Shown: positions 1 to 64,000 of the stretch, in pieces
Layout of the letters: the number at the start of each line of letters is the position of its first letter
Numbering within the stretch: the stretch's first letter is position 1
Assembly: GCA_001603275.1 (NCBI GenBank)
Contig: LUYM01000006.1
Coordinates: 124,001 to 188,000, forward strand
Reading direction: 5' to 3'
Length of the DNA: 64,000 nt
Origin: Actinomycetales bacterium Actino_02
GTDB taxonomy: Bacteria; Actinomycetota; Actinomycetes; Propionibacteriales; Propionibacteriaceae
The notes under the pieces: generated by a model
Databases searched by the model: none
The model's input: only the letters and a program-made list of their open reading frames with translations
Told to the model about the DNA's origin: nothing
Position numbers and translations under genes: made by a program

Positions 1-258
1 GAAGCCCTGCATGGTCTTGAACCGCGGGAACACGTCCTTGAAGACGCGGGCCTCGATGTGGTGGGTGCCGGGCATGCCGTTGGCGGTGGGCGGGCCCTCG
101 TAGAACGTCCACGGCGCGCCGCCTTCGGTGCGCTCGAGGCTGGCCGCGAAGGTGTCGTTGGCCGCCCAGAAGTCGAGGATCTCGTGCTCCATGGCCGGCA
201 GGTCGAGCATCGCCGGGACGGCGCGATACAGCGGACGCGGTTGGGAGTCGGTGGTCAT
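1..258 (-). CDS. ileS: Isoleucine-tRNA ligase, N-terminal 86 residues (runs off the window)
   Basis: The enzyme charges tRNA-Ile with isoleucine in the cytoplasm. Only the first 86 codons are present; the gene leaves the window at base 1. The visible part reads MTTDSQPRPLYRAVPAM..., then FYEGPPTANGMPGTHHIEAR, which carries the class I synthetase nucleotide-binding HxxH region in the GTHH form typical of actinobacterial IleS. The start is the ATG at 258, just downstream of a T-box whose specifier codon is Ile, and this confirms the assignment. Regulation is expected through uncharged tRNA-Ile. Confidence 0.95.
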   Translation of the reverse strand, partial: MTTDSQPRPLYRAVPAMLDLPAMEHEILDFWAANDTFAASLERTEGGAPWTFYEGPPTANGMPGTHHIEARVFKDVFPRFKTMQGF

Positions 259-261
259 CGG

Positions 262-440
262 GTGCCCTTCGTCGGTGGTGCGGACGAAGGGACGAGGCGA
301 ACCCCGCGGTACCACCCTTCTTGGGTGCGCACGCGCACCCCGCTCTTGCTCGCCGCGGCCGGTTCTAGTGAGAGCTGACGCTCCGTTCTTCCGGCAGCTC
401 CGGGGTGATAGCCCCATCAATGCCGTGCGGACCCCCACAT
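262..440 (-). promoter_or_regulatory. T-box leader of ileS, Ile (ATC) specifier
   Basis: On the minus strand the conserved T-box AAGAAGGGTGGTACCGCG lies at about 304-321, 45 bases before the ileS start. An ATC specifier sits in GGGCTATCACCCC at 407-409. The region between holds the short stem I and linker. Actinobacterial ileS T-boxes with an ultra-short stem I act on translation, by exposing or hiding the Shine-Dalgarno. A run of T after the T-box is absent, which fits the translational type. Uncharged tRNA-Ile would bind the specifier and the T-box and open expression. Confidence 0.9.
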
Positions 441-544
441 TCTAGGGCTGTGGGCAACCCCTGCTGAAACCCGAGCTGGACTCGCCGAGCCCCTACGGGC
501 GTTGGGACCCGGCGGCGTCCTGGCTCGGCCGCGACGTTGTTGGC

Positions 545-895
545 CTATTCGGCTGCGTCCGTCGGGACCGAAGTCGCCCCCGTCGGGTCCTGCCCCGGCG
601 TGGGCCATGCCGCCGGTTCGGCGGCTGTGGTGGGTGTTCCCAGCATGGCCGCTTTGCGATTGAGATAGTCGTCGATCTCAATCTCGCCGCGGGCCAGCCG
701 CTCGTCCAGAAGCTGCAATGCTGGCGGCAACGAGGGCCGGAAGGCCGTCGGAGCCGGGCGGGTCTTTCCCCGCCTGACAAGGAAGATCACCAGCAGAGTG
801 ATCAGCGTGATCAACACCAGGGTGCCGAGGAACCCCGCGATACCGGCCACCATGTGCCAGCCCGAGAAATAGTCCGTGTTGGGGAATCGTCGCAT
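545..895 (-). CDS. SHOCT-domain single-pass membrane protein
   Basis: A 116-aa protein. A hydrophobic segment at about residues 15-40 (MVAGIAGFLGTLVLITLITL...) is followed by VRRGK, a stop-transfer pattern. A SHOCT-type motif follows at about 62-88 (LQLLDERLARGEIEIDDYL). SHOCT is a short C-terminal oligomerisation module found on many small bacterial membrane proteins, and no reaction is known for it. The ATG at 895 has a good site, AGGGAGG, 8 bases upstream. The gene stands alone between the ileS leader and a repeat array. Its cellular role cannot be inferred. Confidence 0.8.
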   Translation of the reverse strand: MRRFPNTDYFSGWHMVAGIAGFLGTLVLITLITLLVIFLVRRGKTRPAPTAFRPSLPPALQLLDERLARGEIEIDDYLNRKAAMLGTPTTAAEPAAWPTPGQDPTGATSVPTDAAE

Positions 896-972
896 GCCGT
901 ACCTCCCTTACTGCTGAGTCACCCCAGCATGCACACCCACGCTGTGCCCCACCTGTGAAGAACGTGAAGAAC

Positions 973-1219
973 GGGGACGGTTCCATTCCCGTCCGCCCTA
1001 GCCAGCGCATCAGGTGGGGACGTCAGGTGGGGACGGTTCCATTTCGGTCCGCCGTCAGGTGGGGACGGTTCCCATTTCGGTCCGCCGGGGAGTTGGCGGA
1101 GACAAGGGTGGACGGTAATGGAACCGTCCCCGGGAGTTGGGGTTGGCAGGGGCGGACGGTAATGGAACCGTCCCCGGGAGTTGGGGTTGGTAAGGGTGGA
1201 CGGTAATGGAACCGTCCCC
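973..1219. repeat. Array of six palindromic GGGGACGGTTCC repeats
   Basis: Six copies of a 22-bp unit lie at 973-994, 1029-1050, 1061-1083, 1110-1131, 1154-1175 and 1198-1219. The intact form has 7-bp arms GGACGGT and ACCGTCC around a 6-base loop. The first three point one way and are degenerate in the right arm. The last three point the other way and are perfect, joined by spacers rich in GGGAGTTGGGGTT. The array fills the whole gap between the SHOCT gene and the next gene. Related copies occur at 6945-7201 and 7501-7600. Confidence 0.9.
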
Positions 1220-1230
1220 GGGAGTTGGGG

Positions 1231-1689
1231 TCAGATGGCGCAGGAGGGGGCGGACGGCTCGGGCGGCGCGACGTCGAAGAGGGTGCTGCGCTGAGGTTCG
1301 GGCAGCTGCGTCCACTGCCAGCGGCGTTCGGCCTGGACGGAGCTGGTCAGCTCGCACGGTGCACTGTTCAGGCTGAGCGCCTCAATGGCGTACTCGGCAG
1401 CGGTCTCGGCGAGAGTGGGATCGTCGCAACTGGCAGCGGCGTTGGCTGCCGTTCGCACGCAGGTGGCCACCGCTCGGTAGCCGGCCTCGGACAGTTCGCG
1501 GGCCGAGAGATGCGCGGCGTAGGCGGCGTCCCGGCAATCGTCGACGCTGCCGGTGCCGTCCGCCCAGGCGCGAGCGGCCGCGATAGCCGCCGACGCACTA
1601 CTGTCGGCGAAGTCGGGGAACTGGGCCAGCAGGTGCTCGGCGCAGTCGGCCGCCCAACGGGTCAGTACCGGGTCACCGGACAGGCTCAT
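1231..1689 (-). CDS. Imm-5-like putative immunity protein
   Basis: A 152-aa all-helical, Ala-rich protein. The block WADGTGSVDDCRDAAYAAHLSARE and the repeating alanine helices resemble the Imm-5-like domain found in proteins labelled putative immunity protein. No toxin gene lies beside it, so an immunity role is only a family label here. The start is the ATG at 1689 ([12 protein letters not shown]), chosen over a longer frame because AGGAGA lies 8 bases upstream. It overlaps the end of the HAD gene by 17 bases, so the two are probably translated from one transcript. Confidence 0.6.
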   Translation of the reverse strand: MSLSGDPVLTRWAADCAEHLLAQFPDFADSSASAAIAAARAWADGTGSVDDCRDAAYAAHLSARELSEAGYRAVATCVRTAANAAASCDDPTLAETAAEYAIEALSLNSAPCELTSSVQAERRWQWTQLPEPQRSTLFDVAPPEPSAPSCAI

Positions 1690-2515
1690 GGCGATTCTCC
1701 TGGGCAATTGCGGTCTCGATGGCCAGCGCCACACCGTCTTGCTCGTTGCTGGCCGTTACCCAGTCTGCCGCGGCCACGGTAATCGGGTCGGCATTGCCGA
1801 CGGCGACCCCGACGCCGGCCCAACTGATCAGCTCCAGATCGTTGCGGGCATCGCCGGCGGCAAGCACGTCCGACGGCTCCACGTCGAGCAGTTCGCACAG
1901 CTGGGCCACCCCGGTGGCCTTGGTCACCCCGGCCGCACCCACCTCAAGGAACGGCGCCCCGGACGTGGTGGCGTGGAAGCCGCCCAGGCCGGAGTCGGCC
2001 AGCAGCGTCCACAACCGCTCGGCACTCAGGCTCGGATGCCGGACGGTCAGCTTCAGAGTCGGCTCGCCGATGACGTCTTCGAGCGGCTCGGTGTCGATGT
2101 GCCACCAGCTCCGATCTCGCTCCATTGGGGTGAGCAGGTCGACGTAACCCGGGGCGGCCGCATGCCGGGCCCCGTGATCGCGGACCGCCGAGACCCGGGC
2201 CTCGGGCAACTCGGCGCTCAGGAAGTCGACGATGGCCGCCATCGCGGGCGGCTCCAGCAACTCCTCGAACAGCACCTGCCGACTCGGCAGCTCGATGGCG
2301 ATCGCGCCATTGCTGCCGACGATGTGGCTGATTCCGGCGGCCTCCACCTCCGCCGGCACCTGGGTGACCTGGCGTCCGGTGGCAGCCAGGACGAAAATCC
2401 CGGCCTCCCGCGCCGCCGCAATAGCAGTGGACGTGCGGGCGCTGACCGTCTTGTCATCGCGCAGCAGAGTGCCGTCCAGGTCTGATGCGATCAGCCGGAT
2501 CCGGTGATTCCTCAA
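1673..2515 (-). CDS. Cof-type HAD-IIB family phosphatase
   Basis: A 280-aa cytosolic hydrolase. Motif I is [11 protein letters not shown] at about residues 8-18, with the nucleophile and acid aspartates. Motif II is ATGRQ at about 45, and motif IV is [12 protein letters not shown] at about 218. This order, with a large cap between motifs II and III, is that of the Cof/YidA group, which dephosphorylates sugar phosphates, FMN or other small metabolites. The exact substrate cannot be read from sequence. Its start overlaps the last bases of recR by 4, so it probably follows recR on one message. Confidence 0.85.
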
Positions 2516-3126
2516 GACTGCGCTGCCCCCTCGTTGAGCCGTCGTCGGCCAGAGAAGGCCCGGCCCAAGGTGACTTCGTCGGCATACTCCAGGTCGCCGC
2601 CGACCGGCAGCCCGCTGGCCAGCCGGGAGACGGTGACGCCGGTCCCGCCGAGCAGCCGGGCGATGTAGGTGGCTGTCGCCTCACCTTCCAGGTTCGGGTC
2701 GGTGGCCAGGATGACCTCGGTGATCGTCGAATCCTGCAGCCGGGTGAGCAGTTCGCGAATGTGCAGATCGGCCGGCCCGACGTTGTCGATGGGGCTGATC
2801 GCGCCGCCCAGCACGTGATAGAGCCCGCGGAACTCGTGAGTGCGTTCGATCGCCATCACGTCCTTGGACTCCTCGACCACGCAGATCGCGCTGCGGTCGC
2901 GGCGCGGATCGCGGCAGACCCGGCAGCGCTCCTCTTCGGAGATGTTGAAGCAGACCTCGCAGAAGCGGACCTTCTCGGTCACCTCGCGCAGGGTCGCGGC
3001 CAGCCGCTCCACGTCCGCCTTGTCGGCGGCCAGGATGTAGAAGGCGATTCGCTGCGCGCCTTTGGGACCGATGCCGGGCAACCGCCCCAACTCATCGATC
3101 AGATCCTGAATCGGACCCTCGTACAA
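2512..3126 (-). CDS. recR: Recombination mediator RecR
   Basis: RecR works with RecO, and in some settings RecF, to load RecA on gapped single-stranded DNA. The 204-aa length is normal. The N-terminal helix-hairpin-helix ([20 protein letters not shown]) is at about 11-31, the zinc knuckle [16 protein letters not shown] is at 57-72, and the TOPRIM core follows ([25 protein letters not shown]). It sits downstream of dnaX and the YbaB gene, the usual bacterial dnaX-ybaB-recR order. A 4-base overlap joins it to the HAD gene. Confidence 0.97.
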
Positions 3127-3156
3127 GCCTGCTCCTTCAGCGCCGGACGAGCCCGG

Positions 3157-3468
3157 TCACAGTCCCAGTTCGGGGATCGGCGGCATCGTGGCCTGGGCCA
3201 GCGCCATCGCCTGATGGTTGGCGTCGCGGACTGCGGCCACCACCAGGTCGGCCAGGGTCTCGGTGTCGGTCGGGTCGCACGCTTCGGGGGAGATCTTCAG
3301 CCCGACCAGCTCGCCGGTGCCGGTGAGGGTGGCTTCGACGAGTCCGCCGCCGGCGCTGCCGGTCACCGTCTGGTTGGCCAGGTCGGCCTGGGCCGCCTCG
3401 AGCTGGCTCTGCATCGCCTGCGCCTGGGCGAGCAGGGCGTTCAGGTCGAGCGAACTGGGATCGAACAT
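3157..3468 (-). CDS. YbaB/EbfC family nucleoid-associated protein
   Basis: A 103-aa DNA-binding protein of the YbaB/EbfC family, which forms dimers and binds DNA as part of the nucleoid. The N-terminus is a long helix (LLAQAQAMQSQLEAAQADLANQ), followed by the typical short strands GLVEATLTGTGELVGLKISPEACD and a C-terminal helix AVRDANHQAMALAQ. It sits between dnaX and recR, its usual place, with 53 and 30 base gaps on either side. There is nothing unusual in its length. Confidence 0.92.
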   Translation of the reverse strand: MFDPSSLDLNALLAQAQAMQSQLEAAQADLANQTVTGSAGGGLVEATLTGTGELVGLKISPEACDPTDTETLADLVVAAVRDANHQAMALAQATMPPIPELGL

Positions 3469-3521
3469 GGTGCTCCTATCGGGTGCTTGTCATGCTAGCC
3501 GCGCCGGACGTCCGGGCCGGC

Positions 3522-5855
3522 TCAGCTTTCGTCGCCGAGCAGTTCGGCGCCGAGATGCTTCATCAGCAGCTCTTCGCCGGAGGCGTCGCCGGTGTCGACC
3601 ACCTCGTCGTCGCGGTCGGGTTCGACCTCTTCTTCCGGCGGCTCGGACGGCGAGGGCGCCGACCTTGTCGGACGGATGTTGGCCCGGGCCTCCTCAATCA
3701 TGGCGGCCCGCTCCGGGCTGGTCGGCGAGGCCGGTGCCGGGGCCGGTGCGGCGGCGGTCGGTTTCGGGGCGTCCGCGGTGGCGTCGAGGATCAGTTCGAT
3801 GTGGAAGGCGGCCCCGATCACTTCGAGGATGGCCTCTCGCAGCACTTCGGAGTTGCCGCCGCGGGCGAAGCTCTCCTTGGCGCCGGTGTTGGCCAGGCCG
3901 AGGGTCAGCACGTCGTTGCGGACGTCGACCACCTGGGCGTTCTGGCTGAGCAGGATCCAGGTGAACCGACGCCGATGCTTGACGTTCTCGAGGATTTCGG
4001 GCCACAACCGGCGCAGGTCGGCACCGGAGAGCCGTCCACCTTGCGCGCGTGCGGGCTCGGGAGCGGGCTCGGGAGCCGCCGGGGTAGCCGGTGCCGGAAC
4101 CGACGTTGCGGACGGCTCAGCGGACGGCTCCGGGATGGCCGCGGGCGAGGCAGTCTCGGGCTGGGCAGCGGTGCGGGTGACCGGCTCTGCTGCGGCGGGA
4201 CCCCGCCTGGCCGGTTCCGGCCGGGCATTTGCGGGCGCGACCGAGGCCGGAGCTTCAGCGCGTTGCGCTGCCTCCTCGGCCACCTGAGCCATCGCGGCCT
4301 GGCGCCGGGAGCCGGTTTCGGGGGCCGGCGCGGAAGCTGTGACAGGCTCAGCCACCGGGCTGCGGTCAGGTTCAGTCGTCGGCGTTTGCGCTTGTCGAAG
4401 GGACTTCTCGCTGGCATCGACAGGCCGAGCCGCCGGATGGGCCGCAGCCGGCAACTCACCGTCGATCCCGACCCGGCGCTCCAGCCGATCCAGTCGGGCG
4501 TGCAGGCCGCGTCCGTCCACGTCGGCTCCGGGCAGCAGCACCCGGGCGCACATCAGTTCCAGATGCAGCCGCGGTGCGGTGGTGCCACGCATCTCGGTCA
4601 GACCGACCGCGATCACTTCGGCGGCCCGGGTCAGTTCGCCGGCGCCGAGCGCGCTGGCTTGGGCGGCCAGCCGTTCGGCCTGGTCGCCGGCCACGTCCAC
4701 CAGGCCATTGCTGAGCGCCTCGGGGACGGCCGCCACGATGATCAGATCGCGCAGCCGACGCAGCAGATCCTCGGCGAACCGCCGCGGATCCTGGCCGACC
4801 TCGATCACCTTGTCGACAGCGGCGAAGACGCCCTGGGCGTCGCCGGCCGCGAAGGCGTCCACGATCTCGTCGAGCAGTGCATCGGGGGTATAGCCGAGCA
4901 GGGCGGTGGCCTGGGCGTAGCTCACGCCGCTCTCGGAGGCGCCGCCGAGCAGCTGATCGAGCACCGACAGCGAATCACGCACCGAGCCGGCGCCAGCGCG
5001 GACCACGAGCGGCAGCACGGCCGGCTCGACCGCGATCCCCTCGGCCTCGCACAGCGTGGCCAGGTAGGCCGACAGCGTCTTCGGCGGCACCAACCGGAAC
5101 GGGTAATGGTGGGTGCGGGAGCGGATCGTGCCCAGCACCTTGTCCGGCTCGGTGGTAGCGAAGATGAAGCGGACGTGTGGCGGCGGCTCTTCGACGACCT
5201 TCAGCAAGGCGTTGAAGCCCTGCGGGGTCACCATGTGTGCCTCGTCGATGATGTAGATCTTGTAGCGGCTGTGGACGGGTGCGAAGAAGGCACGTTCGCG
5301 CAGGTCACGGGCGTCGTCCACCCCGCCGTGGGAGGCCGCGTCGATCTCGATGACGTCGATGCTGCCGGCTCCGCCCCGGGCCAGGTCGCGGCAGGACTGG
5401 CAGACCCCGCAGGGGGTGGTGGTCGGGCCCTGCTCGCAGTTCAGGCAGCGGGCCAGAATGCGCGCCGAGGTGGTCTTGCCGCAGCCGCGCGGGCCGGAGA
5501 ACAGGTAGGCGTGGTTCACCCGGTTGTTGGCCAGGGCTCGCTGCAGCGGCTCAGTGACGTGCTCTTGGCCGATGACTTCGGCAAATGTGTCGGGACGGTA
5601 GCGCCGATACAGCGCCAGCGGAGTGTCCGGACGAGTGGTGTTGTTGGTCGGCAGCCGGCGGGCGTCCACCGCGTCCATCAGGGCCGCGGTCACCTCCGGC
5701 GACTGGGCGTCCGCGTCGTCGGGGAGCTCTTCGAGGGCAGGGGAGGCTGAGCCGAACAGGTCGGGTCCGTCCTGCTCGAACAACTCCAGTGCGTCTTCGG
5801 AGAACTCCTCGTCGCTTTCGTCCACGACGTGCACCTTACGGGTTGCAGCCCACAT
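3522..5855 (-). CDS. dnaX: DNA polymerase III subunits gamma and tau
   Basis: This is the clamp-loader ATPase of the replisome. The AAA+ core starts at about residue 80 (LALYRRYRPDTFAEVIGQEHV). Walker A GPRGCGKT is at 121-128, the zinc module CLNCEQGPTTTPCGVCQSC follows, then IIDEAHMV and sensor 1 FATTEPDK. A long Ala/Pro/Glu linker leads to the tau-like C-terminus. An acidic stretch of about 70 residues precedes the core, which is unusual for DnaX. The start could be the ATG at 5855 or GTG codons 8 or 11, so the exact N-terminus is open. The linker contains copies of a dispersed REP-like sequence (about 4337-4410). The SRP RNA lies immediately upstream. Confidence 0.95.
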   Translation of the reverse strand: MWAATRKVHVVDESDEEFSEDALELFEQDGPDLFGSASPALEELPDDADAQSPEVTAALMDAVDARRLPTNNTTRPDTPLALYRRYRPDTFAEVIGQEHVTEPLQRALANNRVNHAYLFSGPRGCGKTTSARILARCLNCEQGPTTTPCGVCQSCRDLARGGAGSIDVIEIDAASHGGVDDARDLRERAFFAPVHSRYKIYIIDEAHMVTPQGFNALLKVVEEPPPHVRFIFATTEPDKVLGTIRSRTHHYPFRLVPPKTLSAYLATLCEAEGIAVEPAVLPLVVRAGAGSVRDSLSVLDQLLGGASESGVSYAQATALLGYTPDALLDEIVDAFAAGDAQGVFAAVDKVIEVGQDPRRFAEDLLRRLRDLIIVAAVPEALSNGLVDVAGDQAERLAAQASALGAGELTRAAEVIAVGLTEMRGTTAPRLHLELMCARVLLPGADVDGRGLHARLDRLERRVGIDGELPAAAHPAARPVDASEKSLRQAQTPTTEPDRSPVAEPVTASAPAPETGSRRQAAMAQVAEEAAQRAEAPASVAPANARPEPARRGPAAAEPVTRTAAQPETASPAAIPEPSAEPSATSVPAPATPAAPEPAPEPARAQGGRLSGADLRRLWPEILENVKHRRRFTWILLSQNAQVVDVRNDVLTLGLANTGAKESFARGGNSEVLREAILEVIGAAFHIELILDATADAPKPTAAAPAPAPASPTSPERAAMIEEARANIRPTRSAPSPSEPPEEEVEPDRDDEVVDTGDASGEELLMKHLGAELLGDES

Positions 5856-5875
5856 TCGTCGGCCCGGAAATTGAA

Positions 5876-5966
5876 GCGGCCCCCGCGCACCCGATAGAGC
5901 TCACTTACCCTTGCTGTCTTCCGACCCTGGGGGAGTTGGGCGAGGTACCGCCGCGCGGGGAACCGT
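5876..5966 (-). ncRNA. ffs: Small (4.5S-type) signal recognition particle RNA
   Basis: On the minus strand the sequence CCCCAGGGTCGGAAGACAGC followed by AAGGGTAAGTGAGCTC matches the actinobacterial SRP apical domain: asymmetric loop, GGAA tetraloop and AGCA side. The outer arms CCCCGCGC (5953-5960) and GCGCGGGG (about 5880-5888) pair to close the RNA. The RNA scaffolds Ffh for co-translational membrane targeting. Its place directly upstream of dnaX is the common actinobacterial arrangement. The ends are estimated from the pairing, not from a 5' or 3' signal. Confidence 0.85.
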
Positions 5967-6105
5967 CCCCCACTCTACCTGGCCCGGACGTCCCAGGGCG
6001 AGCCGGGCTTTGGCGTCCGCCGGTTCACCAGGAGGTGAATCTCGGCGTGGTAGCTGTGCAGACGGGCGGCTTTGCCTATGCTTTCGCCCAGCCGAAGGAG
6101 GAAAC

Positions 6106-6927
6106 ATGGCGAAGAGGTTGGTGCGGGCGGCTGACCTGCCCGATGACGGGTCGAACAAGGCATTCGAGGAGCAGGTGGCGAACTGGAAGCCGACCCCCGA
6201 GGCCAAGAGCCAGGCGACCACCTTCCGGATCATCGCGATGGTGGCCTGGGTGGTGGCGATCGGGCTGGAGGCGTTCGCGATCTTCTGGATGCTCAAGCAG
6301 GATCCGTTCACCACGACTCTGCTGGTCTGGCTGTGCGTGGTGATCGTGGTGATCGGCGCGCTGTCGGTGACCGGCTCGCTGCTGTGGAAGAAGGCCAACC
6401 GGCTGGATCCGGCGTCGAAGAAGGACACCGTCCGCTTCTTCGTGCAGAACCAGCTGGGGGCGTTCATCGCGGTGCTGGCGTTCCTGCCGCTGATCGTGAT
6501 GGTGCTCACCAACAAGAACATGAACGGACAGCAGAAGGCGATCGCCGGCGGCCTGGCCGCGGTGCTGGCCATCGTGGCCATCGTCGTCGGGGTGGAGCCC
6601 AAGCCGGTGTCCACCGAGGACGTGGTCGCCAACAGCAACCAGGTCGTCCAACTGACCGGCAAGGACCAGGTCTTCTGGACCAAGTCCGGCGAGGTCTACC
6701 ACCTGTGCGAGCAGGCGTCCGCGGTGAACCTGCAGTCCAAGGACAACCAGATCTACACCGGCACCGTCGCCCAGGCGGTGGCGGCCGGCAAGTCGCGGCT
6801 GACCAAGCAGGTCGACCAGGAGCTCAAGCAGTGCGGGATCACCCCGCCGTCGTCCACGGCCTCGGCCGAGCCTTCGGCGTCCGGCTCTGCTCCAGCCTCT
6901 CCTGAGCCAACCTCAACCCCCAGCTAA
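6106..6927 (+). CDS. Membrane protein with four predicted TM helices and a Ser/Pro-rich tail
   Basis: A 273-aa protein with no recognised enzymatic motif. Four hydrophobic segments are visible, at about residues 45-65 (IIAMVAWVVAIGLEAFAIFW), 72-95 (TLLVWLCVVIVVIGALSV), 118-138 (FIAVLAFLPLIVMVL) and 147-165 (GGLAAVLAIVAIVVGV). A soluble domain of about 75 residues follows (VVQLTGKDQVFWTKSGEVYHLCEQ...), then a low-complexity SASAEPSASGSAPASPEPTS tail. The start at 6106 has GAAGGAGG 7 bases upstream. This overrides a longer open frame that would run through the ffs promoter region. Function unknown. Confidence 0.8.
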   Translation: MAKRLVRAADLPDDGSNKAFEEQVANWKPTPEAKSQATTFRIIAMVAWVVAIGLEAFAIFWMLKQDPFTTTLLVWLCVVIVVIGALSVTGSLLWKKANRLDPASKKDTVRFFVQNQLGAFIAVLAFLPLIVMVLTNKNMNGQQKAIAGGLAAVLAIVAIVVGVEPKPVSTEDVVANSNQVVQLTGKDQVFWTKSGEVYHLCEQASAVNLQSKDNQIYTGTVAQAVAAGKSRLTKQVDQELKQCGITPPSSTASAEPSASGSAPASPEPTSTPS

Positions 6928-6944
6928 GGCCGTCCGGGACATAA

Positions 6945-7201
6945 GGGGACGGTTCCTGTTACGTCCCAGGCTGGTTCCCGGGACGAAAGGGGACGGTTCC
7001 TGTTACGTCCCGCGGCGAGGAGTTGGTGAGCAGTTCCGGGCTCGGTGGAGCCCCCAAGGTCCGGCCCTTCGGGGCTGGCACAGAGCCGGCGGCCGGGGGT
7101 CGTCGGCTCTGCTGCTTCCGGCCAGCCGCGATCCAGGGGGACGGTTCCATTACCGTCCGGCCTCGTCCCTCGGGTTCGTGGGGACGGTTCCAATACCGTC
7201 C
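6945..7201. repeat. Four GGGGACGGTTCC palindromic repeats, two sequence variants
   Basis: Copies lie at 6945-6966, 6989-7010, 7137-7158 and 7180-7201. The first two are a second variant, reading GGGGACGGTTCCTGTTACGT, and the second two are the palindrome seen at 973-1219. All four point the same way. They fill the gap between the membrane-protein gene and the small DUF1737 gene and may serve as transcription stops in one direction. No ORF with a ribosome site is seen between them. Confidence 0.88.
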
Positions 7202-7272
7202 ACTCGCGGGCCGCTCCGGCGAGGCGGCCGCTAGCTGGTCTTCGCCCTTCCCCCGGGTGCGAGGATGGCTTC

Positions 7273-7467
7273 GTGGATGCGAACAACTTGCCTCGCTATC
7301 GGGTACTCACCGGGGTGGACGACGCCGAGTTCTGCAAGCGGGTCAGCGCGGCCCTCGACCTTGGCTACGAGCTGTATGGCAGCGCGTCGATCACGTGGAC
7401 CGGGACGTCCGGCTATCTCGCGCAGGCGATCATCTGGACCAAGGACGAACCAACGCCGCAGGGCTGA
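7273..7467 (+). CDS. Small DUF1737 domain protein
   Basis: A 64-aa protein beginning at GTG 7273. The body YRVLTGVDDAEFCKRVSAAL, DLGYELYGS and LAQAIIW matches the DUF1737 family. These are short cytosolic proteins of unknown function with a conserved (Y)xVLxG(x)xxxF...G(Y/W)xxxG pattern. The start is chosen because the homologous part begins six residues later and upstream sequence is repeat-rich non-coding DNA. Repeats flank it on both sides, so it is probably a stand-alone gene. Confidence 0.7.
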   Translation: MDANNLPRYRVLTGVDDAEFCKRVSAALDLGYELYGSASITWTGTSGYLAQAIIWTKDEPTPQG

Positions 7468-7500
7468 GTTGGCGCCGGTTTCGGCCGTCCCGGTGCTGGT

Positions 7501-7600
7501 GGACGGTAATGGAACCGTCCCCACGAGTTGGGCTGGCCAGGGTGGACGGTAATGGAACCGTCCCCTTTTGTCCCGGTGGGACGTAACAGGAACCGTCCCC
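7501..7600. repeat. Three GGGGACGGTTCC palindromic repeats in inverted orientation
   Basis: Copies lie at 7501-7522, 7544-7565 and 7579-7600. The first two are the perfect palindrome and the third is the second variant. All are inverted relative to the copies at 6945-7201, so the DUF1737 gene is bracketed by facing repeats. The segment CCCCTTTTGTCCCGG follows the last two copies. The cluster separates two converging genes. Confidence 0.88.
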
Positions 7601-7612
7601 TTTTGTCCCGGA

Positions 7613-8461
7613 TCAGGGCAGCGGACGGGTGTGGGTCAGGACGGGTAGGCGCAGGCGGGTGGCTGGGACCTCGGACAGGTCGAGGTCGATGAAGGCGAGT
7701 TCCGGCTCATCGCCGAGTTCGAGGAGCACCTCGCCGCTTGGGCCGACCACCATCGAGTGGCCGATTCCGGTAGCCGGGCCGTGACGGGTCGCCTCCCCGC
7801 TCGCCGAGCTCGCCCCGGTGGCTGAGCTTGTCGAACCCGCTCCTCCGGTGGCTGAGCTCGTCGAAGCCACGGCGGCCTGGTCGACGGCGACTACGAAGCT
7901 GGTCGAATCCATGGCGCGGGCGGTGACCAGGGTCCGCCACTGGTGCAGCTTGCCCGGTCCGGATGCCCAGGAGGCCGGCAGCACGATCAGCTCAGCTCCG
8001 CCGCGGGCCAGCGAGGTGAACAGCGATGGGAACCGGACGTCGTAGCAGGTGGCCAGGCCGACCTGATGCGTCCCCAGCGAGAACGACGCCAGCGCGGCGC
8101 CCGGCTCGATGTCGTCGGACTCGGCCTGGCCGAACGCGTCGAACAGATGCAGCTTGTCGTAGTGGGTTTCGGCGGCCCCGGTGACCAGCAGGGTGTTGCG
8201 GGCCCGTCCGGCGCCCGGGGTGAACATGCCGGCCACCACGGTCAGGCCGGCCTCGGCGGCCAGCTCGCGCACCCGGGTGGCCCACGGCCCATCCAGCGGC
8301 TGGGCGGCGCGATGCGCGGCCCCGGCGAACGAACTCATCGTGGCTTCGGGGAACACGATCAGGTCGGCCCGTCCGGCGGCACGATCAAGGTGATCGGTGA
8401 TCAACTCGAGGTTCGCGGACGGATCGCTGCCGGAGCGGATTTGGGCCAAGGCGACGCGCAT
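7613..8461 (-). CDS. Carbon-nitrogen hydrolase (nitrilase superfamily) with a repeat-encoded insert
   Basis: A 282-aa cytosolic amidohydrolase. The Glu-Lys-Cys triad is visible: FPEAT (about residue 39), HYDKLHLFDAF (about 110) and LATCYDVRFPSLF (about 145). This pattern fits the Nit/omega-amidase-like branch, but the substrate is not determined. The start is the ATG at 8461 (MRVALAQIRSG), with the conserved N-terminal strand beginning at once. Residues about 195-225 (STSSATGGAGSTSSATGASS) are a Ser/Thr/Gly insert absent from typical members. It is encoded by tandem REP-like sequences at 7800-7875. It is divergent from the ECF sigma gene. Confidence 0.88.
   Translation of the reverse strand: MRVALAQIRSGSDPSANLELITDHLDRAAGRADLIVFPEATMSSFAGAAHRAAQPLDGPWATRVRELAAEAGLTVVAGMFTPGAGRARNTLLVTGAAETHYDKLHLFDAFGQAESDDIEPGAALASFSLGTHQVGLATCYDVRFPSLFTSLARGGAELIVLPASWASGPGKLHQWRTLVTARAMDSTSFVVAVDQAAVASTSSATGGAGSTSSATGASSASGEATRHGPATGIGHSMVVGPSGEVLLELGDEPELAFIDLDLSEVPATRLRLPVLTHTRPLP
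7815..7875. repeat. Two REP-like repeats inside the nitrilase coding sequence
   Basis: GGTGGCTGAGCTTGTCGAA at about 7819-7837 and GGTGGCTGAGCTCGTCGAA at about 7850-7868 are near-identical units on the plus strand. A decayed third unit (CTCGCCGAGCTCGCC) lies just before. They keep the reading frame and add a low-complexity insert to the protein. The same motif family is visible in the dnaX linker. Confidence 0.8.
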
Positions 8462-8584
8462 GTCCCCAGCCTGACACGCCCCGCGCCGCCGCGGACCCCC
8501 ACAGTCTCGAAATTGCCGACCCGCGGCAGGCAACCTCGCGGGCAGCGGCTGCGTAGGACAGGGTGAAGCACGAAGAGAGGCCAG

Positions 8585-9094
8585 ATGTTCGGATCACCCA
8601 CCCCCACCCGGGACGCCGCGTTCGCCGAGTTCGTCCGGACGTCCTCGCGGAGCCTGACCCGCACCGCCTATCTGCTGTGCGGCGACCGGGCCTTGGCCGA
8701 CGACCTGGTCCAAGAAGCCCTTCTCAAGACCTACTTGGCGTGGCGCCGGGTTCGGCCCGGCGAGGCCACCGGCTACACCCGACGGGTGCTGGTGAACCTC
8801 AACATCGACCGTTGGCGGCGCCGTCCGCCGGTGCCGACCGAGCTCACCGAACAGCCCGTCGCCGATAAAGGCCCAGCTCAGGTGGACGACCGGGATCAGA
8901 TCGTCCGGCTGTTGGCCGGGCTGCCCACTCAGCAGCGACGCGTGCTCGTCCTGCGCTACTTCGACGACTTGTCCGAGGCGGCCACTGCCGAACTCCTCGG
9001 CATCAGCATCGGCGCGGTGAAGTCGGCCTCCTCGCGAGGCCTGGCCGCGCTGCGCCAGCACTACCAGATGGCCGATGAAGGAGGCCTGCGATGA
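8585..9094 (+). CDS. SigE-family ECF RNA polymerase sigma factor
   Basis: A 169-aa sigma factor with region 2 at about residues 12-75 (AYLLCGDRALADDLVQEALLKTYLAW) and region 4 at about 110-160 (LPTQQRRVLVLRYFDDLSEAATAELLGISIGAVKSASSRGLAALR). It fits the actinobacterial SigE-like ECF group. The partner gene starts within its stop codon (ATGA), the usual arrangement of an ECF factor and its membrane regulator. It should direct RNA polymerase to a small stress-related regulon; the signal is unknown. Confidence 0.9.
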   Translation: MFGSPTPTRDAAFAEFVRTSSRSLTRTAYLLCGDRALADDLVQEALLKTYLAWRRVRPGEATGYTRRVLVNLNIDRWRRRPPVPTELTEQPVADKGPAQVDDRDQIVRLLAGLPTQQRRVLVLRYFDDLSEAATAELLGISIGAVKSASSRGLAALRQHYQMADEGGLR

Positions 9095-10227
9095 ACGATC
9101 TCGAGGAACTGCTGCGCACCGATCTGGCCCGGGCAGCCGAGCCGATCGACTCCGGCGTGGACGCCGACGAGCTGGTCGAGGCCGGACATCGGGTCCGGCG
9201 CTCCCGGACGATGCGGGTCGGCGCCGGCCTCACTGCGGTGTTGGTCACGGCGGCCGGGTTGGGGCTGGTGGTGGCTACTGCGGTGGGTCGCGGATCGCAG
9301 GCACCGGTGCTGGCCACACCGTCGCCGACCCCGTCGGTGACGGCGTCGGTGACGCCGAGCACGTCGGCCAGCCCGACCATCACGTCCGCAACTGCCGGGA
9401 AGGCAACCTTCGATCTGACCGATTTCGGGATGAACAAGGCCGATGCGCCCTTCGACCAGCTGGTCGTCGCGGCCGAGCCGACCAGCACCGGGACGCTGGC
9501 GATCACCATCATCGGCAGCAAGCCGGGGCACGCCGACCAGAAGGCCACCGCGCAGGTCGAAGCCGGACGGACCTCGGCCACCTTCGTCGGCCTGGGCAAG
9601 CGAGCGGTGGTGACCCTGGTGCCGGGGACGGCCGCCAACGCCAGCCTGTTCACCGACCTGAACGTGGGCGGCCGGGTCAGCGACACCAAGGTGATCCCTG
9701 GAACCGGACTCTCCGCGCTGGTCACAGTCTTCGAGCGGGGCGTGGCCGAGCCCACAAAGGGTGCCGGCGTCATCTGGCAGACCGTGGACGGATTGCTGCA
9801 CTCCACCTCGGGCGCCGAGGTGCCCAGTGCGGAAGTGAGCGTCGCCGGGGAGAGCGCGCGAATCTACCGCTCGGAGGAGATCGGGGTACTCGGTCTGTGG
9901 GGTAGGGAGGGCAAGCTCGGCGGCACGAGCATGGCGATCAAGGACGCAGAGCCCGGCGACCTGATCGGCGGGGGCCTCGGCCACTGCGGCGAGGTTCCGC
10001 CCACCGGCTGCACCTGGTCCAACTTCACGGCGCTGCCGCCGGGGACGACCAACCTGCAGCTCACCCTCAACCCGAAAGCCCCAGATTCCGGATGGACGTC
10101 GGCCACGCTGTCCGACGGCTGGGTGATGGTGCTCGCCGTGAACCACAGCAGCAAGGAGACGAGCACGGTCGTGGTCTCCGCCGACTACGTGGACGCCTCC
10201 GGCAAGGCCGTCCACCTCGGCAAGTAA
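9091..10227 (+). CDS. Membrane-anchored partner of the ECF sigma factor (putative anti-sigma)
   Basis: A 378-aa single-pass protein. The N-terminal 40 residues are charged and cytosolic (MNDLEELLRTDLARAAEPIDSG...). A TM helix lies at about 48-70 (GAGLTAVLVTAAGLGLVVATAV), then a TPSPTPSVTASVTPSTSAS linker, then about 280 extracytoplasmic residues with a C(G)...C pair near HCGEVPPTGCTW. The topology and the 4-base overlap with the sigma gene argue for an anti-sigma role. No ZAS zinc motif or known anti-sigma domain is visible, so the role is inference from position. Confidence 0.65.
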   Translation: MNDLEELLRTDLARAAEPIDSGVDADELVEAGHRVRRSRTMRVGAGLTAVLVTAAGLGLVVATAVGRGSQAPVLATPSPTPSVTASVTPSTSASPTITSATAGKATFDLTDFGMNKADAPFDQLVVAAEPTSTGTLAITIIGSKPGHADQKATAQVEAGRTSATFVGLGKRAVVTLVPGTAANASLFTDLNVGGRVSDTKVIPGTGLSALVTVFERGVAEPTKGAGVIWQTVDGLLHSTSGAEVPSAEVSVAGESARIYRSEEIGVLGLWGREGKLGGTSMAIKDAEPGDLIGGGLGHCGEVPPTGCTWSNFTALPPGTTNLQLTLNPKAPDSGWTSATLSDGWVMVLAVNHSSKETSTVVVSADYVDASGKAVHLGK

Positions 10228-10234
10228 CGCTCAT

Positions 10235-10269
10235 CGACAGCGCCCCGGCCACCCCGCGGGGCGCTGTCG
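10235..10269 (+). terminator. Strong hairpin after the ECF partner gene
   Basis: CGACAGCGCCCC at 10235-10246 pairs perfectly over 12 bases with GGGGCGCTGTCG at 10258-10269, around an 11-base loop. It begins 8 bases after the stop codon. No T run follows, which is common for terminators of GC-rich actinobacteria. The next gene starts directly after it. Confidence 0.75.
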
Positions 10270-10293
10270 GTGGCGGGGCCTAGCCTCGGTGAG

Positions 10294-11019
10294 GTGACGG
10301 CGTTCAGTTCGCTCCCGGTGCGTGAGGTGCGGCTGCGTCCGGGCGTGGAGCAGGTCGGCTGGCCGTTCACGCTCGGTCCGGTGTCCCAGCTGGCCGCAGA
10401 GGGGCTGGAACTGTCGGAGCTGACGATCCTGGTGGGGGAGAACGGGGTCGGGAAGTCGACGATCGTCGAGGCGATCGCGATGGCCTACGGGCTGAACGCC
10501 GAGGGTGGCAGCACCAACTTTCAGCACAGCTCGCGGCCCAGCGAGTCGGGGCTGCACGAGCACCTGCAACTCACCCGCGGCCTGGCCCGCTCGAAGTGGG
10601 GCTACTTCCTGCGGGCCGAGACCATGCACGGGCTGCTCACCTACCTGGAGGAGCATCCCTCGCCGGCCGACCCGGAGCGTCCGTACCACGAGTACTCCCA
10701 CGGCCAGGCGTTCCGCGAGCTGCTGACCACCAAGCTTGGCCACATGACCGGACGCGGCGGCTTCCTGGTGCTGGACGAGCCCGAGGCCGGCCTGTCGCTG
10801 CTCTCCCAGATCGCGCTGGCCAACCAGCTGCGTGACCTGCGCAGCGACGGGATCCAGGTCCTGCTGGCCACCCACTCCCCGATCCTGGCCGCGATCCCGG
10901 AGGCCCAACTAATCGAGCTGGACGAGACCGGCTTTCGTCCGCGCCGCTGGCGGGAGCTGCTCACCGTGGCCCTCTACCGGCGCTTCCTGGACGACCCGGG
11001 CTACTTCGGCCTCGACTAG
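10294..11019 (+). CDS. AAA-family ATPase, ABC-like (SMC/RloC-type fold)
   Basis: A 241-aa predicted ATPase. Walker A is GENGVGKST (ILVGENGVGKSTIVEAIAMAYGL), the signature-like region is YSHGQAFRELL, Walker B is GGFLVLDEPEAGLSLLSQ, and the H-loop is LLATHSPILAAIP. These are typical of small stand-alone ATP-binding proteins related to OLD/RecF heads. The start is either GTG 10294 (VTAFSSLPVREV) or GTG 10270; the shorter form begins closer to the conserved strand. Its biological role is unknown. It is the last core gene before tRNA-Ser. Confidence 0.75.
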   Translation: MTAFSSLPVREVRLRPGVEQVGWPFTLGPVSQLAAEGLELSELTILVGENGVGKSTIVEAIAMAYGLNAEGGSTNFQHSSRPSESGLHEHLQLTRGLARSKWGYFLRAETMHGLLTYLEEHPSPADPERPYHEYSHGQAFRELLTTKLGHMTGRGGFLVLDEPEAGLSLLSQIALANQLRDLRSDGIQVLLATHSPILAAIPEAQLIELDETGFRPRRWRELLTVALYRRFLDDPGYFGLD

Positions 11020-11094
11020 GCCTCCGGTTGCCCCGCTGACAAGGGACGTCGCTCGGTTGGAGTTCGCAGCCTCTCAGCCGGTATCATCGCGGAC

Positions 11095-11179
11095 GGAGGA
11101 TTCGCCTAGAGGCCTATGGCGCTCGCTTGGAAAGCGGGTTGGGTTCACGCCCTCACGAGTTCGAATCTCGTATCCTCCG
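11095..11179 (+). tRNA. tRNA-Ser, anticodon GGA
   Basis: The acceptor stem GGAGGAT (11095-11101) pairs with ATCCTCC (11172-11178). The anticodon loop TTGGAAA (11127-11133) has anticodon GGA at 11129-11131, which reads UCC/UCU serine codons. The long variable arm and the T arm GAGTTCGAATCTC are intact. CCA is not encoded. Its 3' part (11157-11180) is the attachment core of the genomic element to the right, and the insertion leaves the tRNA complete. Confidence 0.95.
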
Positions 11180-11180
11180 C
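11157..11180 (+). other. attL: 24-bp direct repeat at the tRNA-Ser 3' end
   Basis: The 24 bases from the T arm to the acceptor 3' side are identical to 42386-42409. This duplicated tRNA tail is the classic mark of a tyrosine-integrase element, and the integrase gene lies next to the other copy. Confidence 0.92.
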
Positions 11181-11187
11181 GTTTGGA

Positions 11188-11228
11188 AACCGGCTCTGAC
11201 TAGGCTTTATAGCCTGTCAGGGCCGGTT
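11188..11228 (+). terminator. Extended hairpin just inside the element's left end
   Basis: AACCGGCTCTGAC pairs with GTCAGGGCCGGTT over 13 positions with one G-T wobble, and an inner AGGCT/AGCCT stem closes on TTAT. It starts 8 bases after attL, so it can end tRNA-Ser transcription. It is element DNA, so it may also insulate the element from tRNA readthrough. Confidence 0.7.
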
Positions 11229-11239
11229 CTGTTTCAGGT

Positions 11240-11261
11240 CGTTCCCTTAGCGTTCCCTTAG
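11240..11261 (+). repeat. Tandem 11-bp direct repeat near attL
   Basis: CGTTCCCTTAG occurs twice in immediate succession at 11240-11250 and 11251-11261, about 60 bases inside the element. Closely spaced direct repeats beside an att core are the usual form of arm-type integrase sites. A different tandem 11-mer lies beside the integrase at the other end. The rest of 11262-11465 shows no gene. Confidence 0.6.
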
Positions 11262-11465
11262 CTAACGGGCGTTCGCGCAGTCTGCGACATACAGGGCAAC
11301 CGGCCTGCGGGGGGCCTCGCTGAGCGTCTGTGGTGAGCCGACGACCCCCACCCTCGCACACCTGCCACAACGCACCCAGAAGATCGCCTGTCCGGATCGG
11401 CCGCCTTCGTGGGCTTAAGGGGGTAGCCAGTCGCGTCGCTGGCGATGCCGATCGAGGAGCCAGCC

Positions 11466-11690
11466 ATGACCATGAGTGCCGCAGGAGTGAAGCCGGAGTT
11501 CGTCTCCCTGCAAGAGGCGGCGGTGTTGTACAGCGTGAGCGTCGACCTGCTGCGTCAGCGGATCGCCGCCGGGGAGTTGCCGGCCGTGCACGCCGGCCGG
11601 CGGCTGATCCGGGTCCGGATCGACGATCTGAAGCGGGTGTTCCGACCCGTCCCCTCGGTCTACACGCGCTCCCGGCGGCGCGCCTCATGA
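11466..11690 (+). CDS. Excisionase-like helix-turn-helix protein
   Basis: A 74-aa DNA-binding protein of the HTH_17/excisionase type. The core reads FVSLQEAAVLYSVSVDLLRQ, then RIAAGELPAVHAGRRLIRVRIDDLKRVF, the MerR-like fold used by Xis proteins. The ATG at 11466 has GAGGAG 7-12 bases upstream. It is the first gene of the element and would lie next to the integrase in the circular form. It probably steers recombination toward excision. The next small gene starts in its stop (ATGA). Confidence 0.8.
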   Translation: MTMSAAGVKPEFVSLQEAAVLYSVSVDLLRQRIAAGELPAVHAGRRLIRVRIDDLKRVFRPVPSVYTRSRRRAS

Positions 11691-11848
11691 CCGGCCATAC
11701 GACGCCGACCGGGACGCCGCCCCGGGATCGGCCGTTGGTGCTGTACGACCTGCTCGAGCAGCTCGCATGGCTCCAGCTTGTCGGGGCCGACCCAGCCGAG
11801 ATCGAACAGTTGGCTCACGAGTTTCGGCGGCTGCGGGCGGACCTGTGA
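11687..11848 (+). CDS. Small hypothetical protein between xis and ardC
   Basis: A 53-aa protein, MTGHTTPTGTPPRDRPLVLY..., followed by an amphipathic helical stretch DLLEQLAWLQLVGADPAEIEQLAHEFRRLRADL. It overlaps the excisionase gene by 4 bases (ATGA), and its stop overlaps the ardC start (TGATG), so the three genes form a tightly coupled operon. No family is recognised. The tight coupling on both sides is the main support that it is real. Confidence 0.6.
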   Translation: MTGHTTPTGTPPRDRPLVLYDLLEQLAWLQLVGADPAEIEQLAHEFRRLRADL

Positions 11849-12954
11849 TGGCCAGCCGGAACCCTACGGATGAGCAACGGGATGCCGCCGACCAGGCCCG
11901 CCGTGAGACGGTCGAGCAGTTGCATGAGCAGTTGGCGCACGGGATCGCGAACCTGGACGACAAGGACGCCTGGCAGCGGTGGTTGGGCATGGCGTCGAAG
12001 CTGCATCGGTACAGCTTCAACAACGTGGTGCTGACGATGATGCAGAAGCCGGACGCGACGATGATCGCCGGCTACCGGGCCTGGCAGGCGATGGGCCACC
12101 AGGTGCGCCGCGGCGAGAGGGCGATCAAGATCCTCGGCCCGGTCACCCGCAAGGTCGAACTGGTCGACCGGCTTACGGGTGAACCGATCCGGGACGCCGA
12201 GGGGCGACAGCAGTACGTCCGGCAGTTGGTCGGAGTCCGCCCGGTGAGCGTCTTCGACGCGAGCCAGGTCGATCCACCCGTCGAGTCCCCGCCGGAGCCG
12301 ACGCTGCTCCGGGGCCAGGCGCCGCCGGGTCTGTGGGACTCGCTGGCCGAGTTGGTGGAGGCGGAGGGCTTCCAGCTCACCCGTGGCGACTGTGGCGGCG
12401 CCAATGGGCTTACCGACTACCTGGGCTCTGAGGTTCGGGTCCGTGCCGACGTCGACGACGCGCAGGCGGTGAGGACGCTCGCCCATGAGCTGGCGCACGT
12501 GCTGATCCGTCCCGAGCCCGGTGAGCCGTACGCAGGCGCGTGTCGTGGCCGTCGGGAGGTGGAGGCGGAGTCGGTGGCCTACGTGGTCGCGGCCGCGCAC
12601 CACTTGGACACCAGCCAGTACACGTTCAACTACGTCGCTGGTTGGGCCACCCAAGCTGCCACCCCGCAGCACGGCATCGAGACGGTCGTTGCCGAGACCG
12701 GGGCGCGGGTGATTGCGACCGCTGATGCGATTCTGGCCCACACCAAGCCGGCCGACCTCGAGACCAGGCTGATCGACGCGGTCGCCGAAGATCTCGGGGT
12801 GGGCGTGTCCTCATCGCCGAGGATTGCCCCCCGGCCGGCTGAGCCAGAAGTGTGGGAGACGATCACGTACTCCCCAAGTCCGGGGGCCCTTGAGGAGGCC
12901 CGTAGGCCGATCCCGCTCGATCGCAGCGTGCATGCGGCCGGCATCGAAATCTGA
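11848..12954 (+). CDS. ardC: ArdC-type antirestriction protein
   Basis: A 368-aa protein. The N-terminal domain (about residues 40-130: WLGMASKLHRYSFNNVVLTM, AGYRAWQAMGHQVRRGERAI) is the ArdC-like single-strand-DNA binding domain. The C-terminal half carries the zincin site HELAH at 213-217. ArdC proteins ride on mobile elements and protect incoming DNA from host restriction. It is coupled to the two preceding small genes. On an element that also carries its own restriction systems it probably helps establishment in a new host. Confidence 0.88.
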   Translation: MASRNPTDEQRDAADQARRETVEQLHEQLAHGIANLDDKDAWQRWLGMASKLHRYSFNNVVLTMMQKPDATMIAGYRAWQAMGHQVRRGERAIKILGPVTRKVELVDRLTGEPIRDAEGRQQYVRQLVGVRPVSVFDASQVDPPVESPPEPTLLRGQAPPGLWDSLAELVEAEGFQLTRGDCGGANGLTDYLGSEVRVRADVDDAQAVRTLAHELAHVLIRPEPGEPYAGACRGRREVEAESVAYVVAAAHHLDTSQYTFNYVAGWATQAATPQHGIETVVAETGARVIATADAILAHTKPADLETRLIDAVAEDLGVGVSSSPRIAPRPAEPEVWETITYSPSPGALEEARRPIPLDRSVHAAGIEI

Positions 12955-12993
12955 ACCATGGCCACTGTCCTGGGGTCCACGCGTGCGGGCGTC

Positions 12994-13018
12994 ATTCTTG
13001 CCCCACCCGGGCAAGAAT
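12994..13018. repeat. 25-bp palindrome upstream of yhcG
   Basis: ATTCTTGCC and GGCAAGAAT flank a 7-base centre, 27 bases before the yhcG start codon. The same palindrome with another centre occurs inside the gene at 13243-13267. The position suits an operator. Confidence 0.7.
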
Positions 13019-13044
13019 TGGGTCGTCGATCGACAAGGAGCATG

Positions 13045-13725
13045 ATGAGCGAACTGGTGCCCACGGATGACGTCCCCCAGGACGGCGAGGCATTCGTCGC
13101 CTATGTGGTGGCACTGGTGGAGCAGGGCCGTCGGGTCGCGGCCGTCCAGGTCAACGCCGCGCTCACCGTGACGTACTGGCTGGTCGGGCGAGCGATCTCG
13201 GTAAACGCGCTCCGCAATGGTCGAGCCGACTACGGGCGGGAGATTCTTGCCTCGCTGGGGCAAGAATTGGGCGCCCGGTTCGGGGCCGGCTTCGATCCGT
13301 CGAACCTCAGCAGGATGGTGAGTTTCGCGCGCCAGTTCCCCGACTTCGCGCGAGTGTCGGAGTTGGCGCACCAGTTGAGCTGGACGCATGTGAAGGCCCT
13401 TGTAGCCGTCAAGTCGGAAGCTGCCCGGGCGTTCTATGCCGACGAGGCGGCAGCCAAGCACCTCAGCGTCCGGGAACTGCGGACTGCAATCGAACGCAAG
13501 GCATACGAGCGGCGCGAGATCGCCAACGCCCAGATCCCGGAGGGCTCTGCTGTCCCGCGGGACACGTTCCGCGATCCGCTGATCCTGGACGCGCTCGGCC
13601 TCAAGGACAGCTTCCTGGAGAAGGACCTGGAAGCGGCGATCCTTCGGGACATGCAGGCCTTCCTGATGGAGGTCGGCCGCGGCGATTGGGATGCCGCGGA
13701 GTCGAAACTGGCGCTATTGGTCTGA
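13045..13725 (+). pseudogene. yhcG: YhcG/DUF1016 nuclease, 5' part (gene interrupted)
   Basis: This is the N-terminal DUF1016 winged-helix part of a YhcG-type PD-(D/E)XK protein: AFVAYVVALVEQGRRVAAVQVNAAL, LVGRAIS, YGREILASLGQELGARFGAGFDPSNLSRM, HVKALVAV. Homology stops at LMEVGRG (about 13683), and 14 foreign residues follow before a stop. The missing nuclease domain is found intact in the right frame at 21082-21480. Start 13045 is preferred because AAGGAG lies 5 bases before it. Joining 13683 to 21085 restores EVGRGVVFAFVGRQ without a frame change. Confidence 0.88.
13243..13267. repeat. 25-bp palindrome inside yhcG
   Basis: ATTCTTGCC and GGCAAGAAT flank CTCGCTG-type centre sequence; it encodes ILASLGQEL. 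It is the internal twin of the palindrome at 12994-13018, and the flanking bases (ATTGGG after it) are also shared. Confidence 0.7.
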
Positions 13726-13757
13726 TCGACCACCTGGGATAGGTCACCAACTGCTGT

Positions 13758-13779
13758 ATAGTCATGGGGTGCTGACTAT
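13758..13779. promoter_or_regulatory. Putative CmtR operator overlapping the cmtR promoter and start
   Basis: ATAGTCA (13758-13764) and TGACTAT (13773-13779) form a 7-bp inverted repeat with an 8-base centre. The left arm overlaps a TATAGT -10 element (13757-13762), and the right arm covers the first codons after GTG 13769. With the -10 only 7 bases from the start codon the message is probably leaderless. Bound CmtR would block RNA polymerase. Confidence 0.7.
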
Positions 13780-14128
13780 TGCTTCACGCCTCGACGTCAT
13801 GAACCGGCTCGGCCGGGCCATGGCCGATCCGACGCGTTCTCGTATCCTGATGGCCCTTCTGGACGGTCCGAGCTATCCGGCTGTGCTGTCCCGTTCGCTT
13901 GAGCTGGGCCGGTCGAATGTCTCGAACCATCTGACGTGTCTTCGTGATTGCGGGATCGTGGTCGCTGAGCCCGAGGGCCGTCAGACGCGCTACGAGATCG
14001 CGGATCCGCATCTTGCGGCGGCGCTCAAGTCACTGGTCGACGTGACGCTCGCGGTCGATGAGAACGCCCCTTGCCTGGACGCCTCGTGCACGGTGCCGGG
14101 TTGCTGCGGAATCGGAGCGGGCGCATGA
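13769..14128 (+). CDS. cmtR: CmtR-type ArsR/SmtB metal sensor repressor
   Basis: A 119-aa winged-helix repressor. LGRAMADPTRSRILMALLDGPSYPAVLSR and LELGRSNVSNHLTCLRDCGIVVA give the ArsR fold. Cysteines fall at residues 57 and 61, the Cd/Pb-binding positions of mycobacterial CmtR, and a Cys-rich tail (CLDASCTVPGCCG) supplies further ligands. Start is GTG 13769, in a leaderless context with the operator over it. It should release DNA on binding Cd(II) or Pb(II) and so derepress itself and the ATPase, whose start overlaps its stop (ATGA). Confidence 0.9.
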   Translation: MLTIASRLDVMNRLGRAMADPTRSRILMALLDGPSYPAVLSRSLELGRSNVSNHLTCLRDCGIVVAEPEGRQTRYEIADPHLAAALKSLVDVTLAVDENAPCLDASCTVPGCCGIGAGA

Positions 14129-16035
14129 GTGAGGTGACGAAGCCCCAGGTGGAGGGCGTCGAGCTCGAGGATGACGATGACGATGACCATGACGGTCCCT
14201 GGTGGACCGATCGCGGAATCATGGTCCCGGTCTTCTCCGGTGTCGCTTTCCTCACCGGCCTGATCCTGGAGTGGTCCGGGATGGAGATCCCGGCGCTGGT
14301 GTTGTTCTGGGCCGGCCTGCTGCTGGGTGCATCCACGTTCACTCCCGGCGCGATCCGGAAGCTGTTCAAGGGCAAGCTCGGCATCGGGCTGCTGATGACG
14401 ATCAGCGCCGTCGGTGCGGTGATCCTCGGCTACGTCGAAGAGGCCGCCGCCCTGGCGTTCCTGTACTCGATCGCCGAGGCGCTGGAAGACAAGGCCATGG
14501 ACCGTGCCCGCGGCGGACTGCGGGCACTGCTCAAGCTCGTCCCCGAGACCGCGACCGTCCGCCGCGGCGGGGCCTCTGTTGAGGTCGCCGCGAAGGACCT
14601 GGCTGTCGGGCAGCTCATGCTGGTGCGACCGGGCGAGCGGATCGCGACCGACGGCATTGTCCGCACTGGCCGCTCCAGCCTCGACACCTCAGCGATCACG
14701 GGGGAGTCGATCCCGGTCGAGGTCGAGCCCGGCGACGCCGTATCTGCCGGCGCGATCAACACCGCTGGTGCGCTGGAGGTCGAGACGACCGCAGCGGGCA
14801 CCGACAACTCGCTGACCACGATCGTCGACCTGGTGGAGAAGGCGCAGGCAGAGAAGGGCGACCGCGCCCGCCTCGCCGACCGTATCGCCCGCCCGCTCGT
14901 GCCCGGCGTACTCATCCTCGCTGCGCTCGTCGCGATCATCGGGTCGTTGTTCGGCGACCCGGAGCTGTGGATCACCCGCGCCCTGGTCGTGCTGGTGGCG
15001 GCGTCGCCGTGCGCGCTGGCGATCTCGGTGCCGTTGACGGTGGTGGCTGCGATCGGGTCGGCGAGCAAGTTCGGTGTGATCATCAAGTCCGGTGCGGCGT
15101 TCGAACGGTTCGGCGTGATCCGCCACGTCGCTGTCGACAAGACCGGCACCCTGACCCGCAACGAGCCCGCCGTCACCGCAGTCCTCACCGCCGACGGCAT
15201 CACCGAGGAGCAGGCGCTGGCGTGGGCGGCCGCGCTGGAGCAGCACAGCACCCACCCCCTCGCCGCCGCGATCACCGCTGCCGCGCCGGGCGCTCCTGCG
15301 GCGGAGGGCGTGACCGAGCAGGCCGGCCACGGCATCGAAGGTGAGCTCGATGGCGCGCGGATCACGGTCGGCAGTCCCCGCTGGCTCGACGCCGGGACCC
15401 TCGGCGACCGGGTCGCGGGCCTGGAGGAGCAGGGCATGACGGTCGTCATCGTCCACCGCGACAGCACGCCGGTCGCCGCGATTGGCGTCCGCGACGAACT
15501 GCGCCCCGAGGTCCCCGAGGTCGTCCGCACCCTCGCCGCACAGGGCGTCGGGGTCACCATGCTCACCGGCGATAACGCCCGCACCGCCCGCGCCCTCGCC
15601 GCCCAAGCCGGGATCGGTGACGTGCGTGCCGAGCTGCGCCCGGAGGACAAGGCCGCCGCGATCGCGGAGCTCGGTCAGCACGGGTCGGTGGCGATGATCG
15701 GCGACGGCATCAACGACGCTCCCGCCCTCGCCGCTGCCGACATCGGCATCGCGATGGGCGCGACCGGCTCGGATGCCGCGATCGAATCCGCCGACGTCGC
15801 CTTCACCGGCCACGACCTGCGCCTGCTCCCGCGAGCGTTCGACCACGCCCGTCGCGGACGCCACATCATCAACCAGAACATCGTCCTGTCGCTGCTGATC
15901 ATCACCGCCCTGCTCCCGCTCGCCCTCTTCGGCGTCCTGGGACTTGCAGCCGTGGTGCTCGTGCACGAGATCGCCGAGGTGGTTGTGATCCTCAACGGCC
16001 TGCGCGCCGCCCGCACACGGAAGACCGGCGCGTGA
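14125..16035 (+). CDS. Heavy-metal P1B-type ATPase with an SPC metal-site motif
   Basis: A 636-aa metal exporter. The N-terminus is a short acid/His run (ELEDDDDDDHD) with no HMA domain. The P-type motifs are TGES, DKTGTLT, the HP motif (EQHSTHPLA) and MIGDGINDAPALAAAD. The membrane metal site reads ASPCALAIS, i.e. SPC in place of CPC, and the C-terminus has VHEIAEVVVILNGLRA. SPC with a late HE motif is the P1B-4 signature (Co/Fe/Zn/Cd exporters such as CtpD/CtpJ/CoaT), not classic P1B-2 CadA. The paired Cd/Pb sensor suggests cadmium as a substrate. The operon order cmtR-ATPase-lspA is common in actinobacteria. Confidence 0.9.
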   Translation: MSEVTKPQVEGVELEDDDDDDHDGPWWTDRGIMVPVFSGVAFLTGLILEWSGMEIPALVLFWAGLLLGASTFTPGAIRKLFKGKLGIGLLMTISAVGAVILGYVEEAAALAFLYSIAEALEDKAMDRARGGLRALLKLVPETATVRRGGASVEVAAKDLAVGQLMLVRPGERIATDGIVRTGRSSLDTSAITGESIPVEVEPGDAVSAGAINTAGALEVETTAAGTDNSLTTIVDLVEKAQAEKGDRARLADRIARPLVPGVLILAALVAIIGSLFGDPELWITRALVVLVAASPCALAISVPLTVVAAIGSASKFGVIIKSGAAFERFGVIRHVAVDKTGTLTRNEPAVTAVLTADGITEEQALAWAAALEQHSTHPLAAAITAAAPGAPAAEGVTEQAGHGIEGELDGARITVGSPRWLDAGTLGDRVAGLEEQGMTVVIVHRDSTPVAAIGVRDELRPEVPEVVRTLAAQGVGVTMLTGDNARTARALAAQAGIGDVRAELRPEDKAAAIAELGQHGSVAMIGDGINDAPALAAADIGIAMGATGSDAAIESADVAFTGHDLRLLPRAFDHARRGRHIINQNIVLSLLIITALLPLALFGVLGLAAVVLVHEIAEVVVILNGLRAARTRKTGA

Positions 16036-16592
16036 CCGCGCAGGACATCGCCGCGACGATCGACGAAGACGATGCGGGCCCACGGCCGCAGGCGAGGAGA
16101 GCCCTCGGCGTCGCCCTGATTGTGGCCTTGCTCGCTGTGGTGCTCGACCAGGGCTCGAAGGCCCTCGCCGTGGCACAGCTGACCCCCGGTGAACGGGTCC
16201 CGCTGGTCGGCGACCTGTTCGGCCTGTCCCTGGTCTACAACCCCGGAGCCGCGTTCTCACTCGGCTCCGGGGCCACCTGGATCATCACCCTCCTCGGCGT
16301 CCTCGCCGCCGTCGCGGTGGTCATCTTCGCAGTGCGGCTGAGCGGTGCCCGGTGGGGCCTCGTACTGGGGCTGGTCCTCGGCGGGGCCGTCGGCAACCTC
16401 ATCGACCGGCTGCTGAACCCGCCCGCGTTCGGACGCGGGCAGGTCACCGACTTCCTCGCCTACGGCGACCTGTTCGTCGGGAACGTCGCCGACGTCGTCG
16501 TCGTGCTCGGTGTCGGCCTGGTCTGCCTGAACCTCTTCAGATCTACCCCTCGCACGACAGCGGACAGCGAACGAACGGACAGCCCTTCATGA
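16032..16592 (+). CDS. lspA: Lipoprotein signal peptidase LspA (accessory copy)
   Basis: A 186-aa membrane protease that cleaves lipoprotein signal peptides before the lipidated Cys. Four TM helices are evident. The conserved blocks are DQGSKA, VYNPGAAFSL, GNLIDRLLNPP...GQVTDFL (first catalytic Asp region) and GNVADVVVVLG (second). It overlaps the ATPase gene by 4 bases and the next gene by 4 bases. LspA copies travel with Cd/Zn ATPases on many actinobacterial metal elements, and the reason is not settled. The housekeeping copy would be elsewhere. Confidence 0.93.
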   Translation: MTAQDIAATIDEDDAGPRPQARRALGVALIVALLAVVLDQGSKALAVAQLTPGERVPLVGDLFGLSLVYNPGAAFSLGSGATWIITLLGVLAAVAVVIFAVRLSGARWGLVLGLVLGGAVGNLIDRLLNPPAFGRGQVTDFLAYGDLFVGNVADVVVVLGVGLVCLNLFRSTPRTTADSERTDSPS

Positions 16593-16936
16593 AGGTAGAG
16601 CTGCTACACATCGTCGACTGCCCAAACACCGCCATCGCAGAAGCGCACGCGCGCGCCGCGCTGGACACGCTCGGGTTCACCGACGTGCCCGTTGAGTTGG
16701 TGACGATCCAGACCGAAGCTGAAGCGGCGAGCTCTGCGTTCGGAGGCTCGCCCACGATCCTCGTCGATGGCGTCGACCTGTTCCCGACGGCACCGGTTCA
16801 GTCGCTGGCGTGCCGCGTCTACGCGACGGGAAGCGGGTTCGCCGGAGCACCTACTCAGGAGCAGTTGGAGGTTGCCTTGCGAGACGCGGGTGATCTCGCT
16901 TCGCGCGCTCCTGTGCATGTGTCGATCATCGCGTGA
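16589..16936 (+). CDS. Thioredoxin-fold small protein of the metal operon
   Basis: A 115-aa protein with a thioredoxin-like start MKVELLHIVDCPNT (single Cys where CxxC would be). Later come FGGSPTILVDGVDLFP, with the cis-Pro-like SPTILVDG strand typical of small thioredoxin-fold proteins in mercury and cadmium operons, and a C-terminal helix. It is the last gene of the cargo operon and overlaps the lspA stop. Its 3' end overlaps the convergent recombinase gene by 11 bases. Function in metal handling is inferred from context. Confidence 0.7.
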   Translation: MKVELLHIVDCPNTAIAEAHARAALDTLGFTDVPVELVTIQTEAEAASSAFGGSPTILVDGVDLFPTAPVQSLACRVYATGSGFAGAPTQEQLEVALRDAGDLASRAPVHVSIIA

Positions 16937-19472
16937 GTGCGCTGTAGCGGGCGTTGCTGGCCACGACGGCATCCACCCAGCGGGTCGCCGCGACGATGTG
17001 CAGGCCGGTCAAGCGGGCGATCACGGGGGCCGGGAGCTCCTGGGCGAGAGAGGCCAGAGCGCCGGCGCGAGCGTGACGGGCCCGGATGGAGAATTTCGCC
17101 AGCCTGTCAGTGAGGGAGTCGCGGGAGAGCGGAGCGCCGTGATTCTGCCCCGGAAACAGCCAGTCCGATTCGCCGGCGTCGGTGAGCAGACGCGGCGCGT
17201 CGCGGTGCTCGCGCGCGGCGATCGCGAGCTGACCGATCGCCTCGGGTAGCTCCAACGGGTCTGGCCCGAGTCGGATCGTCACCCGCTCCGTGCCGGTGAT
17301 GTCGGTCACGCGCAGCAGATGCAACCGGGCGACCGGGATCCCGAACAGCAGGAGCAACGCCCCGGCAAGCCTGGTCCGAGGATCCTCGTCCTCGGCGCTG
17401 AGCACGTCGCCGAGCAGCTCCCAACGTTCGTCGGCGCTGGCGCCCGTGGGGGTGTTCGCGCTTCGGCGGAGGGGAGGGACGCGCAGGCGAGGGCAGACCT
17501 TGTTGCTGGCCGCCCACTCCAGGAATGCCGTGACGCGTCGACGAACCGGGGGGCCGTCAACGAGCCAGAGCTCGAGTCGTCCCTGATCGAGCATCGCCAG
17601 AGACTCCGAGCGGATGGTAAGCCAGCTCATCAGGTCGAGAACTTGCTGCAGCTCCTGCCGCCGCCCATCCGATTGCCGTCGCCCGACCGGGCGGGCCTGT
17701 TCGCGTAGCTGCCGCAGATGACGCCAACGGACGAACCGGTCGAACAGGCGGCGATGATCCGGGTTGGCGATCTGGGCCGACCGGTCTTGGCACCAGGTCT
17801 CGAATCGGATCAGTTGCTCGTCCCGTGCGGGCAGCAGGCCATGCTCGGCTAGCAGTGCCCTCACGGGGCCTGTCGACCCTGGCGTGCCGAGTCGATCCAG
17901 CAATTCGTGGCTCAGCGGCTCTGTGCTCGTCAGTGCCTCTCGCAGGATCGCGACCGTAGTGTTGCGGCGGAAGGCGTCCAAGGTGCGTCGCTCGTCCGCG
18001 GCGAGGAATCGTTCCCGCATTGCGGCGAGCGTCGGATCCGCTGCGACGACGCTGTCGGGCAGCAGCTCGCGGATCTTGTCGTCGGCGTAGCAGCGATCAC
18101 ACCATCGGCGGTGGTGCAGGCGACCGTGCGCCCCGCAGCGACGGCAGTCGCGGAACATCAGCGGGCTGTTCCGGGCGCAACGTTGGCAGAGCGGACCTTG
18201 ATCGGTGCGGGCGCTGACTCGCGTGTCGCGGCCGCAGCTGATGCAGGTCTCGACGACGTGCGGGGCGCAGTACCAGCAGAGGGGCTCCCCGTCCGGGGTC
18301 ACCCGGATCGAGTACCCCACCCGGGTGCAGATCGAGCAGGGCCTGCGGGGGCGTGCGCAGGGGAGGCAGATCGCCTTCACTGTTCCCGCGAACCGGCACT
18401 CCCGCTCCTGACCGCACTGGTGACAGACATCAACTCTGGTAGCGGCGTAGCAGCTCAGGCAGATCGCTTTCTCGGTGCCGGGGAACCGGCACCGACCCTG
18501 GGCGCCGCAGACCGTGCAGACATCAGCGCCGGGCGCGGTCCGGCAGGCGGAACACATCGGCCCGTCCGGGGTGCGCACCGCGATCAGCCGGTGATTGCCG
18601 CAGCTGACGCAGCTAGCCCAGGATTCCGGGAGCTGGTTTGTGCAGGCCTGGCAGAGCCGGTCACCGTTGGCGAGCCGTAGCTCGAGGTGCGCGGTGTTTC
18701 CACAGCCGTCGCAGACCGCCTGGTGCGCCGCCTTGTAGCAGGAGCTGCAGCAGATCCTTCCCCCGAGCCGGTCCGGGAGCCGTCCGGAGCGACCGCAATG
18801 TCCGCAGGTCAGGGCCGGCAGCCGGGCACCGAGCTCACGCAGCCGCGTGTAGAAGGCCGCAAACAGCGTCGACGAGGCGGGAGGGTCGGCGAGCCAGCCT
18901 GGCCCGAACAGTTCGCACTCCAACGCCAACCGCAACAGCCGGTCCGCTTTCAGGCCCTCGGTCGCCGTGAGCATCATGTGCATGGTCCCGCCGGGGATGT
19001 GCGAGGCGACGAAGCGATCCAACCGCTTGTCAGTCACGTCCTGCAATGCCCGCCAGCACGAGCGGCAGTAAGCGTGGTCACCCACCTGCGCGTGCCGCAA
19101 CTGCTCACTCCGCTCGCATTCGACGCAGTCGATCAGCACGTCCAGACGCGCCCGCCCGCACGCCGCGCAAATCCGGTCCTCACCGTCGCGGCAGTTCAAC
19201 AGCACGACTCGGCCGCAGCGCGCGCACCCCGGCGGGCGGACCGTGCTGCCACCGGCGGCAGCGAGCTCGAGCAGGATCCGGTCCAGCACCAGCGGAATCC
19301 GCGTCGATCCCGCGACCAGCATCCCCGGGTCCTCACGCAGTTGCGCGAGCAGCCGGCGTCTTCCCGCCTCTTGCACGACCTCGCGGTCCACGATCCCGCC
19401 GATCACCCCAGGCGCGACCGTCGTCTCGACCGCGGCGATCGTCGCGACCAGGGCGTCGCGAACCTCAGCCAT
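16926..19472 (-). CDS. Large recombinase-like protein with about ten zinc ribbons
   Basis: An 848-aa protein. From about residue 80 to 475 it carries about ten successive CxxC...CxxC pairs (for example CARCG/CAACG, CVECE/CRSCW, CGHCG/CSSCY, CTVCG/CLSCY, CISCG/CQRCA, CRRCG/CDRCY). From about 520 it resembles a divergent tyrosine recombinase, ending with HARAGALASLAQELPAPVIA and the last-helix HIVAATRWVDAVVASNARYSALTR, where the Tyr is the likely nucleophile. It overlaps the next gene by 8 bases and is part of the three-gene recombination module. It probably serves as the TnpB-like partner, with the ribbons binding the transposon ends. Confidence 0.7.
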   Translation of the reverse strand: MAEVRDALVATIAAVETTVAPGVIGGIVDREVVQEAGRRRLLAQLREDPGMLVAGSTRIPLVLDRILLELAAAGGSTVRPPGCARCGRVVLLNCRDGEDRICAACGRARLDVLIDCVECERSEQLRHAQVGDHAYCRSCWRALQDVTDKRLDRFVASHIPGGTMHMMLTATEGLKADRLLRLALECELFGPGWLADPPASSTLFAAFYTRLRELGARLPALTCGHCGRSGRLPDRLGGRICCSSCYKAAHQAVCDGCGNTAHLELRLANGDRLCQACTNQLPESWASCVSCGNHRLIAVRTPDGPMCSACRTAPGADVCTVCGAQGRCRFPGTEKAICLSCYAATRVDVCHQCGQERECRFAGTVKAICLPCARPRRPCSICTRVGYSIRVTPDGEPLCWYCAPHVVETCISCGRDTRVSARTDQGPLCQRCARNSPLMFRDCRRCGAHGRLHHRRWCDRCYADDKIRELLPDSVVAADPTLAAMRERFLAADERRTLDAFRRNTTVAILREALTSTEPLSHELLDRLGTPGSTGPVRALLAEHGLLPARDEQLIRFETWCQDRSAQIANPDHRRLFDRFVRWRHLRQLREQARPVGRRQSDGRRQELQQVLDLMSWLTIRSESLAMLDQGRLELWLVDGPPVRRRVTAFLEWAASNKVCPRLRVPPLRRSANTPTGASADERWELLGDVLSAEDEDPRTRLAGALLLLFGIPVARLHLLRVTDITGTERVTIRLGPDPLELPEAIGQLAIAAREHRDAPRLLTDAGESDWLFPGQNHGAPLSRDSLTDRLAKFSIRARHARAGALASLAQELPAPVIARLTGLHIVAATRWVDAVVASNARYSALTR

Positions 19473-19815
19473 CTGCGGGAAGCACGCGCGCCCGCGGTGG
19501 GCGCAGGCCCTTCTCCCGCAGTGTCGCGGCGCCGCTCGCGGACCGGTCCTCGCCGTCCGTGCCGGTCGCGGCCGCCGACGCTCCCAGGTCGACCTTGCGG
19601 ACCAGGTCGTCCGCGCTGCACTCGAAGATATCCATCAGCGCGACGAGCACGTGCATGTTCAGTCGCTCCGGCTTCTCCGTCGCCAGCCGGTAGATCTGGC
19701 TCGCCGACAGCTCGATGCCGCGCTCGCGCAGCAGCGGCACCAGCTTCGAGGTCGCGAAGATTCCCGACGCCGCCATCACCTCACGTAGCCGCCACTCATA
19801 CCCGATCACCCTCAT
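19465..19815 (-). CDS. XRE-like helix-turn-helix protein of the recombinase trio
   Basis: A 116-aa protein: MRVIGYEWRLREVMAASGIF, then LVPLLRERGIELSASQIYRLATEKPERLNMHVLVALMDIFECSADDLV, an XRE/Cro-type helix-turn-helix. A disordered basic tail follows. The start overlaps the stop of the upstream integrase by 1 base and its own end overlaps the large recombinase gene by 8. In Tn554-like systems the third gene is a small accessory protein that controls orientation or frequency. A similar role is likely here, but it may also be a repressor. Confidence 0.7.
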   Translation of the reverse strand: MRVIGYEWRLREVMAASGIFATSKLVPLLRERGIELSASQIYRLATEKPERLNMHVLVALMDIFECSADDLVRKVDLGASAAATGTDGEDRSASGAATLREKGLRPPRARVLPADG

Positions 19816-20928
19816 CAGCTCGATCCTTCCTCCCGCGGCCGCAGCCGCTCCAACGCATCCCGCATCATCTTGTTCGCGAAGTCGCCGCTGATCCCGGTGT
19901 AGATCGACGTCGTCGACTGGTGCTGGTGCCCGACCTGGCGTTGCACGAAAACCGGGTCCACACCCTCCTCGATCAGGTGCGTCACGTAGCTGTGCCGCAG
20001 CGCGTGCGGCGACAGCACCGGGTCGAGCCCAAGATCGTCGCGGTACTCGGCGAACCGGTCAGACAGCTCCCTCGTGCGCAGTCGTGTGCCGCGCTCCGAC
20101 AACCACAGAGCCCGCTGACCGTCGGGCCGCATCAGCGGCCAGACGTTCTTCACATAGTCCTCGACGGCCTCGACCGCCCAGTCCCGCAACGTCGCCACCG
20201 ATCGGCGCTTGGGCGGTCCGCCGCGGGAGGCCTTGCCGTACCGGACGTGCAGCATCCCGTAGTCGCCGAACTCTGGGGCGTGCGCATTGCGGTAGAAGTC
20301 GGTCACGTCCAGGTGGACTGCCTCGTTCGCCCGCAACCCCCACGCATACGCCACCCGCAGCAGCACCGCATCCCGATACGCCGGCAGCGCGCCCTTTCGG
20401 CCATTCTTCAAACGGCGCTGGATCTCCTCGTCGGCACGATCGAACAACGCCTGCAGTTCGTCTCGCGTCAACGGACGCCGCCCCGGCCGGCCGTCGTAGT
20501 CCTGAAGGTGCCGGTTCGTGTTCCAGTCGTGGCAGACCTGCACCGGATGCGTGCCGAAACGCTGCTCGCACTCCGCCACCCACCCGTAGTGCTCCGACGT
20601 CAGATAGTCGCAGAACTGCCGCACCGCCAGCTGGGTAGCCGCGGATCGTCGACGGCGCCAACTGCCGCACCGACACCAGATCCAGCATCCACTCATCGAA
20701 CAATCCCGCCGACCACAACCACGGCCACGACCCCGCGTGCGCATGGAACTGCCGCACCGCGCGCACCGTCCCGGTCACGTAGTCCTCGCCCAGCCCGCGC
20801 CCGCCCAACTGCTGCGCCCGCCAGCCCGTCACCATCGCCTCGAACACGGACTCCTCAGCACGCAGGAACGACACGCCAGACGCGAGATACAACCCCGCAA
20901 CACCATGCGCCACCGGCCGTGAACCCAT
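19815..20928 (-). pseudogene. Tyrosine recombinase of the trio, one-base frameshift
   Basis: The N-terminal part (MGSRPVAHGVAGLYLASG... QLAPSTIRGY) and the catalytic part (QLAVRQFCDYLTSEHYGW... WGLRANEAVHLDV... SPHALRHSYVTHLIEEG... VGHQHQSTTSIYTGI) lie in two frames. The break is at about 20635, where GGCTACCCAGCTG has one C too many; removing it joins RGY to QLAVRQF. The R, HxxR, H and Y residues of the active site are intact downstream. Start ATG 20928 has AGGAG 10 bases before it. Either a real inactivating mutation or a sequence error at a CC pair. Confidence 0.85.
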
Positions 20929-21081
20929 CCGAAAAGCTCCTATCAAATGCAGACAATAAGCATTTAACGCGAAGATTTGGAGCGAGCGCAAGTCGATCCC
21001 AGTCAGGAAGCGGAACCCAGAAGGCTCCCCGTACGATCAACGACACCTAGAACTCACGCAGACCTGCATTAGATGCAATAG
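20929..21081. other. Non-coding right end of the metal transposon
   Basis: This 153-bp stretch holds the promoter region of the recombinase trio and the terminus that joins yhcG. TGCAT-TAG-ATGCA at about 21066-21078 is a 5-bp palindrome next to the end; a related ATGCAGAC / AAGCATTT pattern lies at about 20947-20967. Confidence 0.5.
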
Positions 21082-21480
21082 GGCGTGGTTTTCGCGTTCG
21101 TGGGCCGGCAGGTCCACTTCGAGGTGGACGGAGACGATTTCTTCATCGACTTGCTGTTCTTTCATGTCGAACAGTTGCGCTACGTGGTGATCGAACTGAA
21201 GGCCAAGAAGTTCGACCCACGCGATGCCGGCCAGCTCGGCTTCTACGTCGCCCTGGTCGAAGACCAACTCCGCCGACCGCAGCACCAACTCACGGTCGGC
21301 ATGCTCTTGGTCGCAGACAAGAACGACTCCGTCGTCAGGTACGCCCTCGCAGGGGCATCCCAACCGATCGCCGTCTCTCGCTACGAACTCTCGCCCTCGG
21401 TACAGGCCGCGCTGCCGCCTGAGGATGCGATCGCCCAAGCGGTCGCGCTCGGCTTCGGTCCCGACGGCCTCAGGAGGTGA
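21082..21480 (+). pseudogene. yhcG: YhcG/DUF1016 nuclease, 3' part (PD-(D/E)XK domain)
   Basis: This is the C-terminal nuclease domain of YhcG: VVFAFVGRQVHFEVDGDDFFIDLLFFH, VVIELKAKKFDPRDAGQLGFYV, PTVGMLLVADKNDSVV-like, and a tail. Visible active-site candidates are the Asp of FIDLLF and the ELK of VIELKAK. The frame is open from base 21067 region but no good ribosome site precedes GTG 21085, so it is a stranded 3' fragment of the gene that begins at 13045. It shows that the transposon landed at the linker between the two domains. Confidence 0.88.
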
Positions 21481-21849
21481 TCCGACGCGGTCCGACGGGG
21501 CTTGTCCAGCAAGCTGCTGGACCCGTTCGCTTCGTCGATGTGATGTGGTGAGGTGCCGACACGCAACGACCCCCAGTGGGCTGTCGCTGCCACGCCCGGT
21601 GCGCTCAGTTCAGACTGCTGGCCTCTGGCGCGGGGCTTGCGTCGAGCCGATGCGGCGCCGAGGGCCCTTTCGTTCTCGACGTCCCAGTGTGGCGCAGCGC
21701 GATCCGGACGGTCTGAGGACCCTGCGCGATTGCCTTGTCCCTCCCGGAAACGTCGCCTTCGCGACTAGGAGACAGCCGCCACAGGGGCCACTAGCCTCCA
21801 TTCCGGACATCCTGCTGTAGACGGCCGCTCCGCTCGATAGGCTGAGCGA
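21481..21849. other. Gap between yhcG remnant and type III RM operon
   Basis: No convincing gene is seen. A hairpin GTCCAGCA (21504-21511) / TGCTGGAC (21515-21522) just after the yhcG stop is a likely terminator. GATAGGCT at about 21835 could be the -10 of the mod gene, 7-10 bases before its ATG, which suggests a leaderless message. Confidence 0.5.
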
Positions 21850-23469
21850 ATGACACGTCTGGAGCTGACCTGGCCGGGCAAGGATCAGTTCCTCTTGGTT
21901 CCGCGCGACGAGACCGGCAAGCCCGTCTGGGTTCCGCGCGAGCACCCGGCAGCAGCGGAGGTCCGCACGACAGAGTTCGTCGGCGAGTTCGGTGAGGTGA
22001 ACCCAGCGGATCCTCACTCGGACAATCTGCTGTTCGTCGGGGACAGCCTCGACGTACTGCGTATCCTGCTGGAGGTCCCTGAGTTCCGTCGTCACTATCG
22101 CGGCAGGGTCAAGCAGGTCTATATCGACCCTCCGTTTAACACAGGGCAGGCATTCGCCCACTACGACGATTGGCTTGAGCACGCCACCTGGCTGTCGTTC
22201 ATGCACGAGCGGCTGCATCTCATCCGAGAGCTTCTCCGCCCGGACGGCTCAGTCTGGGTCCACCTCGACGACGCCGAGCACCACCACATGCGGGTGCTGC
22301 TCGACGACGTATTCGGACGCGCATCCTTCGTGGACACCGTTGTCTGGCAGAAGGCGGACTCTCCCCGCAACAGCGCTCGGTGGTTCAGCACCGACCAGGA
22401 CTACATCTCGGTGTACGCGAAGGACCCTGCGCGCTGGCTACCGAACCGATTGGGGCGCACCGACAAGTCGAACGCGATCTACTCCAACCCCGACAACGAC
22501 CCGCGTGGTCCGTGGTTGGCTGGCGACCCCTACGCCAACAAGCCCTACTCCCGTGGCCTCTACGAGTACGAGGGCCCGACTGGCAGGATCTTCACACCAC
22601 CTCCCGGCAAGTTCTGGCGCATCGCCGAGGCGAAACTGCGCGAACTCGACGAGGATGGCCGGATCTGGTGGGGTCCGAACAGTGATGCGCGCCCGAGCAT
22701 CAAGAGATACCTGTCGGAGGTCGGCGATCTTGTGCCACGAACGATGTGGTTCAGCGCGGACGTCGGCAGCAATCGAACCTCGAATCGTGAGATGAAGGCT
22801 CTGTTCCCGGACTTGCCGGCCTTCTCAACGCCCAAGCCTGAGCGACTCCTTGAGCGTGTGATCCGCATCGGGTCTAGCCCAGGGGACATTGTCCTGGACT
22901 GCTTCGCCGGCTCGGGTACGACCGCCGCCGTCGCGCACAAAACGGGCCGGCGATGGGTCAGTTCGGAGATCCTGGAGGATACCGTTGACACATTCACGCG
23001 TCCGCGGTTGGAGAAGATCGTTAATGGAGACGACCCAGGCGGGATTACAGCAGATGTCGGCTGGTCGGGCGGTCGAGGGTTCCGCTGCGTGCAAGTCGGG
23101 CCGTCCATGTATGTCGACTCCCCGTACGGGGTTCTCTTGTCTGATGACGCGACCAACGGGTTGTTCAGCAGAGCCGTTGCTGGCCAGCTCGGCTACGAGT
23201 TCCAGCCGTTCGCTGCGCCTCTATGCGGTGTTCGTGGGCGTATGCGTCTGGCCGTACTCGATGGGGCGGTTGGCCGGGAAGAGGTCCAGGCAATCGTTGG
23301 CGCTCTGACTGACGGAGAACGGGTCGAGATCGTAGGGCGGAACGTGCTGGACGGAGCCGCGCAGATGCTCGATCATCTCGCTAGAGGATCGCGGCTCACA
23401 AAGGCGCCGCGGGACCTGCTCACCAGCTCCACCCTACGGAGCCGACGTCGAGTGCTGCGGGAACAGTGA
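21850..23469 (+). CDS. mod: Type III restriction-modification system, DNA methyltransferase (Mod)
   Basis: A 539-aa beta-class N6-adenine methyltransferase. The catalytic motif YIDPPFNTG is at about residues 91-99, ahead of the AdoMet motif DCFAGSGTTAAVAHKTGRRW at about 353, which is the beta-class order used by type III Mod. The target-recognition region lies between. The N-terminus reads LVGDSLDVLRILLE. It methylates one strand of an asymmetric site and protects host DNA. The res gene starts within its stop (GTGA), giving a tight two-gene operon. The recognition sequence cannot be read. Confidence 0.92.
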   Translation: MTRLELTWPGKDQFLLVPRDETGKPVWVPREHPAAAEVRTTEFVGEFGEVNPADPHSDNLLFVGDSLDVLRILLEVPEFRRHYRGRVKQVYIDPPFNTGQAFAHYDDWLEHATWLSFMHERLHLIRELLRPDGSVWVHLDDAEHHHMRVLLDDVFGRASFVDTVVWQKADSPRNSARWFSTDQDYISVYAKDPARWLPNRLGRTDKSNAIYSNPDNDPRGPWLAGDPYANKPYSRGLYEYEGPTGRIFTPPPGKFWRIAEAKLRELDEDGRIWWGPNSDARPSIKRYLSEVGDLVPRTMWFSADVGSNRTSNREMKALFPDLPAFSTPKPERLLERVIRIGSSPGDIVLDCFAGSGTTAAVAHKTGRRWVSSEILEDTVDTFTRPRLEKIVNGDDPGGITADVGWSGGRGFRCVQVGPSMYVDSPYGVLLSDDATNGLFSRAVAGQLGYEFQPFAAPLCGVRGRMRLAVLDGAVGREEVQAIVGALTDGERVEIVGRNVLDGAAQMLDHLARGSRLTKAPRDLLTSSTLRSRRRVLREQ

Positions 23470-26000
23470 ACATGAGGATCGAGTACGACGAATCACTAGT
23501 CGAGCAGGTTGCACACACCCTGGACCTGAGGAAGCCTAACCGCGACGCCCTCGACACCCTTGCCCGCGCGCTCGATCGCTCGGAACCAGGCGCTGAACTC
23601 GTCGCCGATCTGGCCACCGGAGTCGGCAAGACGTACATAGCCGGTGGTCTGCTCGACTACCTGTACGCGGCAGGGGTCTCAAACGTGATCATCGTCACAC
23701 CAGGGTCGACGATCCAGAGAAAGACAGTCGACAACCTGACTCCCGGCAATCGCAAGTACCTTCGGGGCCTCCAGTCGAATCCTCTTGTCGTCACTCTGGA
23801 CTCGCTCGAGCGCGGAGAGGTGGGTGCGGCGCTCGACGACCCTGAACGATTCAAGGTGTTTGTCATGACCGTCCAGTCGCTGTTGCGACCGAACAGCACC
23901 GACGCACGTAGGGCGCATCGTGCCCACGAAACCATCGGCGTCTCGCTCTACAACTACCTCCAAGAGGCCGACGACCTGGTGGTCATTGCCGACGAACACC
24001 ATGTGTACTACTCGGGAAACGCCAAGCGGTTCCAGGCCGCGATCGATGACCTGAGGCCCGCCGCACTCATCGGCCTCACCGCAACCCCTCATGCGATTTC
24101 GGCACCCAACGTGGTCTACCGATATCCGCTGTCTGAAGCTATCGCCGACGGTTACGTGAAGATCCCTGTACTGGTGTCGCGTCGAGATGGGATGGCCGAC
24201 CTGCGGACACAAATGGCCGACGGTTTGACGCTACTCAGTGCCAAGGCGTCTGCGATGAGGGCCTACTGCGTGATGACCCGTCGGGCCTACGTCGAACCGG
24301 TGCTGTTCATGGTCGCCACCACGATCGACGAGGCTATTCAGATACGCGACCTGCTCGCCGGACCTGACATGCTCGGCGATCCCTCGAAGGTGCTGCTCGT
24401 GACATCTGAAGAGCCCGACAAGACCCTCGCGCTACTGGACACCCTCGAAGATGAGGGTTCGCCCATCCAAGCGGTCGTGAGCGTCGGGATGCTCAAGGAG
24501 GGATGGGACGTCAAGAACGTCTATGTCATCGCGTCTGTGAGATCACTTGAGTCCCAGTTGCTCACTGAGCAGATTCTCGGACGCGGGCTACGACTCCCAT
24601 TCGGTTCACGAATCGGCAATCCGATGCTCGACACGGTCGAGGTGCTATCTCACCGTTCGTTCGCATCCCTCCTGAGTCAAGCGCGGGTCTTGCTCGAAGA
24701 GACGCTGGGCGAGCGGACCGAGAATGCTCGAGCGATTGCGAACCCCGTTCCCGGCGCAGGCCACGGCGTGGGCCTGCCGATCAGTGCCGATGACTTCTTC
24801 GCAGCCGACCCAAGCCTGGTCGAGGTCGAGATCGAGCTGCCCGGGCCGGCTGCTGCTGAGCTGGAACGTCCTGACGATGCTGCGAGTGGGTCACTCGCTC
24901 CAGGACCAACCCACCCTGGCATGCGATTCGCAACCATGGAGGCCCGCGAGGCCGCCGCACGTCGGGCTAGCGACGCGCTGGCGCGAACGCTCACGCCAAA
25001 GCCAGCCTTCTCGGGCATGCTTCCGCTGTTCATCCCCCGTGTGACAAGGACTACAAGACGAGCGCGATTCAGCCTTGGAGAGTTGGACCTGACCCAGGTC
25101 GAGGCGCTCGGTCGCCAGTTCGCCACCGACGAAGGCGACACTCTCCGCCGCACGGCGGTTGACGCTGAGCGTGACCTGATGGGCGCGACCCATGTGGTGC
25201 TGTCCGAGCAGCGCGACCGGGTCGCGGCGTCCCCGCTCCTCATCGAGTACGGCTCGATCGAGACGGACCTGATCTCTCGACTGCTCCGTACCGACGGCAT
25301 CGAAGCCTCAGTGCCCGAAATGAACGCTGCGCGAAAGGTCGCACAAGCGTTCCTTGACGGAGCACGCGTCACCGAAAAGACCCCGTGGCGCGTCGATCAC
25401 GGCCGGCTCGCAACGGCGCGACTCACGGAGTGGATCCGACAAAGACAGGCGGCGGCCCAGACCTGGGTCGAGACTGATGTCACCTTGATCAGGTGGCCCG
25501 AGCCTGAGAACCGCGTCGAGCCGGTGCCTCCTGCTGACCGGCATCTCGTGACCTCGGCGGCGAGCTTCGTCCGCAACTACCCGTACGTAGGGTGGTTGCG
25601 ATCGGTCTACGACGTTGCTCGATTCGACGCCTACTCGACTGAGTTCCGGCTGGCGGAGCTCTTTGATTCCACTGCGGGGATCGAGTCTTGGCTGCGAGTC
25701 GATGATGGCGTCCCGCTGGCCATCGATTACTCTATGGGTTCCTTCGGCCACCGCTACGAGCCGGACTTTGTTGTCATCGATGATGGCCGAATGCACTGGA
25801 TCGTGGAGGGCAAACGCGATTCCGAGATGGAGTCACCAGTTGTGCAAGCGAAACGGAACGCAGCCCGAGATTGGATCACCACGGTCAACACGGACTCTGC
25901 AGTTTCGGATCAATGGGGCTATCTGCTTGCATCTGAGTCGGTTGTCGCGGCGGCATCGTCTTGGCTGGCGCTGCGAAGAGGCGCGCAGACGTACTCATAG
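23466..26000 (+). CDS. res: Type III restriction enzyme, helicase-nuclease subunit (Res)
   Basis: An 844-aa superfamily 2 ATPase with nuclease. Walker A is LATGVGKTYIAGG at about residues 49-61, motif II is VVIADEHH at about 168, and further helicase motifs are LIGLTATPH and QILGRGLRLPFG. At the C-terminus YEPDFVVIDDGRMHWIVEGKRDSE supplies the PD...ExK endonuclease site. With Mod it cleaves unmodified DNA carrying head-to-head sites. It ends 36 bases from the convergent jetD gene, so the RM pair and Wadjet face each other. Confidence 0.92.
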   Translation: MNMRIEYDESLVEQVAHTLDLRKPNRDALDTLARALDRSEPGAELVADLATGVGKTYIAGGLLDYLYAAGVSNVIIVTPGSTIQRKTVDNLTPGNRKYLRGLQSNPLVVTLDSLERGEVGAALDDPERFKVFVMTVQSLLRPNSTDARRAHRAHETIGVSLYNYLQEADDLVVIADEHHVYYSGNAKRFQAAIDDLRPAALIGLTATPHAISAPNVVYRYPLSEAIADGYVKIPVLVSRRDGMADLRTQMADGLTLLSAKASAMRAYCVMTRRAYVEPVLFMVATTIDEAIQIRDLLAGPDMLGDPSKVLLVTSEEPDKTLALLDTLEDEGSPIQAVVSVGMLKEGWDVKNVYVIASVRSLESQLLTEQILGRGLRLPFGSRIGNPMLDTVEVLSHRSFASLLSQARVLLEETLGERTENARAIANPVPGAGHGVGLPISADDFFAADPSLVEVEIELPGPAAAELERPDDAASGSLAPGPTHPGMRFATMEAREAAARRASDALARTLTPKPAFSGMLPLFIPRVTRTTRRARFSLGELDLTQVEALGRQFATDEGDTLRRTAVDAERDLMGATHVVLSEQRDRVAASPLLIEYGSIETDLISRLLRTDGIEASVPEMNAARKVAQAFLDGARVTEKTPWRVDHGRLATARLTEWIRQRQAAAQTWVETDVTLIRWPEPENRVEPVPPADRHLVTSAASFVRNYPYVGWLRSVYDVARFDAYSTEFRLAELFDSTAGIESWLRVDDGVPLAIDYSMGSFGHRYEPDFVVIDDGRMHWIVEGKRDSEMESPVVQAKRNAARDWITTVNTDSAVSDQWGYLLASESVVAAASSWLALRRGAQTYS

Positions 26001-26036
26001 AGGCCGGATGCAATGCGTCGCCTGCGCCCACCGGGC

Positions 26037-27218
26037 TCACACGCCAGCTGCCGCCCGCCTCGTCTCGATGGCTCGACGCACAGCTTGTTGCGCCCGATCC
26101 AGAGGGATCCGCTCTTGTTCGATGCGTCGGTGCCCGGCGTGGTCTGCGTCGAGCAGCTGCAGATACACAACTCGTTCGTCGGGGTGTAGTCGATCCAGCA
26201 CGCGAGGAGTTCCCGGGGTGATTTCGCGCCCGAGTTGGTCGAGGTTGGTGCCGAACTTTTCGAAAGCCTCATAGGTTGTTGGGTCCATCAGAATCGAGAC
26301 CAATTCTCTGCTGAAGTCGGCCCGGTAGCCGTTTAGGATTTCGTAGCCGTCCTTGTCGATGTCACCCCAGTACACGACGAGGGGTGCCTCCTCGATCCAG
26401 GAGAACGAGGCGACCGTTGCGCCGCCCTTTCCCACGCCCTCGACCGAGATTCCTCTGTCGAGCGTCGGGAAGTGGAGAGCGGTGTCTTTGTTCTCGGAGA
26501 TAACGACAACCTCTGGCGGGTAGGCCGGCAGGAAGGTGTCGCCCACTGTTGCCGAGTCGTGGACGCGTCCGCCACCGGCACGGTAGGCGGGATCGAGGTA
26601 GCTGAAGTGGATTCGCGGGGCGTGCGGCGGAAGCAGCCCGAGGTCGTCGAGCCCGGTTAGGGCTTGGACCGCGGGCCGGTGGGCTTGGAGCCACTTGGCG
26701 TGGACGCCAGGAATCGGAACCTGGCGGGGAGTGATGCCCCGTGCCCGTGTCGGGTCTTCGAGATACCAGTCGGCGACGGTCAGTAGCAGCGAGAAATCCA
26801 CGCTGGAGTACGAGTCGACGAGTCTGATGAGCCGGCTGACGTCGTCCAGGCGCGGGTATCGGTCGGTAAGGGTCGAAAGCCGGTCCCGTCCGCGCGCGAG
26901 TCGGTCTGGCCAGTCGGCACCCACGATGGCTGAGGCGTGGTCCAGGGATTCCACGTGTGCATGCGTGGGGACGGTTTGCCGAGTGCCTCCTGAGGCGACC
27001 CGAGTCTCGTAGGTCAACTGGACGCCGTGCAGCCGTGCCCAGGCCTGCCACTCGACTGTGAGGGCATGAACCGCCGCGTAGCCGCCGCGCAGATCGGTTG
27101 CCGTCGGGCGACCGAGCGGGAAGGCATGCGGGAACACCGGTTCACCGGCGAGGTACTTGTGCCACTTCGCAGTGAGCCGCCGCCGAATGTCGTCGGTGAC
27201 GCTCTGGGGCGTCTTCAT
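26037..27218 (-). CDS. jetD: Wadjet JetD, TOPRIM nuclease (DUF3322/DUF2220)
   Basis: A 393-aa protein. The N-terminal DUF3322 region includes RRRLTAKWHKYLAG and WQAWARLHGVQLTYETR. The C-terminal DUF2220 is a TOPRIM fold with VVISENKDT (Glu) and YWGDIDKDGYEILN (DxD) as the metal-binding acids. JetD cuts plasmid DNA that the JetABC motor has extruded. It is the last gene of the operon and overlaps jetC by 4 bases. The catalytic residues are all present, so the system looks functional. Confidence 0.93.
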   Translation of the reverse strand: MKTPQSVTDDIRRRLTAKWHKYLAGEPVFPHAFPLGRPTATDLRGGYAAVHALTVEWQAWARLHGVQLTYETRVASGGTRQTVPTHAHVESLDHASAIVGADWPDRLARGRDRLSTLTDRYPRLDDVSRLIRLVDSYSSVDFSLLLTVADWYLEDPTRARGITPRQVPIPGVHAKWLQAHRPAVQALTGLDDLGLLPPHAPRIHFSYLDPAYRAGGGRVHDSATVGDTFLPAYPPEVVVISENKDTALHFPTLDRGISVEGVGKGGATVASFSWIEEAPLVVYWGDIDKDGYEILNGYRADFSRELVSILMDPTTYEAFEKFGTNLDQLGREITPGTPRVLDRLHPDERVVYLQLLDADHAGHRRIEQERIPLDRAQQAVRRAIETRRAAAGV

Positions 27219-30200
27219 GTGATGTCTCCGGTGTCGAGGTGGTCGACGAGCTCGCTGACGAACGCGTAGCCGTCGGCGTTCTTAGTCACCGTCAGCAACA
27301 GGTCCATGTGCGGTTCGAGGGCCGTGACCTTGTCCAGTGGCGCCCCGATGATGAGCTGGAAGCCGAGGTCCTGCCATGCCCTGACCGAACGGCCGGCGAA
27401 CTCGCTGTCGGACTTGACGAAGCCCTCGTCGAGGAAGACCGGTGCGAACCGGGGTCGTGAGCGGGATTCGTCGCCGAGCTGATAACGCAGCGCAGCACCG
27501 ACGATGAAGGCCACGAGTTCCTGTGTTTCACCGCCGGACTTGCCACCGAGCGAGTCGTAGGTGGCGATCTCGTCGCCGGCGTCGTCTATGCAGACCGCGG
27601 TGATGACGACGTGTTGGCGAACGTCGAGATACCGGTCGCGCTGGGATGTGGAGGGTTTGGTGTGGCCATCGGGGATTCGGATATGGGCCATGAACTCACT
27701 GAGTTTCTTGAAGCGGGCCTCGACCTGCTGGTCGGTGAGTTCCAAGGCGAGCCCTGAGGACAGGCTGCGAAGGTCACGGCGGAAGGCTCGCAACTCCTCG
27801 TTGTTCAGGCGACGGCTGTTGATTTGTAGGAGGCCCTTGCCGCCGAAAGGGAGTGTCCGCAGGATCCGGTTGATTGGCCGCAGGCGATCCTCGATGTCCT
27901 CCATCGCTGTGTCGAACGCGTCATTGAGCCGCAGGAGGTCATCACTAGACCAGGAGGCGAACTCACGGCGCCAACGGTTCCGGCGTTCGTGAAGGCCTTG
28001 CGCCATGATCAGGTCGAGAATCTCGCGGTACCCGTCCGCCGAGGCGATCGTGACCCCGAGATTGTTTTCGGTCCAGCGCTGCTTGTACTGGTCGAACATT
28101 GACTCCATCGCCGCAACAGTCTTCTTGCGACTCTGTTCAGCAGTCGTGGCTTCTTCATGCAGCCTGGTGCGCAGGGCACGCATGTTCGAGTGGAACGATG
28201 ACAGGCTGGTTGTGTCCCAGTTCGCGGCGAACAACGCGTCGAGGTACAGCTGCTGCTCGTCGGTGACTTCTGCTGTTTGCGCGTCGACGATCTCGTCGAT
28301 CATGTCCTGAGCCTGGTCCTGGTCCGTGGCCAGGTCTCCGTGCTGCTTCGCCAGCTTCTCCAGGTGCGCCTCGGCGAGCACCCTCGCCGTGGTGGCCTTC
28401 TGGTGCAGTGGTTTGAGGCGATCCTCCTCGGCCTGCAGCGCGTCGAGGATCGAGTTGCTCGCACGCAGTCGTGAGATGTCTGCCTCAAGTGCGCTGATCC
28501 GACGCTCGATGCCGAGATGGTCGATCTGAGTCCACGTCGTGTCCAGCACGTAGACGTGCGCCTCCTTCTGCCGGCGCAGGTCGCTCGCTCGTGCTCGCAC
28601 TTCTTCAACACGTCCGCGGACGCCTTTCAGTAATGGGTCAAGCGCCAGCAGTTGCGCCTCGATGTCGGCCAGTCGGCGCTCGTTGGAGAAGCCGATGATG
28701 TTGCCATCGCCCGAGTCGCCGTGGGCCCCCCGACCTCCTTGACGGGTCTGCCCGGCCCGGGTCACCCGAGGTTCCCGGCCACGTAGAGAGGCGGCGTCAA
28801 CGACACAGAGGTGGTCGATGCCATCTTGGGTCAGCCGTTTCTGAACCCACGCGGAGAAGCGGGAGTTCTTGAAGGCGAGCTTCCCGGAGACGTAGCTCGG
28901 GTCGCCCCGCCAGTCTTGGTGCTCGGCCAGTTCGACAGCTTGAAAGTTGAGGCGTGGACTGATCGTGATCGGATCGATCGCCGCAGACAGGTGCTCGATG
29001 AGTTGGCGGTCCACCAGCACCGTTCGCGCGACACCACCTAAGGTGGTCTCGACCGCCCTGCGCCAAGGCTCCTCCTCAGGGAGCACGTCGATCAGCTCGG
29101 CAACGAAGGGCAGGTCTTCAAGCGGGTCCAGATCGGCAGCCTCAGCCATTCGCACGCGAGCGGCGTGCAGCCTGTGCGGGACCATGCCAGTGCGACCCTG
29201 AAGCGACTTCTTCTCCTCCAACAGATCGACCTGCTTGGCTGTGAGCGGCGACAACTCGCTCCTGACAACCTCCTCTTCGGCTCGCAGCGCCGCCTCGCGC
29301 TCGTCGAAGCCAGTCATGAAGATGGCTGAGTCGCTCTGCGCCTGAGTGAACTCGTCGATGGTCTCGGGCACCACCAGGCCGATGGGCTCGGTGCGGGTCT
29401 GGAACTTGATGTTCGCCTGATATACCTCGTCCTGACGGCCGCGCAGGTCCGCGATCTCTCGTTGGCGTGCGTCGATGGCGTCGCCGCCGTTGGCGCGCTT
29501 GTCTGCGGCGATCTGATCCAACCGATGACCGTACTGGTTCTCCTGGAAGGTGGCCTGGGCGAGCGTGGCTGCGGTCTCGCGGTGGTCGCGACGGTTCTCG
29601 TCGACAGCAGCGTCGAGAAGTGCACGTTCGGTCCGCAGCCTCCACAGCAGGAATGGTGACGGGCCGCTCTGATCGGCGCCGAACGCTCTGATCAGGAGGC
29701 TCTTCGACTCAGCGTCCTCGAGATCGCGCTGCAGTTCGGGAAGCCGCTGCAGCGTCCTGAGCTTGTTGGTCTCGTCGAGCATCTTGGCGTAGGAGGCCTC
29801 AAGGTCGGCGAAGTGATCCAGAGCGCTGTCGGCAGCCTGGTAGGTGACGGGCCGCTCCAGCACCATGGACTTGTACAAACTGTCGACCCTCTTGACTTCC
29901 ATACCAGCCTGGACGCGGGCCAACAAGCGCATCGCCTTGCGGCCACCGTCGCCGCCTCCGATGCTCAGCCGGGTGTGGATGGTGTCCTCGAACTCGCGAA
30001 AGGTGTTGAAGGGGGTGAGGCCGGCGGCGCGCAGTGAACGCTTTTCGAACCGGAGCGCGGCCAACGGTTCCAGCCGGCCTACGTCGAAGTATCCCTCGAA
30101 CGTGGCGTGCGTGGTCACAACGTCCCCGTTGACGGTTGCGCCGGCCCTCACAAAGTAGAGCCGCAGGACGGTGAAGCGCCTGCCGTGCTCGTTGGCAAAC

Positions 30201-30613
30201 GTCGCCGCCAGGGCACCCCAGATGTGGTTGCCGTTGCTGCCGCGCAGCACATGGTCACGCATCTCATCGGACCCGTCGACACGGCTGGTGTCCATCTTCC
30301 CGCGCAGGTAGGTGAGCAGATTGCGCTGCTCGGCTGACCGCGCTCGCCCACTCGCGTCGTTGGATGCTCCGTTGAAAGGTGTGTCGGAGGGCATCATCAG
30401 CGCGATATAGGCGTCCAGCACGGTCGACTTGCCGGTGCCCGAGGCGCCGGACATCAGTGTTGAGCCGGAGGCGAAGCGCACCTCGTGGCGGCCGTGGAAG
30501 CCGCCCCAGTTGGCCATCTGGAGGGTTTCGATCCGCCACTGGGCGTGCGCGGGACTCAGCGCGGGCTGGGGGAGCAGAGGGGTCTGTTCCGGCATTGCGA
30601 CGTCAACGGTCAT
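27215..30613 (-). CDS. jetC: Wadjet JetC, SMC-like condensin ATPase
   Basis: A 1132-aa MukB/SMC-like ATPase. Walker A GASGTGKST is at 56-64, long coiled coils occupy the middle, the signature is YDSLGGKSGGETQELV and Walker B is FAPVFLDEGFVKSDSE. It extrudes circular DNA as the motor of Wadjet. The start is set at ATG 30613 (MTVDVAMPEQ) because it overlaps the jetB stop as ATGA, in place of a longer frame that runs into jetB. The N-terminal QWRIETLQMANWGGFHGRHEV is the typical head beginning. Confidence 0.93.
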   Translation of the reverse strand: MTVDVAMPEQTPLLPQPALSPAHAQWRIETLQMANWGGFHGRHEVRFASGSTLMSGASGTGKSTVLDAYIALMMPSDTPFNGASNDASGRARSAEQRNLLTYLRGKMDTSRVDGSDEMRDHVLRGSNGNHIWGALAATFANEHGRRFTVLRLYFVRAGATVNGDVVTTHATFEGYFDVGRLEPLAALRFEKRSLRAAGLTPFNTFREFEDTIHTRLSIGGGDGGRKAMRLLARVQAGMEVKRVDSLYKSMVLERPVTYQAADSALDHFADLEASYAKMLDETNKLRTLQRLPELQRDLEDAESKSLLIRAFGADQSGPSPFLLWRLRTERALLDAAVDENRRDHRETAATLAQATFQENQYGHRLDQIAADKRANGGDAIDARQREIADLRGRQDEVYQANIKFQTRTEPIGLVVPETIDEFTQAQSDSAIFMTGFDEREAALRAEEEVVRSELSPLTAKQVDLLEEKKSLQGRTGMVPHRLHAARVRMAEAADLDPLEDLPFVAELIDVLPEEEPWRRAVETTLGGVARTVLVDRQLIEHLSAAIDPITISPRLNFQAVELAEHQDWRGDPSYVSGKLAFKNSRFSAWVQKRLTQDGIDHLCVVDAASLRGREPRVTRAGQTRQGGRGAHGDSGDGNIIGFSNERRLADIEAQLLALDPLLKGVRGRVEEVRARASDLRRQKEAHVYVLDTTWTQIDHLGIERRISALEADISRLRASNSILDALQAEEDRLKPLHQKATTARVLAEAHLEKLAKQHGDLATDQDQAQDMIDEIVDAQTAEVTDEQQLYLDALFAANWDTTSLSSFHSNMRALRTRLHEEATTAEQSRKKTVAAMESMFDQYKQRWTENNLGVTIASADGYREILDLIMAQGLHERRNRWRREFASWSSDDLLRLNDAFDTAMEDIEDRLRPINRILRTLPFGGKGLLQINSRRLNNEELRAFRRDLRSLSSGLALELTDQQVEARFKKLSEFMAHIRIPDGHTKPSTSQRDRYLDVRQHVVITAVCIDDAGDEIATYDSLGGKSGGETQELVAFIVGAALRYQLGDESRSRPRFAPVFLDEGFVKSDSEFAGRSVRAWQDLGFQLIIGAPLDKVTALEPHMDLLLTVTKNADGYAFVSELVDHLDTGDIT

Positions 30614-31377
30614 TCCTGGTCTCCGTCCGTGTCGAGCAGGGACTCGGGCTCGTTGTCTGGGTTGCCGTCGTCCTGCTTGGGAGTGAGATCGGAGCCGGTG
30701 GCCGTCAGCAGCCAGGTCCACAGCGCTCGGAGCTTTTCGATGGGCAACAGCACTTCGATGATGGGTGAGATCTGGAAGCGGTCTGGATCGTCTGTTCGTA
30801 GCAGTAGCCCCGCTGTTTGGAGCCCCTCGATGGCATTGTTGGCGCGCTTGTGATCCATCGCGCGATCGGTGGCCGCTGCGGGGCGATGGTCGGCTACCTC
30901 GTCGAGGAGGGTCTGGCGATCCACGAAGACTGCAATGTCACCTTCCTGGCGCTGGGCGAAGAACCGTTGCCTCAGGGAGATCATCACTATGGTCTCCTCC
31001 TTGGTGTGCGAGGCGCTTCGAACCAGCGAGGGCAGCGGCTCGCCGTCTGTCGGGCTGGCTGCCCGCTTGAAGGCGACACGGTGATCGCGGTCGACGTGGA
31101 GGTCGAGGAACAAGTCGTTGAGCCGGCTCTTGATGACGTCGTGGTTTGCCAGAAGCACCGCCCAGTGGTCAGGGTGGCGATCCGCCGAGATGTAGCGGTA
31201 CTTGAGAAGCGCGTGTAGGCATCTGCGTTGGTCATGGAACAGGGTTGCGGTGTCTCCCTCGAACATCGCCGGGCTCAGGGCCTCAGCATCGTCTTCCACG
31301 TTTGTCGCCGGTAGGTCTTCCAGGTCCTCGTCGAGCGTCTCGTAGGTGTCTGGTTCGTCGACCATGGGGTGGGTCAT
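30610..31377 (-). CDS. jetB: Wadjet JetB, kite-like subunit (DUF4194)
   Basis: A 255-aa protein of the DUF4194 family, equivalent to MukE/ScpB-type kite subunits. ACIDIC N-terminus (DEPDTYETLDEDLEDLP), then LFHDQRRCLHALLKYRYISADRHPDHWAVLLANHDVIKSRLNDLFLDLHVDRDHRVAFKRA and winged-helix segments. It bridges JetA and the JetC heads. It overlaps jetA and jetC by 4 bases on each side. Nothing indicates decay. Confidence 0.9.
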   Translation of the reverse strand: MTHPMVDEPDTYETLDEDLEDLPATNVEDDAEALSPAMFEGDTATLFHDQRRCLHALLKYRYISADRHPDHWAVLLANHDVIKSRLNDLFLDLHVDRDHRVAFKRAASPTDGEPLPSLVRSASHTKEETIVMISLRQRFFAQRQEGDIAVFVDRQTLLDEVADHRPAAATDRAMDHKRANNAIEGLQTAGLLLRTDDPDRFQISPIIEVLLPIEKLRALWTWLLTATGSDLTPKQDDGNPDNEPESLLDTDGDQE

Positions 31378-32864
31378 AGCTGCTCTCCAACTGCGTCGGT
31401 GGTCTGGGTGGGTGTGATTGAGGAGGCCGGCATCAGGAACGATCGCCTTGTTCCGTCGGGCCTTACGGCATGGACCGGCTCACGCTGGCTAGAGTCGTAC
31501 TTGGCGCCGAGCCGCGTGAACAGGTGAAGAAGGCCAAGGATCTCCACCGGGCGTCGAAGATCGTCGGGTAGGTCGTTGAAGAGCGCAGCGGCAGATTCCA
31601 CCAAACCTTCTCTAGCGAACTCGTAGTCGATGTAGCGCCGAAGCTGTGCCAGGGCAGGCCCGCCCTGCTTGCGGATGTCATCGAGCGAGAGGGGCTTCGG
31701 CGCCTCCGCGGACAGGTCGCTCAGCGGCTCGGGGGCCCGTTCGCTGTCGGGGTCGAACGTGCGCAGCTTCAACGTCTCTATGTCCAGACCCGCAGGAATG
31801 AGTTCGACCTCGACATGGTCCCGAGCTCTGGCTGTCTGCATCCAGACCCGCATTTGATGGTCGATCCCGCGCAGGATCTCGTCCAACTCGCGGTTCCGGA
31901 TGTGGTCGTAGCTCTCGATGTGTTCGCGCAGGGTGGCACTCAGGCGTTGCCGTTGACCGAGCACGTCCGCGATTCCGCGTCGGATCACATCCACCGTCGT
32001 CCGGAGTTGACTGACCTCGTCGGGCAGCATGATCTCGGCCAAGGGGTGAGCGAGGATTGTCTGGAGGTCGTCGCGCAAGGACGTGAGCCAGTCACGTCTG
32101 CGGAAGAGCTCGAGAGCGCCTGCGAACGCCCGCCCCTCAGGCGTTGCAGTGAGCAACTTGTCTGATTGGTCGAGGTAGTCGTCCACGACTTCCCCGACGG
32201 GACGTTCCTCCTCGCGGAATCTCTTCGTGATGGTCTTGTGCATATCGCGAACCGCTTCCTCGACTCTGCGGAAGTCGGAGGGCAGCCCATCGAGCTCCCG
32301 CAGCACGTTCGAGAACTGTTCGATCAGCTCTGTCTCGGTGGCTTCGGCCAGTTCGCCACCCTCGTTGATCCGGTCATACTCGGCGGTTAGGCGGGCTATC
32401 TCTTCGGTGAGCCTGCGCTTGCGTTCTTCGCGATCGGGGTGAGCGGCGAGCGCTGCATCTGACACGACTCGTCTCATCGTCTCGATGCGAGACAAGGAGA
32501 CATTGAGCTGGGTCCTGGTCGCTCGGGTGACGTACTCCAGCGCTTGCTCGGCGTCGCCGGTCAGGCGATAGGTCTCCTGGCCGCGGCCGGGGTCGCGGTA
32601 CAGCCAACGCTCGCGCACCCACTGCATGGCCAAGGCCTTACCGCTGCTGGTCGGCACGGCATGGCCGGAGCCGCGGAGCTCATCAAGGAGTGCCTCAACC
32701 CGGGTGTGGAACCGCTCCACGGGGACCGGATCGGTATTGCTCGCGAACACAGACGCAAAGATCGGTAAGGCGACCGCTGCAGACTTGCGATCCAGCAGCT
32801 TGATCGTCGGTGTGTTTAGTGCGGCCTCAATTCGGGCAACGTCGCCCTCGATACCACTCGCCAT
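31374..32864 (-). CDS. jetA: Wadjet JetA, kleisin-like subunit (DUF3375)
   Basis: A 496-aa protein of the DUF3375 family, the kleisin of the Wadjet condensin. It is helical throughout (SRIETMRRVVSDAALAAHPDREERKRRLTEEIARLTAEYDRI...) and ends with GLLHLFTRLGAKYDSSQREPVHAVRPDGTRRSFLMP. It is the first gene of the four-gene operon; GAGGAA lies about 9 bases before its ATG. Gene order A-B-C-D on one strand with 4-base overlaps matches type I Wadjet, which restricts plasmid establishment. Confidence 0.92.
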   Translation of the reverse strand: MASGIEGDVARIEAALNTPTIKLLDRKSAAVALPIFASVFASNTDPVPVERFHTRVEALLDELRGSGHAVPTSSGKALAMQWVRERWLYRDPGRGQETYRLTGDAEQALEYVTRATRTQLNVSLSRIETMRRVVSDAALAAHPDREERKRRLTEEIARLTAEYDRINEGGELAEATETELIEQFSNVLRELDGLPSDFRRVEEAVRDMHKTITKRFREEERPVGEVVDDYLDQSDKLLTATPEGRAFAGALELFRRRDWLTSLRDDLQTILAHPLAEIMLPDEVSQLRTTVDVIRRGIADVLGQRQRLSATLREHIESYDHIRNRELDEILRGIDHQMRVWMQTARARDHVEVELIPAGLDIETLKLRTFDPDSERAPEPLSDLSAEAPKPLSLDDIRKQGGPALAQLRRYIDYEFAREGLVESAAALFNDLPDDLRRPVEILGLLHLFTRLGAKYDSSQREPVHAVRPDGTRRSFLMPASSITPTQTTDAVGEQL

Positions 32865-33159
32865 CCTGATCGTTCCTCGGCTTCAACCCGTACTAGCTAG
32901 CACGTCCATTCTGGGGGAAGCCGGTGACAGTCCCCCCACGCAGGCCGGCCGCGACAACCCCTCGATCGCAGCGACACGACCTCGGCTCGGACATGCGGGC
33001 CGCCGCTCCGGGGTGATCTGGGTGTCGCCAAGATTATGCAGAAGCCGCTCCGGCAGGCTCTCGGCTTCTGGAAAGTCGGCGGCCGCGCGTTGGTCATCAC
33101 CCCGCCACGTTCGGACTGTTCGGGCCGGTCTGCCTGAAGCAGTCGCGGCGGTCATCCGG
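32865..33159. other. Gap upstream of jetA
   Basis: No gene is supported. It holds the jetA promoter region, with a near-palindrome GTACTAGCTAGCAC at about 32890-32903, and may contain decayed DNA next to the IS remnant. Confidence 0.4.
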
Positions 33160-33826
33160 CCAGGCCGCGTCTCTCCAGGCTGGTCAGGAACTTCCGCCAG
33201 GACATCTCATCCTCGCTGTCGCCGACGTCCACACCGAGAGATCTTCCGGGCAGCCCTCAGCCGTCACCCCAGTGGCGACCACGACTGCTTTGGAGGTGAC
33301 CAGGCCGCCACCACGCACATGTAGGTAGGTCGCATCCAAGAACAGGTACGGGTAGCTGGTGGTGTCCAGCCGGCGAGTCCGAACCGGCCCACCTCCTCAT
33401 CCAGCCCGGCACAGATCCTGGACACCTCCGACTTCGAGATCCTGGTCCCGCCCAGAGCGACCACCAGCGCATCGACGTTACGGGTCGAGACCCCGTTCAC
33501 CCAGGCCTCCATGATCACCGCATACAGCGCTTGGTCGATCCGCCGGCGGGCCTCGAGCACGCCGGGGAGATCGACCCGGTGCGCAGCTTCGGGATCGCCA
33601 GCTCCACCGTGCCGGCCTTGGTCATCAACTCCTGCGGCCGGGAGCCGTTGCGTTCGGTGACTCGGTCGTGGGTGCGTTCGTAGCGGCTGGCGCCGATCAC
33701 TTGGGCGGCTTCGACCTCGATCAGTTCCTGGAGCACGAGCCGGACCGACTCGCGCACCAGATCAACGCCGTCACCGGCGCGGAATGCGTCCAACAGCTCG
33801 GACACGGCAGAGTCAGACAGGGCCAT
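33160..33826 (-). pseudogene. IS256-family transposase remnant
   Basis: Pieces of a Transposase_mut protein are spread over several frames. The N-terminus is VRESVRLVLQELIEVEAAQVIGASRYERTHDRVTERNGSRPQELMTKAGTVELAIPKLR. After a frameshift comes ARRRIDQALYAVIMEAWVNGVSTRNVDALVVALGG...SKSEVSRICAGLDEEV, and after more shifts LLDATYL-like and VDVGDSEDEMSWRKFLTSLERRGLAG. The rest of the protein is missing. The remnant separates the Wadjet and Qat operons and suggests that these were brought together by insertion-sequence activity. Confidence 0.85.
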
Positions 33827-34019
33827 CTGTGAGATCTCCTTCGATGCGTGCTTGGCCGTACAAACCGAAGAATCACGCCGTGGCTGATCCAGAGCGGCTA
33901 GGGCCGAAGCGTTCGTTACTTGGGCGAGTTGCAGATGGGTGACGTGAGGTTGGCGCTAACGGCTGCGCGTGCACTGAGGCCAGCCAACTCCGGCCAGCGA
34001 CGTCCGACAGCTCTTCGGC

Positions 34020-34775
34020 CTACAGGTAGAGGAGGGTGTCCGCGACCGCTTCGGGCAGACGTTCGATGGCACCGGAGCGTTCGCTCAAGGTGCGAAGGTT
34101 CCACCACGTCTTGGCACGCGCCTCCTCGCGACTCACGTTCCACGCGTGGCTAAGAAGGTCCTCGATACGTTTGACATCTGCGGGCTTGCTGGAGCGTGCC
34201 TTCCGGGTGGGGAAGTCCGTCTCACACAGAACTCGCTCTTGTGGAAGCAGCCGTATCTGATCTTCGGACATCGCCGCGTTAACCGAGAAGTAGGCGTCCG
34301 TCTTGATGGCCTGCGCGATGTCCGTGGCATCACCGCTGAACCAATGCAGGATCGCGCCGCGCATGCCCGCGTCGTGGAGATGCTCGACGACCTCGGTTGT
34401 CGCGCCGCTGCTGTGGATTGAGATGAGCACCGGCTCGTTGCGGACGATCCGCAGCAGTTCCTTGAATATGGCGCGCTGCCTCGCCCAATCGCCGCCCCGG
34501 CGGTCAAGGCCGACTTCTCCGACGAGGGCGAAGGAGCTAAGGAGGTCTGTGAACTGCTCCGGGTCCCATTCGTCGCGGGCTGCGGCAACCCCGGGGTGGA
34601 CTCCGATTCCCCAAACGAGCGCTGGGTCTCGCCGGTGCATAACTCGGCGAGCCTCCTGCAAGCTTCGCGTCATCGCGAACACCAAGGACTGTCCGAGTGC
34701 CGCGATCTGCGCCGGCGTAACGTCCGGGGCGATGTGGGCGTGAGCGTCCAGCGCGGGGAGGAGGGAGCCGGTCAA
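34020..34775 (-). CDS. qatD: Qat system QatD, TatD-family nuclease
   Basis: A 251-aa TIM-barrel metal-dependent DNase. Conserved ligands: DAHAHIAP (HxH, about residues 10-17), LVGEVGLDRR (Glu), SIHSSGA (His), LHWFSGD (His) and CETDFPTR (Asp). It starts with TTG at 34775, overlapping the qatC stop as TTGA, so it is translationally coupled. In the Qat anti-phage system it acts with QatA, QatB and QatC. It is the last gene of the operon. Confidence 0.9.
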   Translation of the reverse strand: MTGSLLPALDAHAHIAPDVTPAQIAALGQSLVFAMTRSLQEARRVMHRRDPALVWGIGVHPGVAAARDEWDPEQFTDLLSSFALVGEVGLDRRGGDWARQRAIFKELLRIVRNEPVLISIHSSGATTEVVEHLHDAGMRGAILHWFSGDATDIAQAIKTDAYFSVNAAMSEDQIRLLPQERVLCETDFPTRKARSSKPADVKRIEDLLSHAWNVSREEARAKTWWNLRTLSERSGAIERLPEAVADTLLYL

Positions 34776-36055
34776 GCGAGGTTCACCTCACGGAGTTCCG
34801 TGAGTCCGCGACGGGCAAGGTCGCTGATCGCATCCAGGTCGGCGTCTGGGGGCCAGGTTCCTGCGTCGATGGCGTCGTCGTCGGTACCCCGTGTTGTCGC
34901 ATAGGAAATTGCCGCTCGGTCGCTGTAGCGCCGTTCAAGAAGCTCGAGGCGAGCGTCTCCGGCGAGTTCGTCGGACAGGTAGATGGTGGTGTCGTCGACG
35001 CCGGCCGCGATGAAGGCGCCTCGCCGGGTGACGCACGCGTAGCAGAGGCCGCAGTTGCGCGTGGAGTTGCCGCCTTTGATCCGTGCGCCGTCCAGCTTGC
35101 TGCACGAGACCGTCAAGCCAGCGACGCCGTGCCAGCCGGTCGGCGGCTGGGTGTCGGCGACGAGGCGCATCTCTTCACCCTTGGTGTAGCCGGCGAAAGG
35201 GTTGGTCGCAGTTGTCGGCAGCCGGAGCGTTTGGAGCAGCGTGTTGACGCGGTAGAAGGTTTCGGGGTGGGTGGAGCGTGTGGAGAGAGCCCCGGCCCGG
35301 TTGGGGTGTAGCGGCAGGTTGAGGCTGGTGAATCCGTTCTCTGGAACGAACAGGGTGGGTGCCTGGCGGCTGGCGGCGACGGCGGCTCCGAGGGCGATGA
35401 AGAGCAGGGAGCGGCTCCGGCTGGAGCTTTCCTTCTTGTCTTCGACTTGCGTGAACTCGATCTGGGCATACGAAGGCGGTGGCGTGTAGTTCTCCTGGAG
35501 CCAGCGGTGGACTGTGTTTTGGGCTCGACGGACAGCGGTAGCGGTGTCGTAATGGCCGACGAACAGCGGCGGCTCGCTGCGTGTGTGAAGCAGGTGTAGC
35601 GCGCCTAGATAGGAGTCGAGTCCTCCGCTAAGTAGTGCGACAGAATCCACGCTGTCGGGGGGTTCAGCGGCGTCCCAGGCCTCCGGGGCGGTGGGATCCT
35701 GGAGCAGCTGGAGGTCCCAGGTGTCGCCAGTCAGCCAAAACAGCAGCTGGGTGACTTGGTTGATCGCGTCACCTTCCCACGGCCTGGGGTCGGCGACCTC
35801 AACAGTGAGGTGCAGCCGTCGGGTGAAGGCGCTCGGCCTGCCGGACAGGCGGTCGACGAGGTAGGCACCACCGGCGATGCGGACCAGGTCGATCGCCTGC
35901 GTCGGAATCTGGCCCAGTGACGGCAGCCACCAGCCGACGTCGCTCTTAACGGTTTCGGTCTGGCCGGGTGTGGTGGGCCACTTCAGTCGGTGGTGATCGG
36001 CCGGGCTCTGGTTCGCGGAGTCTTCGCCGGAGACGTAGAAGTGCGTTAGGGGCAT
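34772..36055 (-). CDS. qatC: Qat system QatC, QueC-like protein
   Basis: A 427-aa protein with a QueC-type PP-loop ATP pyrophosphatase: VALLSGGLDSYLGALHLLHT at about residue 141. The zinc-binding CGLCYACVTRR is near residue 337, matching the CxxC(x2)C of QueC. QueC makes the preQ0 base in queuosine synthesis, and the Qat version is fused to extra N-terminal sequence and is a defence protein. It starts 5 bases after qatB. Confidence 0.9.
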   Translation of the reverse strand: MPLTHFYVSGEDSANQSPADHHRLKWPTTPGQTETVKSDVGWWLPSLGQIPTQAIDLVRIAGGAYLVDRLSGRPSAFTRRLHLTVEVADPRPWEGDAINQVTQLLFWLTGDTWDLQLLQDPTAPEAWDAAEPPDSVDSVALLSGGLDSYLGALHLLHTRSEPPLFVGHYDTATAVRRAQNTVHRWLQENYTPPPSYAQIEFTQVEDKKESSSRSRSLLFIALGAAVAASRQAPTLFVPENGFTSLNLPLHPNRAGALSTRSTHPETFYRVNTLLQTLRLPTTATNPFAGYTKGEEMRLVADTQPPTGWHGVAGLTVSCSKLDGARIKGGNSTRNCGLCYACVTRRGAFIAAGVDDTTIYLSDELAGDARLELLERRYSDRAAISYATTRGTDDDAIDAGTWPPDADLDAISDLARRGLTELREVNLA

Positions 36056-36060
36056 GTCGT

Positions 36061-36927
36061 CTACCTCACCCTCAGGACTCGGATGGCTCGTTGGGCAAGA
36101 TCAGCGGCGGATTGGTGAAGGGCGTTCGCTGAAAGTGCAGGGCTGGCGTCGATGTCGAGGCCACGAACCTTCGCGTCGATCCAGCCTCGCAGCATGCGTT
36201 CGCGCACGATCGCCTCGTTGCCGTCGAGCGTTCCGTTGATGATTTGGTCTTGGAGTTCGACAAGTCCGAGCTGGAAGATGTATGCGCTGACGAAACCCTT
36301 GATTGCTTCGGTCGCGGTGGGCGGTTCGCCGTCCGTGGCGACGATCTTCTTTACCTGTTCTGTCGCTGCTTGGCGGATGGCGCGGTCGTCGGGGTGCCCG
36401 TCATCACCGATCATGAGGGTGACGAGCCGGCTGATTCGAGCGCGCGGGCTGAGCGAATCGAACTCGGCGAGAGAGAGGCCGTAGTCGGCCAGCCTCTGTG
36501 CGTCACGGTCCCTCAGCGCGTACGCCGCTCCGATCGTCGCGCCACCGCGAGAGGCTCCTCCGATCACCTGCCGAGTGGAGCGGCTTCCAGACCGGCCGCC
36601 ACCTGCGGACGCTCTCCCTGCTCCACTCCCGCCCGCACCTCCTGCGCCGGCGCCGCGGCGTCCGGGGATGCGGGGGCGAGGAATTGTCGGGACTATGCGT
36701 CCTCTTGCCGCGGGGTCATCGCGCCAGAGGGCGTCGATGAGCGCTTGACCGAGTCGGTCGAGGTCGGAGGCTGGTTGGGCCGGTTCGAAGAGGTGGGCGG
36801 ATCCCTGGGCTAGGTCCGCATCGTTCGCGCTGGTTCCGGCACTCCCGGAGCCGAGGTCGGACCAAGCGTCTCGGAAGTCGTTCCATTCTGCGGAGTTGCT
36901 GCCGCCGTACGCGCCGCTAGTGCCCAT
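36061..36927 (-). CDS. qatB: Qat system QatB
   Basis: A 288-aa protein of unknown biochemical role. The first 90 residues are low-complexity (GTSGAYGGSNSAEWNDFRDAWSDL...), and a Gly/Arg/Ala-rich stretch (GRRGAGAGGAGGSGAGRASAGGGR) precedes a helical C-terminus (SPRARISRLVTLM..., FVSAYIFQLGLVELQDQII). The gly-rich middle is typical of QatB. The start is ATG 36927, inside the end of qatA, with GGAGC just upstream. It lies between qatA and qatC, as in other Qat loci. Confidence 0.88.
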   Translation of the reverse strand: MGTSGAYGGSNSAEWNDFRDAWSDLGSGSAGTSANDADLAQGSAHLFEPAQPASDLDRLGQALIDALWRDDPAARGRIVPTIPRPRIPGRRGAGAGGAGGSGAGRASAGGGRSGSRSTRQVIGGASRGGATIGAAYALRDRDAQRLADYGLSLAEFDSLSPRARISRLVTLMIGDDGHPDDRAIRQAATEQVKKIVATDGEPPTATEAIKGFVSAYIFQLGLVELQDQIINGTLDGNEAIVRERMLRGWIDAKVRGLDIDASPALSANALHQSAADLAQRAIRVLRVR

Positions 36928-38671
36928 CAAGCTGCTCCACTTCGTCGCGCGCCGCGGCCTGCGTCGTGGGGTGGAGCGTCGTATCCTGGGCCGCGCGTCG
37001 CACTAGTCCAATGAGCGCGGGTCGCCCGCTGGTCGCGAGTTCGACGATGGCACCTGGGGTCAGGCGTGCACCCCAGCAGTGTGCTTCGACGCCAGCTGCA
37101 GTCGTCTGCTCCAGTGCCGGTGTCTTCCCGACCCATAGGACAGCGCCCCGGACCACCGCTCCGGCGTCCTCCATGCGTTTGGTGGTGGCGAACAGAACGT
37201 CCAACGCTGCGAGTTGTTCATCCTCGGTGCGCTCGCTCAGGGAATCAGCGGCCACGTTCCGTGCCGCTTCGCTCTCGCCAAGCAGGTCGTTGACGAGCGT
37301 GAGAACCTCATCGGACACCTGGGCGCCCATGCTGACGTTTATCAGGCTTGCGGCGAGGGTGAGATAGGGGTCGAGATTCTCGCTGCGGAGCGAGGGGGGC
37401 GCGGCAGCCCATTCCTTCGTCGCTTCGTCGATGCCGTCTGGGAGGGCCGCATCCTCACCTTCCTCACCGGACGGGTTCGCCCAAGCCTCCCACCGGGCCA
37501 CGATGGTCTTGCGCTCTTGGACTGGCGCGGCTGCCAAGGTGCTGAAGGACGTGCGGTGGAGTTCTTCCAGCAGCAGCATCTTGATCATCACTGACGGAGG
37601 GATCGTAACGCCGCGTGCACGGGCGATGGACTCACGCACACCGAACGCGTTGAGGAAGCGCTTGATCTGGCGGGGATTGGAGAGACGATCGGCGCTGAGC
37701 CCTTCGGCAAGCTGGGTGGCCAGCGCGAGATCGTCCTCCACTGGTTTGGCCGCCAGCTCTTCGAAGTCATGTAGCAGTGGCGTCTGATGGGCGTTGCGTC
37801 GTGCCCGGACGTGCGCAGCGAGGGCACGTAGGTCCGCCTCCTGCATCGATCGGCCTGCGATCAGGAGGCCGATGTAGGCCTCGGCGTCGGCGGTGGATAG
37901 GCGCGGTAGGGCGATCGGGAGTTGAACGATCTTCTCCAGGTAGCGCTTGGCGAAGATGTCGCCTCGTCGAGAGCCATCTAGGCTGACCGAGATCGCGTCT
38001 CGGACCATGTCCTGGTCGGCTGCCAGGACGAACACCATCTTCTCGGTAGAGAGGAAGAGCTTGATCGCCTCCAGCGTCGCTGTCACTGCGTCCGGTAGGC
38101 AGCGATCGAGGTCGTCGACCAAGACGACTACGCGCTCCACGTTCGGAATGAGCGCGAGCAGCTCCTTGTAGGCATCGTTGAAACTCGCCATAGACTCCGG
38201 CCCACCCGGGTCCTTGGGCTGGAAGATGTCAGCTATCTGCTGAGGATCGACCTGGAAGGTGAGCGCTCCCCTCGCGATGGCAACCGCGGCGCGACTCCAG
38301 CTGATGCGTCCAAGCAGCTCCTTCGCCTTGGCCGCGACCTGGGCCTTGAGGCCCGGATCGGGGATCTGACTCTGGATGCCGTGCAGTATCTCTGAGATCA
38401 GAGTGCCCTTGACGTCTACCTGGTCGTCGTAGGCCCACGGGTTTGTTGATACGACAAAGCAGGTGTCATCGTTCTTGAACTCGGCTTCGATCAGTTTCAG
38501 TATCGTGGACTTCCCGCCGCCCCACGGGCTCTGTACCGACAACGTCAGCGGGTGGATGTTCTTTTCGCGAACCGCGGCGACGATCGGCTTGACCACGGCG
38601 TCGAACCCGAGGAAGTCCAGCGTGCTGGGGTTGTCGTCCCACAGACGAATCTCCGGAGGTGTCACCGCCAT
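36917..38671 (-). CDS. qatA: Qat system QatA, KAP-family P-loop ATPase
   Basis: A 584-aa KAP NTPase. Walker A is SPWGGGKSTILKLIEAEF at about residues 47-64 and Walker B is VVVLVDDLDRCLPD at about 187-200; the KAP hallmark TNPWAYDDQ follows Walker A. There are no TM helices in the usual KAP position, as in QatA. It is the first Qat gene. A SD (GGAGAGAGG) precedes ATG 38671. QatA-B-C-D in this order on one strand is the complete anti-phage system. Confidence 0.92.
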   Translation of the reverse strand: MAVTPPEIRLWDDNPSTLDFLGFDAVVKPIVAAVREKNIHPLTLSVQSPWGGGKSTILKLIEAEFKNDDTCFVVSTNPWAYDDQVDVKGTLISEILHGIQSQIPDPGLKAQVAAKAKELLGRISWSRAAVAIARGALTFQVDPQQIADIFQPKDPGGPESMASFNDAYKELLALIPNVERVVVLVDDLDRCLPDAVTATLEAIKLFLSTEKMVFVLAADQDMVRDAISVSLDGSRRGDIFAKRYLEKIVQLPIALPRLSTADAEAYIGLLIAGRSMQEADLRALAAHVRARRNAHQTPLLHDFEELAAKPVEDDLALATQLAEGLSADRLSNPRQIKRFLNAFGVRESIARARGVTIPPSVMIKMLLLEELHRTSFSTLAAAPVQERKTIVARWEAWANPSGEEGEDAALPDGIDEATKEWAAAPPSLRSENLDPYLTLAASLINVSMGAQVSDEVLTLVNDLLGESEAARNVAADSLSERTEDEQLAALDVLFATTKRMEDAGAVVRGAVLWVGKTPALEQTTAAGVEAHCWGARLTPGAIVELATSGRPALIGLVRRAAQDTTLHPTTQAAARDEVEQLDGH

Positions 38672-38840
38672 TACCTACCCTCTCTCCGGCGACGGCTCGG
38701 CTGCGCGAACTCGCCCGATGTCAAACATCCGTGTTGCCTAGCAGTATCTCTCGAAGAGACCCGGCGCGAGGGAAGACAGCACAGCCCTCGGCAAGCGATC
38801 GCCGTCGCACGGGCGGGGGCGGCCGGATCGTGGTGCGGAT

Positions 38841-40439
38841 CTAGATGCCGTAGAGCTTCAGTGCGACGTGGTTTATCACGAACCGCTTCTTGTCGCTGTC
38901 CATCGCGAAGTGGATGCGGCCGACTTGGTTTGGCTTGACTCCGTCACGGACCTTGACGTGCGGGGTCTGGTCGTAGCCGTGGCCATCGAACTGGAAATTG
39001 CGTAGCGCCTTAGTCTTCTGGATCGTGTCGTCCGCGGTGGCCACGTTGAGCCCATGGCGAGTCTTGAACCACTCGTCAATCCTGCCGATCGTGCCTGGAT
39101 CTTCGCTGTAGAGGTCGACCGCTGCGTTCGCAAGCCCCAGCAGCTTTTCCAGCATGTCCTCGGGCTCGGGGTAGCTGATCTTCGACCAGGAGGTCGCAGC
39201 CGCGGGGGTGAACACAACGCGGTCATCGGCGGCCGCCTCTATGGCGCGGAAGGTCTCAGCTGGGTCGGCGCGGGGCACCAAGGGGGGAATGACCGACCAG
39301 AGGTCGACCTCTGCCGTGGGTGTCACCGCCTGGGTTTCGATGTACAGCTCGCGCCAGTACTTGGCTTCGGCTTCTGCACTGTCGAGCCGTTCGGCCCGAT
39401 CCCGAACTGAAGCCGCTTCGCTCGCGTATTCCTCGGCGAGGTGCTCGAATTCGTCACGCTCGGAGGTGAGGGCGCCCACCTGACCTTGCAGCGCGACGAC
39501 GAGTTCCGACTGGTCTGCTGAAGACTGCGCCGCGGCCACGCGTCTCGCGAAGCTCTCCGTCTCAAGACGCTGCGCCCGACGGCGGGCGTCTTGCCATACG
39601 TGATCGGTCCCGCGATAGAGCGCCGACAGCGGCGCGACCACTCGCATCACCGAACTACGCAGATCCTCGGCGTCGCTGGAGAGGATCCTCTCCTCACCCC
39701 AGGTTGGCCCGGGCACGTGCGCTTCCGACCAGACCAACCGAGCTCCACCCGGAGGAACTGCAATGTGCGGGCGAAGAGCTGCCAGCCGGCCACGGGTGTA
39801 GTTGGCCAGAGTGACGACGCGGACCAAACCCACGAGCTTCCAAGCAACTTCGCGCGCGAAGTTCCACGCTGGCTGAGTGCGAGTGTTTACCAGCAGGACC
39901 GGCAGTCGCTGCGAGCTATCGAGCATCTTGGCGAAGTCATCGACGAGCCGAGGGGATGGTAGTTGGAGATATCGATCCGAGACGGACTGGCCACCGACGT
40001 GGAGATGGAGATCCAGATCCCTGGTCACTGCCCCGACGATGCCAGGCTGGAACACCGGGGTGAAGCCGACGGGCGTGAGAGCACCACCACGATCGGATTC
40101 TCGCGCGATGCCTACCCGGAACGAGGTAACGCCGTCTACGTCGCCGATCGTGACTCGGGTAGTGAGCATCACGTTCTGGGCGACCCTCTGGGCGACCTCG
40201 ATCAAGAGCACACGTGTGGTGGGTGCCTCGATGACCGTCCAGACAGCCGCCCGCGATTCACCGTCATAGCCTTCCGAGAGTGTCGCGTGGCCGTCGGTGG
40301 TGAGGTCGTTGGCGTGGATGACGTGTCCCCCGCGACTGAGCCAGTCCGCGGCGTGATCGACGAGGCGCTCATATGGCACCGCACCCGACGGGGTATCCGC
40401 GGGTGTGACGACGAGGTCCGTGACGTAGAGCAGATGCAT
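38841..40439 (-). CDS. Unrecognised 532-aa coiled-coil protein upstream of Qat
   Basis: No family recognised. The N-terminal 300 residues look like a globular alpha/beta region (MHLLYVTDLVV... GGHVIHANDLTTDG... TVIEAPTTRVLLIEVAQ... VGIARESDRGGALTPVGF). A coiled coil follows at about 295-360 (ARRRAQRLETESFARRVAAAQSSADQSELVVALQGQVGALTSERDEFEHL...). The C-terminal 80 residues end with DQTPHVKVRDGVKPNQVGRI and FAMDSDKKRFVINHVALKLYGI, which looks like a compact basic domain. It lies 169 bases before qatA on the same strand and could share its transcript. It may be a Qat accessory or an independent defence gene. Confidence 0.7.
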   Translation of the reverse strand: MHLLYVTDLVVTPADTPSGAVPYERLVDHAADWLSRGGHVIHANDLTTDGHATLSEGYDGESRAAVWTVIEAPTTRVLLIEVAQRVAQNVMLTTRVTIGDVDGVTSFRVGIARESDRGGALTPVGFTPVFQPGIVGAVTRDLDLHLHVGGQSVSDRYLQLPSPRLVDDFAKMLDSSQRLPVLLVNTRTQPAWNFAREVAWKLVGLVRVVTLANYTRGRLAALRPHIAVPPGGARLVWSEAHVPGPTWGEERILSSDAEDLRSSVMRVVAPLSALYRGTDHVWQDARRRAQRLETESFARRVAAAQSSADQSELVVALQGQVGALTSERDEFEHLAEEYASEAASVRDRAERLDSAEAEAKYWRELYIETQAVTPTAEVDLWSVIPPLVPRADPAETFRAIEAAADDRVVFTPAAATSWSKISYPEPEDMLEKLLGLANAAVDLYSEDPGTIGRIDEWFKTRHGLNVATADDTIQKTKALRNFQFDGHGYDQTPHVKVRDGVKPNQVGRIHFAMDSDKKRFVINHVALKLYGI

Positions 40440-40832
40440 CGCAGTTCACAATAATCGCCTGACGGCGACCTCGTGACTCAGATGAAGCGATTTCGCCCGG
40501 AGCCGAGGCCAACTACGCAGGGTCGTCGAGCTCGGAGACCGAGACAATGCGAGCCTACTGCACGGATAGGTGAGAACTGATCTGCCCAGTCGAGGCGGGA
40601 GCCGGAAGGGGCCGGCAAGGTAAATCGAACAGGGTGTCTTGGGTGTGTTCGATTTCGGGTAGAACCGAAACCGTGTGACCTAGAATTGTTACCTGGCATC
40701 CCAGTTTAGCCACCGTTGTGAGCGTAACGGCCGCGTTGCCAAGACTGCGTTTCCCCTAGCCACCGGCACTGCTACATTCCCGGTCTGAAGGTGCGCGCTC
40801 GATTCCGCCGTCCGTGGGATCACCGCATTGGG
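40440..40832. other. Gap between the 532-aa gene and the integrase
   Basis: No gene is supported. A clean inverted repeat AAATCGAACA (40622-40631) / TGTTCGATTT (40646-40655) with a 14-base loop stands out in this otherwise unremarkable stretch. It may be a terminator or an operator. Confidence 0.5.
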
Positions 40833-42191
40833 TCAGGAGTTGGTCCCGTTCTCGATCATGCTGGACACGTTCGCGGCGATCGCGGCGAGGTAGTCGACGT
40901 CGGCGCGCTGGTAGCGCAGGGCTGTCTTGGACGATGTGTGCCCGCCGATGGCTTGGACGGCTTTGAGATTGCCTCCGGAGAGCCGGTAGCTCCAGGTGAG
41001 GCCGGTGACGCGGGTGCCGTGGAAGATGTAGCCGCCTTGGTCGGTGAGGAGTTCGCGGACCCGCTGGGACTCGTCGCTCTCGGGTTCACCGGTCGCCGCG
41101 GTGAGCTTGACCGCCTCGGCTTCGAGGTCGGCGGCAACCTGTGCGCAGGACTTCTTGAAGATCTTGAGCCAGGCAGCCGAGCGGATCGGATCACCGTCGG
41201 ACGCACGCCAGAACAGCAAACCTGAGCGCCCGATCTGGGTGTGGTCTCGCAGGTGTGCCTTCACGGCATCCAGGAGTGCTGCGGGGATCGGGAGAGTGCG
41301 CGAGGCAACGCCCTTGCGCGCGGTCTTCAGCGCACCAATCTCGACCTTGCCCTCGGCCTCCTTCACCGCGCGGGTCACGGTCACGGTCGGCATGTTGCCC
41401 CCGAGGCTGAAGTCGCGCCGTTGCAGGGCGCGGACCTCGCCGGAGCGGAGGCCAAGCACGCCGCCTAGCAGAACGCCGAGCCGCAGCCGCTCGGGCATTG
41501 CGTCGGCGACCCGGAACAGCACGGGTATTGGAAGTGGCGCCAGGTCGCGTTCGCGAGAAACCTGGGCGTGGGCAGCGGCCTTGACCTTCACTGGGTTGTT
41601 GTCGATGAGTTCGTCTTCGACGGCGGCGTTCATGATCGCTCGCAGCAGGTCGTAGGCCTGTCGGCAGGACGACTCTCGGGTCTTCACAGGTATGTTCTGC
41701 CACCAGGCACGAACATGAGCGCGGGTGAGTTCGGTGACCCGGATGCTGCCGATGCCGTGGGCGACGACGGACTCACCTTTCGTCATCCCGCGGCGGTTCG
41801 ATGTGGCGGGTTCGCCGAGGATGTAGTGCTTCAGAAGGCCCCGATACCGCTCGCGGGTGCCGGCAGAGAGGTCCTCTCGGTCGACGTACCGCAGCCCGTA
41901 CACCTCAATGGTCGGTAGGGCCTCAGCGGCTCGCCTTGCCCGCTCGGCCTCGATGCGCTCTTGCTCGAGCTGCTGGTAGCGCTCGAACGGAGGAGTCCAG
42001 GTGCCGCGATCGATCAGCTCGCGTTCTCGTCCCAGCCAAGCCCACGCGTCGCCGTTGGTGTCAAACGTCGACAGGGCTGTGAAACGCGTGCCCTCAGTTA
42101 CGCCCCAGATGCCTCCGTGAACGTACGACGCCTGATAGCGGCCGGATCGCGTCTGGCGGACCTTGCCCCAGTTTCGCCTGCTCTCAACCAT
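40833..42191 (-). CDS. int: Tyrosine integrase of the element
   Basis: A 452-aa phage-type integrase. The N-terminal arm-binding domain (RRNWGKVRQTRSGRYQASYVHGGIW) and SAM-like domain are followed by the catalytic core: LGLRSGEVRALQRRDF (Arg I), HGTRVTGLTWSYRLSGG (His/Arg), AIGGHTSSKTALRYQRADVDY (His and Tyr). The His box reads HGTR where HDLR is usual. It lies 22 bases from the nearest att-like copy and 194 bases from attR. It integrates the element into tRNA-Ser. Confidence 0.93.
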   Translation of the reverse strand: MVESRRNWGKVRQTRSGRYQASYVHGGIWGVTEGTRFTALSTFDTNGDAWAWLGRERELIDRGTWTPPFERYQQLEQERIEAERARRAAEALPTIEVYGLRYVDREDLSAGTRERYRGLLKHYILGEPATSNRRGMTKGESVVAHGIGSIRVTELTRAHVRAWWQNIPVKTRESSCRQAYDLLRAIMNAAVEDELIDNNPVKVKAAAHAQVSRERDLAPLPIPVLFRVADAMPERLRLGVLLGGVLGLRSGEVRALQRRDFSLGGNMPTVTVTRAVKEAEGKVEIGALKTARKGVASRTLPIPAALLDAVKAHLRDHTQIGRSGLLFWRASDGDPIRSAAWLKIFKKSCAQVAADLEAEAVKLTAATGEPESDESQRVRELLTDQGGYIFHGTRVTGLTWSYRLSGGNLKAVQAIGGHTSSKTALRYQRADVDYLAAIAANVSSMIENGTNS

Positions 42192-42213
42192 GTGTTACCA
42201 CCCCGTCTCGCGC

Positions 42214-42232
42214 ATCTCGTATCCTCCGCCAC
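42214..42232 (+). other. Partial third copy of the att core
   Basis: Nineteen bases (ATCTCGTATCCTCCGCCAC) match the 3' part of the tRNA-Ser core and also match 42394-42412, including two bases beyond the attL match. It lies directly upstream of the integrase start. Confidence 0.75.
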
Positions 42233-42250
42233 GCTCAACACCGCTTTTTC

Positions 42251-42272
42251 GTGCCCCGAAAGTGCCCCGAAA
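42251..42272 (+). repeat. Tandem 11-bp direct repeat between the two right-hand att copies
   Basis: GTGCCCCGAAA occurs twice in succession at 42251-42261 and 42262-42272. Like the tandem 11-mer near attL, it could be an arm-type integrase site. The remaining sequence to 42385 shows no gene. Confidence 0.6.
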
Positions 42273-42385
42273 GTTCGTCTGTATACCTATGAGGGGCTAG
42301 GCACTCCGGCGCAATGTGCGCGCAAAAGACCTAGTCAAAGGCCATTTTACGCCTCGGGCTAGGCGATCGCAACGAGACGGCCGTA

Positions 42386-42409
42386 GAGTTCGAATCTCGT
42401 ATCCTCCGC
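42386..42409 (+). other. attR: 24-bp direct repeat of the tRNA-Ser 3' end
   Basis: It is identical over 24 bases to 11157-11180 and marks the right end of the element. The bases after it (CACTTGG...) should be the original neighbours of tRNA-Ser. From here to 42593 there is no gene with a start signal. Confidence 0.92.
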
Positions 42410-42593
42410 CACTTGGCTAGGGAGGCGTGCTCCGACCACGGGAGAAGCGCTTCAGGCTTCTGGCCCAGCTGCTGTTCGCGGAGGGCGTCCCAATCGCAAC
42501 CGGGCCAGGGTCAGTCGCCCACCTCCACGCAAGGACTAATCCGCCCCGCAGCAACCCACGCGGGGTGTGCCGGCGAGAGCCGCCCGTGGTGGC

Positions 42594-43247
42594 CTAGGCC
42601 CAGATCGGTGCTGGTGCACCGAGATGTGAAGCGAGAGCATCACCGGTGAGCCCGACCACGCGCTTGAAGAACGCTAGGCACTGCTCGGCGTCGACCAGAC
42701 GGAGCGGCGGGTCCGCGAGTGGGCTGGCGGAAGCACGAACTGACTGGAGGACATGGACCGCTGGAAGGTGCTCATGTCCGTGGGCGATCGCGTGACGCAC
42801 CTTGAGCCACTGGTCGATCCTGGCTTCGACATCAGACGGTTGCACGGTAATCGATCCCTGACCGCGACCACCAGCCTGACGCCAAGCCCAGTGCTGCCGT
42901 GGGTCGAAACCCACTCCTTGGAGAAGCCGACGCGTGTTCTGCGCGTTCGGAGTGGAGAAGGCGCCCACTTCCGACTGAACGCGGCCGACAATGACCTTGT
43001 AAGCGGGCAGGAATGGATCCGCCGCTGGTGGTTCCGACATTGCTGCGCAGCTCAACACCATGTCTTGGACGGCGGCCTGCCAAGTCGCAACGGTGATCAC
43101 CACCACCGCCCGGTTGATTGAGGTCTCTTGAGTGCGACGTCCGCGCCCGCCGCCGCCGGCATGCCGGTGCACCGAGACCAGGTTGTCGGCGTGCACGATC
43201 GCGCGACGGAAGTTCGCCGCTGCCTGGTTCAGGTCCACGACCCACAT
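42594..43247 (-). CDS. HEPN-domain protein (RiboL-PSP-HEPN type)
   Basis: A 217-aa protein resembling the RiboL-PSP-HEPN family. RAVVVITVATWQAAVQDMVL is the first HEPN helix, and WLKVRHAIAHGHEHLP near residue 155 holds the R-x4-H ribonuclease motif (RHAIAH). HEPN proteins are metal-independent RNases used in toxin and anti-phage systems. No MNT-type antitoxin partner is beside it. It stands alone just outside attR. The start is ATG 43247 with a weak ribosome site. Confidence 0.75.
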   Translation of the reverse strand: MWVVDLNQAAANFRRAIVHADNLVSVHRHAGGGGRGRRTQETSINRAVVVITVATWQAAVQDMVLSCAAMSEPPAADPFLPAYKVIVGRVQSEVGAFSTPNAQNTRRLLQGVGFDPRQHWAWRQAGGRGQGSITVQPSDVEARIDQWLKVRHAIAHGHEHLPAVHVLQSVRASASPLADPPLRLVDAEQCLAFFKRVVGLTGDALASHLGAPAPIWA

Positions 43248-43722
43248 GATGCCAGCGGACGGGGAGTTGGATCGATCGTGTCAGAGTTCGTCCCGGAGGC
43301 AGGGTCAAGCATCGCGCGGCGTCCGTAGCGGTGGTACCTCGGTGCATGCACCGAGGCCGACCTGGCCACCCGCGCTGGCCTGGAAAGTGCCGCCCGTGTG
43401 GTGGCTGACCCGACGCCGGGCCGGCCGCAGGAATCCAGGGCTCGTCGTCCCGTCGGAAGTAGGGCCTTCGACTCAGCCTGCCCGAGGGAAGCCCGCTTGA
43501 GACTCCGTACCGCGGCTGTCACAGACTCATGCTGGTCGTTAAGGACTTCATGACGAGCCGTCTTGTGCATACCGAGGTCCTCGTCAGGTTCATGTCAGGA
43601 GCCTTCGACGCCGTGCCCCCCCGCTCGCATCGAGCCAGTAATCGCCACATCCCGCTCCCACCCGCGACGGCTCTTGGCCTGAAGGCGCGAGATCCAGCGC
43701 ATGAGGCGGTCCGCAGGGCAAG
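43248..43722. other. Gap between the HEPN gene and the 448-aa gene
   Basis: A 475-base stretch with no supported gene, RNA or repeat. It contains the divergent promoter regions of the two flanking genes. Confidence 0.4.
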
Positions 43723-45069
43723 ATGTCCTCTGTGATCACCCCGCCGCCATCACCAACCAACGACGCGAGGTTGGGCAGGGCTCTGTTTTTTGTGCACAAG
43801 CAGCTCGCGGCCATTAACGAACCGGTAGTCAAGGCCAAGTTGGGGCAGCTAGCGGCAGCCGCGGACGCCATGGACTTCGCCGTTCGGCTCCGGGGCTTCG
43901 GAACGAACCTCAGCGCTGATATGGCCATCGAGTTCGCGACCCTCGCGGGCATAGGGTCGCATCGGCTTCAGCACGAAGTGCTGCCCACTCTCAAGCGGGC
44001 GGATCTAGTCGACTACTCCTGGGGTGCCGACGGGAGGCTGGCTTCGATCGAGGAGTTCGTCGGCCTAAGCGGACGAGTAATCGACCAAGCACTCCGCGTG
44101 CTGAGCGAATACAATCCTACGGAGCTGGAGCAGGCAGTTCTTCACAGCACCGAAATCGCAAGTTGGGCACCGTTGACCCGGTCACAGCATGCGGACCAGA
44201 TCTCGCGGAGAGGCTATGTCGATGAAGTCGCCGACGCAGCGCTTGCTCTGACGCTCGCTTCGGGGATCAACTGCAAGGTGCCATCGGCGGCGCTTGTCGA
44301 GGATGTGGTCTACAACCCCAACGTCTGGGGAGGCGGAGCGCAGGCAGTCGACATTGCGGGCTTTCTGCGGTCGCTGCCCAGCAACGAGCGAGACTCGTTG
44401 CTCGGCATGTGTGAGTTGGCATCTGCCAGGCCGGGGCTAGCGCTCAACAACTATGGCGCATTCGACTCCTCGATCCTCAAGTCCGCTCGAAAGGTAGGGC
44501 TCCTGCAGGCCGTCACGGTGAAATCGAGCGCTGCCGGTGCCTCACCACAGACGTACGTCTTCTCGCCGATTCAGGAGTCGCAGGACGACCGTCTCCTAAC
44601 GACGGAAGCACTGCACCAGCGGAAGCTCTTCGTTGCCCACATTCTCTACGGTCATGAGAAGGCAGCGACGGGCATGGGGCGTATCCAGAGCCCCACCGTT
44701 CTCGTGAATGCGCTGGTGAATCGGGGCTCTGTCGGTCCGGCAACGAACATCTCGACCGACTATCACCTGCTGGAGGCCCACGGAATCGTTTCTGTACGAT
44801 CTGGTTCCGGCGGGCGGGCCTATCTGGACGCCGTGAAGACTGAGATCATTGAGGGTGGCCTTGCGTGGCTCCAGGCATCACAATCCGCGGAGTCCGGCGT
44901 GAAAGGTTCGCTAGAGCCGTTGCGTCCCCCGTCGAAATGGAAGACGCCAGAGGCGGACCGAGCAGAGATCGGGGATCAGCGGGAAGCTGACGAGATCACC
45001 GGCGCAGCGATACTTAAGCTTCGAGAAGCTCGACAGGAGGCCCAGCGTGTTGCCCGATTCGACTTCTGA
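43723..45069 (+). CDS. Unrecognised 448-aa winged-helix-like protein (partner of a PD-(D/E)XK protein)
   Basis: No family recognised. The protein looks built from several helix-rich, winged-helix-like units: FATLAGIGSHRLQHEVLPTLKRADLVDYSW near residue 70, YGAFDSSILKSARKVGLLQAV near 245, and HILYGHEKAATGMGRIQSPTVLVNALVNRGSVGPATNI... TDYHLLEAHGIVSVRSGSGGRAYL near 305-365. The last unit is the clearest: a conserved-looking TDYxLLExxGIVxV wing. The gene overlaps the next one by 23 bases. It may be the DNA-binding or specificity part of a two-protein nuclease system. Confidence 0.7.
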   Translation: MSSVITPPPSPTNDARLGRALFFVHKQLAAINEPVVKAKLGQLAAAADAMDFAVRLRGFGTNLSADMAIEFATLAGIGSHRLQHEVLPTLKRADLVDYSWGADGRLASIEEFVGLSGRVIDQALRVLSEYNPTELEQAVLHSTEIASWAPLTRSQHADQISRRGYVDEVADAALALTLASGINCKVPSAALVEDVVYNPNVWGGGAQAVDIAGFLRSLPSNERDSLLGMCELASARPGLALNNYGAFDSSILKSARKVGLLQAVTVKSSAAGASPQTYVFSPIQESQDDRLLTTEALHQRKLFVAHILYGHEKAATGMGRIQSPTVLVNALVNRGSVGPATNISTDYHLLEAHGIVSVRSGSGGRAYLDAVKTEIIEGGLAWLQASQSAESGVKGSLEPLRPPSKWKTPEADRAEIGDQREADEITGAAILKLREARQEAQRVARFDF

Positions 45070-46348
45070 GCAGAACTCTTTGCCAATGGATGATCTGGTT
45101 GCCCCCGGCGGCGCTTCGGCTGGAACGAGAGGCAGTGGTCGCTCACGCCTTTCTCGGCTTGAGCCTCGAGCTCCCGCTGCAGCCAGCGTTACGGGTCGCC
45201 GCCTTGAGCATGCAGCTCCCGCGAAGCTCAGTGCCGGCGCCGAGCTTGAGATGCGGCTCGCCCGGATGTGCTTCTGGCAGGGGAGTTACGCAAGGGCTGG
45301 GGTCGACCTTCAGCGCCACTACCATCCGGATCCGTTGCTGATTACGGACCTGGATCTTCTGGCGTACTCGTTCACCCCGCAGATGAAGTCCGTCAAGTTG
45401 ATCGGGGAGGCGAAGAGCGGGATCGGGAAGTCGGCCCCAAAGCCACTGGACCGCGTCATCTGGTTGGCTGGGTTACAGCGAATCGTCCGCGCTGACCACG
45501 CGATCTTGCTGACCGCCACGCCACCGTCCGAGAGGGTTCGTGACCTTGCTAGGTCGCTCGACGTCGCCGCGCTTAGCACCGGCGATCTAGGAAGATGGGA
45601 GCAACGAGACCTCGCTGAAATTCAGCAAAACGCTGGAAGCCAGGGCCCGGAAGCATGGCAGGCGACTGCATCCACTCATTTCGCAGTGAAGAAGGAGCCA
45701 GTTCTCGAGCGCGCATTCTGGGCGCTCAGGTCGGAGATCTGGTTCGTATCTCCGTGGCAGGCAACGAAGCGCTGCGTCGGGATCATCGCCGAGCTTCGAA
45801 AGTGGTGGACGCCAACGCTCGACGATGACGACCAGGCGGCGCTGCGCTGGCTGTACGCGGAAGCGATCTCTGTGCTCGGGCTCCAGATCGTCATGCTCGT
45901 AAGTCTGGCTCGGTCAACCGATCCCCGAGACTGGCGCCAGCAGGTGGAGGACCGCTTGGCCGAAGGGCTCGTTCCGGCTCACGCGATGCGAACGCTATCG
46001 AAAGCAGTTGACATGTTTGTTGCTCGGGCACTGTCGGCTGCTGGTGCTGATGCCACGCTGAAGGCGGAGTCTGTCGGTGCCTTCGAGCCTGCACCCCCAC
46101 CCTGGACTGAGCAACTTGTCGAGCTGATCGACCGACTCGCAGAAGAGTCGACGCTGGGTGAGTTGCCCCGCCATATCGACTTGGTGATTCACGAGCGATT
46201 GGTGAAGCGAAGACACATTGCACCGGATCTTCTGCAACTCTGCGGCCACGACCTCGCATCTGGCGAGCGACACCGTCGTTGGCTCGCCGCATTCCTGCGC
46301 TCCGCCGCAGAGATACCAGATGCCGTCAACAAGGCCCTCACGGCATGA
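45047..46348 (+). CDS. Unrecognised 433-aa protein with a PD-(D/E)XK-like site
   Basis: No family recognised as a whole. At about residues 70-125 the run LEMRLARMCFWQGSYARAGVDLQ..., PLLITDLDLLAYSF and VKLIGEAKSGIGK gives a D-x(n)-ExK arrangement (TDLD...GEAK) typical of restriction-like nucleases. About 300 helical residues follow. Start GTG 45047 has AGGAGG 7 bases upstream and lies inside the end of the partner gene, so the two are translated together. The pair is a candidate nuclease system. Confidence 0.7.
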   Translation: MLPDSTSEQNSLPMDDLVAPGGASAGTRGSGRSRLSRLEPRAPAAASVTGRRLEHAAPAKLSAGAELEMRLARMCFWQGSYARAGVDLQRHYHPDPLLITDLDLLAYSFTPQMKSVKLIGEAKSGIGKSAPKPLDRVIWLAGLQRIVRADHAILLTATPPSERVRDLARSLDVAALSTGDLGRWEQRDLAEIQQNAGSQGPEAWQATASTHFAVKKEPVLERAFWALRSEIWFVSPWQATKRCVGIIAELRKWWTPTLDDDDQAALRWLYAEAISVLGLQIVMLVSLARSTDPRDWRQQVEDRLAEGLVPAHAMRTLSKAVDMFVARALSAAGADATLKAESVGAFEPAPPPWTEQLVELIDRLAEESTLGELPRHIDLVIHERLVKRRHIAPDLLQLCGHDLASGERHRRWLAAFLRSAAEIPDAVNKALTA

Positions 46349-46658
46349 AGGCCTCCTGGAGGCGGGGCTCTTCGCCGGGCATCAATCGGCTCACGGTTGC
46401 GCGCTGAGGCCGGACGTCCAGATCGGCGACGAGGTGTTGCAGATCGCCCAGCTGACCCTTCTGGCTTCTGCGTAGACCGCCGGACGCTGAGGTGAATCAC
46501 AGCCGTTCGATGGGAGGCGTCGTTTGACCCCTGTGACGGGCTTGTGCAAACCTCGCGACCTCGGCCGTCGGTTGGCGTGGACGGCCTCCGGTCGGGTGGC
46601 GAGGCTGTCGTCCCCAGTCTGACGAGTTCGCACCGCGGTCTTGCGCCATAATGACTGC
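46349..46658. other. Gap with the promoter of the DUF488 gene
   Basis: No gene is supported. CATAAT at 46647-46652 lies 7 bases before the ATG at 46659, so it may be the -10 of a leaderless DUF488 message. Confidence 0.45.
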
Positions 46659-47099
46659 ATGAGCGGACCTCCCCAACTTGTGAGCATCGGCTACGAGGGC
46701 AGGGACTTGAGCCAACTCGTGCGCGCTCTTCAGAGTTGCGATGTTCAGATGCTGATCGACGTCCGTCTGACCCCGATATCCAGAAAGCGGGGGCTCTCTA
46801 AGTCGGCCCTCCGTGACGCGCTTGGCGCGGCCGGGATCGGCTATGTACATCACCGAGAGCTCGGAAACCCGAAGGACAACCGTGAGGCCTTTCGGCACGG
46901 CTCCACTCAATCCCGGATGCTGTTCCGGCAACTACTTGAGTCGGATGAGGCCATGGGTGCGATTCGCCACGTGACCGAACTCCTCGATGAGGGCACCGTG
47001 GCCCTGTTGTGCTTCGAACGTGACCATTCCCAGTGTCACCGTGGAATAGTCGCGGACGTTATTGCCGAGGAGATGCCGGTGGAACTGACCTGCGTCTAG
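46659..47099 (+). CDS. DUF488 domain protein
   Basis: A 146-aa protein of the DUF488 family: LVSIGYEGRDLSQLVRALQSCDVQMLIDVRLTPISRKRGLSKSAL, HHRELGNPKDNRE, and VALLCFERDHSQCHRGIVADVI with the conserved CxE(x)xxxxCHR motif. The biochemical role is unknown, but it recurs in clusters with DNA-modification or defence genes. The start is ATG 46659 and not TTG 46641, because the family begins four residues later. It ends in a 4-base convergent overlap with the next gene. Confidence 0.88.
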   Translation: MSGPPQLVSIGYEGRDLSQLVRALQSCDVQMLIDVRLTPISRKRGLSKSALRDALGAAGIGYVHHRELGNPKDNREAFRHGSTQSRMLFRQLLESDEAMGAIRHVTELLDEGTVALLCFERDHSQCHRGIVADVIAEEMPVELTCV

Positions 47100-47920
47100 G
47101 TCTTCCGGGGGTACCAGACGCCAAGCCCCATGAAGGATTGAGGGTGTAGCAGCTGGTTCCCAACGAAAAGGTGGGCATCCTTGTCTTCAGAAAAGAGCCC
47201 CTGCCACTTTGCGCGCAGGCGTTCGGGGATCTCGTCCGCTGGGTAACGAAGTGACCAGGCACGACCAGCCTGTCCGACCTCCCAGTCGATCAGCGACTGG
47301 TCGTGCCCCTTGCAGGCTGGATCTGTGCAGGAGTACCGAACGCGCATGTCGTAGGGCTGTGGTTCGAGTTCATTGCGGACGTAATCCTCATCGAAGAGCG
47401 TTGGCATTGCTGCCCGGGCCACCTTCTGCTGCTGTGCTCGATTCCAGGGCTTCCCCTTGGTGACGCTCACTTGCGGATTCAAGGGCTTGACTAGCCCGAG
47501 TGAGGGGCCCAGCGTGTGAGGTGGAAGGTGCTTGTTTGCGCTGATCAACGCACAGGTTGTGGTGGCGCCCACCAGAGAACCCAGCATCTCGCGACGCCTA
47601 GTCCACCTTCCTCGCTGCGAATCGATGACCTCGCCCGAGATGAGGCGTGAGATGTCAGGGGTGTACGACTCTGATCGGATGTCCTTGGCGCCGCGTGAGC
47701 GTATCGGGACCTCCACAATCTGGTACTTCTTGAATTGCAGGTCGTAGTCGAGCAGGCGGTAGGAGATTGGGTAGAGCCGTACCCACTCCGGTTGCGGCGT
47801 ATCAAGACGCACGCCAGCTGTGCACACTGTCTCGAGGTGCCGCTCGGACGGCGTCGGGTAGGTCTTCGCGGTGATGAGGATGCGGGCCTTCACCATTCCT
47901 TGGGGTGCCTGAGTACTCAT
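47096..47920 (-). CDS. Unrecognised 274-aa protein beside DUF488
   Basis: No family recognised. The N-terminus reads MVKARILITAKTYPTPSERHLETVCTAGV with a PEWVRLYPISYRLLDYDLQFKKYQIVEVPI strand region. Near residue 210, RYSCTDPACKGHDQSLIDWEVGQ holds a C-x4-C-x2-H pattern that may bind metal. GAGGGAG precedes ATG 47920. Its 3' end meets the DUF488 gene with a 4-base overlap, and its start is 103 bases from the Nmad2 gene. It probably belongs to the same functional cluster. Confidence 0.65.
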   Translation of the reverse strand: MSTQAPQGMVKARILITAKTYPTPSERHLETVCTAGVRLDTPQPEWVRLYPISYRLLDYDLQFKKYQIVEVPIRSRGAKDIRSESYTPDISRLISGEVIDSQRGRWTRRREMLGSLVGATTTCALISANKHLPPHTLGPSLGLVKPLNPQVSVTKGKPWNRAQQQKVARAAMPTLFDEDYVRNELEPQPYDMRVRYSCTDPACKGHDQSLIDWEVGQAGRAWSLRYPADEIPERLRAKWQGLFSEDKDAHLFVGNQLLHPQSFMGLGVWYPRKT

Positions 47921-48023
47921 GCGTCTCCCTCGATCATGATGAGACCCATAATGTCGAAGTGCGGGGTCCGCGTCAGGTATTGCGCAGAGGAACCTCGCCG
48001 CGCCGCGCTGTCAGTATTGGGAC

Positions 48024-48779
48024 ATGCCCGACGATCCGCAAAAAGCTCCGGCGAACTCGATCCGGGCGGATGCGCTCTACAGCTACGTGGCGGCGACTGA
48101 CTCGGGGTTCGCGCCCAATCCGTTCTTCGGGGTGTGCACGCTGGCGTGCTGCAAGCCCGCGATCCGCAGGGCGATAGGCGAGCGGCTGATGCGGCAGTCG
48201 GGGCGATCCGACCTTGCCGAATTGAGGCGCGTTGAGCCGGGCTATATCCGGGCGCAGAACATCTGGGTGGTCGGGCTGGCCGGTGCTGGGCTGCGAGATC
48301 GTCCGCGCCGGTCGATCGTGTACCTGATGCAGATCACCGACGTCCTCGACTTCGCTTCCTACTACGAGGAGTATCCGCGGAAGCGTCCGAGTCGGTCGCC
48401 GTCGCTCACCTCGGCTGATCCGGTCTGGCACGGGGACGCGATCTACGACGGCAACGATCCGGCCACCGCGACGCAGCTGACTCCGTGTGCGCACTCCAAG
48501 GGTGACGACGAGGACGAGGGGAACAAGTATCACGACCTCGGTGGCCGCTACGTTCTGGTGTCGGACCACTTCATCTACTTCGGTGCCGACGCACCCTGCC
48601 TGCCGATCGAGGAGAAGCTGCATCACGGTAGGGGGCACCGCTCGAATCACAGCCCGGAGGCCATCGCCGAGCTCGAGGAGCTGCTCAATGGGGAATGGGC
48701 GGAGCTGCTCGGCCACACGGAGGTTCGCCCCCTTTACGTGCTGAAAGATCGAAGCTGCGGATGTGGGTGCGCCAAGTGA
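48024..48779 (+). CDS. Nucleotide-modification-associated domain 2 (Nmad2) protein
   Basis: A 251-aa protein that matches the Nmad2 family: ALYSYVAATDSGFAPNPFFGVCTLACCKPAIRR at about residues 14-46, IWVVGLAGAG, IVYLMQITDVLDFASYYEEYP, and GDAIYDG. Nmad domains were named for their association with base-modification clusters, but the reaction is unknown. A Cys-rich tail (CGCGCAK) closes the protein. TCAGTATTG just before the ATG may be a -10 and suggests a leaderless message. Confidence 0.82.
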   Translation: MPDDPQKAPANSIRADALYSYVAATDSGFAPNPFFGVCTLACCKPAIRRAIGERLMRQSGRSDLAELRRVEPGYIRAQNIWVVGLAGAGLRDRPRRSIVYLMQITDVLDFASYYEEYPRKRPSRSPSLTSADPVWHGDAIYDGNDPATATQLTPCAHSKGDDEDEGNKYHDLGGRYVLVSDHFIYFGADAPCLPIEEKLHHGRGHRSNHSPEAIAELEELLNGEWAELLGHTEVRPLYVLKDRSCGCGCAK

Positions 48780-49313
48780 AGGCCGTGCTCCCGCAAGGGC
48801 TTCGACTCCCAGTGCGGGCGCATCCCCAGCCCGATCCTGCTGGATTAGGCGGCTGCTTGAGTTGCCAATCCTGGCAGTCTGTTCCGGCCGCCGCCTTCCG
48901 ACTCCAGGTCGGTCTTTCGCTGCTATACCCGCTCCTCGTCACAGCTTGGTCGTGTCTCCTTGCGGGGATGGCCGGAAAGCCGATGGGATGGGCGTCGGTG
49001 AGGCGCTCGGCCGTCGGCAGCGCTTTCTAGCGCGCCGAACCTGCCTTCGATAGGTGGGCGGATGGTCTCAACGTCTTGCTCGAGGACTTCATCGACGAGA
49101 GGGATCTGATGGGTAGAGCCAGCGCCAGCATTCCCGAGTTGCCGGGATGGGAGAAGTTCTGTCGCGAGGCCAAGTTGACGGGGGGCGGGGCACTCGCGGA
49201 CGGAGTGCCGGCCCGCTTCCACGCCCGGGGGCGGCACCGCACGCGCTTCCGCGGGATGTCGGTGCTCGGCAGATGCTGGAGCTTGTCCTGGCCGGGAACC
49301 TGGTGTGCCTGTC
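48780..49313. other. Gap, possible remnant ORF at 49076-49321
   Basis: A 534-base stretch without a convincing gene. A plus-strand frame contains LLEDFIDERDLMGRASASIPELPGWEKFCREAKL (about 49070-49170), which looks protein-like. It has no ribosome site and turns into low-complexity Arg/Gly sequence, so it is probably the remains of a gene. Confidence 0.35.
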
Positions 49314-49736
49314 CTAGATGACGCCTTTGGTGAGTAGGAAGCAGCTGTAGGGCCGGTCGTCGCTGGTGTGGACGACGGCGAATGCGCTGGCGGACGCCTC
49401 ATAGAAGGCCATCCGCTCCAGCGGCGCGACTTCGAACTCGCGGCCTTCGGCGTGCGCGAGGACCCTTTCGAAGTCCAGCTGTGACTCGCAGTGGAAGTTC
49501 GGGTCGTCACTGGGCACCATCCGCCAGACGGCCGGGCTCATGAAGTCGTCCACGGGCAGTAGTCCGAGGATTGCCTCGGTGATCGTTGTGGTGTTGCAGC
49601 CGGGTGCGCTGAACACTCGAGGATGGCGTGCGGCGGGGTAGTTGCGGTCGACGATAGCTAAGACATCACCGTGGCCCATGGCCGCTAGCGAGCCCAGTAG
49701 TCCGGGTGTGATCAACGGTGAGACTCCACGCAGCAT
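49314..49736 (-). CDS. RbsD/FucU-family sugar mutarotase
   Basis: A 140-aa protein with MGHGDVLAIVDRNYPAARHPR at about residues 21-41, the RbsD/FucU signature with the catalytic His and Asp. Members interconvert pyranose and furanose or the anomers of ribose or fucose. AGGGGG lies 7 bases before the ATG. It is divergent from the nucleoside hydrolase operon, and its product class (ribose pyranase type) fits a pathway that feeds free ribose to the kinase next door. Confidence 0.82.
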   Translation of the reverse strand: MLRGVSPLITPGLLGSLAAMGHGDVLAIVDRNYPAARHPRVFSAPGCNTTTITEAILGLLPVDDFMSPAVWRMVPSDDPNFHCESQLDFERVLAHAEGREFEVAPLERMAFYEASASAFAVVHTSDDRPYSCFLLTKGVI

Positions 49737-49868
49737 GTGACCCCCTGTCGGCGCAGCCTTCGCGCATGAGTTTTAGGTGTGTGGGAGCACTGCGAGGGTT
49801 GTGCCGGTCGGAGCGCTAGGCCTTTCTGGAGCGGCTCCTCGCATGCTCACGGTCCATTTCTAGACCCA

Positions 49869-49920
49869 TTGACACTTGTGGTCAACACGTGTCACGCTTG
49901 CTCAACGCGAGTTGAAGGAG
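49869..49920. promoter_or_regulatory. Divergent control region with palindromes, putative LacI operators
   Basis: Two inverted repeats are visible: TTGAC...GTCAA (49869-49885) and TCAAC-GCGA-GTTGA (49902-49915), the second with a CG centre as in LacI-family operators. It ends just before the AAGGAG ribosome site (49915-49920) of the nucleoside hydrolase gene. The LacI gene of the locus is the likely binder. Confidence 0.55.
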
Positions 49921-49928
49921 AGTGAGAG

Positions 49929-50876
49929 ATGCGCGTCATCCTCGACACCGATCTGAGCATGGGCCTGCCTGGTTCCGAGATCGACGATGGATTTGCGCTG
50001 GCGTTGATGGTCGCGGACGAGGCGTTCGATCTGGAGCTGGTGACGACCGTCAACGGCAACATCGACGTCGAGAGCGCGACCTATCTGTCCATCGAGTTGC
50101 TGCAGCGGCTCGGACGTCCCGAGATTCCCGTCGTCCGCGGAGCCGCCGCGCCACTGGTCGAACCAGACAAGGGCCGCCACGCCCCTGCGGCCGTGATCGA
50201 GCAGTTCGGCCATCACCGGCCGGTGCCCGGGTTCGCAGCGGCCGAGATCGCCCGGACGGTGCTCGAGTCTCCCGGTGAGGTGACCGTGGTCGCCATCGGC
50301 CCGCTGACCAACATTGCCGCCGCTATCGCGCTCGATCCGGCCGTCGCTACTGCCGTCCGCGAGATCGTGGTCATGGGCGGGGTGTTCTGCGAGCACACCA
50401 ACCGGATCGACATGCCGGGAGAGTTCAACTTCTGGGTCGATCCGCACGCTGCACGGGCGGTGTTGCACTCCGGTGCCAAGGTTCGCTTGGTCGGCCTGGA
50501 CGTCACCACTAAGGTGCGACTGAGTCGCGAGGCCGGATCGATGATGGCCGCGAGCGGTCGGCCGTTCGGCGAGTTTGCCGGCGCGTGCACGCTCGCCTGG
50601 ATCGACCGGATGGAGGCCGAGTTCCCTGGCGACGCCACGCTCGTCGGCTCGTGTGCAATGCATGACCCCCTAGCGGCAGCGGCATTGAGCCGACCGGAGT
50701 TGCTCACATGGCAGCCCGCATTCGTCGACATCTCCACCAGCGTCGAGACCAGGGGAGTGGCTATCGCCGACTTCCTGGCGGGCAAGGTTCCGCCGACCCC
50801 GAACGCCACCATCGCCACAGCTGTCGATGTCGAGGGGTTCCTCAGCTACTTCCTGGACACGATTTCAGCCCACTGA
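49929..50876 (+). CDS. Inosine-uridine-type nucleoside hydrolase
   Basis: A 315-aa cytosolic enzyme that splits ribonucleosides into base and ribose. The Ca-binding N-terminus is DTDLSMGLPGSEIDDGFAL, a longer spacing than the common DTDPGxDD. Next is TTVNGN, then VVAIGPLTNIAAAIA, FNFWVDPHAAR and CAMHDPLAAAA. AAGGAG lies 8 bases before ATG 49929. It is the first gene of the operon and sets its theme: uptake and breakdown of nucleosides or ribosides. Confidence 0.88.
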   Translation: MRVILDTDLSMGLPGSEIDDGFALALMVADEAFDLELVTTVNGNIDVESATYLSIELLQRLGRPEIPVVRGAAAPLVEPDKGRHAPAAVIEQFGHHRPVPGFAAAEIARTVLESPGEVTVVAIGPLTNIAAAIALDPAVATAVREIVVMGGVFCEHTNRIDMPGEFNFWVDPHAARAVLHSGAKVRLVGLDVTTKVRLSREAGSMMAASGRPFGEFAGACTLAWIDRMEAEFPGDATLVGSCAMHDPLAAAALSRPELLTWQPAFVDISTSVETRGVAIADFLAGKVPPTPNATIATAVDVEGFLSYFLDTISAH

Positions 50877-50939
50877 GCTCGGCTGAGCTGCGCCAAAGAC
50901 GTCAAGCACATCGAGAGTTCACAACAAGAAAGGTTCGCA

Positions 50940-52268
50940 ATGCGACATTTCACCATTTCGCTGGGAGCGGCCAGTGTCGCCCTCCTCCTGGCGCTGACAG
51001 GTTGCGCAGGTGCAACTGGTGGCAGTGAAGCCGCCCCGAGTGCCGCCGCCTGGACCATTCCGGATTCAGATCCGACCGCAACCATTCAGGTGATCGGCAT
51101 CCTCGACCCGGTCAAGGAGGGCATGAACGCCGTCCTGGCTGCTTTCGAGAAGGATCACCCGACGATCAAGGTTGAGTACGAGTACGTCGCGTTCAACGAC
51201 CTCAACTCGGTGCTCGATTCGCGGATGGCCAACAAGGATGGCAATCCGGACGTGTTCTGGGCTGACCAGCCTCGGACGGCCGCCCTGGCGACCCGAGGCT
51301 TCGCCGCCGACATCACCTCCCAGTTCGGACCGTTCAAGGACAAGTGGGATCCAGCGCCGTACGCATCCAGCAGCTACCAGGGCAAGCTCTACGGCGTCCC
51401 GATCGCCAACTCCACCCAGTTGCTGTTCTACAACAAGGACCTGCTCGACAAGGCTGGCGTCGCCTACCCCTCGGCGGATCCGGCGTCGCGCACGACCTGG
51501 GAGCAGCTGACCACCGACGCGAAGTCGGTTGTCGCGAAGGGCGCAGCGAACGGCCTACTGTTCGGTCAGTTTGATCGCTACTACCAGCTCGAGCCGCTGT
51601 CGGGATCGCTGGGCGGGTCGGCCGGTGCCACCGGCGATGACAACCTCACCCCGGACATCACTTCCGACGCGTGGGTCAAGGCGATGACCTGGTATGGCTC
51701 GATCTTCGCCGACGGCGTCTCGCCCAGGGGGGTCACCGCTGAGCAGACCGACTCGCTGTTCCTGGCGGGCAAGGCGGCCTACGAGGTGCAGGGGCCGTGG
51801 CTGCTGCCCAACCTGGCCAAGTCCGACATCAAGTGGGGAGTCGCCGCCCAGCCCATGTTCGCCGGCGGCAAGGCTGAGACCCCGACCGGCTCCTGGTCGC
51901 TTGCCCTGAGCCCCTACTCCGACGCGAAGGAAGCCGCCGCGATCTTCATGCGCTGGATGTCCATCGATGGTGGCGGTGGGTACACCCTCAACCGTCCCGA
52001 TCCTGAACTCCCGGCCACTCCCGAGGCGAAGAAGGTCTACTTCGCGCGTGATCTGTTTGCGAGCGAGGAAGGCAAGAAGGCCGCATCCATCATCGACTTC
52101 GAGTCGTCCAACACCGCTGTGCCCCGACTGTCCACCGTCGGCTACGTCGAGTTCGAGGACGTCCTGGGTCGGGCCTACTCCGACATTCGCAATGGTACTG
52201 AGGCCAAGACGGCTCTGGAGACCGCCACCACCGAGCTGAAGACAGCTTGGGCTCAGTACGGCAAGTAA
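50940..52268 (+). CDS. Sugar ABC transporter substrate-binding lipoprotein
   Basis: A 442-aa extracellular binding protein. The signal peptide ends in a lipobox LALTGC with Cys at residue 22. The mature part has ATIQVIGILDPVKEGMNAVLAAFEKDHPTIKVEYEYV, DVFWADQP, and the solute-binding family 1 layout. It captures the substrate for the two permeases that follow. GAAAGG is about 6 bases before ATG. The ligand is probably a nucleoside or ribose-containing compound, from the neighbours. Confidence 0.9.
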   Translation: MRHFTISLGAASVALLLALTGCAGATGGSEAAPSAAAWTIPDSDPTATIQVIGILDPVKEGMNAVLAAFEKDHPTIKVEYEYVAFNDLNSVLDSRMANKDGNPDVFWADQPRTAALATRGFAADITSQFGPFKDKWDPAPYASSSYQGKLYGVPIANSTQLLFYNKDLLDKAGVAYPSADPASRTTWEQLTTDAKSVVAKGAANGLLFGQFDRYYQLEPLSGSLGGSAGATGDDNLTPDITSDAWVKAMTWYGSIFADGVSPRGVTAEQTDSLFLAGKAAYEVQGPWLLPNLAKSDIKWGVAAQPMFAGGKAETPTGSWSLALSPYSDAKEAAAIFMRWMSIDGGGGYTLNRPDPELPATPEAKKVYFARDLFASEEGKKAASIIDFESSNTAVPRLSTVGYVEFEDVLGRAYSDIRNGTEAKTALETATTELKTAWAQYGK

Positions 52269-52281
52269 TCAGGAGCGTTCC

Positions 52282-53262
52282 TTGAGTCACATGCAATCAA
52301 GACGCATGCCTGACGAACGCCTGGCGGTTGGCCTCGGCGCATCGCGTGCCGGGGCCAACCGCGCCAGGAGGCGACCGTCTCGCCAGCGTCGCCGAGAGGC
52401 CCTGTGGGCGGCGATCTTCCTCGCCCCTGCTCTGGCTGCGATCCTGGCGCTGCGGCTTGCGCCGGCGGCGGAAGCTCTGGTCACGAGCCTCTACCGAGGT
52501 TTCCCGGGCGGTCTACGTCCGCAGGTGTTCGTTGGCCTGGGCAACTATCAGACGCTGTTTCTCAGCCAGGCCTACTGGGAGACAATCGCACGGACGATCG
52601 TCTTCAACCTGGTGATCAACCCCTTACAGATAGCCATGGCCTTGCTGCTGGCCGTGGTGATGACCCGGAAGATTCCGGCTCGCTCGATCTGGAGAGTGCT
52701 CGTGTTCATCCCCGCGACGATCCCGATCGTTGGCTCCAGCATCGCCTGGGGCATCGCCCTCCAGCCCCAGGGTCCTGTGAACGCGATCCTCTCTGCATTG
52801 GGCGGATCGGTGCAGCCCTTCTTCACCTCGCCGCAGCAGTCGATGGCGAGCATCATCCTGGTCGCGTCTTGGGTTGGTATCGGCTACTGGATGATCTTTC
52901 TGATCTCCGGGATCGATGCGATTCCCGAGGAACTGTTTGAAGCGGCCAAGCTGGACAAGGCGGGGCCGATCCGGACGTTCTTCCACGTGACGATTCCACT
53001 GCTGAAGAGGCCCCTGCTGTTCGTACTGGTCGCTGACACGGTCGCAAACTTCGTGCTGTTCGTCCCCATCCAGGTGTTGACCGGCGGTGGACCCGAATCC
53101 AGCACGACCATGCAGATGTTCAACGCCTACCGCACGACCTTCGGGCACAGCTCCAAGAACATGGGTGCTGCCGAAGTCGTGATTCTCAGCCTGATCATGC
53201 TGGCGTTCGTCGCAATCCAGTTCAGGCTGCTACGCGAAGACAGCCCGAGGGGGTCGAAGTGA
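52282..53262 (+). CDS. ABC transporter permease (MalF/UgpA type)
   Basis: A 326-aa permease with six predicted TM helices; the first is FLAPALAAILALRLAPAAEAL. The EAA loop reads ELFEAAKLDKAGPIRTFFHVTIPLLKRPL. It starts with TTG 52282, with AGGAG 7 bases upstream, and its N-terminus is basic. It pairs with the next permease, whose start overlaps its stop. No ATP-binding subunit is encoded in the locus, so a shared MsiK-type ATPase encoded elsewhere is likely, as is usual in actinobacteria. Confidence 0.9.
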   Translation: MSHMQSRRMPDERLAVGLGASRAGANRARRRPSRQRRREALWAAIFLAPALAAILALRLAPAAEALVTSLYRGFPGGLRPQVFVGLGNYQTLFLSQAYWETIARTIVFNLVINPLQIAMALLLAVVMTRKIPARSIWRVLVFIPATIPIVGSSIAWGIALQPQGPVNAILSALGGSVQPFFTSPQQSMASIILVASWVGIGYWMIFLISGIDAIPEELFEAAKLDKAGPIRTFFHVTIPLLKRPLLFVLVADTVANFVLFVPIQVLTGGGPESSTTMQMFNAYRTTFGHSSKNMGAAEVVILSLIMLAFVAIQFRLLREDSPRGSK

Positions 53263-54119
53263 GATCACGAGCTCGGTTCCACACCGGCAACCGAATCGGC
53301 GGGACGTCCTGGGTGGCCACCGTGTCGGCGGTGCTGTTGTCGCTACTTTTCATCATCCCGGCCTTCTGGATGATGATCAACTCACTGCGACCGACGGTAG
53401 ACATATTCGAATCCCTGTGGCCGTTGTCACCGAGAGTGATCATTCCGACATCACTCGGCGTTGAGAATTACCTCACCTTGTTCGGTGGTCCATTCGGGCG
53501 GGCTTTCCTGGTCTCGATGGCTGTGTGTCTGCTGACGGTGATGATTGGGCTGGTCCTGAGCGTCGCTGCAGCTTACGCACTGGCGGTGCTGCGATTCCCG
53601 GGCCGGAACGCGATCTTTGCCGCCGTGGTGATCAGCTTCATGGTGCCGTTCGAGGCGATCGCAATCCCGCTGTCGCAGCTGTTCAATGACTGGGGTTTGA
53701 CCAACACCTTCATGGGGCTGGTGCTTCCTGGAGTGTGCAACGGGTTGGCGATCTTCAACCTGCGCCAGCACTTTCTGAGCGTCCCCACCTCCTATCGTGA
53801 AGCCGCCACGGTCGATGGTGCCTCGGAGTTGCGGGTTCTGTGGAGCGTGTTCGTGCCGGTCAGCGGGCCGGCGATCTCCAACTCGGCGTTGCTGATCTTT
53901 CTCGGCCAGTGGTCGTCCTACCTCTGGCCGCTGATCGCTGTCAGTAGCCCCAGCCTTCAGGTGGCTCCCCTCGCGCTGGCGAAGGCCTTCACCGAGCATT
54001 CAGCCGACTATGGAGCAACTTTCGCCGGCGCGATGGCACTTGCAATTGTCCCTGCTACGCTGATGCTTATCCTCCAGCGTTTCTTTGGACGGTTGGCGAT
54101 TGGGTCCGGAGAAAAGTAA
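53259..54119 (+). CDS. ABC transporter permease (MalG/UgpE type)
   Basis: A 286-aa permease. TM helices include TVSAVLLSLLFIIPAFWMMI and VSMAVCLLTVMIGLVLSVAAAYALAVL. The EAA loop reads SYREAATVDGASELRVLWSVFVPVSGPAI. It starts with GTG 53259 inside the stop of the first permease (GTGA). Its stop is followed at 3 bases by the ribokinase start, so the operon continues. Confidence 0.9.
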   Translation: MRSRARFHTGNRIGGTSWVATVSAVLLSLLFIIPAFWMMINSLRPTVDIFESLWPLSPRVIIPTSLGVENYLTLFGGPFGRAFLVSMAVCLLTVMIGLVLSVAAAYALAVLRFPGRNAIFAAVVISFMVPFEAIAIPLSQLFNDWGLTNTFMGLVLPGVCNGLAIFNLRQHFLSVPTSYREAATVDGASELRVLWSVFVPVSGPAISNSALLIFLGQWSSYLWPLIAVSSPSLQVAPLALAKAFTEHSADYGATFAGAMALAIVPATLMLILQRFFGRLAIGSGEK

Positions 54120-54121
54120 CT

Positions 54122-55063
54122 ATGGAAAGAACGCAGATGACGATTTACGTGGTCGGGTCGATTAACCAGGATTACATCATCAGAGTCGCCAATACGCCGA
54201 AGCCGGGAGAGACCATCCTCGCCTCCGGTATTCGAAAGCTGGCTGGCGGCAAGGGTGCGAATCAGGCTGTCGCGGCCGCGCGGCTCGGCGGCGACGTCCG
54301 GCTTATCGGCTGTGTCGGTGACGATGACGACGGCTCGCGGCTGCTCCGGCACTTGCGCTCCGAAGGCGTCGACGTGGAGGAGGTGGAGATCATTGGGCAG
54401 TCCCCGACCGGGATGGCGATCGTCTCGGTGGACACCGCAGGGGAGAACTCCATCATCGTCGTCCCCGGTGCCAACTTCGCTTTGACCTCCGGCAGGGTGC
54501 GACAGTCGATCCGGGGAGGGTTCGTCAACGGCATCATCGTCATGCAGGCCGAGGTGCCGGCCAGGCTGATCCAGGAGACCGCAGCGTTCGCTGCAAGTGA
54601 GGGGGCACGCTGGGTCCTTAACTTAGCCCCGTACACCGAACTGCCGGCAGAGACCCTTGCCGTCTGCGATCCGCTGGTGGTCAACGAGACCGAGGCAGCA
54701 GCGTTGGCCGGCTCGTTCGATGCCAACGATGCCAGGCTGATCGCTGTCGAGCTGACCAAGCGTGCGCGGTCGGTAGTGATCACCCTCGGCGGCCGGGGGG
54801 CGGTCTGGGCCGACCAGTCGTCGTCGGGGGTGGTGCCGGCCCATCCGGTTTCGGAAATCATCGACACCACGGGTGCCGGAGATGCGTTCATTGGAGCGAT
54901 GTGCGCGCGGCTGGCGGAGTCGGCGAGCCTCGGTGCCGCGTGCGAGCTGGGTGTGTTCGCTGGGTCGTTCGCGGTCGCTCGGGAGGGGGCACAGTCCTCC
55001 TTCCCTGCGCTTGCCGACCTTGAGGAGTTCGGAAGGTCGGAGCAGGTCGTCCACTCCAGTTGA
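54122..55063 (+). CDS. rbsK: Ribokinase
   Basis: A 313-aa PfkB-family kinase: MTIYVVGSINQDYIIRV, the first signature GGKGANQAVAAARLGGDVRLIGCVGDD, and the second, IDTTGAGDAFIGAMC, with the catalytic Asp in GAGD. It phosphorylates ribose released by the nucleoside hydrolase to ribose 5-phosphate. ATG 54122 has GGAG about 10 bases upstream. Start at 54137 (MTIYVV) is also possible. Confidence 0.9.
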   Translation: MERTQMTIYVVGSINQDYIIRVANTPKPGETILASGIRKLAGGKGANQAVAAARLGGDVRLIGCVGDDDDGSRLLRHLRSEGVDVEEVEIIGQSPTGMAIVSVDTAGENSIIVVPGANFALTSGRVRQSIRGGFVNGIIVMQAEVPARLIQETAAFAASEGARWVLNLAPYTELPAETLAVCDPLVVNETEAAALAGSFDANDARLIAVELTKRARSVVITLGGRGAVWADQSSSGVVPAHPVSEIIDTTGAGDAFIGAMCARLAESASLGAACELGVFAGSFAVAREGAQSSFPALADLEEFGRSEQVVHSS

Positions 55064-55117
55064 TAGGCTGACGGCCGCGGCTCGGCTCGCGGTCTCGGCC
55101 GCACTCGGGGAGGTGGA

Positions 55118-56161
55118 ATGACCGTCACCAGGGCAGATGTGGCCGCTCTTGCTGGGGTCTCGCCCGCCCTAGTTTCGTACGTCATCAACGGCGGCCCACG
55201 ACCCGTGTCGCCAGAGGCGCGTCGCCGAGTCGAATCGGCGATCGAGCAGCTCGGGTACCGTCCGAATGCCATCGCTTCGGCGCTGCGGGGAGGCCTGAGT
55301 CGCACGGTCGCGTTGCTCGTCGGTGGGCAGAGTAACCCCTACTACGCGGAACTCTCCGAGGTAATTGGCGAGGAGCTGTTCGAGCACGGCTATGCGCTCA
55401 CGGTGGCTGCAACCAAGAACGACCCACGGCGCGAGACTGTCCATATTCAGGCGGCGCTCGCCCGCCGCGTCGATGGCTTCATCGTCACCTCAGCCCAAGC
55501 CGCAAGGACGCTGCGTCGAGTGAGCTCGGAGTTGATTCCGATCGTTGCCGTGGATCTCACTGAGGCCAACCATTACGGGGCGTCGAGTGTGGTCTCCGGT
55601 AGTGCGGCGTCAGCGCGCCGGGCGACCGAACACCTTCAGTCCCACGGCCACCGGCTGATCGGCTGTGTGACTGGTGACCGGTCACGTCCCGCTGCGGCCG
55701 AGCGGGTTAACGGGTGGCGTGAGCAGCAGGTCCTGAACGGCGCCAGCGCCGCCGAGTCGTTGGTCGCCTATGCGCCCTTCAGCATGGAGGGGGGCTATGA
55801 GGCCGCCATCGAGTTGCTTGACCTGCGAGTGACGTCGGCGCGCTGCGAGCGCCCGACCGCCCTGATGGTGGCCAGCGATGTGCAGGCGACCGGCGTGCTC
55901 GCCGCGTGTGCCGACCTCGGCCTGCGCGTTCCCGATGATGTCGCAGTCGCATCGCTCGACGGGACGCAGTTCGCCCGGTTCACCCGTCCGAGTCTGACCA
56001 GCGTCCGGCAGCCCTTGGCTGACATGGCCCATGTCTTGGTGGAGATGCTGCTCGACCGAGTCGCACATCCCGATCTGCCGCCCGCCCAGGTCGTGCTCGA
56101 GGGAAACTTGGTGATCGGCCGCAGCTGCGGCTGTGACGTGAGTCTCCCGGGCCACCAGTAG
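55118..56161 (+). CDS. LacI-family transcription regulator
   Basis: A 347-aa repressor with the LacI helix-turn-helix at residues 3-25 (VTRADVAALAGVSPALVSYVIN), the hinge helix (YRPNAIASALRG), and a periplasmic-binding-protein-like effector domain (VALLVGGQSNPYYAELSEVIGEELFEHGYAL). Start ATG 55118 follows GGGGAGG. It is the last gene of the operon. It probably binds the palindromes upstream of the nucleoside hydrolase and responds to ribose or a nucleoside. Confidence 0.9.
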   Translation: MTVTRADVAALAGVSPALVSYVINGGPRPVSPEARRRVESAIEQLGYRPNAIASALRGGLSRTVALLVGGQSNPYYAELSEVIGEELFEHGYALTVAATKNDPRRETVHIQAALARRVDGFIVTSAQAARTLRRVSSELIPIVAVDLTEANHYGASSVVSGSAASARRATEHLQSHGHRLIGCVTGDRSRPAAAERVNGWREQQVLNGASAAESLVAYAPFSMEGGYEAAIELLDLRVTSARCERPTALMVASDVQATGVLAACADLGLRVPDDVAVASLDGTQFARFTRPSLTSVRQPLADMAHVLVEMLLDRVAHPDLPPAQVVLEGNLVIGRSCGCDVSLPGHQ

Positions 56162-56538
56162 GTCGATGCGCATCGGAGTTCAGGCTGTTCCGTGACTCCG
56201 CGCACGAGTGGTGGGGATCCGGGACTAGCCGTGGCATCCACACGCCGACAACCCGAATCCGCTGCCGAACAACACCCTCTATCTCGCTGGAGACCGGCTC
56301 ACCTTCGCTGATGCGCCCCGGTCACGGGGTCCTGGACTGTCGCGATGACGAAGTGGGCAGCTCTCGGGCCGACGGATCGCTTGTCAGAGCCGGGTATCAG
56401 GTTCTCACGTGGATCAAGAAGTGCGACGTCAAGGCCTCCAGCTTGTCGCCTAGCAACCGCGCTACGCGCACGGTGCTCCTGGAGGAAGATCCGCCCCGGG
56501 CGGACGGCTCGGGGAAGGGCGATTCTGAAGGAGCCGAC
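56162..56538. other. Gap after the LacI gene, possible gene remnant
   Basis: No gene with start signal. A plus-strand frame reads HADNPNPLPNNTLYLAGDRLTF (about 56248-56313), which resembles real protein and may be a fragment of a lost gene. Confidence 0.35.
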
Positions 56539-56859
56539 ATGGCTGTGTACTTTGCGACCGAGACCTGCCATCTGTTCAGCCCTGGACATCACGTCCATGG
56601 CATTCAGTGGCGAGAGTCACTGCGGTCTTCGTGGCAACCCGCGACCCTGCTGTCGCGTGAGGCGACAACCTGCCGAGTGATCATCGGCGGCACCGAGGAG
56701 ACCTGGATCTTCCACGACGAGGACGCTCCGCTCCTCGCCGCGTGGCTCGAAGGCGATCCGGCCGAGCTCGCGCAGCTCGGGCTGCTCAGATTGCCGCACG
56801 GCGTCTACCTGTATCCATGCCGTAGGGCGGAGGACTGGCGGGACTGCGTCTCGGCATAA
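56539..56859 (+). CDS. Hypothetical 106-aa protein
   Basis: No family recognised. It reads MAVYFATETCHLFSPGHHVHG, then RESLRSSWQPATLLSREATTCRVIIGGTEETWIFHDEDAPLLAAWLEGD, a mixed alpha/beta protein. ATG 56539 has GAAGGAG 6 bases upstream, which decides this start over an upstream frame. No operon partner. Confidence is in the coding call, not in any function. Confidence 0.6.
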   Translation: MAVYFATETCHLFSPGHHVHGIQWRESLRSSWQPATLLSREATTCRVIIGGTEETWIFHDEDAPLLAAWLEGDPAELAQLGLLRLPHGVYLYPCRRAEDWRDCVSA

Positions 56860-57025
56860 TGAACACGTTGACCCAGTCGAGGATCAGCCTTGGTGCCGCC
56901 GAAGCAGCGGTGCCTGTCGTGCCGAATCTCTTGGCAGATGGTTTTCGACCAACCTGCCGCCCGCGAGGCGGGCATCGTGGGCGGCAGACCTCACGGCCAC
57001 TCGTGGCTGAACGGAGGGTGATCGG

Positions 57026-58801
57026 TCACTCGCCCGGGAATGTCCGGAACTCGTACTCGTCACTGGGGCATCCGTCCATGTCGGTGCTGTTGATGCTGGA
57101 CGCGGCCATCCATTGCCACCCGGGCCCGAGGTCGAGAACTGCGTCGTCGGGGAACTGCACAGTCACGGTCGAGCCGCTGAGGCTCACGCCGCTGTTGGAA
57201 GGGTGTGTCTCCTGCCCAGTCCCCATGTCGGACACCCAGGTACCCGCTAGTTCGCCGTCCAGCCAGTTGACGCCGAGCTGGTAGCTCCTCGTGTTGTCTG
57301 CACTGGCGATGATTAGCAGCAGCGCGGCATCATCACCGCTGGTGTCGAGGGGCTGAGCAAGGCGGAAGCGCACCCCGAGGCGTCCTCGGGCCGGGTCATG
57401 AGTTAGGCGGACTTCGACGATGTCGCCGGCGGCAGTGTCGCCTCGCGTGCCCTTGCACACGTCGGTTACGGCCGCGAGCGCCGTGTGGCTGGCGCCGGGC
57501 GCAGGCGTCGGTGCCTGAGAGGTCGTGCTCGGGGATGCGGAAATCGGAGAACTCGGAGCCAGCCCACCAGCCTCCGACAGCTGGCCCGACTTAGCGATGC
57601 CTGCCCAGAGGATCGCGCCGAGCGCGAGGACTGCCGCTGCGGAGCCGATTACGACTAGTGGCCCCGGGCGCCTTGGTCGAGATGGCGAAGCGCTCGTTGG
57701 GGTGATGTTGACGGCCGGACGGGAGTAGTTGCGGTCCGCGTGCCGGGGCGCCGGGTCCGAACTCGCAACACGTCGGTCCAGCTCCTGGACTAGGACCTCC
57801 TTATCGGGTGGCCAGATGGGGTCGGGATCATTCGCGGGGTCTTCGAGCGCCTCCGGATACCACTGTGCTACCCAGGGATGCTCCCGCAGCACCGCATCGA
57901 GATCGTCACTCGTGTCCAACAGGAGGTGTGACTCCGTCGCTGCCCAGTAGTACAGGTGGGCGGCTTGCAAGGTCTGGCGATGCATCTGGCCCAAGTCGTC
58001 GGCAACCCGGGCGTACCTGACCGTTGCTTCCGCGGATGCGGCGAACTCGCCGAGCTTGATGCCCCTAACATGCGCCGCAAGCTCGTAGGCGCGCTCGGTG
58101 AACGAGATGTCGAAGGTCGATGAACGCAGCGGGTCTGGGAAGTCGTCGCTGAACTCATGTGCTTCCGCCCACAGCACCCAGTTTTCGTAGGCCCACGCTC
58201 GGAACTGCTTCCGTTGCTCGTCCGAGATGCCCGGCCGAAGTGCCCTGATCTCGTACGCCAGACGGAACCACAGCGTCCCCTTCTCGCCGCTGAACCAGTA
58301 GCTTGCCGGAGGGGGCTCATCGGCGAGCGCGTCCTCGCTGAAGAACTCGTCGGGGCTCACCGCGGAGCAGATCGCCGGCAGCACCCACAGATAGGCTGGC
58401 ACCCCTCGGATGTGATCCCATGGCGTGCACTCGATGCCCTGGGACATGATCGACGTGGTGACCAACACGTCTCGGACGCGACCGGCTGCAGCCAAACGTG
58501 CCGCAGCAACGGCCTCTGCCGTCCCGAGCGAGAGATCGTGCACAGCCCCCTCGGAGGCAGTCCGCATCCGTGAGCCGACTCGCGGACGAAGGATCTCAAC
58601 GGCGATGCTCTGCAACATCGTGAGCGCGTCCTCGTCCGTGGCGAGGTCAGGGTCAGTAGCACACATCCGCGAGTAGAGCGCAGCGCACGACCGAATGAAT
58701 GCGATCTCCGAATCGACGGGGCCGCCGTCTCCGGCAGGGATCAACCACTCATCTATGGACGAGGTCAGCCGCTCCCGCACGGCAGCGAGGTCGTCCCTCA
58801 T
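57026..58801 (-). CDS. Unrecognised 591-aa single-pass membrane protein
   Basis: No family recognised. The first 380 residues are helical and cytosolic (MRDDLAAVRERLTSSIDEWLIPAGDGG... FIRSCAALYSRMC...). A TM helix lies at about 405-428 (GPLVVIGSAAAVLALGAILW), then a Ser/Pro/Thr linker, then a beta-rich extracytoplasmic domain of about 140 residues (VCKGTRGDTAAGDIVEVRLTHDP... LGPGWQWMAASSINSTDMDG). Start ATG 58801 has AGAAGG 8 bases upstream and overlaps a preceding short ORF as ATGA. A longer frame back to GTG 58903 also looks partly protein-like. Confidence 0.65.
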   Translation of the reverse strand: MRDDLAAVRERLTSSIDEWLIPAGDGGPVDSEIAFIRSCAALYSRMCATDPDLATDEDALTMLQSIAVEILRPRVGSRMRTASEGAVHDLSLGTAEAVAAARLAAAGRVRDVLVTTSIMSQGIECTPWDHIRGVPAYLWVLPAICSAVSPDEFFSEDALADEPPPASYWFSGEKGTLWFRLAYEIRALRPGISDEQRKQFRAWAYENWVLWAEAHEFSDDFPDPLRSSTFDISFTERAYELAAHVRGIKLGEFAASAEATVRYARVADDLGQMHRQTLQAAHLYYWAATESHLLLDTSDDLDAVLREHPWVAQWYPEALEDPANDPDPIWPPDKEVLVQELDRRVASSDPAPRHADRNYSRPAVNITPTSASPSRPRRPGPLVVIGSAAAVLALGAILWAGIAKSGQLSEAGGLAPSSPISASPSTTSQAPTPAPGASHTALAAVTDVCKGTRGDTAAGDIVEVRLTHDPARGRLGVRFRLAQPLDTSGDDAALLLIIASADNTRSYQLGVNWLDGELAGTWVSDMGTGQETHPSNSGVSLSGSTVTVQFPDDAVLDLGPGWQWMAASSINSTDMDGCPSDEYEFRTFPGE

Positions 58802-59064
58802 CCGCGCACCTTCTTGCCGGTCGCCTTGGGCCCTCGGCACGACCTCGAACCAGTGCCGCTGTGCGAATGAGAGTGGCGATGAGCCGACGGGGAGCGGCCA
58901 CACAGGGAGCCTGCGTTTGCGCTGGCTGCTGAGCGCGGTGCCCAGTCAACATTCAAGCTGTTACCAGCTGGTGGCGCAGCGCCCGTTCGCGCCGCCGCGT
59001 CGAGCCCTTCCGGCGATAGACCGGCACTCTCGCCAGGAAGTACCACACGGCCGTTGGTGATCAT
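58798..59064 (-). CDS. Possible short ORF coupled to the 591-aa gene
   Basis: An 88-residue frame, MITNGRVVLPGESAGLSPEG..., opens with a strong SD (GAGAGGAG 4 bases before ATG 59064) and ends in an ATGA overlap with the next gene. The second half is low-complexity (HRHSHSHSGTGSRSC), whereas another frame there (PLSFAQRHWFEVVPRAQ) looks more protein-like. It may be a leader ORF or the true 5' end of the next gene with a frameshift. The rest of the gap to 59240 holds nothing clear. Confidence 0.4.
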   Translation of the reverse strand: MITNGRVVLPGESAGLSPEGLDAAARTGAAPPAGNSLNVDWAPRSAASANAGSLCGRSPSAHRHSHSHSGTGSRSCRGPKATGKKVRG

Positions 59065-59240
59065 GTCGCTCCTCTCGTCGGCGTAGGAGTCACGGTATCG
59101 GCGATGCCGGAGGGAGGTGCGTAGCACGCGTCTTGGGCATCTTGTGATCTTCGGCGAAGCCCCTGGAGTGATGCGGCAAACGGCACCGTCCTCGCTGCTC
59201 TCTGCCGTTAGGCGCGCTCCGTCGAGTCGCAACCCCTCGC

Positions 59241-59801
59241 TTAGTCGGGCCGGTTGGCCTCCCACTCGTCGGCACTCATGCCGTAGATGTCGTGGGCGAG
59301 CTCATAATCGCGCCAAGTGAGGTCGGAGTGCGGGCCATTTTCGTTGTACCAGGCGTAGCGCGACTGCCTATCACTGATCGGTGCAGCGGCACCGTCGCCG
59401 CCTGTGCCTCGATGGATGCGGCGATCCTCGGCTCGCTGTTGGTACCCGATTCGCCGGAGGAATATCGGGATCTGCTTCTTCGCCCAGCGGTGGGATTCCT
59501 CCTTGCCAATCTCGAGTGGAAGGCCACCGAGAATCAGGACGAAGGCCGCGACGCCAACGGTGTAGACCCAGTGCGGCTGCAGCCTCACCAGCATCACCAC
59601 GGTGAAGGTAACGAAGCCCAGGTAGAGGAGCGCTGCGACGAGAGTCCACGGGTGTCGCCGGACCCATTTGCGCGAGCCTGACGGGCCGAACGCGTCGGCC
59701 CATTCGGATGAGGTGGCTTCTCCGCGGGCGGCCTTCCTCAGCAATGCAAGCTCCGACCGCTCGTCCTGCGTCAGTAACCGCTCGTTGATCTCCGCGGCCA
59801 T
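59241..59801 (-). CDS. Hypothetical 186-aa protein with two TM helices
   Basis: No family recognised. A basic soluble N-terminus (ERSELALLRKAARGEATSSEW) is followed by TM helices at about 52-74 (TLVAALLYLGFVTFTVVMLVRL) and 80-98 (YTVGVAAFVLILGGLPLEIG). A polar C-terminal tail contains RRIGYQQRAEDRRIHRG and YELAHDIYGMSADEWEANRPD. GAGGAGGAAG 4 bases before the ATG is a strong ribosome site. Confidence 0.7.
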   Translation of the reverse strand: MAAEINERLLTQDERSELALLRKAARGEATSSEWADAFGPSGSRKWVRRHPWTLVAALLYLGFVTFTVVMLVRLQPHWVYTVGVAAFVLILGGLPLEIGKEESHRWAKKQIPIFLRRIGYQQRAEDRRIHRGTGGDGAAAPISDRQSRYAWYNENGPHSDLTWRDYELAHDIYGMSADEWEANRPD

Positions 59802-59875
59802 CTCTTCCTCCTCGGTAGCCCGATCCAGAATTACGGTAGCTCCTAGGCGTGGCCGCTGGTGCGGCTCTGGCGCTG

Positions 59876-60160
59876 CTACGACTCGAACGGGAGCGGCTCT
59901 AAGGTGAGCTGTCGTGCGCCGCCGGACTCCAGTACTTCAACAGACGCGCGCCCGAAGATCCGCTCTATCTTCTTGGCACTCAGTGCGTGGTTGCTGAAGC
60001 CGAGGAATGCGAGGCACTCGGCACGTTCGTAAAGCCGCCTCGCGGCGTTGCTCGCTTCTCCCGCTTGCCGCTGGTCGCCGGCGCGAGTGAGCAGCTCAGC
60101 TCGGACGGACATGTCCTCAGCCTGCCGCAGGAGCACCCTGCATGCTTTCGTGAACTTCAC
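59876..60160 (-). CDS. Hypothetical 94-aa helical protein
   Basis: No family recognised. It begins with GTG (KFTKACRVLLRQAEDMSVRAELL) and contains helical KxARRLYERAECLAFLGFSN, similar to short tetratricopeptide-like helices. AGAGAGG about 7 bases before the start supports it. It lies between two other unknown minus-strand genes. Confidence 0.5.
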   Translation of the reverse strand: MKFTKACRVLLRQAEDMSVRAELLTRAGDQRQAGEASNAARRLYERAECLAFLGFSNHALSAKKIERIFGRASVEVLESGGARQLTLEPLPFES

Positions 60161-60264
60161 CCACGCCTCTCTTTCGTGTTTCTCGGCGCGTCCTTGCCTG
60201 CCTGTTGGCGGGCGGCGCTATCCGGGCCGAACGCGGCAGGGCGATCCGTCGCCCTGGCTCCAGT

Positions 60265-61680
60265 TCAAGTCGCTGTGGGCCCGCGCTCTTCCGGCTCCGT
60301 GCCTTTGCGACGAAACCGAGAGCTGATCGCGCCAGCCGCCTTCGCGGCGACCCCGGAGGCGGTTCCTGCGACATTCGTCGCTGCTCCAGCGATGGTCGCG
60401 CCGGTGTCGGTCAAGGCGGTCAGGGCTCGCGGTTTGTCGGGGACCCCATCGCCGTCGAGATCGATGGCCTGGAACGCCTGGACGGCCTTGCTGCCGACTC
60501 GGCCAGCGGTCTCTAGTCCATCCGATCCGACCTTCTTGGCGGTGTCCCACGCGTCTGCTGCAGCATCAGTCCAGCGCCGCGCTTCGAGGGCTTCAGCGTC
60601 GCGGGTCAGGCCGAGTCGTCCATGGAACTCGGCAACACCGCTTGTCACCACGGTCGTCGAGCGAACGATCGACGGCGAAGCGATCGGATGCACCAGGACA
60701 CCGGCGTTCGCTCGCTCCGCTGCCGCGTTCATCCGGTCGATCAGCTGGGCGGTGCTGCGCGCGATCAGTTCGAGCCGCTTCTCCCGGGCGATCCGCAAGC
60801 CCATCCGGTGGTCGTTCAGCTCCTCGGGGGACGCGTCCAGGACACGATCGAGTTCGAGGATGGCCACCCCGTCCTGCAGCCGGACACACTGAGCCAGCAC
60901 CGCGAGCCACTCCTGAACCTTGGCCTCAGCATCCTTGGCGACGCTGGACAACTCGCCCATCTCCGACTTGCGCTCAAGCTTCTCGGCGAGCGCGTCCAGC
61001 TGGCGAAGCGCGTAGGCCTGTGTGCGAGAGAGAACGAGCGCGGTGGACTGGACCTTCGACCACGTGACCTCCCCGACCCGGCCGACCTCCTCGCGGATCG
61101 TCATCGCCTCGTCGATCATTTGGCTGGCGCCGATCATGTCGGCGAAGACCGCATCCTTGTGCGCGCGCAGGATGTCGTCGACCTTCTCGTCGATGGCAAC
61201 GAGGTAGTCGGTGATCTCGTCCATCATCTGCTTCATGGCGAGCTGTGCCATCACCCCGGCCGCTCCCGCTAGGAGTGCAGGGTTGGTGGCCATCGAGGTT
61301 GGACCGGTGACGATCTGGATCCACGACTCGATCGAGCCGCGATCACCGATCATCGCGTGGCTGACGCCCGGTGTGGTGGTCGGGGTGAGGCCCAAGCGAT
61401 GCACCTTCTCGGCGGACTCGGCGGTGAGCTTCACCCAACGCCCGGACTCCGCCGCGACCTGCGACGCCTTGTGGGTCAGGCTCGCCGCAGAGCTGAGCAT
61501 CGGACGCAGCCTCCGGCTCAGATCCTTGGTGGCGCTCCGATCCACGGCAATGGACGTCAGGAATCGCTCAATTTCGGCGGGCTTACCGATAACCGTCAGC
61601 CCGTCCCCGTCGCTGATCAACTGCAGCGCGTTGCCCGGCTCGGGAAGCTCCGGGGTGGAGGGCGACTCTGCGTCCGTCAT
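60265..61680 (-). CDS. Unrecognised 471-aa helical protein with one Asp-rich loop
   Basis: No family recognised. Mostly helical (KPAEIERFLTSIAVDRSATKDLSRRLRPMLSSAASL, then MMDEITDYLVAIDEKVDDILRAHKDAVFADMIGA). A hydrophobic segment near 137-150 (NPALLAGAAGVMAQLAM) could insert in a membrane or pack in a helical bundle. Near residue 413, DLDGDGVPDKPRAL is a single EF-hand/dockerin-like Ca loop. The C-terminus is Ala/Gly-rich and ends in a basic tail. The helical layout is reminiscent of pore-forming or SMODS-type helical effectors but this is not evidence of function. Confidence 0.65.
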   Translation of the reverse strand: MTDAESPSTPELPEPGNALQLISDGDGLTVIGKPAEIERFLTSIAVDRSATKDLSRRLRPMLSSAASLTHKASQVAAESGRWVKLTAESAEKVHRLGLTPTTTPGVSHAMIGDRGSIESWIQIVTGPTSMATNPALLAGAAGVMAQLAMKQMMDEITDYLVAIDEKVDDILRAHKDAVFADMIGASQMIDEAMTIREEVGRVGEVTWSKVQSTALVLSRTQAYALRQLDALAEKLERKSEMGELSSVAKDAEAKVQEWLAVLAQCVRLQDGVAILELDRVLDASPEELNDHRMGLRIAREKRLELIARSTAQLIDRMNAAAERANAGVLVHPIASPSIVRSTTVVTSGVAEFHGRLGLTRDAEALEARRWTDAAADAWDTAKKVGSDGLETAGRVGSKAVQAFQAIDLDGDGVPDKPRALTALTDTGATIAGAATNVAGTASGVAAKAAGAISSRFRRKGTEPEERGPTAT

Positions 61681-61723
61681 GGCAGCGATGCTAACGGTGT
61701 CCGACCTCTGACGCGGCCCAACC

Positions 61724-62150
61724 TCAGGAGTCGGCGATGGTGCTCAGAAGCGCGCAGGCGCGGGCGATGGCGCCCTGGTCGTCGGCGCTGATGGCGCGGA
61801 GTTGGGTGTCCAGCCAGGCGTGGCGTTGGGCCTGGGTGATCACGGCGATCTCGTCGCCTTCGGGGGTGGTGCGGAAGAGCACCTTGCGGCGGTCCTTTCG
61901 GTCGGGGTGCGGGTCGCGTAGCCGGCAGGGTGAGCCGGTGCACGCTGTGGCTCATGGACGCGGGTGCGGCCTGGCCATGGTCGCTGAGCTCGGTGAGGGT
62001 CAGGGGGCCGTGCCTGTGCAGCCAGATGAGGACGTCCAGGCTGGTGTCGCCGAGGCTGCCGCCCGGGCGTTCGCTGCGGAAGCGGCGATAGAGCCGCGCC
62101 ACCGTGGGCCTCACCTGAGTGCCGAGGCCGACCCCGTCGAGGGCGTCGAC
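61724..62150 (-). pseudogene. MarR-family regulator, frameshifted
   Basis: The N-terminal half reads RPTVARLYRRFRSERPGG, LDVLIWLHRHGPLTLTELSDHGQAAPASMSHSVHRLT. After about 61930 the frame is lost, and the rest of the MarR fold (KDRRKVLFRTTPEGDEIAVITQAQRHAWL...ALLSTIADS) continues in another frame to the stop at 61724. Between them GYATRTP lies in the third frame, so two single-base losses explain the break. The start codon is not clear (about 62114-62150). Either a pseudogene or two sequence errors in GC-rich runs. Confidence 0.8.
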
Positions 62151-62173
62151 GTCCGCGCTCCCGGATGCTGAAC

Positions 62174-63295
62174 CTAGAGCCAGCCCTGGCGCCGGAAGGT
62201 GCGGTACAGCAGCAGGCAGACGGTCGCCATCCCGATCAGCACCGCCGGGTAGCCCCACGGGCTGGCCAGCTCGGGCATGAACTGGAAGTTCATCCCGTAG
62301 ATGCCGGCGATCATCGTCGGGACGGCCGCAATCGCCACCCAGGCCGAGATCTTGCGCATGTCCTCGTTCTCCGAGACCGAGAGTCGGGCGACGGCGGCCT
62401 GCAGGATCGACGACATCACTTCGTCGTAGCCGCCCACCTGCTCACGGACCTGTTCGAGGTGATCGTGCACGTCCAGGAAGTACTGCCGCAAGTCGCGGTC
62501 GCCCTGCTGGTCGGCGAGCTTGCGCAGCGGGCCGCCGAGCGGACCGACCGTCCGCTTCATCTCGACCAGGTCTCGCTTGAGCTGGTAGATGCGCTCGACC
62601 TGTGGCGTGCCGCCGGGGGCGAACACGTGGCTCTCGATCTCGTCGACGTCCTCGCCCACCTCGTCCGCGACGCGCAGATAGTTGTCCACCACGCTGTCGA
62701 TCACGCCGTGCAACACCGCGATCGGGCCGAGGCGCAGCTGCTCGGGGCGAGACTCGAGGGTTCGGCGCACCTGACCCAGCGGTGCGAGCTGCCCGTGTCG
62801 CACCGACAGGGCGTACCACGAGCCGACCAGGACGGTCGCCGTTCCGGTTTGGACGATCTCGCCGCCCTCGCTGCGGACGTCGCTGTCGATGTAGCCCAGG
62901 GTGCGCATCGAAAGGAACGTGGTGCCGTCGTCGTGGCGCTCGAGCTTGGGACGCTGCCGCGAGTTGCCCGCGTCCTCCACCGCCAGCGGGTGCAGGTCGA
63001 ACACGTGACGCAGGGCGTCCAGCTGTTCGGGGGTCGGCTCGAACAGGCCCAGCCAGACGAAGCCGTTCCCGGCTGCTGCCGCGCGGCAGGCTGCCGGGAA
63101 TTCCGCGGCGGGCTGGCGCTCGCCGTCGACGTAGTGTGCCCAGTCGACCGCTGCGAGCAGGGGGTCGCTCGCTGGGCGCGCGGCGACCAGCTCGGGTTCG
63201 ATCAGGCGGACGGGTGTCGCCCGCCTCCGGGCGACCATGGGGCGCAGGCCAGTCGGCAGGCCCAGGCGTGGGTAGATCGGGGTGTTGGAGTTCAT
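62174..63295 (-). CDS. corA: CorA-family magnesium/cobalt channel
   Basis: A 373-aa CorA channel. The large cytosolic N-terminus (PVRLIEPELVAARP..., YPRLGL) leads to helices HDHLEQVREQVGGYDEVMSSIL, then TM1 with the YGMNF signature at about residues 335-339 (AGIYGMNFQFMPELASPWGY) and TM2 (PAVLIGMATVCLLLYRTF). It imports Mg(II), Co(II) or Ni(II). GAAGGAG lies 6 bases before ATG 63295, but this site is buried in a hairpin. A leader ORF lies upstream, so expression is probably controlled in the mRNA leader. Confidence 0.95.
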   Translation of the reverse strand: MNSNTPIYPRLGLPTGLRPMVARRRATPVRLIEPELVAARPASDPLLAAVDWAHYVDGERQPAAEFPAACRAAAAGNGFVWLGLFEPTPEQLDALRHVFDLHPLAVEDAGNSRQRPKLERHDDGTTFLSMRTLGYIDSDVRSEGGEIVQTGTATVLVGSWYALSVRHGQLAPLGQVRRTLESRPEQLRLGPIAVLHGVIDSVVDNYLRVADEVGEDVDEIESHVFAPGGTPQVERIYQLKRDLVEMKRTVGPLGGPLRKLADQQGDRDLRQYFLDVHDHLEQVREQVGGYDEVMSSILQAAVARLSVSENEDMRKISAWVAIAAVPTMIAGIYGMNFQFMPELASPWGYPAVLIGMATVCLLLYRTFRRQGWL

Positions 63296-63300
63296 GCGTT

Positions 63301-63317
63301 GCTCCTTCAGGTGGAGC
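63301..63317 (-). promoter_or_regulatory. Hairpin that hides the corA ribosome site
   Basis: On the minus strand GCTCC (63313-63317) pairs with GGAGC (63301-63305) around ACCTGAA. The arm on the right contains the AAGGAG Shine-Dalgarno of corA (63303-63308), so the hairpin would block translation when formed. Confidence 0.75.
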
Positions 63318-63359
63318 CCGCAGCAGTCTGACGCAGTCAGCTCACAAAGGTGCTGCGGG
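63317..63359 (-). promoter_or_regulatory. 9-bp stem in the corA leader
   Basis: CCCGCAGCA (63351-63359) and TGCTGCGGG (63317-63325) form a perfect 9-bp stem. Its left arm is inside the leader ORF (codons SRSTF) and its right arm shares one base with the hairpin that hides the corA ribosome site. The two structures therefore compete for the junction, which is what a ribosome-stalling switch would need. Confidence 0.7.
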
Positions 63360-63399
63360 AGGTCGGCGGGATGGGTATCAGGGGACTACCAGGTGACAT
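63337..63399 (-). CDS. Proline-rich leader peptide upstream of corA
   Basis: A 20-codon ORF starts at ATG 63399 behind a strong ribosome site (GAAGGAGG at about 63407-63414) and ends at TGA 63337. It reads MSPGSPLIPIPPTSRSTFVS; five of the first twelve residues are Pro. It ends 42 bases before corA. Proline-rich leaders (for example mgtL) sense Mg through ribosome stalling. The overlap of its last codons with a stem supports a regulatory role. The upstream stretch 63415-63514 holds the promoter region only. Confidence 0.65.
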   Translation of the reverse strand: MSPGSPLIPIPPTSRSTFVS

Positions 63400-63514
63400 C
63401 CGCCTCACCTCCTTCATTCGAGCGCCACGGCGCATGACCGCGTGATCCAGGAGAAGGCTAGACCTCCGCGACGGCGGACGAAAACCGTCCGCCGGTCCCG
63501 AGGATGAGCCGCGA

Positions 63515-63640
63515 TCATGCAGGTGAGCCCGATCTCGGCGCCCACGGGAACAGCCGGGTGAGCAGGGCGTAGATCAGGGCGACGCTGACCGTGACCTGGT
63601 TGGCCTCAAGGGCGGGAACCAGTGGGAGCGCGCCGACAGG
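63515..63640 (-). pseudogene. Possible end fragment of a polytopic membrane protein
   Basis: A minus-strand frame reads ALPLVPALEANQVTVSVALIYALLTRLFPWAP then a stop at 63515. This resembles the last TM helix of flippase-like (LPG-synthase TM) proteins, but no upstream homology is visible in the same frame. The remaining bases to 64000 show no supported gene on either strand. Confidence 0.25.
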
Positions 63641-64000
63641 CCGTCCACTGCCACCCGGCAAGGGCCGTCCGAATGAGGGTGGAGGCCGCCGTCGTCGTCC
63701 ACCCGCAGACGGCGATCACGTCCGAGCCACGAACCCCCCACGCTGAGCCACTGCCCGGACGGAGAGTGGGCTTCATTTCGGGGTGGGCGAGCTGGCACAT
63801 TCGTGGCGAGGTCTTGCTCGATCGTGCCGCCCTGAGCTTGGCGGCCCGAGCCGATGGTTGAATCACGTCGGTCTGACGGGGCGCCGCACGACTCGGCTCG
63901 TCCGCCGCCGTCCGCCCGAGCGAAGGGATTGGTGAGCCGAGTGGCTACGGGAAGTGGCGGTGAGCGCACACGGTTCCTCGGACTGGCGATGAGCCAGGAG

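Follow-up and report, generated by a model that had tools for sequence, protein, structure and literature searches.

A corA gene in the 64-kb stretch of DNA analyzed here (the window) is preceded by a conserved, proline-rich leader ORF of 20 codons, which overlaps a set of alternative RNA stems. On balance, we think it probable from the sequence comparisons described below that this leader is a cis-acting leader-peptide switch on corA, probably acting on translation initiation and probably tuned to Mg2+ by how fast the ribosome moves along the leader or how firmly it stays there. The switch reading is partly supported, and is strengthened, by the conserved prolines, rare codons and length of the leader, by a covarying stem, a hairpin over the corA Shine-Dalgarno (SD) sequence and a third pairing arm, and by a second kind of leader found before other Mg2+ transporter genes.

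Leader ORF upstream of corA

The gene, the leader and the signals around it are as follows.

63295-62174, minus strand: corA, 373 amino acids, predicted CorA-family transporter of Mg2+ (or another divalent cation) (Pfam PF01544, E = 1.2e-51)
63399-63337, minus strand: class I leader ORF MSPGSPLIPIPPTSRSTFVS, 20 codons plus TGA, conserved in six orthologs
63399-63373, minus strand: leader codons 1 to 9, with invariant prolines 3, 6 and 9 and rare codons TCA, AGT and ATA
63414-63405, minus strand: leader ribosome site AAGGAGGTGA, whose GGAGGT doubles as the 5' arm of hairpin H
63460-63455, minus strand: candidate -10 box TAGCCT, seen by eye in the alignment as TAnnnT in all six orthologs

The match of the window CorA to the NCBIfam corA model TIGR00383 (E = 3.1e-54, 184.5 bits) falls slightly below the cut-off of 200.75. 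Nothing comparable to this leader lies within 400 nt upstream of the genome's second CorA gene. A MarR-like regulator, apparently split across two frames (61677-62258 and 61724-61882, minus strand; Pfam MarR 22.2 bits, below the cut-off), lies 3' of corA.

An earlier, sequence-only reading of this region had described a 20-codon ORF with a strong ribosome site and five prolines in twelve codons before corA, and this description was accurate. The ORF runs 5' of corA on the minus strand from an ATG at 63399-63397 to a TGA at 63339-63337, with prolines at codons 3, 6, 9, 11 and 12. Its ribosome site AAGGAGGTGA occurs once in the window, against an expected count of 0.09, and AGGAGGTGAGGCGG at this site is invariant in the six orthologs. 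Short ORFs with strong ribosome sites are not rare (19 in the 64-kb window, this leader included), and two of those 19 are richer in prolines, with 6 in 30 codons and 8 in 34 codons. What sets the leader above chance is that six orthologs keep the ORF length, amino acids 1 to 9 and both stems.

Conservation of the leader

We compared the leader across a genus sample of 30 genomes, several of them metagenome-assembled, of which 25 have a CorA match. Nine CorA matches, this one included, are 66 to 100% identical to the window CorA and are taken here as close orthologs; six of these carry the leader, with a length of 20 codons in every case. The six sequences come from one genus, and this genome and G001 are 96% identical in CorA; so small a set is a point against the switch. 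Their consensus reads M-S-P-G-S-P-L-I-P-[IV]-[PL]-P-T-S-R, with amino acids 1 to 9 kept and prolines 3, 6, 9 and 12 invariant. The sequence-only reading had proposed that corA leaders of relatives be searched for conserved prolines and compensating stem changes, and both were found, the latter in the 9-bp stem described below; it had also named absence of the ORF and stems before orthologous corA genes as evidence against a switch, and here six of the nine close orthologs keep both.

The first 16 codons match this genome at 41 to 45 of 48 bases in the six orthologs, compared to 4 to 11 of 12 bases for codons 17 to 20. At fourfold sites, corA matches this genome at 50 to 74% (46 to 74% across all pairs), and codons 1 to 16 of the leader at 6 to 9 of 10 to 11 sites, so that synonymous change is present in the leader. 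Against G007, the leader fourfold match is 6 of 10, no better than that of corA (55%), which counts against the switch. The rare codons TCA, AGT and ATA are invariant at leader positions 2, 5 and 8. Across the corA genes of the six, none of 79 isoleucines is encoded by ATA, and TCA and AGT account for three and two of 118 serines, respectively; in 13 long ORFs of the window, picked by length and high GC3 and thus biased toward low values, the three codons occur at 0.5 to 2.2 per 1,000.

The leader pattern, with up to three mismatches allowed, was found in 6 of the 30 genus genomes, once in each and always at corA. The exact pattern matched three of 245 genomes of the order, all within the genus, and among 396 genomes of the phylum only this one, so that it was absent outside the genus in both sets. 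None of 27 corA orthologs from other genera of the family has a class I leader, and the short ORFs before them lack a shared motif, several lying at the end of the upstream gene. This narrow range of the class I leader likewise counts against the switch. In three loci from other genera of the family (L139, L141, and L145), corA seems to lie close behind another gene, presumably aminopeptidase-like, and has no leader of its own.

The CorA tree places the six genes with the leader in a single clade (99/97), whose sister group is the three close orthologs that lack it (L008, L009, and L010). These three have GTTCACC-type direct repeats 11 nt apart before corA, and GTTCACC is given as the core of the Streptomyces PHO box (PMC4415409). 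The repeats suggest that phosphate control of corA may take the place of leader control in these three genes. One locus, L005, has the leader plus two GTTCACC units 22 nt apart.

Competing RNA stems

Five RNA features can be drawn around the leader.

63431-63425, minus strand: element P, GCCGTGG here and GCYGYGG across the six sequences, complementary to Q and competing with R for it
63412-63358, minus strand: hairpin H, in which the leader SD GGAGGU (63412-63407) and GGCGG (63404-63400) pair with leader codons 11 to 14
63359-63351, minus strand: element Q, CCCGCAGCA, in leader codons 14 to 17, the 5' arm of the 9-bp stem
63325-63317, minus strand: element R, TGCTGCGGG, past the leader stop, the 3' arm of the 9-bp stem and the upper part of the extended SD hairpin
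63322-63295, minus strand: extended corA SD hairpin, which adds UGCG (63322-63319) paired with CGCA (63298-63295), the A of the start codon included

Given the candidate -10 box, which we infer to function as a promoter, element P would fall inside the transcript. The stem between Q and R is a perfect 9 bp (63359-63351 with 63325-63317), and the tail of the leader overlaps it as the sequence-only reading had claimed, an arrangement kept in the six orthologs. The next hairpin, said to hide the corA SD, pairs GCUCC (63317-63313) with the corA ribosome site GGAGC (63305-63301); it too holds up as a predicted structure and is present in all six sequences. These two hairpins had been described as competing. 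They do have base 63317 in common, but as originally drawn they overlap nowhere else and could form together; it is the extended hairpin that brings the larger conflict. When 33-base tails were folded, a hairpin between R and the SD appeared in all six, at -12.9 to -16.8 kcal/mol, running through R up to a few bases from the start codon or onto it. Since the corA hairpin extends through R, the competition among P:Q, Q:R and R:SD would involve more than a single base, and from their pairing and conservation the leader stems appear to be mutually exclusive.

Q and R are paired in 53 of 54 cells of the six-sequence alignment, with two-sided changes at two columns. For Q:R and the SD hairpin together, 95% of cells pair, compared to 32 to 59% when the partners are slid by one to three columns. 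Shuffles equaled the observed covariation in 11 of 500 trials, and we regard the Q:R covariation as modest: suggestive for sequences this closely related, not proof. G011 is offset by one base in this alignment at the SD hairpin, and its own tail folds as GGCUCC/GGAGCC.

In hairpin H, GGAGGU pairs with 63363-63358 and GGCGG with 63369-63365. Nine of its pairs were counted, and 98% of the cells are paired; where bases vary, the pair is retained as G-U, except for a single C-A in G001. For P:Q, 41 of 42 cells pair, six of the seven columns doing so in all six sequences and the seventh in five; the exception is a C-A mismatch in this very genome, and it counts against the switch. Neither P:Q nor H shows two-sided changes among the six sequences. 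A further point against the switch is that a 4-bp CUCC/GGAG hairpin may still cover the corA ribosome site when Q:R has formed.

Unguided consensus folding yields H, Q:R and the SD hairpin, and the alternative states, when enforced, lie 0 to 10 kcal/mol above the free minimum. Single-sequence folding energy was set aside as evidence; it stays near that of shuffles and is not significant (z of -0.4 to -1.6, with -1.5 for the window region).

Proposed switch mechanism

The mechanism that we infer supposes that the leader is translated, and it assigns an order of states, a direction of control and Mg2+ as the signal. Four RNA elements would take part: P, 5' of the leader; Q, in codons 14 to 17; R, past the stop; and the corA ribosome site up to the AUG. 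On a leader free of ribosomes, H could form, with or without P:Q, and R would stay unpaired; free R, together with CUCC, would then close over the corA ribosome site and turn expression off. A ribosome that is slow or drops off in codons 2 to 9, where prolines 3, 6 and 9 and rare codons TCA, AGT and ATA lie, would open H and P:Q. It would leave Q free, because its front at codon 9 stops before Q: taking a footprint that extends about 12 nt beyond the codon under translation (PMC4833913), the front lies at leader base 39, and Q begins at base 41. Free Q would pair with R, breaking the upper part of the SD hairpin and turning corA on. A ribosome that reaches the stop would cover Q and let R return to the corA site, so that expression would again be off. 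At low Mg2+, early elongation would be slower, and the transporter would thereby be switched on.

Comparison with known Mg2+ transporter leaders

Leader control of Mg2+ transporters, corA included, is already known in Salmonella and E. coli. To our knowledge, control through a ribosome on a leader peptide has been described for Proteobacteria, mainly these two organisms. In the open-licence literature we found no report of leader peptides for corA or other Mg2+ transporter genes in Actinobacteria.

In anatomy, with stems 1:2 and an SD-hiding 3:4 set against 2:3, the window leader appears closest to Salmonella mgtQ and less close to mgtL and corL. The mgtQ leader precedes mgtB and, as its report describes it (PMC8092293), is likewise a short uORF overlapping alternative stems, with a Mg2+ transporter as the target. 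The ribosome site of that transporter is hidden by one stem and freed by a competitor; here the corresponding arrangement is predicted and conserved. The untranslated mgtQ RNA forms 1:2 and 3:4, slow translation favors 2:3, and slow or aborted translation of the uORF favors expression, which is the logic proposed here. The mgtQ ORF has 8 codons, needs Asp2 and Glu5 and lies between two genes, and its conserved proline codon matters for the RNA stem and is not needed as proline. In contrast, the class I leader has 20 codons and its own 5' leader, belongs to another phylum, and has no acidic residue, so that the ribosome-destabilizing acidic codons of the mgtQ type are absent from it. The same source mentions an mgtQ-like ORF for Brucella.

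The mgtL and corL leaders of Salmonella and E. coli (before mgtA and corA, respectively) are described in a second report (PMC11552253). Like the class I leader, both are short ORFs with a ribosome site directly before a Mg2+ transporter gene and have mutually exclusive stems, a feature that here rests on pairing and conservation; mgtL also bears prolines, and corL has a stem of its own that sequesters the leader ribosome site. For both, efficient translation of the leader leads to less transporter expression, and the mechanism proposed here would reproduce this sense as well as the mgtQ logic of 1:2 and 3:4 versus 2:3. By that account mgtL differs in having acidic residues in its N-terminal part along with its prolines, and in Rho-dependent termination in Salmonella, whereas the class I leader has four invariant prolines, no D or E, and a hairpin over the ribosome site of its target. 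The corL leader, set apart by description rather than by alignment, has a single proline in its conserved N-terminal region and is under Rho control.

The sequence-only reading had likened the window leader to mgtL. The short ORF, the alternative stems and the Mg2+ transporter bear out the likeness only loosely; the lack of acidic residues, of an Rfam match and of a visible terminator speaks against it, and mgtQ is the better match in form. The Rfam search covered window positions 62900-64000 and gave no match at E up to 5. Neither the leader nor this genome matched the M-box covariance model (RF00380), which did match the control genomes of B. subtilis and L. lactis. The M-box (ykoK) riboswitch also provides RNA control of Mg2+ transporter genes, including in some Actinobacteria, and a uORF-bearing M-box is described in Mycobacterium tuberculosis (PMC12810186); the latter is a different RNA from the window leader.

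The leader might instead act through Rho-dependent or other premature termination of transcription, as mgtL and corL do, with its C-rich, G-poor DNA (25 C and 13 G of 63) serving as a Rho loading site that is exposed or shielded by translation. The two Salmonella leaders work through Rho (PMC11552253), and Rho acts on the uORF-bearing M-box leader of M. tuberculosis (PMC12810186). However, no U-run follows the stems and no terminator is visible in the leader sequence, and the conserved hairpin on the corA ribosome site itself would be needless for a purely transcriptional switch. We consider termination rather unlikely. This explanation and those taken up below overlap, and their probabilities need not sum to one.

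A second class of leaders

A second proline leader, with the pattern M-x-x-[EQ]-P-P-S and 10 to 20 codons, was found in 14 genomes from six genera and two families. Thirteen of these class II leaders precede other corA genes, and one precedes mgtA.

Class II leaders before corA: loci L016, L017, L029, L030, L174, L177, L178, L189, L192, L193, L195, L196 and L199

A scan of other corA upstream regions first gave L016 (with a single proline, QPS), L017, L029 and L030, and 40 further upstream regions gave L174, L177 and L178. A scan of 110 CorA-hit loci listed short ORFs behind a ribosome site in 20 rows, of which 11 were class I (duplicates and one longer frame included), 3 were class II, and 6 had no shared motif. 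Two pattern searches were blind to the downstream gene. Among 149 genomes of a second family of the order, six matched, five of them before corA; among 197 genomes of this family, 11 matched, seven before corA and one (L202) before mgtA. Together, 13 of 17 matches stand before a Mg2+ transporter gene, a figure that covers forward-pattern matches only; the reversed pattern gave 9 matches in the same searches, so that chance matches are to be expected. For the remaining four (L194, L197, L201, and L207), the 3 kb at each locus hold nothing that matches CorA or MgtA, and in two the start codon is CTG. An earlier, stricter class II pattern was absent from 296 genomes of the phylum, and a looser one matched 3 of 296 genomes of the class, at L189 before corA and at L190 and L191, where neither CorA nor MgtA was matched. 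In L189, the corA ribosome site also seems, by eye, to be part of a short hairpin (GACGG-AGT-CCGTC) immediately 5' of the ATG.

The mgtA locus, L202 (in G009), encodes MRSQPPSTNSK on its minus strand; the leader starts at base 1520, and 93 nt further on begins a gene for an mgtA-type, Mg2+-translocating P-type ATPase. This gene matches TIGR01524 with 577 bits over a 475-residue part, compared to a full-length cut-off of 611, and its best PDB matches are MgtA structures. The tree included nine of the 13 class II corA genes, and these fall in one clade of 13 rows (96/89), four of which are leaderless. Rfam models gave no match to the 14 class II loci (43 kb in all; E limit 0.5). D or E occurs in codons 2 to 4 of 12 of the 14 leaders, L016 with its one proline included; L202 and L206 lack it.

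The presence of class II leaders before two families of Mg2+ transporter is the strongest pointer to Mg2+ as the signal for the proline leaders of this order, and by analogy for the window leader. The leader-peptide switch could instead answer another signal, such as proline-tRNA charging, EF-P activity, the supply of rare tRNAs or a ribosome-targeting compound. Each of these could be sensed through the four invariant prolines and the invariant rare codons, and Salmonella mgtP responds to charged tRNA-Pro (PMC8092293). The target of the window leader is a Mg2+ transporter gene, however, and CorA and MgtA, the targets of class II, are unrelated families; both facts argue against a different signal, which seems to us unlikely.

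Another explanation is a device of RNA alone (SD sequestration, an ion-sensing RNA or a thermosensor), with the ORF and its prolines as by-products of C-rich sequence that pairs with GGAGGU. In both classes, ACCUCC lies opposite the leader ribosome site, although in different frames (Thr-Ser in class I and Pro-Pro in class II). In all 13 class II loci that were folded, the ribosome site pairs with the leader's own Pro-Pro codons, at six of six bases in 12 loci and at five of six in L206, whose hairpin still folds with its one mismatch; much of class II could thus be accounted for by base pairing in the RNA alone. Also in favor, a silent change of the mgtQ proline codon behaved like missense changes (PMC8092293). 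Against such a device, that stem does not include prolines 3, 6 and 9 of class I, and the ORF keeps its 20 codons in all six orthologs despite drift of the last four. Class II keeps Pro-Pro with four codon pairs (CCT CCT, CCT CCC, CCT CCA, and CCC CCG), and L206 does so at the price of one base pair. We rate an RNA-only device as quite improbable. A constitutive helper ORF, whose terminating ribosomes reinitiate at corA and boost its translation without regulation, has been proposed for actinobacterial leader genes at short distance, but it is very improbable here, as the stop-to-start distance is 41 to 58 nt across the six genomes, compared to a peak of 10 to 11 bp in that report (PMC4833913), and the conserved competing stems would be superfluous.

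Common to the two leader classes are a Pro-[Pro/Gly]-Ser core whose serine is encoded by AGT, and pairing of the ribosome site with codons of the same leader. The similarity of CCT GGT AGT CCC in class I to CCT CCT AGT CCC in class II (L174) only suggests a kinship between the two. From the common core and the self-paired ribosome site we propose, tentatively and with somewhat less confidence than the switch on corA itself, that Propionibacteriales control their Mg2+ transporters, namely mgtA and corA genes from at least two clades, by leader peptides of their own, unrelated to mgtL, corL and mgtQ; one ribosome-based Mg2+ sensor, reinvented or inherited, might then serve several transporter families. 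That proline leaders and competing stems precede corA in a distant phylum, and that another kind of leader precedes both corA and mgtA, suggests a more general principle that has arisen more than once. Leaders of 10 to 20 codons are simple and testable, and they would provide a set of very small genes as markers of Mg2+ transporter control in this order.

One further locus, L169 (in G551), has a short ORF, MSDDVSSSHSPRR, with a ribosome site before corA; it is acidic, has no Pro-Pro and is possibly a further type of leader.
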